Shown here one piece after another: positions 1 to 32,002 of a DNA stretch of 32,002 nt. The notes beneath the pieces were generated by a model. It saw only the letters and a list, made by a program, of their open reading frames with translations. It did not search any database and was not told the DNA's origin. Both the position numbers and the translations under genes were made by a program. Every line of letters begins with the position of its first letter. The first letter of the stretch is position 1. The DNA comes from a virus, in IMG/VR virus record IMGVR_UViG_3300017917_003083, positions 1-32,002 of that record. One strand, written 5' to 3'.

Positions 1-2049
1 CAATTTACTGGTTCATTACAAGTAAGTGGCTCAAATCACTATGTTTTAGGAAATGTTGGTGTAGGTACCTCATCACCAGGATATAGATTACATATTTCAG
101 GTGTTTTTTCCACTAACCCAGGAGCTTATGTTTATGGAACAACATATGGATTAGTAGGAATTGATAGAGGATCATCCGCATCATCAGCTGGTATAAATTA
201 TTATACTACTGGTTCTCAAAGATGGTTTACTGGAATTTATGAAAATACTAATAATTTTGGATTTTATAATGTTGGATTAAACAGTTTTCCAGTTGTTATA
301 CAATATACTGATGGTAATGTTGGTATAGGTACTACATCCCCATCAGCTAAATTAGATGTAAGAGCAGGATCAAGTTATCCTTTAATTTTAGACTCAACCC
401 AACAATATCTTTTAGGTTTATATAGTAGTGGAACTGCTGAATGGTGGCTCGCTGTTAATGGAGGTGATTTAAAAATCCATGAAAATGGAGTTGGAGATCA
501 GGTTATTATTAAAGCTGGTGGTAATGTTGGTATAGGCACTACATCTCCATCTAATAAATTAGAAGTTGATGGAGGTTTATCTGCTGTTGCCTTAAGAGTA
601 AGTACAACAAATACAGGAGCTGGTGTAGCCTCATTAATACTAGCCAATAGTTCAAAATCAGCCTTTAATGATGGTGTAAAAATAGCTCATGGAGGTGGTT
701 ATACTAATATAACTGATTTAAACAATACTAATGTAATGACATGGGATATGTCTAATACCCGTGTTGGTATAGGTACTACAACACCAGCGGGTACTTTAGA
801 TGTTGTTGGTAATATATCATATGTTGGTAATACAAATAACTCAACATTTGTAGTAAGAAATAATGGTTCTTATACTGGTGGAGGAGGAAGTGGAGCAACA
901 TTAAATGTATCATATGGTGGACAAAATATAGCTACTATAACTAATACTGGTACAGGACAAAGAGATGGTATTTTTACTTTACGTGATGAAGGTGTGACTA
1001 AAGTATTAATAGCAGCTAATAATTCAAGAGGAGGAGATACATATTTTAATGGTGGAGGTAATGTTGGTATAGGTACTACAAGTCCTAAATCAATCTTTGA
1101 TGTATCTAGTGTTACACCTACTGTATCAATAGTTTCTAATTTAAATTCAGAAGCTACAACTGATAATCAAACATTAGCAGCTATAACTTTTTATAAACAT
1201 TATGGTATAGCTAATGGAGCTGGGATAAGAATGCTACAAGCAGGTGGGGTTAATAACTATGCTCAAGCTCATTTAACCTTTTTAACAACAAATGATGGTA
1301 ATCCTTACACAGCTACTTTATATGAAAGAATGCGTGTAACTAGTGATGGTAATGTTGGTATAGGTACTTCATCCCCATCCCAAAAATTCGAAGTAGTAGG
1401 AGGCGAAATTAAAGCAGGTAGAGTTGATTCATCTGCTGAAGGTGGACAAGTAAGTTTTGCTAGAGCATCTGATAATGCTACAGGTTATTATATTGATGTT
1501 TATGGAAGTACTTCAACACCTCAACTTCGTTTTATTGATGTTAGTAATGCCTCTGTAAGAATGACTATTGATGGTAGTGGTAAAATAGGTATTAATAATA
1601 CATCTCCAAATAACTTTGTTGATATATATGATACAACTTATAACTCTAACACAGTAGGAGTATTAGCAGCTAGAACTCGAGGAGGTGGTACTTTTATTAC
1701 AGGTAGAACAGTAACAGCTGAAACATCAAATCAGACACTAACAATAGCTACAATGAGTTCATCAGGTCCTAACGAAAGAATATTTATTAAAGTTCAAGTA
1801 GTAAACGTATCAGCAGTAAGTAACTATGGAAATGTTCATGTTGGATATGCTTTATGGATTGGAGGAGGTAGTAGCACAGTTACAACAATGACTCTAGATT
1901 CAGGTAATTCTAATATAAACAATACTAATGTAGGTACCTTAAGTTGGAGTGGAAACAATCTACAGTACACTACTAATAGAGCTGGTAACTATGAATTAAA
2001 TAGTATCACTATTTGGGCATCAGCTAGAGATACTGGAGTAGTAAGTTAA
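1..2049 (+). CDS. Tail fibre protein, 5'-truncated by the window edge
   Basis: The frame is open from base 1 to the TAA at 2047-2049, so 682 codons are visible and the true start lies upstream. The ATG at 736 is internal. The protein is rich in Gly, Ser, Thr and Asn and carries seven spaced copies of a GNVGIGTTSP-type motif (near bases 49, 316, 520, 760, 1057, 1348 and 1582), each usually followed by a short K-L-x-V strand. This motif is common in the shafts of phage tail fibres and in S74-type fibres. No S74 chaperone is present at this C-terminus, whose last 110 residues form a non-repetitive beta-rich domain beginning around TLTIATMSSS. The next gene is another fibre 33 bases downstream, so this is part of a fibre cluster. 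The family assignment is firm. Whether it is a long-fibre or short-fibre subunit, and what it binds, cannot be told. Confidence 0.8.
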   Translation, partial: QFTGSLQVSGSNHYVLGNVGVGTSSPGYRLHISGVFSTNPGAYVYGTTYGLVGIDRGSSASSAGINYYTTGSQRWFTGIYENTNNFGFYNVGLNSFPVVIQYTDGNVGIGTTSPSAKLDVRAGSSYPLILDSTQQYLLGLYSSGTAEWWLAVNGGDLKIHENGVGDQVIIKAGGNVGIGTTSPSNKLEVDGGLSAVALRVSTTNTGAGVASLILANSSKSAFNDGVKIAHGGGYTNITDLNNTNVMTWDMSNTRVGIGTTTPAGTLDVVGNISYVGNTNNSTFVVRNNGSYTGGGGSGATLNVSYGGQNIATITNTGTGQRDGIFTLRDEGVTKVLIAANNSRGGDTYFNGGGNVGIGTTSPKSIFDVSSVTPTVSIVSNLNSEATTDNQTLAAITFYKHYGIANGAGIRMLQAGGVNNYAQAHLTFLTTNDGNPYTATLYERMRVTSDGNVGIGTSSPSQKFEVVGGEIKAGRVDSSAEGGQVSFARASDNATGYYIDVYGSTSTPQLRFIDVSNASVRMTIDGSGKIGINNTSPNNFVDIYDTTYNSNTVGVLAARTRGGGTFITGRTVTAETSNQTLTIATMSSSGPNERIFIKVQVVNVSAVSNYGNVHVGYALWIGGGSSTVTTMTLDSGNSNINNTNVGTLSWSGNNLQYTTNRAGNYELNSITIWASARDTGVVS
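49..1626 (+). repeat. Seven GNVGIGTTSP-type protein repeats
   Basis: Seven copies of a motif close to NVGIGTTSPSxKLxV are spaced about 200-290 bases apart in the truncated fibre gene. The last copy (KIGINNTSP) is the most degenerate. Each probably marks the end of a beta-structured shaft module in a trimeric fibre. The repeat is clear at protein level and weak at DNA level. Confidence 0.75.
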
Positions 2050-2054
2050 AATAA

Positions 2055-2064
2055 AATATTTATA
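2055..2064 (+). promoter_or_regulatory. Candidate -7 box before the large fibre gene
   Basis: AATATTTATA ends 18 bases before the ATG at 2083 and shares the ATATTTATA core found before most structural genes here. No TTTG sits at the usual distance (CTGG at 2033 is nearest), so this is weaker than the two-part sites. Confidence 0.35.
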
Positions 2065-2082
2065 CAAAATAAGTCATAAAAG

Positions 2083-5000
2083 ATGTTAATACATAACGCA
2101 AACGTAACTGGTTCAATGTATTTGAATGGTGTAGACATGAGTACACTAACAGGCTCAATGTCAACTGAGATATTTAACCAGTTTTCTTCTTCAATAAATG
2201 AATTTACAAGTAGTACAGATACTCGTTTAGACAATTTAGAATCATTTAGTTCTAGTTTAGATGCTACTTTCGCCACAGATACTCAATTAACATCTTTGAG
2301 TAGTTCTGTAGCGGGAAGATTAACAACAGATGAATCAAATATTTCATCTTTAAATTCTAAAACTGGAAGTTACGCTACTACAGGTTCAAATACCTTTACA
2401 GGTACTCAATATGTAAATAATACTACTAACGCTGATGGATTTACATCCACAGCTGCTTTATACACAGACGGTGGTTTAAGAGTAAGTAAAGACGCTTATG
2501 TGAGTGGTTCTATGTATGTTAATAACTTAACAGTATATGGAACTCAATCTGTAAACTATATTACTTCATCTCAAGTATTGATAGGAGGAAACCAAATAAT
2601 ATTAAATACAGATTCACCAGCAGTTAGATTTGCGGGTATTAGTGTTTATGATAGTGGTTCAAATCAAGGAGTAACAGGATCTTTATTCTGGGATTCTCAA
2701 AATAATAGATGGGTGTATGCTAACCCATCAGGTTCAACTTATGATGGTGGTATGATAATTTCTGGCCCTAGAAATACTAGTGGTTTAGGAAATGAAGCGG
2801 GAATGACTAGTAATAGACTAGTAAAAGGACAAGGTGGTGATCACATTACTTCATCTTTAATTACAGATGATGGTACAGCTTTAAGAGTACCTTATACAGT
2901 TGAAGTAACAGGATCAGTAAATGCAACATCATTAACTGGTTCTTTAGATGGCTCTAATTTAACAAACAGTTCAGTATCAAACACTAAACTGGCTAATTCT
3001 TCAGTCACAGTAACTGCTGGAAGCGGTTTAACAGGTGGAGGAAGCGTTGCTTTAGGGTCTTCTATAACGTTAACTAACGCGGCACCTGACCAAACTGTAA
3101 CATTAACTAATGGTGGTAATATTACTGTAACAGGTACTTATCCTAACTTTACCTTAACAAACGGAATTACAAACAATAACCAACTCGTTAACGGAGCTGG
3201 TTATATAACTGGTATTAATAGTAGTGATGTGACTACTGCTTTAGGTTATACACCTGTTCCAACAACAAGAACTTTAACTATTAATGGTGTAACTTATGAT
3301 TTAAGTGCTGATAGAACTTGGAGTATAGCAGCTGGTGTAACTAGTTTTAATACTAGAACAGGAGCTGTAACATTACAAGCCTCAGATATTAGTGGTTTAG
3401 GTGCTGGTATAGTGAGTGGTTCAAGTCAAATTAGTGGTTTAACTACTTCTAACTTAAGTGCTACTGCTAATATAGCAAATTCTCAATTAGCGAATTCTTC
3501 TGTCACAGTAACCGCTGGAACTGGATTAAGTGGTGGTGGATCTGTATCATTAGGAGGATCTATAACTTTATCTAATGCTGGCATAATATCAGCTACAGCA
3601 GGTACTGGTATTAGTGTTAGTACCTTATCAGGAAATGTTACTATATCAAACACTGGTTTACTTTCAGGCGCTGCTGGTACTGGTATAAGTGTTAGTACTT
3701 TAAATCAACAACTAACAATTACTAACACTGGATTATTATCAGGAGCAGCTGGTACAGGTATTAGTGTAAGTACTCTCAATCAACAGTTAACAATTACTAA
3801 TACAGGATTGTTATCTGGTGCCGCAGGTACTGGTATAAGTGTTAGTACTCTTAACCAACAATTAACAATCACTAATACTGGTTTATTAAGTGCTGCCGCG
3901 GGTACAGGCATAAGTGTTAGTACTTTAAATCAACAAGCTACAATTACAAATACTGGTGTAACTTCACTTACAGCTGGATCTGGTATCAGTTTAAGTGCTA
4001 GTACGGGTGGTATTACAGTTACAAATACAATAACAAATAATAACCAATTAACTAATGGTGCTGGTTATATTACTGGTTTATCTTTTGATGGGCTAAGTAG
4101 TAAAACAGGTGGTACAGGTACTTATCAAACTTCAGGTGACTTTAGAGCTCCTATATTTTATGATTCAAATGATACAACATATTATTTAGATGCTAGTAGT
4201 AGAAGTCAATTAGTTCAATTAGAAGTTTCAAGAGGTGGACCTTATGCTAGTTATAGAGATGCTGACTTAGTTGTTGGTACTGGTACTTCTGATAGAAGAG
4301 GATATGGAGCTACTGGTGGATCTAGTATAATGCTTAGATCTTCAGCTAAATCAACTATTACAGCTCTTGATGAAAGCCAAAATCTTGGTCAGATAGCCTA
4401 TGAAAACCTAGTTTGGACTATAGGAGAAGATATTGGATGGGGAGCCCAAACAATAATATTCCCAGGCAGCGCTCGATCTAGCACAGATATGAGAGCTCCT
4501 ATTTTCTATGATTCTGACAATACAGCTTACTATCTAAACCCAGCTGGGCAAAATATTGTTAATCAATTAACAGTTGGTTCAACAACAGGTACAGATGTTA
4601 GTTTAGGTGTTAATGGTAATGTTCATATAACAGGTGCTAATTATCTTTATCAAGGAGGTTCAATTGGTAGTTCTGGAGGATGGGGTACTAGAGAATATGC
4701 TAGTGGAGGAACAAAATATATAAACGCAGCATCATTTTATTTTGATAATACAGGATATGGAGGTAGCTGGTATTTTCAAGTTACTAGTGGAGGTAGTGCT
4801 CAAAGTAATATTGATATGAGAGCTCCTATATTTTATGATCAAAACAACACAGGATATTATGTAGACCCAGCAGGTACTTCTTATAATAATCGCGTAGATG
4901 TTAATACTCATTACAACTACGGCTGGTATAGAAATTTTACTAATAACACAGGTTTATATAATGAAAATACAACTCAACATTTATCTTCAGCAACTAATGG

Positions 5001-7872
5001 ATACTGGGATGTATCAAGTACAACAAATGCCTCTTCAGGTGTAGTTGGTATTAGATTATATGCTGGTGGTCATGTTAACACATTAAGAGGATATTTTTAT
5101 TCTGATGGAAGTGGTGTTGGTCTTTTAAACAATCAAGGTGGATGGTCTGTACTAGCATATCAAGGTAGTAGTTACGGAGGTGAATTAAGAGGAGCATGGA
5201 CAGGAACTGGTGATTTAAGAGCTCCAATATTCTATGATTCAAATAACACAGGATATTATTTAGATCCTAGTACAACAGGTACATCATTATATGTAGCTGG
5301 ATTATTATCTACTACAAAATCATCAGGAACATATTTTTCAGCTAATGGAGCTGGAGATGATACATTTGGATTTAATCCTTCATATGGAACTTATATAGGA
5401 GGTGCTCAAGCAAATAGTAGATACCTTTACTCAGGAAATTCATCATATAGTGGCCCTGTATGGTATAATGGTAGCAGCATTCAAACTATTTGGCATACAG
5501 GTAATGCTTCAAGAGCAGGTAATAGTAATCTAATGTATTATCAAAGTTTTACACTTGATGCTAATACAATGGATAGTAATGCTACAGGCTTTACTTATTC
5601 TGTTAATGCTCCATTCACAGGTCCTATAGTAAGAATTAGCGCGGGTGGATCATATGATTTATGGTTAGGAGGAAATTATGGTGGAAGTGGTACTGAATTT
5701 TATCTAAGAACTAGAAATGGTGATAATGCTACTTTTAATCCTTGGAGAAGAATATGGACTAATGCTGATAGTACAATATCGGCTGGTGGTGATTTTAGAG
5801 CTCCTATTTTCTATGATTCAAATAACACAGCATATTATTTAGACCCAGCTAGTACATCAGTATTAAATGCTATTAGATTTGGTACATCTACAAATAATGC
5901 TACTTTATCTGGAAATGGAGACTGGGGAGTTAGATTTAATAATGACGCAGGTTGGATTCAACTTGGACCCGCTAATACAGGATGGGCGCATATTTACTCA
6001 AATCTTAACTTTTACATGAATACCCACCTTTGGGTAAGTGGTGGATATAAAGTGACTGCTTGGGACTTTAATAATGGAAGTGGTGCTTTATATGCTAGTA
6101 TATTTTATGATGCTAATGATACAGGATATTATCTAGATCCAAATAGTACATCAGATTCAGCTTTAAGAATTAGAGGTGGTGCGTTACATGGTCCTAATGT
6201 GACTTGGGGTAAATACCTTTTAGTTGGAGGTGATGGTAGACAAAATAGAACTAATGATACTGATGTAGCTTCTGTTTGTACTACAAATGGTAATTTACAT
6301 CTAGATGCTGCTAGTGGATATCAAACATATATTAACTGGTATGATGGAAGTGAATTTATATTTGGAGCAGGAGATAGTGGTACAGAAATAATGCATGGTT
6401 ATAACAACTATGTTATTGCTAATGGCTCATTTAGAGCTCCTATCTTTTATGACTCAAATAATACAGGATATTATATAGACCCAGCTAGTACATCTAATTT
6501 ATATGCTTTTCAAAGTGGATATTTTTATGTGAACGGGAATGGTTATTCAACAGCAAATGCTGATCAATGGCCTTATATATATTGGTTAAGGGATACCGGT
6601 GCTGGATGGGATGAAGGATTAATTAAAGCTAGCTCTTCAAGAGGATTTTTTAGCAAAGCAGGTTTTGGTATTCATATGGATTCTAGTAAATCATTCCATG
6701 TATTTTCTTCAGGATGGACAGCTAACTTTGGTGTTGAACATGGTGGTACAGCCATAGCTGCTGGTTCATTTAGAGCGCCTATTTTTTATGATAATAATGA
6801 CACTAGTTATTATGTTAACCCAAATAGCACCACAAATTTGTATAAATTAGTGGCTACTAATGGAATAACAGGAGGTTCTAGTAGCCATACTATAGGATCT
6901 AATTTAGGAGCTACAGCTATTACTTGGAATAATTCTCAGTTAGAATTAGTATGTACTGATGCTGGAAATGTTGGACTATCTTTCCATAGAGCAGGGTATA
7001 CAGCTACTTCTTTCTATCACACAGGAGGATCTACTTTGTATACTCCTGGACTTATAGAAGCAGGAGGTGATTTAAGAGCTCCTATATTCTACGATTCAAA
7101 TAATACAGGATATTATTTAGATCCAAATAGTACATCTAGACTTAATGTTAGTATAACTAATACAAGTTATTTTGGAACAGACACAAACAAAGGATATGCT
7201 CAAGGATTTAATACATATTCAACTTCTTTACATAAAATAGGTTATATATCTTTTGACTGGGATGCTAATTATAATACTTATTCTAACCATGGGATAGCTT
7301 CCACCAACTCAGATGGTAACTTTAGTGATAATATGTCTATCAATTCATATAATGATATTACATTAAGACTTGATAGTAATGCTAATAATAGTACTTCTTA
7401 TGTTAGATATATGAATGATACTACTGGAGCTAATCAGTTTGCTTATATAGGTTATAATGGTAGTGCTTATGAAGCTTACTTCACAGGTACTGTATATGCA
7501 ACTGGAGATGTTATAGCATATTATTCTGATGCTAGGCTTAAAAAAGACATTATAAAGATTGATTCTGCTTTAGATAAATTATCTAAGATTAATGGTTACT
7601 ATTATAAACCAAATGAAATAGCTCTTAGTCAACAAAACGGTGAAAAAGATGAAAGAAAAATTGGTGTAATAGCACAGGAAATACAAGAAGTATTCCCTGA
7701 AGTAGTAGAATTTGCTCCGTTTGACAGAGATGAATTTGGAAACTCAAAATCAGGTGAGGATTACCTCACAGTAAAATATGAGCGTTTAGTACCTGTATTA
7801 ATAGCTGCTATCAAAGAACAACAAGTACAAATTGATGAATTAAAATCTATTATAAATGGCCTTACCAAGTAG
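2083..7872 (+). CDS. Large tail fibre with C-terminal S74 self-cleaving chaperone
   Basis: This 1929-residue protein has a Ser/Thr-rich N-terminal region with predicted short coiled-coil stretches (about 25-110), then Gly/Thr/Asn-rich modules. Five tandem 25-residue repeats lie at 501-625 and nine copies of an RAPIFYDSNNTGYYLDP-like motif lie between about 686 and 1685. The last 115 residues form a Peptidase_S74 intramolecular chaperone (endosialidase type). The SDARLKKD motif supplies Ser1815 and Lys1820, the Ser/Lys dyad spaced five residues apart as in the known autoproteases. It is followed by KIGVIAQEIQEVFPEVV and a C-terminal coiled coil. In this family the chaperone trimerises the fibre and then cuts itself off just before the Ser. 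The ATG at 2083 follows an A-rich leader without Shine-Dalgarno. The gene overlaps the next one by 17 bases. Role as a host-contact fibre is inferred; the S74 call is strong. Confidence 0.9.
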   Translation: MLIHNANVTGSMYLNGVDMSTLTGSMSTEIFNQFSSSINEFTSSTDTRLDNLESFSSSLDATFATDTQLTSLSSSVAGRLTTDESNISSLNSKTGSYATTGSNTFTGTQYVNNTTNADGFTSTAALYTDGGLRVSKDAYVSGSMYVNNLTVYGTQSVNYITSSQVLIGGNQIILNTDSPAVRFAGISVYDSGSNQGVTGSLFWDSQNNRWVYANPSGSTYDGGMIISGPRNTSGLGNEAGMTSNRLVKGQGGDHITSSLITDDGTALRVPYTVEVTGSVNATSLTGSLDGSNLTNSSVSNTKLANSSVTVTAGSGLTGGGSVALGSSITLTNAAPDQTVTLTNGGNITVTGTYPNFTLTNGITNNNQLVNGAGYITGINSSDVTTALGYTPVPTTRTLTINGVTYDLSADRTWSIAAGVTSFNTRTGAVTLQASDISGLGAGIVSGSSQISGLTTSNLSATANIANSQLANSSVTVTAGTGLSGGGSVSLGGSITLSNAGIISATAGTGISVSTLSGNVTISNTGLLSGAAGTGISVSTLNQQLTITNTGLLSGAAGTGISVSTLNQQLTITNTGLLSGAAGTGISVSTLNQQLTITNTGLLSAAAGTGISVSTLNQQATITNTGVTSLTAGSGISLSASTGGITVTNTITNNNQLTNGAGYITGLSFDGLSSKTGGTGTYQTSGDFRAPIFYDSNDTTYYLDASSRSQLVQLEVSRGGPYASYRDADLVVGTGTSDRRGYGATGGSSIMLRSSAKSTITALDESQNLGQIAYENLVWTIGEDIGWGAQTIIFPGSARSSTDMRAPIFYDSDNTAYYLNPAGQNIVNQLTVGSTTGTDVSLGVNGNVHITGANYLYQGGSIGSSGGWGTREYASGGTKYINAASFYFDNTGYGGSWYFQVTSGGSAQSNIDMRAPIFYDQNNTGYYVDPAGTSYNNRVDVNTHYNYGWYRNFTNNTGLYNENTTQHLSSATNGYWDVSSTTNASSGVVGIRLYAGGHVNTLRGYFYSDGSGVGLLNNQGGWSVLAYQGSSYGGELRGAWTGTGDLRAPIFYDSNNTGYYLDPSTTGTSLYVAGLLSTTKSSGTYFSANGAGDDTFGFNPSYGTYIGGAQANSRYLYSGNSSYSGPVWYNGSSIQTIWHTGNASRAGNSNLMYYQSFTLDANTMDSNATGFTYSVNAPFTGPIVRISAGGSYDLWLGGNYGGSGTEFYLRTRNGDNATFNPWRRIWTNADSTISAGGDFRAPIFYDSNNTAYYLDPASTSVLNAIRFGTSTNNATLSGNGDWGVRFNNDAGWIQLGPANTGWAHIYSNLNFYMNTHLWVSGGYKVTAWDFNNGSGALYASIFYDANDTGYYLDPNSTSDSALRIRGGALHGPNVTWGKYLLVGGDGRQNRTNDTDVASVCTTNGNLHLDAASGYQTYINWYDGSEFIFGAGDSGTEIMHGYNNYVIANGSFRAPIFYDSNNTGYYIDPASTSNLYAFQSGYFYVNGNGYSTANADQWPYIYWLRDTGAGWDEGLIKASSSRGFFSKAGFGIHMDSSKSFHVFSSGWTANFGVEHGGTAIAAGSFRAPIFYDNNDTSYYVNPNSTTNLYKLVATNGITGGSSSHTIGSNLGATAITWNNSQLELVCTDAGNVGLSFHRAGYTATSFYHTGGSTLYTPGLIEAGGDLRAPIFYDSNNTGYYLDPNSTSRLNVSITNTSYFGTDTNKGYAQGFNTYSTSLHKIGYISFDWDANYNTYSNHGIASTNSDGNFSDNMSINSYNDITLRLDSNANNSTSYVRYMNDTTGANQFAYIGYNGSAYEAYFTGTVYATGDVIAYYSDARLKKDIIKIDSALDKLSKINGYYYKPNEIALSQQNGEKDERKIGVIAQEIQEVFPEVVEFAPFDRDEFGNSKSGEDYLTVKYERLVPVLIAAIKEQQVQIDELKSIINGLTK
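3583..3957 (+). repeat. Five tandem 75-base repeats in the fibre gene
   Basis: Five units of 25 residues, consensus LLSGAAGTGISVSTLNQQ plus LTITNTG, start at 3583, 3658, 3733, 3808 and 3883. Units 2-4 encode identical residues but differ at many third positions. A diverged sixth unit (VTSLTAGSGISLS) follows. Confidence 0.9.
4138..7137 (+). repeat. Nine dispersed RAPIFYD...YYLDP motifs in the fibre gene
   Basis: Copies begin near bases 4138, 4486, 4813, 5212, 5794, 6088, 6427, 6766 and 7066, separated by about 290-580 bases of unrelated sequence. Typical form is RAPIFYDSNNTGYYLDP followed by a Ser/Thr-rich linker. Copy 6 is degenerate (YASIFYDANDTGYYLDP). The motif is common in tail fibres of marine and freshwater phages and probably marks module boundaries in the shaft. 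Confidence 0.85.
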
Positions 7873-8335
7873 TGGACAATTAAGTATAAATCAAATTAGA
7901 AATGAAATAGGTACTAGTAATGGCAGTTTAAGGTACCTTAGCTCATTAGCTGGATTTTCAACACCAGATGCTATAAGTGACTTTTATGGTTATTCAAATG
8001 TTGTAACTTTATATATGGACTATTCTCTACCTTCTTATGCTACTTGTTATAATTACTATATATTTGGAGCTAATGTTTCAAATTTTACCAATGTTAGCAC
8101 TGATGTACAAGTAACAATATATTGGTATGGAGATTTAGGTGGATATATGTATGGTACCGTTGTAATATATGCTGGAACCTCTTGTAACACAGTTAATATA
8201 TACTCAGGAGGAGGTGTAAACTGTTGGGGAGAAAACTTTAGTTATGCCTTTATTCCAGCGACTGGTATATATCCATCATCTTATGGTAATCAAACATATC
8301 AACCAGGTAATCAATTAACTTATTATCCTTGTTAA
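7856..8335 (+). CDS. Small virion-associated protein with a cysteine-containing C-terminal domain
   Basis: This is a 159-residue protein. Residues 1-48 (ALPSSGQLSINQIRNEIG ... LAGFSTPDAISDFYGY) match an N-terminal module seen in phage structural proteins and fibres. Residues 49-159 form a beta-rich, aromatic-rich domain with four cysteines in the contexts TCYNYY, SCNT, NCWGE and a terminal YPC, which could make two disulfides. The same domain, with the same four cysteines, ends the 1074-residue repeat protein at 22182-25406. The ATG at 7856 lies inside the end of the large fibre gene (17-base overlap, different frame), so the two are probably co-transcribed. A fibre-tip or adhesin role is inferred from position and domain sharing only. 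Confidence 0.75.
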   Translation: MALPSSGQLSINQIRNEIGTSNGSLRYLSSLAGFSTPDAISDFYGYSNVVTLYMDYSLPSYATCYNYYIFGANVSNFTNVSTDVQVTIYWYGDLGGYMYGTVVIYAGTSCNTVNIYSGGGVNCWGENFSYAFIPATGIYPSSYGNQTYQPGNQLTYYPC

Positions 8336-8354
8336 AACAAATTTGGTTGTTTTT
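8334..8354 (+). terminator. Weak AT-rich terminator-like hairpin
   Basis: AAAACAA (8334-8340) pairs with TTGTTTT (8347-8353) around an ATTTGG loop, right after the stop of the small cysteine protein. The stem is only seven mostly A/T pairs, so termination would be weak. The loop also holds the TTTG of the promoter downstream. Confidence 0.35.
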
Positions 8355-8373
8355 CAAACTTATTGTATATTTA
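8342..8373 (+). promoter_or_regulatory. Bacteroidota-type promoter (TTTG-N20-TATATTTA)
   Basis: TTTG at 8342-8345, exactly 20 bases, then TATATTTA at 8366-8373, with the next ATG at 8401. Spacing and sequences match the -33/-7 pattern of the Bacteroidota housekeeping sigma factor. The stretch from the -7 box on, TATATTTATATATATAAAAT, is identical over 20 bases to the one before the gp26-like gene. Confidence 0.6.
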
Positions 8374-8400
8374 TATATATAAAATAAAAAAATACATATT

Positions 8401-8631
8401 ATGACTTTAGTTATTATCTTAGTAATCGCTGCTGTTGTAACAGCGTTTATTATCAACAGTAAGAAAAAAGAAAAATCAATTTCTCATGTTGAAGACTTAG
8501 CCCCTGAATCAACACCAGCTCCAACAGTTATGGCTGAAGTTGCTAAAAGTGAAGCTGCTAAGAAAAAAACAGCTGCTAAAAAACCAGTAGCAAAAACAAG
8601 CGCAAAAAAAGTAGTTAAAAAATCAAAATAA
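8401..8631 (+). CDS. Small single-pass membrane protein with Lys/Ala-rich histone-like tail
   Basis: This 76-residue protein begins with one hydrophobic helix (residues 2-18, LVIILVIAAVVTAFII) followed by NSKKKEKS, a positive flank that predicts a cytoplasmic C-terminus. An acidic and Pro-rich linker leads to a tail (about 52-76) of AAKKKTAAKKPVAKTSAK type, like the C-terminal tails of histone H1 or bacterial HU/H1-like proteins. It has its own promoter and is followed after three bases by the next gene. No known lysis protein signature was recognised. It could tether DNA or another polyanion to the membrane, but that is speculation; function unknown. Confidence 0.65.
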   Translation: MTLVIILVIAAVVTAFIINSKKKEKSISHVEDLAPESTPAPTVMAEVAKSEAAKKKTAAKKPVAKTSAKKVVKKSK

Positions 8632-8634
8632 TAT

Positions 8635-9093
8635 ATGGAAAAAGTTACATTAAAATTACATGAGTTCTATCAATTAGAAGCTGAACTTAATGGTGTTGTG
8701 AATAATCAAACAGGCGAAGTACTTTCTAAAGGTTTATTGTCTGAAAAAATTAAGTTATCAACTAAATATTGGTTAACTGAATTAGGTAAGAAAGTAGCTG
8801 CTGAAAAAGAAGCTGTTGAAAAACTTAAAGAAGACTTAATTAGAAAACACGGAACTGAAGATGATAAAGGTGGAATTGCTATTCCAATGTATATCAATAT
8901 TGTAACTAACGAACAAGGTGAAGTTACTAGCAGAGATGTTAATCCTAAGTTTGTTGAGTTCCAAAATGAATTTAATACTCTTTTACAAGAAGAAAAAGAA
9001 TTAGAACATAAAGAATTTAAACTAGCTGATTTCGATAATGTAGAATCAGAAGGTGTTTATGTTACTTTCTTCAAACTTGTAAAACCTGAGTAA
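8635..9093 (+). CDS. Protein of unknown function, helical, in the tail region
   Basis: This 152-residue protein has a strongly charged helical segment (about 45-70, GKKVAAEKEAVEKLKEDLIRK), a middle stretch with IAIPMYINIVTNEQGEVT, and an acidic C-terminal part (EEKELEHKEFKLADFD) ending in a short strand. There is no signal peptide or membrane segment. The layout is reminiscent of the small DUF1617-like proteins found near tail genes of other phages, but the resemblance is only general. The ATG follows the previous stop by three bases, and its own stop overlaps the next start (TAATG), so the three genes are probably translated from one mRNA. Confidence 0.65.
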   Translation: MEKVTLKLHEFYQLEAELNGVVNNQTGEVLSKGLLSEKIKLSTKYWLTELGKKVAAEKEAVEKLKEDLIRKHGTEDDKGGIAIPMYINIVTNEQGEVTSRDVNPKFVEFQNEFNTLLQEEKELEHKEFKLADFDNVESEGVYVTFFKLVKPE

Positions 9094-9320
9094 TGAGTGA
9101 TGTTAAAAAATTAACAGCTGAAGAATTACAGTTAGTTAAAAATATCAAAGCTGAATATACTGAACTAGCTATGGCTTTAGGTGAGTTAGAGATTGAAAAA
9201 TCTCGTTTATTAGATTTACGTAAAGAATTATATAATAGAGAAAGTAGTTTAGCACAACAACTCCAAGACAAATATGGTCAAGGATCTATTAATTTAGATA
9301 CAGGAGAAATAACTCAATAA
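9093..9320 (+). CDS. Small coiled-coil protein of unknown function
   Basis: This 75-residue protein is helical with heptad-like spacing of Leu and Ile from about residue 8 to 58, then ends in KYGQGSINLDTGEITQ. The start codon shares its A with the stop of the preceding gene (TAATG at 9091-9095), which indicates coupled translation. A strong terminator follows 31 bases after the stop, closing this small operon before the sheath gene. The function is not recognised; a structural or assembly role is possible from position. Confidence 0.65.
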   Translation: MSDVKKLTAEELQLVKNIKAEYTELAMALGELEIEKSRLLDLRKELYNRESSLAQQLQDKYGQGSINLDTGEITQ

Positions 9321-9351
9321 TATGTATTGTTAGGTGTTAGGAGTTAATATA

Positions 9352-9390
9352 GAAGAACCTCGGCAGTAATGCCGGGGTTTCTTCGTTTTA
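9352..9390 (+). terminator. Rho-independent terminator before the sheath gene
   Basis: GAAGAACCTCGGCA pairs with TGCCGGGGTTTCTTC around a GTAA loop (14 pairs with one bulge), followed by GTTTTA. It is one of the most GC-rich spots in the window and separates the three small genes from the sheath gene. Confidence 0.85.
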
Positions 9391-9402
9391 TAAATTATTT
9401 CA

Positions 9403-9412
9403 TATATTTATC
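9403..9412 (+). promoter_or_regulatory. Candidate -7 box before the sheath gene
   Basis: TATATTTATC ends 24 bases before the sheath ATG. The expected -33 position shows TTTC rather than TTTG and lies at the foot of the preceding terminator hairpin. Confidence 0.4.
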
Positions 9413-9435
9413 AGTAGACAAAATCTATTTAAAAC

Positions 9436-11202
9436 ATGGCGCAAGAAACATTAATTTCTCCAGGTGTACTAACACGTGAGAATGATTTATCTCAAATAAC
9501 ACAGTTACCTCCAACCGTTGGTTTAGCATTAGTTGGTCCAACTGTTAAAGGAAAACCAAATATTCCTACTGTAGTTACTTCATATAGTGATTACGTTAAC
9601 CGTTTTGGTGGTTCATTTGTTAGTGGTGGTGCTAGCTACGAATTTTTAACTTCAATAGCTGCTTACAACTACTTCCAACAAGGTGGTGAATCAATTTTAG
9701 TAACAAGAGTAGTGAGTGGATCTCATACTCCATCATCTGCTAGTGTTTGGGCTACTGGTAGCTTATTAAGCAATCCAAGTTCAATAACTGCTTCATTCAC
9801 TTTAGAATCATTGAATGTTGGTTTAATGACTAACAACAGTAGTTCTATTTTAAGTAATAATAGCTTATCAAGTGGTTCTACAGAAAACATTAGATGGGAA
9901 ATTAGAAATGTAAACTCAGGAAGTGGTACATTTACTTTGTTAATTCGCCGTGGTGATGATAATCCAAATACACCTGTTATCTTAGAAACATATACAAACG
10001 TATCTTTAGATCCTAACTCAACAAATTATATTGAGCAAGTGATTGGTAACCAATCTCAAACAGTTCAGTATGATGCTGATATGGGTGGATATTATATTCT
10101 TACTTCTGGTGACTATCCAAACAATAGCCGCTATGTAAGAGTACAATCAGTTAACAAACCAACTCCAAACTACTTTAACAACGCAGGTGGAGTAGGTGTT
10201 GATACAGCTACTGGTTTAAGCTATTCAGCTTCATTACCAATCAATGGTAGTGGTTCATTTGGTGGTTCATTTACAGGAGGTGCTGGTAATGATATTCCAT
10301 TTATTGGTAATACTTTATTTGGTAATATCGGAGCTGTAAGCCAAGGTTTATATGCTAACCAATATATTACAGCAAGTAATATTTTATCTAATAAAGATGA
10401 ATATGATTATGAATTATTAATCACTCCAGGTTTGATCCAAAATACACACACAACTGCTGTAGCTAACTTTATTTCAAACGCTGAAGAAAGAGGTGATTTC
10501 TTCTATATCACTGATTTAACACGTTATAATGTTCCATTTAACACTCCAATTAATGCAGCTAATACTATAGATACTAACTATGCTGGTGCTTATTGGCCTT
10601 GGGTTCAAGTAATATCTCAAGAAACTGGTAAGTTAGTTTGGGTACCTGCTTCAACTATTATGGCTGGTGTTTATGCATTTAACGATAATGTAAGTGCTGA
10701 ATGGTTTGCTCCTGCTGGTTTAAACAGAGGTGGATTAGGTGGTGTTATTCAAGCTGAAAAGAAATTATCTCCAACAAATCGTGATAATTTATATGCTGCT
10801 AGTGTTAACCCAATCGCTACTTTCCCTAACGTAGGTGTAACAGCATTTGGTCAGAAAACATTACAACAAAAAGCTTCAGCTTTAGATCGTATCAACGTTC
10901 GTCGTTTATTAATTGCTCTTAAGCGTTATATTGGTAATGTAGCTAAGACATTAGTATTCGAACAAAATACAACTGTAACAAGAAATAGATTCTTATCTCA
11001 AGTTACTCCATACTTAGAAAGTGTACAACAAAGACAAGGTTTATATGCTTTCAGAGTAGTAATGGATGATACAAATAACACTCCAGATGTAATCGATAGA
11101 AATCAGTTAGTAGGTCAAATTTACTTACAACCAACTCGTACAGCTGAATTTATCTTACTTGATTTCAACATCTTACCAACTGGTGTAGAGTTCGGAAGCT
11201 AA
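9436..11202 (+). CDS. Tail sheath protein (T4 gp18-like)
   Basis: This 588-residue protein is the contractile sheath subunit that surrounds the tail tube and drives DNA injection. The N-terminus (ISPGVLTRENDLSQI at about 7-21, then PPTVGLALVGPTVKGKPNIP and FGGSF) is typical of sheath proteins. The variable middle is Ser/Asn-rich. The conserved C-terminal domain includes DRINVRRLLIALKRYIGN from Asp484 and ends with LLDFNILPTGVEF, the strand that links neighbouring subunits. Length is slightly below the 659 residues of T4 gp18. It is followed by a small gene and then the tube gene, the usual sheath-tube order. The ATG at 9436 follows an A-rich leader without Shine-Dalgarno. Confidence 0.95.
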   Translation: MAQETLISPGVLTRENDLSQITQLPPTVGLALVGPTVKGKPNIPTVVTSYSDYVNRFGGSFVSGGASYEFLTSIAAYNYFQQGGESILVTRVVSGSHTPSSASVWATGSLLSNPSSITASFTLESLNVGLMTNNSSSILSNNSLSSGSTENIRWEIRNVNSGSGTFTLLIRRGDDNPNTPVILETYTNVSLDPNSTNYIEQVIGNQSQTVQYDADMGGYYILTSGDYPNNSRYVRVQSVNKPTPNYFNNAGGVGVDTATGLSYSASLPINGSGSFGGSFTGGAGNDIPFIGNTLFGNIGAVSQGLYANQYITASNILSNKDEYDYELLITPGLIQNTHTTAVANFISNAEERGDFFYITDLTRYNVPFNTPINAANTIDTNYAGAYWPWVQVISQETGKLVWVPASTIMAGVYAFNDNVSAEWFAPAGLNRGGLGGVIQAEKKLSPTNRDNLYAASVNPIATFPNVGVTAFGQKTLQQKASALDRINVRRLLIALKRYIGNVAKTLVFEQNTTVTRNRFLSQVTPYLESVQQRQGLYAFRVVMDDTNNTPDVIDRNQLVGQIYLQPTRTAEFILLDFNILPTGVEFGS

Positions 11203-11216
11203 TAAAAAAATAAAAA

Positions 11217-11495
11217 ATGAGTAAAAGAATATTAAAAGAATTTGAAGACGACGCAGCAGCCGATCAAGCGGTTGCTGGCGTTGTTTCTTCATTAACAAAA
11301 CTTGCCTCTGCAGTTTCGAATGCTAAAGATTACTCTCGTGTAGTTGAAGCAATAATGAAATGGTTGAAAAATAAAAAAGGTTCTCAATTATCTAGTCTTG
11401 ACAGTAATCCAAACTATAAAATGGTAATGAATTACTTAAACAAGATGCAATCAGATGTTGAAACTGAAAAACAACCAGTTGCGCAAGAAAAATAA
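11217..11495 (+). CDS. Small protein of unknown function between sheath and tube
   Basis: This 92-residue protein sits 14 bases after the sheath gene, behind an A-only leader. It contains one amphipathic helical region (AVAGVVSSLTKLASAVSNAK, residues 18-37), the stretch VEAIMKWLKNKKGSQ, and a charged C-terminus. There is no membrane segment or signal. No family was recognised. Its location suggests a minor tail or assembly role, produced with the sheath from the same message. Confidence 0.6.
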   Translation: MSKRILKEFEDDAAADQAVAGVVSSLTKLASAVSNAKDYSRVVEAIMKWLKNKKGSQLSSLDSNPNYKMVMNYLNKMQSDVETEKQPVAQEK

Positions 11496-11509
11496 ACCGT
11501 TAATATTTA
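11479..11509 (+). promoter_or_regulatory. Promoter of the tail tube gene
   Basis: TTG at 11479-11481, 20 bases, then AATATTTA at 11502-11509, continuing as TATAAAATAAC. The tube ATG is at 11527. Spacing matches the other TTTG-N20 sites. The -33 element lies inside the end of the preceding small gene. Confidence 0.5.
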
Positions 11510-11526
11510 TATAAAATAACAATACA

Positions 11527-12012
11527 ATGGCAGTATTAGATCCTACCGAAATTATGTTTACAGCGTTTGAACCAAAAGTTCAAAATCGCTTCTTAATGTA
11601 TATAGATGGTGTACCATCATACTTAATTAAAAAAGCTTCAACCCCATCATTTAACGCAGGTGAAATCGTATTAGATCACATCAACGTTTACCGTAAAGTT
11701 AAAGGTAAAGTAAGATGGAATGATATGACTTTAGAAATGTATGATCCTGTAACTCCATCTGGTGCTCAAGCTGTTATGGAATGGGCTCGTTTGGCTCACG
11801 AATCAGTAACAGGCCGTGATGGTTACTCTGACTTCTATAAAAAAGACTTACGTTTAGACATTTTAGGTCCAGTAGGTGATGTAGTAGGTGAGTGGATTAT
11901 TAAAGGTGCTTTTGTTAAAGAAGCTAACTTTGGTGAATATGATTGGTCAAATGAAGCATATATCTCTATTACATTAACTGTAGCTATGGATTATTGCATA
12001 TTGAATTACTAA
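11527..12012 (+). CDS. Tail tube protein (T4 gp19-like)
   Basis: This 161-residue protein is the subunit of the inner tail tube through which DNA passes. The T4 gp19 family pattern is clear: PKVQNRFLMYIDGVPSYLIK near the N-terminus, the KASTPSF segment, VRWNDMTLEMYDPVTPSG in the middle and a C-terminal strand WIIKGAFVKEANFGEYDW followed by ISITLTVAMDYCILNY. The length agrees with T4 gp19 (163). It has its own promoter and a strong terminator just after the stop, so it can be made in large amounts separately from its neighbours, as a major virion protein would need. Confidence 0.95.
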   Translation: MAVLDPTEIMFTAFEPKVQNRFLMYIDGVPSYLIKKASTPSFNAGEIVLDHINVYRKVKGKVRWNDMTLEMYDPVTPSGAQAVMEWARLAHESVTGRDGYSDFYKKDLRLDILGPVGDVVGEWIIKGAFVKEANFGEYDWSNEAYISITLTVAMDYCILNY

Positions 12013-12034
12013 TCTAGAAATAACACAACTATTA

Positions 12035-12063
12035 AGAGCCGTCCATTTGGACGGCTTTTTTTA
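12035..12063 (+). terminator. Strong Rho-independent terminator after the tube gene
   Basis: AGCCGTCC (12037-12044) pairs perfectly with GGACGGCT (12049-12056) around ATTT, followed by six more Ts. It stops tube-gene transcription. The loop region also contains the TTTG of the next promoter. Confidence 0.92.
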
Positions 12064-12077
12064 TCTTCGTATATTTA
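12046..12077 (+). promoter_or_regulatory. Promoter of the gp26-like gene, embedded in a terminator
   Basis: TTTG at 12046-12049, exactly 20 bases, TATATTTA at 12070-12077, ATG at 12102. The TTTG spans the loop and first stem base of the preceding terminator hairpin, so one short stretch both ends one transcript and starts the next. Confidence 0.6.
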
Positions 12078-12101
12078 TATATATAAAATTAATAAAACGT
12101 T

Positions 12102-12869
12102 ATGGAGCAAAAATTTAAGTTTCCTACTGAACAGATTGATTTACCTTCTAAAGGATTAATCTATCCAGAATCATCACCATTATCTTCAGGTGTAGTTGAA
12201 ATGAAGTATATGACCGCTAAAGAAGAAGATATTCTATCTAACGCAAACTTTATTCGTCAAGGTACTGTTATCGATAAATTATTACAATCAATGATTGTAA
12301 CACCAGGAGTTGATTATAATGAATTATTAAATGGTGATAAAAATGCTATTTTAATAGCAGCACGTATTTTAGGTTATGGTAAAGACTATGAGTTTGTTTA
12401 CACTGATCCTAACACAGGTGTTAGCGAAAGAGCTAAAGCTGACTTAACAACAATTGAAGCAAAACCAATTGATGAATCATTATTTACTAGAGGTAAAAAT
12501 GAATTTGAATTCTTACTTCCATTCTCAAAAATCACTGTTACATTTAAGTTATTAACACATGGTGATGACGCTAAAATAGAGAAAGAAATAAACGGAATGA
12601 AAAAAATTAACGCTAATGGATCTTATGATGTTACAACTCGTTTGAAACATATGATTATAGCAGTTAATGGAGATAGAGATTCAGCTACTATTAGAGAATT
12701 CGCTGATAATATGTTAGCTAGAGATGTTAAAGCATTACGTGAGTATATCAATAAAATAACTCCAGATGTTAATATGAAAGTTGAAATTATTAAAGCTAAT
12801 GGCGACGTAATGGAGGGCGTTGATTTACCAATTGGAGTTAACTTTTTTTGGCCTGACGCCGGCTTATAA
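12102..12869 (+). CDS. Baseplate hub/assembly protein (T4 gp26-like), frame 0 of a probable frameshift pair
   Basis: This 255-residue protein matches the T4 baseplate protein family of gp26. LPSKGLIYPESSPLSSG (residues 14-30) is followed by VEMKYMTAKEEDIL and FIRQGTVIDKLLQSMI, all hallmarks of the family; the rest is mixed alpha/beta with no membrane segment. In T4, gp26 acts in hub assembly. The gene ends only six codons after a TTTTTTT run, inside an overlapping +1 ORF that has no ATG, and the tape measure gene follows. This is the place where tail assembly chaperones with programmed frameshifts usually sit, so a shorter (255) and a longer (about 342) product are likely. The ATG at 12102 follows an A-rich leader. 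Confidence 0.85.
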   Translation: MEQKFKFPTEQIDLPSKGLIYPESSPLSSGVVEMKYMTAKEEDILSNANFIRQGTVIDKLLQSMIVTPGVDYNELLNGDKNAILIAARILGYGKDYEFVYTDPNTGVSERAKADLTTIEAKPIDESLFTRGKNEFEFLLPFSKITVTFKLLTHGDDAKIEKEINGMKKINANGSYDVTTRLKHMIIAVNGDRDSATIREFADNMLARDVKALREYINKITPDVNMKVEIIKANGDVMEGVDLPIGVNFFWPDAGL

Positions 12870-13131
12870 AAAAATATTATTAGAAGAAATATTTTTACTT
12901 TGTTATCACGGTAATGGTGGTTGGACACATGATGAAGCTTATAATTTACCAATAAGATATAGACACTATTATATTCAAAAGATAGCTGAAACAGCTCAAA
13001 AACAACAAGAAGAAATAGATAGTAAATTTAAATTTAACAACGGTACAGAACAAGCACAATCTAGTAAAAAAATAAAAGAAAGACCACCAATACCAGATTT
13101 CGCATTTACAGCAAAAGCGCCCAAGAAATAG
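12820..13131 (+). CDS. +1-frame extension of the gp26-like protein (probable frameshift product)
   Basis: The open frame runs from just after a TAA at 12808-12810 to TAG at 13129-13131. It contains no ATG at all; only a TTG at 12820 could start it. Read by a +1 slip in the T7 run at 12843-12849, the gp26-like protein would continue from Phe249 as GLTPAYKKILLEEIFLLCYHG and on for 93 residues. The sequence has a well-formed helical core (GGWTHDEAYNLPIRYRHYYI) and a charged, Lys/Pro-rich C-terminus, so it is a real coding region and not a shadow. Similar short helical extensions follow gp26-like genes in related phages, as far as I recall. It probably helps assemble the tail tube around the tape measure. 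Independent initiation at TTG is the alternative. Confidence 0.75.
   Translation: MIYQLELTFFGLTPAYKKILLEEIFLLCYHGNGGWTHDEAYNLPIRYRHYYIQKIAETAQKQQEEIDSKFKFNNGTEQAQSSKKIKERPPIPDFAFTAKAPKK
12842..12851 (+). promoter_or_regulatory. Candidate +1 ribosomal frameshift site
   Basis: Frame 0 reads AAC TTT TTT TGG. A +1 slip of the second TTT (12846-12848) onto 12847-12849 keeps perfect pairing and enters the downstream frame at GGC (12850). A -1 slip would meet TGA at 12854-12856, so only +1 (or -2) is productive. Confidence 0.65.
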
Positions 13132-13140
13132 GGCGCTTTC
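13114..13140 (+). terminator. GC-rich hairpin over the stop codon, probable terminator
   Basis: AAAGCGCCC (13114-13122) pairs perfectly with GGGCGCTTT (13131-13139). The TAG stop at 13129-13131 lies at the loop edge. The only T-run is within the stem (TTT), so termination may be partial. It separates the frameshift pair from the tape measure gene. Confidence 0.65.
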
Positions 13141-13160
13141 ATATTTATACCCGGTATAAA
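13141..13160 (+). promoter_or_regulatory. -7 box fused to a palindrome before the tape measure gene
   Basis: ATATTTATA at 13141-13149 matches the local -7 core. It overlaps the perfect inverted repeat TTTATACC-C-GGTATAAA (13144-13160), which could be an operator. The ATG is at 13170. No TTTG is seen at the usual distance upstream. Confidence 0.45.
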
Positions 13161-13169
13161 CTAGTATAA

Positions 13170-15596
13170 ATGGCTGATCCACAAGATATACAGAATCAAC
13201 AAGCAATGAATGATGAATTAAGGGTGACGAATAGTACCCTTGTTTCAATTGCTAATAATTTGTCTGAGCAATTAAAGTTGCAACAAAAAATAGGAAATGA
13301 AGTTGAAAAAACAGCTCAAGAGTACTATAAAGATATAGCCAGATCTCTTAAAACAGCCTCTAAAGATGTTTTCACTATAGCTACAAACCAAGAAGCTATA
13401 AGTCGTGGTGCTTTAAAATCTAAAGAAGTACAAAACCAAATTAGTAAAGCGTTACAAGAACAAAGTAAGACTAGAGAAACATTTGTTTTACTAGAGAGAG
13501 AAATTGGTTCATTAACTCAAGAAGAAATACAGTGGAGAGAAGATGCTTTAGAAGCTAGTGAAAGACAATTAGCTGTTCTTAGAGGACAATTTGTTGAAGC
13601 TAAAAAAATAGAAAAAACAGCTGGTGTAATTGCGGATACATTTACTGGTTTAGCTAAAATACCTATTGTAGGTAAATTAATTGAAGCTGATGAAATAGTT
13701 AAATCTATAAATTTAAAAGCAGCTCAAACAGGTAGTTCATTTAAAGCTCTTGGAGCAGGTGTATCAGAAGCTGTTACTCAAATGTTCAGTAAAGCTCTTG
13801 ACTACACTGTTCTTATAAGTGCTCAAATCTTTATAATTAAAAAAGCATTTGATTTATTTAATAATTATGATGAGCTACTAACTAATCAAGCTAAACAATT
13901 AGGTATAAGCAGAGACGAATCTGAAAAATTATACCAATCAGCTACTCTATATTTAACCACTCAGCAAAATGCTTTCTTAAATGAAGAAAGAATATTAAAA
14001 GCTAGATATGCTTTAAATGATGCTATGGGCACATCTATAGCTATGAGTAATGAAGAAGCAGGTGTAGCCGCTAGATTATCTGAGTTGTATGGTTTAAGTG
14101 CTGATGAAAACGCTAAAATATTCCAATTAGGTAAAGCTACAGGCCAAACTAATAAAGCTGTTCTTGATACTGTTGTTAAAACAGCAGTACTTCAGAAAGC
14201 TCAAGTTGGTGGCACTATATCGTATCAAAATATTTTAAAGAAAGTAAGTGGTGTTAGTGGTGATATATTAACTAGGTTTAAAGGTAATGTTACTGAACTA
14301 ACTAAAGCTGTAATGCAAGCTGATAGATTAGGTTTAACATTAGAACAAGTAGATAAAGTAAGTGAATCATTACTTAATTTTGAATCATCAATTGAAAATG
14401 AACTTAAAGCAGAATTATTAACTGGTAAAGCTCTTAATTTAGAAAGAGCAAGATCAGCTGCTTTATCAGGTGATACAGTCAAATTAATGACTGAAATAAA
14501 AAATCAAGTTGGTAGTATTAGTAAGTTTGAGAGAATGAATACAATACAAAGGCAAGCATATGCTGAAGCCTTTGGTATGACAGCTAGTGAGATGGGTGAT
14601 ATGCTACGTAAACAAGAACTTGAAAGTAAGTTTGCAGCCGCAGGAGCTAAATCAGCTCAAGAAAAATTAGATTATGCTAAAGCTAATAATTTAACATTAT
14701 CTGAAGCTGTTGAAAAAGATCTTGAACAAAGAAGTTTAACTGATTTACAACGAGATACATTTAAACAAATTCAATCTGTATTAACACAAATAGTAGCTGG
14801 TCCAGGTAGAGAATTTGGACTAATGCTAAAAAGTGCTCTTGAAAACGTTTTATCAATTGTTAAAACATTCAGAGAAATGACTGGTGGAAAATTAGGTGGT
14901 GCTTTAGGAGCACTATTAATAGGTTTTCCAGCTGTATTAGGTGTAGCTAGATTATTTATTGGTGGTATAAGAGGACTTTTAGGTATGCCTGGTAGTCGTA
15001 TTAATCCTGGTTACCAATATGTTTTAAATCAAGGTATGGGTGGAGGAATGGGTGGAGGAATGACACCAGGTATGGCAGGAGGAGCAGGAAAATTCTATAA
15101 AGGAGGACAATTCCTTCCTGGTGGTGGTAGAGCTCCAGTTGGTGGTACATTTGTTCCAGCTGCAGGTGGTGGATTTAGAGGATTTATGGGTGCTGGAGGA
15201 TATGGATTAGCAGCAATGGGTGTTGGTTTAGCTACATCAGCTATTACTTCAAATATGGAAGCTGGAGACAGCAGAACAGCTGTGAGTACAGTTGGAGGAG
15301 CCGCTTCAGGTGCTTTAACAGGCGCTGCTATAGGCTCTGTAATACCAGGTCTTGGAACAGTTGCTGGAGGTGTTATTGGTGGATTAATTGGTGGTATCTA
15401 TAGCTTAGTAGGTGAAATGAAAGAAGAGCGTGAAGCACAAAAAGCTAAAGAACAAGCTGCATCTGAATTTGAAGCTAAGAAGTTACAAATGTTAGAAGAT
15501 CTATCACTTAGACCAGTTAGAATTGATTTAGGTACTGACACTGTTATGAAACAAGTTATCAACCAAAATCAATATGGACCTAGTGATTTTGCTTAA
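13170..15596 (+). CDS. Tail tape measure protein (T4 gp29 role)
   Basis: This 808-residue protein sets tail length and is probably expelled with the DNA. It starts with a long, charged helical region (about 1-165, with repeated Gln, Glu and Lys), followed by mixed helices with Ala/Leu/Lys-rich stretches. A hydrophobic Gly-rich segment lies at about 575-605 (LGGALGALLIGFPAVLG, VARLFIGGIRGLLG), then a very Gly-rich stretch (GMGGGMGGGMTPGMAGG). A second glycine-zipper segment begins at Ala711 (ASGALTGAAIGSVIPGLG, GGVIGGLIGGIYSLVG), and a short charged tail ends the protein. Two hydrophobic segments in a long helical protein, placed after tube and chaperone genes, are the family's signature. Length would predict a tail of roughly 120 nm at 1.5 angstrom per residue. 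Confidence 0.85.
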   Translation: MADPQDIQNQQAMNDELRVTNSTLVSIANNLSEQLKLQQKIGNEVEKTAQEYYKDIARSLKTASKDVFTIATNQEAISRGALKSKEVQNQISKALQEQSKTRETFVLLEREIGSLTQEEIQWREDALEASERQLAVLRGQFVEAKKIEKTAGVIADTFTGLAKIPIVGKLIEADEIVKSINLKAAQTGSSFKALGAGVSEAVTQMFSKALDYTVLISAQIFIIKKAFDLFNNYDELLTNQAKQLGISRDESEKLYQSATLYLTTQQNAFLNEERILKARYALNDAMGTSIAMSNEEAGVAARLSELYGLSADENAKIFQLGKATGQTNKAVLDTVVKTAVLQKAQVGGTISYQNILKKVSGVSGDILTRFKGNVTELTKAVMQADRLGLTLEQVDKVSESLLNFESSIENELKAELLTGKALNLERARSAALSGDTVKLMTEIKNQVGSISKFERMNTIQRQAYAEAFGMTASEMGDMLRKQELESKFAAAGAKSAQEKLDYAKANNLTLSEAVEKDLEQRSLTDLQRDTFKQIQSVLTQIVAGPGREFGLMLKSALENVLSIVKTFREMTGGKLGGALGALLIGFPAVLGVARLFIGGIRGLLGMPGSRINPGYQYVLNQGMGGGMGGGMTPGMAGGAGKFYKGGQFLPGGGRAPVGGTFVPAAGGGFRGFMGAGGYGLAAMGVGLATSAITSNMEAGDSRTAVSTVGGAASGALTGAAIGSVIPGLGTVAGGVIGGLIGGIYSLVGEMKEEREAQKAKEQAASEFEAKKLQMLEDLSLRPVRIDLGTDTVMKQVINQNQYGPSDFA

Positions 15597-15621
15597 AAAT
15601 AATTAACATTATCAATATTTA
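15588..15621 (+). promoter_or_regulatory. Weak promoter before the duplicated-domain gene
   Basis: TTTG at 15588-15591, 22 bases, AATATTTA at 15614-15621; ATG at 15640. The -7 region continues TATAAAA as before the tube gene. The spacing is two bases longer than at the best sites. Confidence 0.4.
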
Positions 15622-15639
15622 TATAAAACAATTAATACC

Positions 15640-16209
15640 ATGGCATTATTTGACAAATTAAAAACAGGCTTATTAGGTCTTGGTGGACAACCAGGCCCTA
15701 AGTTTGAAAATGAAGGACAACGTACTTCATCTAACATTCAAGCCTTAGCTAAAAATAACACATTAGTATCATCTCAGGATTTAATATCTGGTAGAATATA
15801 TGGACCTGCTCAAAACAGAACTAAAGTAGCTCCTTCTACATTAGACTTAAATGGAGTTACTCCTCAACAATATACTAATTCATTAGGTTCAGCTAACGCT
15901 GCTGCTTCAGCTCAATTCAATTCATCTACAGGTACAGGATTTACACTTGAAAAAAGATTAGCTTTTAGTGGTTTAGGTTTACAAGGTAAAACCCAACCAC
16001 CATTTGAAAGTGTAGAACAAATGACTACTTCAGATATTCAAGCTAAAGCTAGTAATAATATTTTACAATCATCTCAGGATTTATTATCTGGAAGAAAATA
16101 CGGTAAAGGAAGATTTACAGTATTTGTTCCTGCCTCTACTTTAGATGGTAGTGGATTACCAATTGGAGATGTTTACAAGAATAAAGGACCTAAAGAAGGA
16201 AGATACTAA
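15640..16209 (+). CDS. Tail-region protein with two copies of a ~60-residue domain
   Basis: This 189-residue protein of unknown function contains an internal duplication. Residues 14-72 and 114-172 align with an exact 100-residue offset: PKFENEGQRTSSNIQALAKN with PPFESVEQMTTSDIQAKASN, SSQDLISGRIYG with SSQDLLSGRKYG, and APSTLDLNG with PASTLDGSG. Between the copies lies an Ala/Ser/Gly-rich linker. There is no membrane segment. It sits between the tape measure gene and a tube-cap-like gene, with which it shares a TAATG stop-start overlap at 16207-16211, so a minor baseplate or tail-tube component is likely. No known family was recognised. Confidence 0.7.
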   Translation: MALFDKLKTGLLGLGGQPGPKFENEGQRTSSNIQALAKNNTLVSSQDLISGRIYGPAQNRTKVAPSTLDLNGVTPQQYTNSLGSANAAASAQFNSSTGTGFTLEKRLAFSGLGLQGKTQPPFESVEQMTTSDIQAKASNNILQSSQDLLSGRKYGKGRFTVFVPASTLDGSGLPIGDVYKNKGPKEGRY

Positions 16210-18224
16210 TGCCTTTTTCAAATTTAAATAGAGCTTGGTCTAATTTAGCTGACTACTATAATAGAGTCACTAGTGATGGCGTTTTTGCTAGCACTATTAA
16301 TAATCCAAATGTAACATACACTCAAAAACCAAATCTTCCTAAGACTAAATATAGTACTTTTGATGATGGTTTGATTCGTGGTGGAGCTATAAATGTAGGA
16401 ATAGCAGCTAGTAGAGATTTTGTTCGTGTGGGTAATTTTCTAAAATCACCTAAAGGATTACTTTGGATAGCTAAACAAGCTGGATTACAATTATCTAACC
16501 CTAAGTTAGAACAGCCATCTCCAGGCACTGATGGATTTGAAGGTAGATTTACAAATAATACTAGAGTATATAATTTAGGTTTAAATACATTAACTCAAGT
16601 TCCACTTAATGCTTTAGGTGGACATATTATTAGACATGGTTTATTACCTAAAAATGGAGTTGGATTTTTAAAAGGAGATAGCTATAACATATATGGTTAC
16701 AAATATGAGCAAATTGTTAAACAAAATGATTTAAAAAGTAGACAAGATAGTAAAGCATTTACTTACAATTACTCATCACCTACTTCAACAACAAAAACAT
16801 ATTCAGCCCCCACAGCACCTTCAGCTGCTGGAGTAGGATCAGGATATAAAAACTCAATACCAACAGGAGATACTCCTGTACCTCAACCTGGAGGAAGTAT
16901 TTTTTTAGACGCTCAAGGAAATCCAATATCTAGAGACCTAGGAGATGTAACTGTAGGAGCATCTAAAAAAGCAACTAGTACTTTAAGTTATAGTGGCTCT
17001 CCAAATAGACTACTAACATATTTAAAAGCTATAAATACTGATCCTAAATTAGGTGATATACCTGTGAGAGATGATGATGGTAATGTAATAGGAACAAAGA
17101 AAGATGATACTTTTAGAATTAGTTCAACTATACTTTCCCCAATTACTTTACAAAGTTATAATGGTGGGGCAAATAGTGTTTATGGTATAGGTACAACATT
17201 TATAAGAACATCTCCTGATCAACGCACTAATGCTTCTAATAATGAAACTGATCCTAAAGTTAAATTATTAAATGGATTTAAAGCTAGAAGCTACGCTGCT
17301 CTTGACACTATATCAACAAATATAAGTTCAGATAGAAATAACAAAACTTATATATATCCACTTGTAGATGCTTCTAAAGCTGATGGGGATATTAACACAT
17401 ATAACATTGAGAACTATCTTGGTGTTTCTAGAGTAGGAGCTAATAATCCAAACAGAACTATAGATTCTATAAATATTATTGATATAACACCTAGTAGTGG
17501 TAGTGATGGTTTCTATGCTAATTTAACCAAAGCAAGCTCAGATGTTATATTAAGTTATAAAACAACTGACGCAAATGGTGGTGAACGTTCTTTAATGGGA
17601 GGTGTTTATGGTAAAGATATAATTAAATTTAGAATTGAATTTTTAAATAACGATACTCAACAAACTAACGCTTCACTAGCTGATGTTAATACTGATGTTT
17701 TAGCGTTTAGAGCTTACATTGATGATTTTACAGACGGAATGCAAGCCAAATGGAACTCATACAAATATATGGGACGTGGTGAAGATTTTTACATATATGA
17801 AGGATTTACAAGAGATATAAGTGTAGCTTTTACTATATACACTCACTCACCAGAAGAGATGAGACCAATATATAAAAAGTTAAATTATTTAATGTCTACA
17901 TTTACTCCTGATTATAATAGTGCTAACAGAATGAGAGGAAATATAGCTTACTTAACAGTAGGTGATTATTTATATAGACAACCAGGAGTATTTACTGATA
18001 TTAAATTATCAGGAATGTTAGATACCCATTGGGAAATTGGTTTAGATAAGTATAAAATTGGTGATAATGAATTTAATTATTTAGAATTACCTAAACATAT
18101 TAAAGTAAACTTATCATTTAAACCAATACATACTTTCTTACCAAGAAAAGTTAATAATACATTCAAACCAACATTTATTACTCCAGATCCGGCGTATAAC
18201 ATAACTAACAACTATGTAAAGTAA
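16209..18224 (+). CDS. Baseplate/tail-tube-cap-like structural protein
   Basis: This is a 671-residue protein. The N-terminal two thirds are Asn/Ser/Thr-rich with low similarity to anything recognised (a linker with TSTTKTYSAPTAPSAAGVG at about 200). The last 190 residues look conserved: FRAYIDDFTDGMQAKWNSYK, then YMGRGEDFYIYEGFTRDISV, PEEMRPIYKKLNYLMSTFTP, MRGNIAYLTVGDYLYRQPGV and a final KVNLSFKPIHTFLPRK. This pattern suits a tail-tube-like fold used at the tube/baseplate junction, the place of T4 gp48/gp54. The gene overlaps its upstream neighbour by one base and is followed after two bases by the gp53-like gene. The structural role is likely; the exact T4 counterpart is uncertain. Confidence 0.65.
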   Translation: MPFSNLNRAWSNLADYYNRVTSDGVFASTINNPNVTYTQKPNLPKTKYSTFDDGLIRGGAINVGIAASRDFVRVGNFLKSPKGLLWIAKQAGLQLSNPKLEQPSPGTDGFEGRFTNNTRVYNLGLNTLTQVPLNALGGHIIRHGLLPKNGVGFLKGDSYNIYGYKYEQIVKQNDLKSRQDSKAFTYNYSSPTSTTKTYSAPTAPSAAGVGSGYKNSIPTGDTPVPQPGGSIFLDAQGNPISRDLGDVTVGASKKATSTLSYSGSPNRLLTYLKAINTDPKLGDIPVRDDDGNVIGTKKDDTFRISSTILSPITLQSYNGGANSVYGIGTTFIRTSPDQRTNASNNETDPKVKLLNGFKARSYAALDTISTNISSDRNNKTYIYPLVDASKADGDINTYNIENYLGVSRVGANNPNRTIDSINIIDITPSSGSDGFYANLTKASSDVILSYKTTDANGGERSLMGGVYGKDIIKFRIEFLNNDTQQTNASLADVNTDVLAFRAYIDDFTDGMQAKWNSYKYMGRGEDFYIYEGFTRDISVAFTIYTHSPEEMRPIYKKLNYLMSTFTPDYNSANRMRGNIAYLTVGDYLYRQPGVFTDIKLSGMLDTHWEIGLDKYKIGDNEFNYLELPKHIKVNLSFKPIHTFLPRKVNNTFKPTFITPDPAYNITNNYVK

Positions 18225-18226
18225 TT

Positions 18227-18583
18227 ATGAATAGATATAAAGACATACCAATTATTAGAACAAAACCAACAGTCCAATATCCTAAAGTAATTAACTATAG
18301 AGCTTCTGTTAGATACCCAGATATTCCTTTATCAGAAGATGATATTTATTTATATACAATGAGAGGAGATAGGTTAGATAATTTAGCCTATCAATTTTAT
18401 GGTGACTCAACTTTATGGTGGATACTATCTGTAGCCAATCCAGATTTACCAAATGACTCATTGTACCCAACAATTGGTTTTCAATTAAGAATACCACAAA
18501 ACATATCAGATATTATAAATTCATTTGATAATCTAAATGTTGATTCTATCAATGATGAAAATATAATACCTAATATAAGTTAA
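18227..18583 (+). CDS. Baseplate wedge protein with LysM-like domain (T4 gp53-like)
   Basis: This 118-residue protein has a short N-terminal arm rich in Tyr and Pro, followed by a LysM-like domain at about 41-90: YTMRGDRLDNLAYQFYGD, then STLWWILSVANPDL and a closing IGFQLRIP. The GDRL...A..FYG....W..I...N pattern is shared by T4 gp53 and by P2 gpX, small proteins that clamp baseplate and tube. The C-terminus is acidic and Asn-rich. It lies two bases after the tube-cap-like gene and 11 bases before the large hub-like gene, which fits the tape measure, LysM protein, hub order of contractile systems. Confidence 0.82.
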   Translation: MNRYKDIPIIRTKPTVQYPKVINYRASVRYPDIPLSEDDIYLYTMRGDRLDNLAYQFYGDSTLWWILSVANPDLPNDSLYPTIGFQLRIPQNISDIINSFDNLNVDSINDENIIPNIS

Positions 18584-18594
18584 AATAATATGTT

Positions 18595-21500
18595 ATGTCA
18601 ATATTCAATAGTACTTTTCCAAAATACGTAGCTGGGCAAATTACCGCTCGAAAAGAGATGGTAAATAAAAAAACGAATAGGGGTAGTGATTTCATGCAAT
18701 TCACTACTGCTAAAAATTCGTGGGTACGAATGGTTTCAATGACTAATGTAAATAACTCTGATAGTCTATCTAAACAGTGGGTTTTATATGGTGGTGTACC
18801 TATAAAAGGAACAAATGATTTAAGATATGGTGTAGGTAATGGAGGAAACAATGGTGTTTATTTTAGTGATCTAAATAATGATCCTAAACAATCCTCTTCT
18901 AATGATAAACCTTATGGTTATAGACCAATGCCTGGTATAACATCAGTTCAATCTATAAACAAAGGTACTTTTGGTTCATTAAGACAAACAACAGTTAAAT
19001 TTATATGTTGGGATAAATACCAATTAACCCAACTAGAAAAATTATACATGAGGCCAGGATTCTCTGTTTTTGTAGAATGGGGATGGTCTTTATATATCGA
19101 TCATAAAGACCCAAGTAGTATAAATGCATCTCCAGCTGCTTCTGGTCCAGTATCAATAAGTAATCTTGTAGCTTATCCTATTGATCCTTTTGGAATAACT
19201 GATATTCAAACAACATATAATCAAATTCATAATGCCTCTGAAAAATATAGAGGAAATTATGGTGCTGCTTTAGGGTATGTTACTAACTATTCTTGGCAAA
19301 TGTTACCTAATGGAGGATTTGAATGTACTACTGTTATAATATCTCATGGTAATGCAATAAATGAAATTAAAGCATCTAGCAATCCATTTACTATACTTGG
19401 ATCTAAAACAGTAGGTGAGTCTCGTCTTACAGCCACACTTGATCCAGACCCTTCTAAAGGAGTTGTTGAACAACCTGTATTAAGTAATTTTGAGAAAATA
19501 TTTTTAAATTTAAAAGCATATAAAAATCAATCTGAGATTTTTGATCCTAGAGGAGAATTTTATGTTAAATATGATAATGTTGTTCTACCTCCAGGTGATC
19601 CAGCTAGATTAGCTTCATCCCAGCAAATTCAACAATATGTTATTAAAACAGTTGATGAAGAAATTAGACCAAAAATACAAGAATATTCAACTAAAAGTCC
19701 TTTTATAACAACAAAAGATTTTAAACTTGATACATATTCTTATACAATTGGTGATACCTTTCCATTTAATGTTAGTTCAAGTTGGATAAAACCAACTAAT
19801 GGATCATCAAATGGAAATGGTTTTGAATATATTATATTTGATGAGCTTATTGAAATATTAGAAACATTTTTTATACCTAAAGACGAAAATGGTCAAGCTA
19901 TTATTAAGCTTGTAGAAGCATATGAAGGAAGATATGCCGCGTGTGAAGACACAGTTTCTATAGACCCAACAATATGTTTATTAAATAATCCATATGCTGA
20001 ATTTTTAGTAAATGGAAAAAATGTTTATAATCGTGAAGGATTTCAACCTATCTTATATACACCAACAGCCGCAGCTACAACTACAAACATTTCCGCTAGT
20101 TTTGAAAACGGAAAAACTATTTATGAGACTGTAGTATCAATAGGAAATAGAAAAGCTAAAAATGATAGTGATCCTGTTTTAAAATTAAATTTAGGTAATG
20201 TCTATGTTAATATTGATTGTATATTAGAAACATATAGAAGTTTAATTAGTAGTGATGGTGTATCTATAGTTGATTTTTTAAATGCTTTATTAGAAAAAAT
20301 ATCATTTGCTTTAGGTGGAGTTAATGATTTTAAAATTTATAATAATGGAAACCGACTTAGGATTATAGATACTAAGTATTTAGAAATATCTTCTGATCCT
20401 GAAGGTGATTATAGTGCTAAGTATAAATTTGATCTTATAGGTCTAAAAAGTGTTTGTAGAGATGTTAAAATAAATTCTCGTGTATTCTCAGAACAAGCTA
20501 GTATGATCGCTATAGCAGCTGCTAATGCTGGTCAAACTAATAATACATTAGCCAATTTAGGTGATTTATATACTTCAACTCAACAACATCTTAATTCTGG
20601 TTTAAAAGATAGACTAATAAGAGAAGCTTATGTTACTAATCCAAGTGAAGCAGTAGGTGGTGGAGGCATACCTCCAGGCTTAGCTCCATATTATGATCTA
20701 TACTGGAATACTATAGATCCTTTAGAAAAATATCTTCAACGTAAAGTTATAGGCTCAGGTAGTTTATCTGATCCAACAGAAACAATTATAATTCCAACTC
20801 AAGAAGAAGTTCAAAACGCTTATTCTTTATTAAATACTCATTTAATGCAATTAAATGGTAAAGATTTAGATTATAAAGCAATTATACCTTTTGAATTAGA
20901 AATTACTCTTGATGGTATCTATGGATTTAGTATAGGTGAAGTTTATACAATAGATGAATCAGTTTTACCTGAAGTTTATACAGGTACAAAAAATCAAGAT
21001 AGAAAAGTTGGTTTTATCCTTACTGGTGTTCAACAAGATTTACAAAACAATGATTGGACTACTACTTTAAAAGGACAAATGTGTTTATTAGACAATGATA
21101 AAATAGAAAATTCTCTTAGAAAAGTAGAAAAAGACAAAATCAAATCAATCATCAGTGGAATAAGAGCTGGTCAAGCTAAGATGGGATATCTGGCTTGGGC
21201 TATGGTTGATTATTTATTATTCCTAACAGTTAATGCTTTATCAAAAGATGGTGTAGAAAAAGCAAGCAGACCATTTTTATCTGGAACTAATGCTTTACCT
21301 AAATTTGAAGGTTTAACAGGAAAATGTTCAGGAAATTATGAATTCAAATATGAAACAGGAATAGATGCTGTTTATTCTAGAGGTAAAGATTCATTCTGGG
21401 GTACACCATTAAAAAAAGTTTTACAAAATACTAGTAAAACAACAAAAAGTACAGATAGTACTGATGAAGCAAAAGGATTAGAAGATATTAGAGCAAGTTT

Positions 21501-22167
21501 AGATGCTACTACTTTTACATTAATGCCTTTTTATGATAGAACTGTAGCTGATGATACAAGAACAAATACATACTTATATAAATGGTGGAAAGAAGCATCA
21601 ACAAAAGGATACCCTAATTTCCCAGCTACATTTAAAGAAATATTAGTATATGATGATGGTGGTGGTACAACAATAGATATGTCTCCACACTTATATACAT
21701 CTGGTGGTGGTGCTAGTTCTAATTTTGATCGTTGGATGTATGCTTATAATGTATATAAAGGAGTAGGATCTGTAACTGGTAATGAATTATTTATTTATAG
21801 AGAATTTGATGGTGGAACTGAATTTTCACCAGCTGGTCTTCTACGAAGTAACTATTCAACAGTAACTGAACTAAATAATAAATGTGAAGCGTATGCTGGT
21901 ATATTCTATAATACTTATACTAGAGCAGTAGCTTTAGATTTAAATAAGTTGAGAAACAAATATAGAGGACTTATATTTAGTCATATAAATAACGATTGGG
22001 GAACCGATGGAAGATTTGTTAGATTATCAAGTGCTGATGCTAGTTTAGAAACTGATTTAGCAGTTAATACTAGACCAGCTCCATACTTAATATCATGTAC
22101 AGAAGTTCCATTTGCTAATCCAGAACTTAAAACATCTGAAGTACCTTGGTATTTAGAGTGTAAATAA
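18595..22167 (+). CDS. Large baseplate hub-like protein
   Basis: This is a 1190-residue protein. The N-terminal part contains YGYRPMPGITSVQSINKGT, then SLRQTTVKFICWDKYQLTQL and MRPGFSVFVEWGWSLYI, a strand-helix-strand pattern that suits the tube-like domains of hub proteins. The middle contains a beta-rich region with EILETFFIPKDENG and a segment ALGGVNDFKIYNNGNRLRII. Residues around 770-830 (IPFELEITLDGIYGFSIGEV ... GFILTGVQQDLQNNDWTTTL) resemble the domain found in gp27/gpD-type hubs. A C-terminal region of about 300 residues has no recognised similarity. Position directly after a LysM protein is where P2 gpD and similar hubs sit. The family call rests on pattern and synteny, not on a catalytic motif, and no lysozyme domain was seen. 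Confidence 0.6.
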   Translation: MSIFNSTFPKYVAGQITARKEMVNKKTNRGSDFMQFTTAKNSWVRMVSMTNVNNSDSLSKQWVLYGGVPIKGTNDLRYGVGNGGNNGVYFSDLNNDPKQSSSNDKPYGYRPMPGITSVQSINKGTFGSLRQTTVKFICWDKYQLTQLEKLYMRPGFSVFVEWGWSLYIDHKDPSSINASPAASGPVSISNLVAYPIDPFGITDIQTTYNQIHNASEKYRGNYGAALGYVTNYSWQMLPNGGFECTTVIISHGNAINEIKASSNPFTILGSKTVGESRLTATLDPDPSKGVVEQPVLSNFEKIFLNLKAYKNQSEIFDPRGEFYVKYDNVVLPPGDPARLASSQQIQQYVIKTVDEEIRPKIQEYSTKSPFITTKDFKLDTYSYTIGDTFPFNVSSSWIKPTNGSSNGNGFEYIIFDELIEILETFFIPKDENGQAIIKLVEAYEGRYAACEDTVSIDPTICLLNNPYAEFLVNGKNVYNREGFQPILYTPTAAATTTNISASFENGKTIYETVVSIGNRKAKNDSDPVLKLNLGNVYVNIDCILETYRSLISSDGVSIVDFLNALLEKISFALGGVNDFKIYNNGNRLRIIDTKYLEISSDPEGDYSAKYKFDLIGLKSVCRDVKINSRVFSEQASMIAIAAANAGQTNNTLANLGDLYTSTQQHLNSGLKDRLIREAYVTNPSEAVGGGGIPPGLAPYYDLYWNTIDPLEKYLQRKVIGSGSLSDPTETIIIPTQEEVQNAYSLLNTHLMQLNGKDLDYKAIIPFELEITLDGIYGFSIGEVYTIDESVLPEVYTGTKNQDRKVGFILTGVQQDLQNNDWTTTLKGQMCLLDNDKIENSLRKVEKDKIKSIISGIRAGQAKMGYLAWAMVDYLLFLTVNALSKDGVEKASRPFLSGTNALPKFEGLTGKCSGNYEFKYETGIDAVYSRGKDSFWGTPLKKVLQNTSKTTKSTDSTDEAKGLEDIRASLDATTFTLMPFYDRTVADDTRTNTYLYKWWKEASTKGYPNFPATFKEILVYDDGGGTTIDMSPHLYTSGGGASSNFDRWMYAYNVYKGVGSVTGNELFIYREFDGGTEFSPAGLLRSNYSTVTELNNKCEAYAGIFYNTYTRAVALDLNKLRNKYRGLIFSHINNDWGTDGRFVRLSSADASLETDLAVNTRPAPYLISCTEVPFANPELKTSEVPWYLECK

Positions 22168-22181
22168 TTAATAAAGAACAA

Positions 22182-25100
22182 ATGTATATTTCACCATCAC
22201 AAATAGTAGAAGTAGGGTATGACCAAGGATACCGATTTGTTCTGGCTTATAACCAAGAATATTACACTGGATTTTATCATAAAGATGTATTCGGAAGATA
22301 TTGGACTGGACAAGAACATACTGTATCATCTATTTTATTAAATGATACATTACCCCCTCCACCTGCTGATTATAATGATCCTAATAATATAGTTAAAAAC
22401 ACAGTATTTACTCAAACATTTACTGATCGTTACAATATAGATTTATCAGCACCATTATTAAATGGTGATTTTATAGAACCAACTACAGAAGACTATAATA
22501 AAGGATATTTTATTCGTTATGTAGCTAAGTTAAAAACTTCTGAACAACCATATATAGTAGAATTAAATTATAATAACTACATTACTTTCTCTAGAGATAG
22601 ACAATCAGTTATTTATTATGATTTTATTTCATTACCATGGATGTTAGTAGGACCTGAAACTGATGTTTACAATGGTAATATAAAAATATTATCTGGAATT
22701 GTAGATACTAATTTAAGATCAATACAACAAGCTTCATTAGTTATTCCTGAGTTAACATCATATTTTACTGATTTAACTCAATATGCTCAAATAACAAATT
22801 ATAATAACATTATTGGAGAAGGTGATCCAACATACACTGCTCCTCTTAATGCTTCTGATCCAGGAGCTTATGTTCGAGTAATGGATACTGCTCCTTCATT
22901 AGCAGCATCGTTAACTCCTTCAGTTAGTATAACACCAACAATATCAATTACACCTAGTGAAACACCATCAATAAGTGCTACACCATCTATAAGTGTAACT
23001 CCTTCTATTAGTATATCTAATACACCTAGTATTACACCAAGTATTTCAATTAGTAATACACCTAGTTTAACACCAAGCATAAGTGTGACACCTAGTATTA
23101 GTATATCTAATACTCCAAGTATAACGCCTTCTATTTCTATTAGTAATACACCAAGTGAGACACCAAGTGTAACTCCAAGTATTTCTATAAGTAATACTCC
23201 AAGTACTACTCCTAGTATTAGTATTTCAAACACACCAAGTGTAACTCCTTCAATTAGTATTAGCGCTACACCTTCAATAAGTGTAACACCTAGTATTTCA
23301 ATTAGTAATACACCTAGTTTAACACCAAGTATAAGTGTAACACCTAGTATTAGTATTTCAAATACACCTAGTGCTACACCATCTATTAGTATAAGTGCTA
23401 CACCAAGTGAAACACCAAGTATAAGTGTTACACCTTCAATATCTATAAGTAACACACCAAGTGCTACTCCAAGTATTAGTGTAAGTAATACACCAAGTAT
23501 AACTCCAAGTATTAGTATCACACCAACAGTGACACCTACTTCTACACCAAGTATGACTCCATCTACATCTAATCCTTTAGATGGTGAATATTATGGTATA
23601 GCTGATACAGCTTATGCTGCTTGTTTTGGTCCAACAACATCTATATTAGTTTACGATGCTGACCAGCCATTAGAAATAGGTGAATTCCTATATCAGGTAC
23701 CAGCTGGAACTGATACTTGGACAATAGCTGAAATTCAAGCTTTAGTAGGTAGCTCAGCTACAACATTCTATTTAACAGGACCTGGCATACCAGTTGGAAC
23801 TTATTTAGAAATTACTGATAATGGAGGAAGCGCTTATGTTTCTAATTCAGGAGCTTGTGTATCCCCAACTCCAACAGCTACACCTTCAATTAGTGTAACT
23901 GCAACACCATCTGTCACTCCAACTTATACTGCCACACCTAGCATCAGTATTTCAAATACACCAAGTGTAACACCAAGTATAACTCCAACATCTACTGTTA
24001 CTCCAAGTATTTCTGTTAGTAATACTCCAAGTATTACATCCACACCTAGTGTGACACCAAGTATTAGTATTTCTAGTACTCCAAGTATTACACCTTCAAT
24101 TAGTGTATCTAATACTCCAAGCTTAACACCAACAAATACAGCCACCCCTAGTGTGACACCAAGTATTAGTATAAGCAGAACACCTAGTTTAACCCCAACT
24201 AATACAGCCACACCAAGTGTGACACCTAGTATTTCAATTAGTAACACACCTAGTTTAACACCTACAAATACTGCTACACCAAGTGTAACACCAAGTATTT
24301 CTGTTAGTAGAACTCCTTCAATAACACCAAGTATTACCGCTACACCTAGTGTAACACCTTCAATAAGCATTAGTAATACTCCAAGTATAACACCTACTAA
24401 TACAGCTACTCCAAGTGTGACACCAAGTATTAGTGTAAGCAGAACACCTTCTATTACACCTACAAACACAGCTACTCCTAGTGTGACGCCTTCTATTAGT
24501 ATAAGTAGAACACCTTCTATTACACCTACTAATACAGCTACACCATCTATTACAGCTACTCCTTCTAACACAGTTACACCAAGTGTAACACCAAGTAACA
24601 CTGCTACTCCTAGTGTAACACCTACTAGAACACCTAGTGTAACCCCTAGTGTGACACCTTCAATTACAGCTACACCTAGTATAACACCTACTAGAACAGC
24701 TAGTGTTACTCCTAGTGTTACACCAAGTACTACTCCAAGTGTTACTCCTCCTGTAACACCATCACCTTCACAAGCAGCTTGTTACACATATGAAGTATCA
24801 GCTGATGATGGCACACCAAACAGAAATGCTTATGACTTTAGCTATGTAGATTGTGGTGGAACAACTAGATTTAGCTCTGTAGTTAATGGATTCCAAAGAT
24901 ATGTTTGTGCTAGAGAAAATACAGTAGATACTGATAGTCCATATATAACAATTACACAAGGTGGAGTATGTAGTCAAGATCCATCTCCTTCACCATCATT
25001 TACTTCTACACCAAGTGTAACACCTAGTATAACACCTAGTGTAACACCAGATCCAACACCATGTCCAAGTCCTTCACCAACATCAACTGATGTGTTTATA

Positions 25101-25406
25101 GATGTTTATGGACCATCACCAATGAATTGTTATCAATTCTATACATTTGCTGCTAACGCTAGTGAAGCTGTTAATACAGCTGTAGATGTAAGTATAACAT
25201 GGAATGGAGATCTTGGAGGATTTGTTCAAGGTACTATAACAATTTTTAGTGGAACAACATGTAACACTGGAGATTTCTTCACTAGTAATATAAACTGTCT
25301 TGGAGAGTTCTATTCAACAGCCAGTTGGACAATGAACCCAACATTTAATGGTAACCAAAATTACAATCCAGGAAACGCTTATACCAATGTTTTTTATCCT
25401 TGCTAA
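22182..25406 (+). CDS. Modular virion protein with long Thr-Pro-Ser repeats
   Basis: This 1074-residue protein has clear modules. Residues 1-243 are a globular N-terminal domain rich in Tyr (YISPSQIVEVGYDQGYRF), probably the virion anchor. Residues 244-463 are a first TPSISISNTPS repeat block. Residues 464-560 are a globular insert with two cysteines. Residues 561-863 are a second repeat block, largely of 22-residue units SVTPSISxSxTPSxTPTNTATP. Residues 864-933 are a second insert with four cysteines (CYTYEV, DCGG, VCAR, GVCS). Residues 934-969 are a short third TPS stretch. Residues 970-1074 are a C-terminal domain homologous to that of the 159-residue protein at 7856-8335. The repeats should form an extended stalk that displays the inserts and the tip. 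An adhesive or decorating fibre is the best guess. The gene starts 14 bases after the hub-like gene. Confidence 0.75.
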   Translation: MYISPSQIVEVGYDQGYRFVLAYNQEYYTGFYHKDVFGRYWTGQEHTVSSILLNDTLPPPPADYNDPNNIVKNTVFTQTFTDRYNIDLSAPLLNGDFIEPTTEDYNKGYFIRYVAKLKTSEQPYIVELNYNNYITFSRDRQSVIYYDFISLPWMLVGPETDVYNGNIKILSGIVDTNLRSIQQASLVIPELTSYFTDLTQYAQITNYNNIIGEGDPTYTAPLNASDPGAYVRVMDTAPSLAASLTPSVSITPTISITPSETPSISATPSISVTPSISISNTPSITPSISISNTPSLTPSISVTPSISISNTPSITPSISISNTPSETPSVTPSISISNTPSTTPSISISNTPSVTPSISISATPSISVTPSISISNTPSLTPSISVTPSISISNTPSATPSISISATPSETPSISVTPSISISNTPSATPSISVSNTPSITPSISITPTVTPTSTPSMTPSTSNPLDGEYYGIADTAYAACFGPTTSILVYDADQPLEIGEFLYQVPAGTDTWTIAEIQALVGSSATTFYLTGPGIPVGTYLEITDNGGSAYVSNSGACVSPTPTATPSISVTATPSVTPTYTATPSISISNTPSVTPSITPTSTVTPSISVSNTPSITSTPSVTPSISISSTPSITPSISVSNTPSLTPTNTATPSVTPSISISRTPSLTPTNTATPSVTPSISISNTPSLTPTNTATPSVTPSISVSRTPSITPSITATPSVTPSISISNTPSITPTNTATPSVTPSISVSRTPSITPTNTATPSVTPSISISRTPSITPTNTATPSITATPSNTVTPSVTPSNTATPSVTPTRTPSVTPSVTPSITATPSITPTRTASVTPSVTPSTTPSVTPPVTPSPSQAACYTYEVSADDGTPNRNAYDFSYVDCGGTTRFSSVVNGFQRYVCARENTVDTDSPYITITQGGVCSQDPSPSPSFTSTPSVTPSITPSVTPDPTPCPSPSPTSTDVFIDVYGPSPMNCYQFYTFAANASEAVNTAVDVSITWNGDLGGFVQGTITIFSGTTCNTGDFFTSNINCLGEFYSTASWTMNPTFNGNQNYNPGNAYTNVFYPC
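22911..23570 (+). repeat. First Thr-Pro-Ser repeat block
   Basis: About 220 residues of TPSISISNTPS-type repeats with roughly 12-residue periodicity and some double units (TPSISVTPSISISNTPS). Codons alternate between synonymous choices (aca/act/acg, cca/cct, agt/tct/tca). The bias keeps one antisense frame open, which is an artefact. Confidence 0.92.
23862..24770 (+). repeat. Second Thr-Pro-Ser repeat block
   Basis: About 300 residues. The core is a 22-residue (66-base) unit, SVTPSISISRTPSLTPTNTATP and variants, present about six to seven times, and the block ends in shorter TPSVTPS units. It differs in period from the first block. Confidence 0.92.
24981..25088 (+). repeat. Third, short Thr-Pro-Ser stretch
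   Basis: About 36 residues (PSPSPSFTSTPSVTPSITPS ... TPCPSPSPTST) linking the second cysteine insert to the C-terminal domain. Confidence 0.8.
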
Positions 25407-25414
25407 AAATTTAT

Positions 25415-25424
25415 TATATTTAAA
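25415..25424 (+). promoter_or_regulatory. Candidate -7 box before the 77-residue gene
   Basis: TATATTTAAA ends 10 bases before the ATG at 25435. It ends in ATATTTAA, like the boxes before the polymerase and SSB genes. No TTTG stands at the usual distance upstream. Confidence 0.35.
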
Positions 25425-25434
25425 ATAAAAAATT

Positions 25435-25668
25435 ATGACAAATTATTATCTTAGACCAGGTGGTGCTTATATTAAAATAAACACAGACACTGAAGTGGTT
25501 AGTTTAGTTCTAAACATTAACACTCAAAAAACATTATCTACTATTTTTAACAATCCAGAGTATTATAACTCAACAGTGAGTGCTTCAGCCGCTTGGGAAA
25601 CAGTTAGTCAAGAAATTTATGAAGCAAACAAAACTGAAGTATTAAACTACTTAACTGGTAGTCTCTAA
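25435..25668 (+). CDS. Small protein of unknown function
   Basis: This 77-residue protein starts MTNYYLRPGGAYIKINTDTE, followed by a short strand (VVSLVLNIN) and a helical C-terminal half (AAWETVSQEIYEANKTEVLNYL). There is no signal peptide, membrane helix or cysteine. It lies between the virion repeat protein and the polymerase gene, at the border of the structural and replication regions. No family was recognised. It reads like a small single-domain protein, possibly associated with the preceding virion gene. Confidence 0.6.
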   Translation: MTNYYLRPGGAYIKINTDTEVVSLVLNINTQKTLSTIFNNPEYYNSTVSASAAWETVSQEIYEANKTEVLNYLTGSL

Positions 25669-25673
25669 AATAG

Positions 25674-25705
25674 TTTGCCTACCTAAAGTCTCTACTATAT
25701 ATTTA
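25674..25705 (+). promoter_or_regulatory. Promoter of the DNA polymerase gene
   Basis: TTTG at 25674-25677, exactly 20 bases, TATATTTA at 25698-25705; ATG at 25723. The -7 box overlaps the left arm of a long hairpin, and the expected transcription start (about 25711-25713) falls in its loop. Confidence 0.6.
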
Positions 25706-25742
25706 ACCTAATAATTAAGGTTATGTTTTATATAGTAGAGAC
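25688..25742 (+). promoter_or_regulatory. Hairpin spanning promoter and start codon of the polymerase gene
   Basis: GTCTCTACTATATA (25688-25701) is a perfect inverted repeat of TATATAGTAGAGAC (25729-25742). A nested TAACCT (25704-25709) pairs with AGGTTA (25718-25723) around an 8-base loop. The A of the ATG is in the inner stem, and codons 3-7 form the outer right arm. Confidence 0.8.
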
Positions 25743-26982
25743 AAAAGAACAACTTGAACAATTAGGCAAACCACATAGTAATAAATGTTTTGTTAATATC
25801 ATTACAACAAATGATAATCGCCATCCGTCTTTAACTAAACCATGTTTAGTATATTATCATGATGGAAATAAGGGTTATATATTACCTATAGATCATAGTG
25901 AAGCATTTAAATTAGATTGGCTCACAGTCAAACAATTCATTTACAGCTTTCAAAAAGTATTTGTTTTAGATAAAAAATATCATTTATATTTCTTATCAGG
26001 TGATAACTTAGTTGATTTAAACTTTGTTAATTATCTTGATGAGTCACAATTTGATACTAAAGTACATACTGATTTTAATCGTGAGAAATATTATATAAAT
26101 GAGTTAAATACACTCATACCAATCTCTAAACATTATGAGAAATGGGAAAAGATATATAATCATTTGTTTGATAAATTATATTTTTCTAAATGGAATGCTG
26201 ATAATGAGTTTTTAAATACTAAATACACTGAAGTATTCTATGAAATAGAAAAAAATGGTATAGGTATTGACCCACGTAAGTTTAATAAATATTTTGAAAC
26301 TACTTGGAAAGATAATTCGATTTATGGGAATACAGTTTATACACAATATAATTTATATAATTTAACTACTCGTCCTTCAAACGCATTTAATGGTGTTAAT
26401 TTCGCCGCTTTACCTAAGGACCACGCTAGGGAATCCTTTGAGCCAAATAATTATATATTTGTTGAATTTGATTACAGTGCTTATCATCCACGAATCATTG
26501 CTAAGATGATTGGTTATGAATTTGAAACAGGTGACCCATATGATGAAATACCTAAAGAAATAATGTTTCAAAACATATATGGGGGTATTAGAGATGAATA
26601 CGCTTGGTTTCCATTTTTCGCTAAGTTAAAAAAATGGTTAAATGAAAAATATCAGGACGTTTCTAAAGATGGTTTAAGTTTCCCTTCAGGAAGAAACATA
26701 TGGTTACATAACATTGAAAATCCAACACCAAATAAAATATTAAGTTATCTAATTCAGGCGCACGAAACATATTATAATACATTAACATTAAAACGTGTAT
26801 TAAAATTATTAGAAGGTAAAAAAACTAAAATAGTATTATATACATACGATTCAATTCTATTGGACGTGGCTAAGGAAGATGTTAAGACATTATTACCAAA
26901 AATTAAACAAGAACTTGAAGCTAATGGTTTTCCAACGCGTATGAGTGTAGGTGAGAATTATGGTGCTTTAATTAAAAAATAA
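25723..26982 (+). CDS. Compact family A DNA polymerase with a degenerate exonuclease domain
   Basis: This 419-residue protein is the probable replicative polymerase. Motif A is VEFDYSAYHPRIIAKMIG with metal-binding Asp250. The O-helix motif is KEIMFQNIYGG with Lys278, Phe282 and Tyr286 in Pol I spacing (K-x3-F-x3-YG), but Asp274 stands where Pol I has Arg754. Motif C is YTYDSILLDV with Asp376, where Pol I has HDE. Only about 28 residues separate motif A from the O-helix Lys, against 53 in Pol I, so the fingers are short. Residues 1-100 resemble a Pol I 3'-5' exonuclease fold (GYILPIDHSEAF aligns with AAYIPVAH), but exo I is VNII instead of DxE and exo II has lost its Asp, so proofreading looks dead. 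There is no 5' nuclease domain; a separate one is encoded at 29946-30992. The short upstream leader and hairpin suggest control of expression. Confidence 0.85.
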   Translation: MFYIVETKEQLEQLGKPHSNKCFVNIITTNDNRHPSLTKPCLVYYHDGNKGYILPIDHSEAFKLDWLTVKQFIYSFQKVFVLDKKYHLYFLSGDNLVDLNFVNYLDESQFDTKVHTDFNREKYYINELNTLIPISKHYEKWEKIYNHLFDKLYFSKWNADNEFLNTKYTEVFYEIEKNGIGIDPRKFNKYFETTWKDNSIYGNTVYTQYNLYNLTTRPSNAFNGVNFAALPKDHARESFEPNNYIFVEFDYSAYHPRIIAKMIGYEFETGDPYDEIPKEIMFQNIYGGIRDEYAWFPFFAKLKKWLNEKYQDVSKDGLSFPSGRNIWLHNIENPTPNKILSYLIQAHETYYNTLTLKRVLKLLEGKKTKIVLYTYDSILLDVAKEDVKTLLPKIKQELEANGFPTRMSVGENYGALIKK

Positions 26983-26989
26983 CATATTT

Positions 26990-27409
26990 ATGACCTGGAA
27001 TTTAACTATAGAAGAATTGGCAAACAAGTTATTCGCAACTTTCTCAAAGAAAGAAGACATAGAAAAAACAATTGAGGTTATCACTAACCGCTACAATATC
27101 TTATTCAATAAAATTTTTATTTTAGAGTCTAAAGATAGTGATGAATTTATATGCACATATAATATTGATCCAGGTAATTTAAGTACTACATCAGTATTAC
27201 CTAATACTATATTATTACATCGTAAGAAAGAATCAAACACATTATACACCATTAATGCTCTAAATACTTTAGTTAAAACATTGAACAATGGTGTAGCTGA
27301 TCCTAATTATAAAATTGAATGGGCCGACTATAAGAATACTATCTTATTAACAAATGGTCCAGATCTTCGCAAGTTAGAAACATCTATCTATAAGATAGTT
27401 AATCTCTAA
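26990..27409 (+). CDS. Protein of unknown function downstream of the polymerase
   Basis: This 139-residue protein has a helical N-terminal part (TIEELANKLFATFSKKEDIE) followed by alternating strands: KIFILESKDSDEFICTYNID, then SVLPNTILLHRKKESNTLYT and INALNTLVKTLNNG, ending WADYKNTILLTNGPDLRKLE. It is soluble with no signal. The pattern looks like a conserved phage family rather than a random ORF, but I cannot name it or its role. It starts seven bases after the polymerase stop, with no promoter TTTG at the usual distance; the start codon lies inside ATATTTATG. It is probably translated from the polymerase message. Confidence 0.7.
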   Translation: MTWNLTIEELANKLFATFSKKEDIEKTIEVITNRYNILFNKIFILESKDSDEFICTYNIDPGNLSTTSVLPNTILLHRKKESNTLYTINALNTLVKTLNNGVADPNYKIEWADYKNTILLTNGPDLRKLETSIYKIVNL

Positions 27410-27413
27410 TATA

Positions 27414-27446
27414 TTTGGCCTCCTTCGACGCATGTGGGGATATTTA
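27414..27446 (+). promoter_or_regulatory. Promoter of the homing endonuclease gene
   Basis: TTTG at 27414-27417, 21 bases, GATATTTA at 27439-27446, continuing TATTAG; ATG at 27453. The spacer is unusually GC-rich (CCTCCTTCGACGCATGTGGG). The leader would be almost absent, since the box ends only 4-6 bases before the ATG. Confidence 0.45.
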
Positions 27447-27452
27447 TATTAG

Positions 27453-28010
27453 ATGACAGGTGTTACTAAAATATATCTTATAACTAACATAGATAATAAT
27501 CCTAATAAAGTCTATATAGGAAAAACCAAGAACAGTTCCCGAGAAAAAAATCATAAAGTTAAATTTGGATCTCAAATTACTTTTGACTACATTGATGAGA
27601 TTCACTCATTAGATCGTAAAGATTGGACACCATTAGAATCATATTGGATTGAACAATTTAGACAATGGGGATTTATCATAATGAATCCTAATAAGAATGG
27701 AGGTGGCGGCCCAGAATATCATAAAAAAGAAACAAAACAGAAAATAAGTGAATCTCTTTTAGGTCGTAAATTTTCAGAATTGTCTAAACAAAAAATGAGT
27801 AAAGCCGCTTCAAAACCTAAACCTATTAATTTTATTAATAAAATAAGAAAACCAGTTCTTCAATTTACTAAACAAGGTGAATTTATTAAAGAATGGGAAT
27901 CATCTAAAATAGCCGCTATATCCATGTATGGTTATTATAATGATAATATTGGAGCTTGTTGTCGTGGAGAAACTAATGTTGCTAAAGGTTTTATATGGAA
28001 GTGGAAATAA
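27453..28010 (+). CDS. Free-standing GIY-YIG homing endonuclease
   Basis: This is a 185-residue protein. The nuclease domain (about 5-85) has KIYLITN (residues 6-12) and KVYIGKTKN (19-27) as the GIY and YIG strands, with Arg30, His34, Glu62 and an Asn near 78-80 in the expected catalytic order. It is followed by a NUMOD3-type DNA-binding motif (KKETKQKISESLLGRKFSEL, from 91) and a NUMOD1/helix-turn-helix segment (PVLQFTKQGEFIKEWESSKI, from 134), as in I-TevI/I-BmoI relatives. The gene stands alone between an unknown gene and the gp32-like gene; no intron is seen. Such enzymes cut related phage genomes at a nearby site and spread by repair. The target is probably in a flanking gene, as T4 SegG targets the region of gene 32. 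Confidence 0.9.
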   Translation: MTGVTKIYLITNIDNNPNKVYIGKTKNSSREKNHKVKFGSQITFDYIDEIHSLDRKDWTPLESYWIEQFRQWGFIIMNPNKNGGGGPEYHKKETKQKISESLLGRKFSELSKQKMSKAASKPKPINFINKIRKPVLQFTKQGEFIKEWESSKIAAISMYGYYNDNIGACCRGETNVAKGFIWKWK

Positions 28011-28011
28011 G

Positions 28012-28043
28012 TTTGGTCCCTAAAAATTTTGATGCTATATTTA
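28012..28043 (+). promoter_or_regulatory. Promoter of the gp32-like gene
   Basis: TTTG at 28012-28015, exactly 20 bases, TATATTTA at 28036-28043; ATG at 28065. It starts right after the stop of the homing endonuclease gene. The -7 box continues as AT, so it belongs to the ATATTTAA class with the polymerase site. Confidence 0.6.
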
Positions 28044-28064
28044 ATTCTAAAATAATAAACAGTT

Positions 28065-28868
28065 ATGGATTTATCGCAAATTAAAAGTCGTTTGCAATCA
28101 TTGCAAAACAAAGGCAAAGGCGGCGGTGGTAAAGATGACCGCGCTAAGAATTTCTGGGTTCCACCTGTTGGTAAATCAGTGATTCGTATTGTTCCATCTA
28201 AATTCAACAAAACAAATCCGTTCAAAGAAGTAATGTTCCATTATGGTATTGGAAACAAGACCATGTTGTCATTAACTAACTTTGGTGAAAAGGATCCAAT
28301 TGTTGAATTTGCTCAACAACTTCGTAAAACTAATGACAAAGAAAATTGGTCATTAGCTAAGAAGATTGAACCTAAAATGAGGGTATTTGTACCTGTTATT
28401 GTCCGTGGTGAAGAAGAAAAAGGTGTTCGCATGTGGCAATTTGGTAAAGAAATGTATCTCGAATTGTTAGGTATTGCTGAAGATGAGGACATTGGTGATT
28501 ACACTGATCTTATGGAAGGTAGAGACCTTACAGTTGACACAGTTGGTCCTGAAGTTACAGGTACTAAGTTCAACAAATCATCTATTCGTATTAAACCAAA
28601 AACTAGTCCATTATCTGAAGATAACGAACAGATTAAAAAGTGGATTAGTGAACAGCCTGATGTTTTATCACTCTATAAGAAATATGAGTTTGATGAAATG
28701 AAGACAATGTTAATGGAATGGTTAGAACCATCTGAAGACAGTGGTGAAGAAACAACTGAAGAAGTTGCTGAAACACCAGTTGTAGAAGCACCTAAAGCTA
28801 ACTATACCCTTAACACTAAGAAGAAAGGGTTTGATGAAGATGAATTTGATGAACTTTTTAACAAGTAA
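28065..28868 (+). CDS. ssDNA-binding protein (T4 gp32-like)
   Basis: This 267-residue protein coats single-stranded DNA in replication and recombination and organises the UvsX and helicase machinery. The basic N-terminus (SRLQSLQNKGKGGGGKDDR) precedes an OB-fold core with FWVPPVGKSVIRIVPSKF and NPFKEVMFHYGIGNKTM, then MRVFVPVIVRGEEEKGVRMW and YLELLGIAEDEDIGDYTDL. The C-terminus (about 217-267) is strongly acidic and ends EDEFDELFNK, the usual protein-interaction tail. The protein contains no cysteine, so the zinc site of T4 gp32 is absent. Length is close to T4 gp32 (301). UvsX-, exonuclease- and helicase-like genes follow in order. It has its own promoter. Confidence 0.9.
   Translation: MDLSQIKSRLQSLQNKGKGGGGKDDRAKNFWVPPVGKSVIRIVPSKFNKTNPFKEVMFHYGIGNKTMLSLTNFGEKDPIVEFAQQLRKTNDKENWSLAKKIEPKMRVFVPVIVRGEEEKGVRMWQFGKEMYLELLGIAEDEDIGDYTDLMEGRDLTVDTVGPEVTGTKFNKSSIRIKPKTSPLSEDNEQIKKWISEQPDVLSLYKKYEFDEMKTMLMEWLEPSEDSGEETTEEVAETPVVEAPKANYTLNTKKKGFDEDEFDELFNK
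28091..28107 (+). repeat. Palindrome in the start of the SSB gene
   Basis: TTTGCAAT-C-ATTGCAAA is a perfect 8-1-8 inverted repeat spanning codons 9-15 (RLQSLQN). It largely follows from a doubled Leu-Gln (TTGCAA is itself palindromic), so chance is likely. It could still form a small hairpin early in the mRNA. Confidence 0.5.
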
Positions 28869-28873
28869 TTAAA

Positions 28874-29980
28874 ATGGCAAAATCCAAAAGTGTAAATACA
28901 AGTGTATCTCAAGCAATTAAAGGTACATTTGATCTTGACAAGTTCAAGAAAACTAAAAAGCTAGACGGCTCGTCTAACTTTAAAACACAAAAGTGGATTC
29001 CATTCTCTCCAGCTGTACAAGACGCCTTATCTATACCAGGTGTTCCTATGGGACATATTACTATAGCTAGAGGTGGTTCTGATACAGGTAAAACAACATT
29101 AATGATTGAAACAGCGGTGAATGCTCAAAAAATGGGCATTCTACCTGTTTTCATCATTACTGAGATGAAATGGGATTTCGCTCATGCTCAGAAAATGGGC
29201 TTCCAATGTGAAGCTGTACCTGATGAAACCACAGGTGAAGTAACAAATTATAAAGGTTTCTTCTTATACGTTGATAGATCAACTCTAAATTCAATTGAAG
29301 ACGTAGCAGCATTTATGGCTGATATCTTAGATGAACAAAAGAAAAGTAATTTACCTCATGACTTATTGTTCTTATGGGATTCAGTAGGTAGTATTCCTTG
29401 TGATATGAGTATTGAGCAAGGTAAAAATAATCCAATGTGGAATGCCGGAGCTATGTCTCAACAATTTGGTAATTTCATTAACCAGAAAATACCTCTATCA
29501 CGTAAAGAAAATTATCAATTTACTAATACATTTTTTGTAATTAACAAAACAGGTGTACAACCAGCATTAACACCAATGAGTCAACCTCGTATGACTAATA
29601 AAGGTGGTAATACAATGTATTGGGACGCATCATTAGTTATTACATTTGGTAATGTAACTAATAGCGGTACAAGTAAGATTCATGCCCAACATAAGGGTAA
29701 GAAAGTAGAATTCGCTAAACGTACTAAAATTGCTATCGATAAAATTCATGCTGATTGTGGAGTTGCTACTACATCAACAGTAATTGTTACACCTCATGGA
29801 TTCATACCAGACGATAAAGACGAAGAAAAAGCTTATAAAGCTGCTCATGCTCATGAATGGTTTGGTACTGAAGTTAAAATTGAGGAAATTCAGATTACTG
29901 AAGATAATAGCGAATGGGAAGAGAGTAGTAAAATATCACCAATGATTGAAATCGATAATGACGATGAACAAGACGTTTAA
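28874..29980 (+). CDS. uvsX: RecA-like recombinase (T4 UvsX)
   Basis: This 368-residue protein is an ATP-dependent strand-exchange protein for recombination-dependent replication and repair. Walker A is GGSDTGKTT with Gly67, Gly72, Lys73 and Thr74. Walker B is LLFLWDSVGS with Asp169, followed by the RecA-type stretch NAGAMSQQFGNFINQK and the loop region QPALTPMSQPRMTNKGGN. The N-terminal 40 residues are Lys/Ser-rich. The C-terminus is acidic (EEIQITEDNSEWEESSKISP ... NDDEQDV). Length matches T4 UvsX (391) approximately. It follows the SSB gene after five bases, so the two partners are co-expressed. The symbol is given by family resemblance, with RecA proper as the alternative. Confidence 0.92.
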   Translation: MAKSKSVNTSVSQAIKGTFDLDKFKKTKKLDGSSNFKTQKWIPFSPAVQDALSIPGVPMGHITIARGGSDTGKTTLMIETAVNAQKMGILPVFIITEMKWDFAHAQKMGFQCEAVPDETTGEVTNYKGFFLYVDRSTLNSIEDVAAFMADILDEQKKSNLPHDLLFLWDSVGSIPCDMSIEQGKNNPMWNAGAMSQQFGNFINQKIPLSRKENYQFTNTFFVINKTGVQPALTPMSQPRMTNKGGNTMYWDASLVITFGNVTNSGTSKIHAQHKGKKVEFAKRTKIAIDKIHADCGVATTSTVIVTPHGFIPDDKDEEKAYKAAHAHEWFGTEVKIEEIQITEDNSEWEESSKISPMIEIDNDDEQDV

Positions 29981-30992
29981 AGACATACTATCCAATATAA
30001 AAAATACTAAACAAGAATCCCTACATTTAAATAGTAAGGTATTGTTGGTAGACTCTATGAATACTTTTTTGAGAAGTTTTGCCATGATCAATCATATGAA
30101 TCCAAGCGGAGCCCACATCGGTGGGCTCACTGGATTCTTAAAATCAATTGGTTTTGCAATTCGTCATATTAAACCAACTAGAGTCATTTTAGTATTCGAT
30201 GGTAACGGCAGTACGACAAATAAAAAGAACTTATATCCTGAGTATAAAGCTCATAGAAAATTACAGCGTATAACTAATTGGGATGGATTTGATGGTAAAG
30301 AAGATGAGGCAGCGTCGATTGAAAATCAATTATTACGTTTAGTAGAATATCTAAGATGTTTACCTGTTGATTTATTATCTATTGATAAAGTTGAAGCAGA
30401 TGATGTTATAGGTTATATAACTAAACAAATGAATGATGAAGTTTATATCATGTCAGCTGATCAAGACTTTATGCAATTAGTAACTGATAAAGTTACGATA
30501 TATTCTCCTATTAAGAAAAAATTCTATACACCTAAGTTAGTAAAGGAAGAGTATGGTTTATATCCTCAAAACTTTATTAATAAGAAAATATTAATGGGAG
30601 ATGATTCTGATAATATACCTGGTGTTAAAGGATTAGGACCTAAAAAGTTATTTAAATTATTTCCTGAGTTAGAAGGTGATTTTGATGTTACTTTAGAAAG
30701 TATGTTAGAAAAATCTAAGGAAAGAGTTGAAGATCATGGTTTATTTGGTGATATAGTTAATTTTGAAAAACAATTACTTATCAACCAGCAATTAATGGAT
30801 CTATCTGATCCTGATATACCAGAAAATAGTTTAGAGGAAATAGAACAAGTATTAACTAACGAACCTAATAAATTAGATAAATTACATTTCTTAAAGCTTT
30901 ATAACGAAGATAGATTAGGTAATTCAATTCCTAACACAGAGATTTGGCTTAACGAAATTTTTTCTTATCTTCAAGTATACAAATTAAAATAA
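29946..30992 (+). CDS. 5'-3' exonuclease / RNase H (T4 Rnh type)
   Basis: This 348-residue protein of the FEN/5'-nuclease family probably removes RNA primers and flaps. The acidic metal ligands are all present: Asp36 in VLLVDSMNTFLRSF, Asp85 in VILVFDGNGS, Glu150-Asp152-Asp153 in VEADDVIGY, Asp172/Asp174 in SADQDFMQL, and Asp219-Asp222 in MGDDSDNIPGVKG. The helix-hairpin-helix GVKGLGPKKL (226-235) and a basic patch YPEYKAHRK (98-105) complete the family pattern. Length is near T4 RNase H (305). The gene overlaps uvsX by 35 bases if it starts at 29946; starts at 29958 or 29964 are also possible, and the first strand begins only at residue 31. It supplies the 5' nuclease that the compact polymerase lacks. 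Confidence 0.9.
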   Translation: MKSIMTMNKTFKDILSNIKNTKQESLHLNSKVLLVDSMNTFLRSFAMINHMNPSGAHIGGLTGFLKSIGFAIRHIKPTRVILVFDGNGSTTNKKNLYPEYKAHRKLQRITNWDGFDGKEDEAASIENQLLRLVEYLRCLPVDLLSIDKVEADDVIGYITKQMNDEVYIMSADQDFMQLVTDKVTIYSPIKKKFYTPKLVKEEYGLYPQNFINKKILMGDDSDNIPGVKGLGPKKLFKLFPELEGDFDVTLESMLEKSKERVEDHGLFGDIVNFEKQLLINQQLMDLSDPDIPENSLEEIEQVLTNEPNKLDKLHFLKLYNEDRLGNSIPNTEIWLNEIFSYLQVYKLK

Positions 30993-30995
30993 GTT

Positions 30996-32002
30996 ATGAC
31001 AACATTTAGTAAGTTGAATCAATATGGTTTGAATTTTCAAACCAAGGTAATTAGCTCGCTTTTAAAGAACAAGAAATTTCTACTTAACATTCGTGATGTT
31101 GTAACACCAGATTATTTTGATAATCAAGCACATCAATGGTTAGTAGAAACAATTATTAAGTATTTTGATAAATGGCATGCTACTCCAACATTAGATACTC
31201 TTCATATTGAGGTAAAGAAAATTGAAAACGATGTTTTAAAAACATCAGTAGTAGAACAGCTTAAAGAAGCTTATAAAGTAACAAATGAAGATCAAGATTA
31301 TGTAGAACAAGAATTTAGTAACTTCTGTAAGAATCAACAATTAAAAAAAGCACTACTAACATCAGTAGATCTATTACAATCAGGAATGTATGATGACATT
31401 AGATCACTTGTCGACTCAGCTTTAAAAGCAGGTATGGATAAGAATTTAGGTCATGAGTATGAGAAAGATGTTGAAGATAGATATCGTGAAGAATATAGAA
31501 ATCCAATTGCTACACCTTGGCCTGGTATTAATCAGTTACTACAAGGCGGTTTAGGTGGAGGTGATTTCGGATTAATATTTGGAGGTCCTGGTGGTGGTAA
31601 AAGCTGGTCATTAATTGCTTTAGGAGCCGCTGCTGTACAAGCAGGATATAATGTTAATCATTACACATTAGAGTTAAGTGAAGCATATGTTGGTAAAAGA
31701 TATGATGCTTGTTTTACTAAAATATCAGTAAATAACATTCAAGAACATAGAGCAGACGTTGAAAAAACTATTACTAACCTACCTGGTAGATTAGTGATTA
31801 AAGAATATCCAACAGGTAAAGCGACTATAAGCACTATTGAAGCGCATATACAAAAATGTAAAGACTTAGATCAAATGCCTGATTTGGTTATTATTGACTA
31901 TGTTGACTTATTACGCGCTAATAGAACAAGTAAAGAACGTAAGGAAGAAATTGACGATGTTTATGTAGCTACTAAAGGTTTAGCACGTGAATTAAATGTT
32001 CC
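30996..32002 (+). CDS. Replicative DNA helicase (T4 gp41 / DnaB-like), 3'-truncated
   Basis: The ATG at 30996 lies three bases after the exonuclease stop, and the frame is open for 335 codons to the window edge. The N-terminal helical domain (about 1-150, LNFQTKVISSLLKNKKFLLN) is followed by a RecA-like ATPase domain. Walker A is FGGPGGGKSW (Lys202, Ser203) after GGLGGGDFGLI, with the DnaB-type LELSEAYVGKRYDA, and Walker B is DLVIIDYVDLL with Asp301. A DnaB-type helicase unwinds the fork and loads primase. The C-terminal part with the arginine finger is outside the window. Gene order SSB, UvsX, exonuclease, helicase is a compact T4-type replication cassette. Confidence 0.92.
   Translation, partial: MTTFSKLNQYGLNFQTKVISSLLKNKKFLLNIRDVVTPDYFDNQAHQWLVETIIKYFDKWHATPTLDTLHIEVKKIENDVLKTSVVEQLKEAYKVTNEDQDYVEQEFSNFCKNQQLKKALLTSVDLLQSGMYDDIRSLVDSALKAGMDKNLGHEYEKDVEDRYREEYRNPIATPWPGINQLLQGGLGGGDFGLIFGGPGGGKSWSLIALGAAAVQAGYNVNHYTLELSEAYVGKRYDACFTKISVNNIQEHRADVEKTITNLPGRLVIKEYPTGKATISTIEAHIQKCKDLDQMPDLVIIDYVDLLRANRTSKERKEEIDDVYVATKGLARELNV

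Follow-up and report, generated by a model that had tools for sequence, protein, structure and literature searches.

In phage T4, the genes e and soc have a promoter within the 5′ arm of a hairpin at their start region; RNAs initiated at this embedded promoter lack the 5′ arm, and the long transcripts give little translation, those of e 100-fold less (PMC3014915). The locked genes of T4 are described as late genes which are carried on early or middle transcripts (PMC3014915, PMC2988022). In Flavobacterium, mRNA structure tunes the initiation of translation in the absence of Shine-Dalgarno sites, and the Bacteroidetes promoter is composed of a −33 element, TTTG, and a −7 element, TANNTTTG (PMC6847099).

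Here we analyse the start of a DNA polymerase gene in a viral DNA stretch of 32,002 nucleotides (IMG/VR record IMGVR_UViG_3300017917_003083), which as a whole is referred to as the window. A prediction made before any database search (the original prediction) had proposed that a hairpin hides the start codon of this gene in read-through mRNA but is missing from mRNA of the local promoter. It invoked T4 e, soc and I-TevI as well as the binding of T4 DNA polymerase to a hairpin in its own leader, and these parallels are correct and documented (PMC3014915, PMC2988022 for the locked genes; PMC3014915 for the polymerase). Here the gene that the T4 trick appears to guard is one for replication, and Shine-Dalgarno sites are normally lacking in this group. 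Our search of the open-access literature found no description of such a lock in Bacteroidota phages or of an early gene locked against late read-through.

Results

The polymerase belongs to family A and shares 34% identity with the protein annotated as ‘DNA polymerase family A’ of Flavobacterium phage immuto. The closest named phages infect Flavobacterium (34% identity), and the host of the virus is probably a member of the Bacteroidota. Genes for tail fibre, tail tube, baseplate and tape-measure proteins lie 5′ of the polymerase gene, and gp32-like, UvsX-like and 5′-3′ exonuclease genes lie 3′ of it; the polymerase gene therefore opens a replication module behind a virion module. We looked for a terminator between the tail genes and the polymerase gene and found none, and in nearly all relatives examined the upstream gene is likewise co-directional with no terminator found. 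Directly in front of the replication module, a large protein with long (TPSISISN)-like repeat runs is encoded (22182-25406), possibly an adhesin or tail fibre. A free-standing homing-endonuclease-like ORF (27453-28010; phrog_314, phrog_20162) is located between the polymerase operon and the gp32-like promoter, and no tRNA genes were found.

The AAGG in the leader is only 2 nt from the polymerase ATG, too near for a normal Shine-Dalgarno site. The conservation of the AAGGTT motif (Table 1) was assessed from unselected relatives, most of which have it immediately 5′ of the ATG; the pattern searches themselves selected on AAGGTTATG.

Judged by its sequence, the polymerase promoter is a genuine Bacteroidetes-type promoter. 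The window contains four plus-strand copies of TTTG-N20-TATATTTA, with a gap of exactly 20 in 4/4: before a small ORF (8342-8373), the baseplate hub gene (12046-12077), the polymerase gene (25674-25705) and the gp32-like gene (28012-28043). Across all fetched related loci, 267 of 373 TTTG-to-TATATTTA spacings are 20. The site does not match a T4-type late promoter, with TATAAATA at −10 and no −35 element; TATATTTA is present here together with TTTG 20 nt upstream. In the numbering used for F. johnsoniae the −7 box spans −12 to −5 (PMC6847099), which sets the predicted transcription start at 25710, so that the local mRNA would lack both left arms of the hairpin; the promoter thus overlies the 5′ arm and local RNA is predicted to lose it. 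The original prediction had expected a start near 25712, 3′ of the left arms; this agrees with the start predicted here, which is nearer 25710. Timing cannot be read from the promoter sequence, because the baseplate hub gene (12046) has the same promoter type. Upstream of the hub gene, a terminator-like hairpin (GCCGTCC ATTT GGACGGC TTTTTTT; composite at 12034-12077) overlaps the −33 element, with TTTGG in the hairpin loop and 3′ arm, forming a compact terminator-promoter composite.

Table 1. Position of promoter, hairpin and gene features around the polymerase start, in window coordinates.
Feature	Position	Strand	Remarks
Outer 9-bp stem, left half	25673..25681	+	Over the −33 box; absent in L045 by inspection
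−33 element TTTG	25674..25677	+	Gap to TATATTTA exactly 20; kept before the polymerase gene in near relatives
Left arm, 14-bp stem	25688..25701	+	Promoter spacer and first half of −7 box; covaries with right arm
−7 element TATATTTA	25698..25705	+	Bacteroidetes consensus TANNTTTG with final G to A
Nested stem, left half TAACCT	25704..25709	+	Overlaps end of −7 box; 100% of cells paired in 18 same-register haplotypes
Predicted transcription start	25710	+	First base of hairpin loop, 3′ of both left arms; inferred
AAGGTT leader motif	25717..25722	+	Directly before ATG; in homologues with and without promoter
Nested stem, right half AGGTTA	25718..25723	+	Last base is the A of the ATG
Family A DNA polymerase gene, 419 aa	25723..26982	+	phrog_17, E 4e-8; conserved motifs aligned
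Right arm, 14-bp stem	25729..25742	+	Polymerase codons 3-7 (Y I V E T)
Outer 9-bp stem, right half	25763..25771	+	

The two arms, GTCTCTACTATATA and TATATAGTAGAGAC, are 100% complementary and 27 nt apart, and they enclose a nested stem of 6 bp with a loop of 8 nt (AAUAAUUA). Nowhere else does the 32 kb window contain a perfect inverted repeat of 14 nt or more with a gap of at most 60, and the mean number of such repeats in 60 dinucleotide-shuffled windows was 0.017. RNA of 25670-25760 folds with −25.1 kcal/mol (z −5.24), and none of 200 shuffles was equally stable. The 14-bp repeat and its nested stem, as well as their extent over the −7 box, the leader and the early codons, were thus found as originally predicted, with the correction that the right arm stops inside codon 7. 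An additional outer stem of 9 bp brings the fold of 25662-25782 to −34.9 kcal/mol (z −6.6). This stem is probably incidental, and it was dropped as a conserved element since L045 does not keep it. Searches against Rfam returned nothing above the gathering threshold, only two sub-threshold miRNA matches.

A stable hairpin thus covers the translation initiation region of the long RNA (z −5.2 to −6.6), in which opening of positions −15 to +18 would cost 24.5 kcal/mol, compared with 3.9 kcal/mol in the short RNA. RNA that begins 3′ of the left arms is no more structured than expected (z 0.10), in agreement with the proposal that mRNA of the local promoter, with its predicted start at 25710, would be free. 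The original prediction had placed the start codon itself in the stem and taken it as the target in place of a Shine-Dalgarno site. Here it was right about the masking of the start region and wrong about the long stem: only the A of the AUG is paired, in the nested stem, and the U and G fall within an internal loop of 5 nt that the hairpin encloses. For this reason, the accessibility of the AUG calculated from base-pair probabilities is not lower in the long RNA of the window.

For comparison, relatives were collected as 70 loci by protein search, 114 stretches by a start-region pattern and at least 119 by a promoter-plus-start pattern; all are uncultured contigs, and contigs of prokaryote genomes yielded no clear further polymerase start. 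After deduplication, the matches listed comprised 81 promoter-bearing polymerase starts and 29 promoterless ones. In a tree of the polymerase gene that excluded its first 45 bases, the window falls into a promoter-bearing clade of 38 haplotypes among the matches listed. P-values computed off the tree are weakened by the relatedness of these sequences.

Stable folds at the start are found with promoter-bearing polymerase genes (mean z −1.62, n = 81); polymerase genes without the promoter have no hairpin (+0.30, n = 29), and the means were +0.12 for other gene starts (n = 200) and −0.33 for other genes with the same promoter. The gp32-like gene downstream in the window has the same promoter and no hairpin. 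In the 38-haplotype clade, opening of −15 to +18 costs a mean of 14.7 kcal/mol in the read-through RNA versus 3.7 kcal/mol in the promoter-initiated RNA. The corresponding costs are 7.8 versus 4.8 kcal/mol for other promoter-bearing polymerases and 5.6 versus 2.9 kcal/mol for other genes, so that the long-minus-short difference amounts to 10.9 in the clade, 3.0 at other polymerase promoters and 2.6 at the same promoter before other genes. Against promoterless polymerase homologues, the read-through opening cost of the clade is 14.6 versus 6.6 kcal/mol (P 9e-12, uncorrected for kinship).

Several of these tests locate the effect in the promoter spacer. Shuffling the 20-nt promoter spacer alone abolished stability at p < 0.05 for about 30% of the 81 polymerase promoters and for 0/52 other promoters, and shuffling only the spacer core was significant for 13 of the 38 clade members and 0/43 other polymerase genes. 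Folding energies were −15.0 kcal/mol with the own spacer versus −12.5 kcal/mol with swapped spacers (P 0.0004). Moreover, of the 38 clade members, 28 have the more stable fold on the plus strand as compared with the minus strand (P 0.001), and the controls had no significant bias. A naive arm-swap pairing test yielded p 0.004, yet the gain was just 0.4 pair, as a T-rich spacer will pair with purine-rich codons in any case; the energy, spacer-shuffle, tree and opening-cost tests were used in its place.

In its exact form, the 14-bp stem is not widespread among the relatives. All 14 pairs are kept only in the window and in four haplotypes with identical arms (L093, L102, L138 and L167), and many relatives lack the stem or have mismatches in it. 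A count of G-U versus A-C mismatches carries little weight, since the outermost stem pair is often A-C. Among 18 haplotypes that use the same register, 93.6% of cells are paired and 14 cells carry double changes, versus 5.2 expected (0/500 shuffles); slid-partner controls destroyed this covariation (0-7 double-change cells). Examples are changes from C-G to U-A at columns 18-59 and 13-64 and from U-A to G-C at 16-61 (L044). Since relatedness inflates double-change counts, covariation was also simulated on the polymerase tree, which gave 48 paired cells versus 38.4 expected at the three informative left-arm columns (P ~0.0005, approximate, under a recombination-free model); the independent change events on the tree are few, below the need of a sign test. 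Covariation of the arms, proposed originally as a check, was thus found among same-register members. L078 and L093 have near-identical polymerase genes, and the left arm of L093 differs at three sites, all toward perfect complementarity; this difference may have arisen by templated quasi-palindrome correction or by recombination.

Clade members reach a high opening cost by at least three pairing registers. In L114, L116, L128, L135 and L108 the leader sequence TAAAGCATAAT pairs with GTTATGTTTTA, which puts the AUG into a stem, and in L084, L115 and L037 the spacer and −7 box pair with the leader up to AAGGTT. The kept feature is therefore the cost of opening the start region, achieved via differing pairings and only in the clade of about 38 haplotypes. 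Loss of the repeat without compensation in related phages had been named in advance as the finding that would speak against the proposal: the exact stem is indeed often lost with no compensation base by base, so that this objection applies in part, but the opening cost is kept. Outside this clade, to which conserved or covarying structure is confined, the hairpin is absent even where the promoter is the same, the upstream genes are co-directional and no terminator was found; the lock is therefore a lineage feature and not a general need. Neither a terminator nor an antisense gene predicted which clades bear the hairpin. Recombination among phages could move the promoter and start region jointly. 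In more distant relatives, a GGCTCCC-ATA-GGGAGCC hairpin is located just 5′ of the polymerase gene (L047, 2412-2429, and at the same place in L050, L051 and L063), possibly a terminator that insulates the polymerase by another route.

Discussion

Our analysis points to a conditional translation lock with an embedded promoter, of the T4 e, soc and I-TevI kind, as the best explanation, and we consider it probable. RNA entering from the tail-gene module would carry the promoter sequence as RNA, which could pair with the leader and first codons; the resulting hairpin, of about −25 kcal/mol, would bury the site where the ribosome lands and presumably reduce ribosome binding. Transcripts from the local promoter, predicted to begin at 25710, would lack the left arms and have an open start region, so that polymerase would be made only upon firing of its own promoter. 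The purpose may be to keep a replication gene off in virion-gene transcripts. The central claim of the original prediction, a start masked in read-through RNA and free in local mRNA, fits all of the computed features: the promoter and the position of its predicted start, the restriction of the hairpin to promoter-bearing genes, the spacer dependence, the covariation and the plus-strand preference.

The repeat could instead be a functionless by-product of replication, in which template switching (quasi-palindrome correction) copied the coding arm into a loosely constrained spacer. The three changes in L093 relative to L078 and the perfect arms in the window and four relatives look like its products. 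Template switching yields perfect Watson-Crick arms, however, whereas many clade members owe their stability to G-U pairs and other registers; it also leaves unexplained why none of 52 other promoters of this type shows the effect and why the fold prefers the plus strand. We regard this explanation as unlikely, although template switching may be the origin of the perfect arms, with selection keeping their stability.

An autoregulatory operator bound by the polymerase, like the T4 gp43 leader, would fit the location of the hairpin at a DNA polymerase start as well as the nested stem and loop, which is paired in 18/18 same-register sequences. It seems quite unlikely to us, since the position differs from that of the gp43 operator, the nested hairpin could not form in the own-promoter mRNA with its predicted start, and other registers do not keep the stem and loop; furthermore, this polymerase is of family A and T4 gp43 of family B. 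We think it very unlikely that the hairpin is a processing or stability element on read-through mRNA, such as an RNase III site separating tail and replication transcripts. The hairpin is long and stable, belongs to the plus strand, lies where two gene modules meet and forms only in read-through RNA, all of which would suit such a role, but typical RNase III sites have longer stems, and other registers still centre their pairing on the leader and start region, which processing would not need. Least credible is a role of the repeat as DNA, as the binding site of a dimeric protein that represses or activates the polymerase promoter: the perfect dyad does flank the −7 box and start site, but among close relatives the arms vary in sequence, register and spacing and yet still pair as plus-strand RNA, other same-type promoters have no dyad, and the strand asymmetry disfavours a DNA operator or cruciform, which also makes the protein-binding alternative of the original prediction less likely.

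If the translation lock holds, it is a regulatory RNA that conserves its function but not its base pairs, a kind for which ordinary covariation searches would mostly fail. The gene content suggests that its timing is reversed relative to T4, with a replication gene guarded against virion-gene read-through. The full form of this reading, an early or middle replication gene kept silent on late virion RNAs of a Bacteroidota phage without Shine-Dalgarno sites, by masking of the start-codon region with a barrier that is conserved while the pairs that form it have been remade, in three or more registers inside a single clade, is a serious possibility which we advance only tentatively. If true, it suggests that the lock device is workable in either temporal direction.

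Similar arrangements exist in the transposase genes of IS10, IS50 and IS200, in which an inverted repeat folds over the initiation site in read-through RNA alone and the own promoter starts inside it; they belong to transposon ends and not to a phage replication gene. Like T4 e (lysozyme) and soc, the locus has a promoter placed within the 5′ arm of a hairpin that spans the start region (PMC3014915). The parallel drawn by the original prediction apparently does not extend to timing: in T4, early long read-through RNAs carry the locked late genes, whereas here a replication gene lies behind tail genes; moreover, T4 hides a Shine-Dalgarno site, and promoter type, host and gene are different. In T4 I-TevI, I-TevII, I-TevIII and segB and Aeh1 mobE, the hairpin likewise forms only on upstream-promoter RNAs and the local promoter truncates it (PMC2988022), but these are homing endonuclease genes with late promoters and a consensus Shine-Dalgarno site ~8 nt 5′ of the AUG. 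The T4/RB69 gp43 translational operator, too, is a hairpin in RNA close to where a phage DNA polymerase gene begins; it lies ~40 bases upstream, is bound by the polymerase (PMC3014915), belongs to a family B gene and has no embedded promoter. If our preferred explanation of a translation lock is true, a control known from T4 late genes and their Shine-Dalgarno sites extends to the DNA polymerase gene of a Bacteroidota phage lineage without Shine-Dalgarno pairing.
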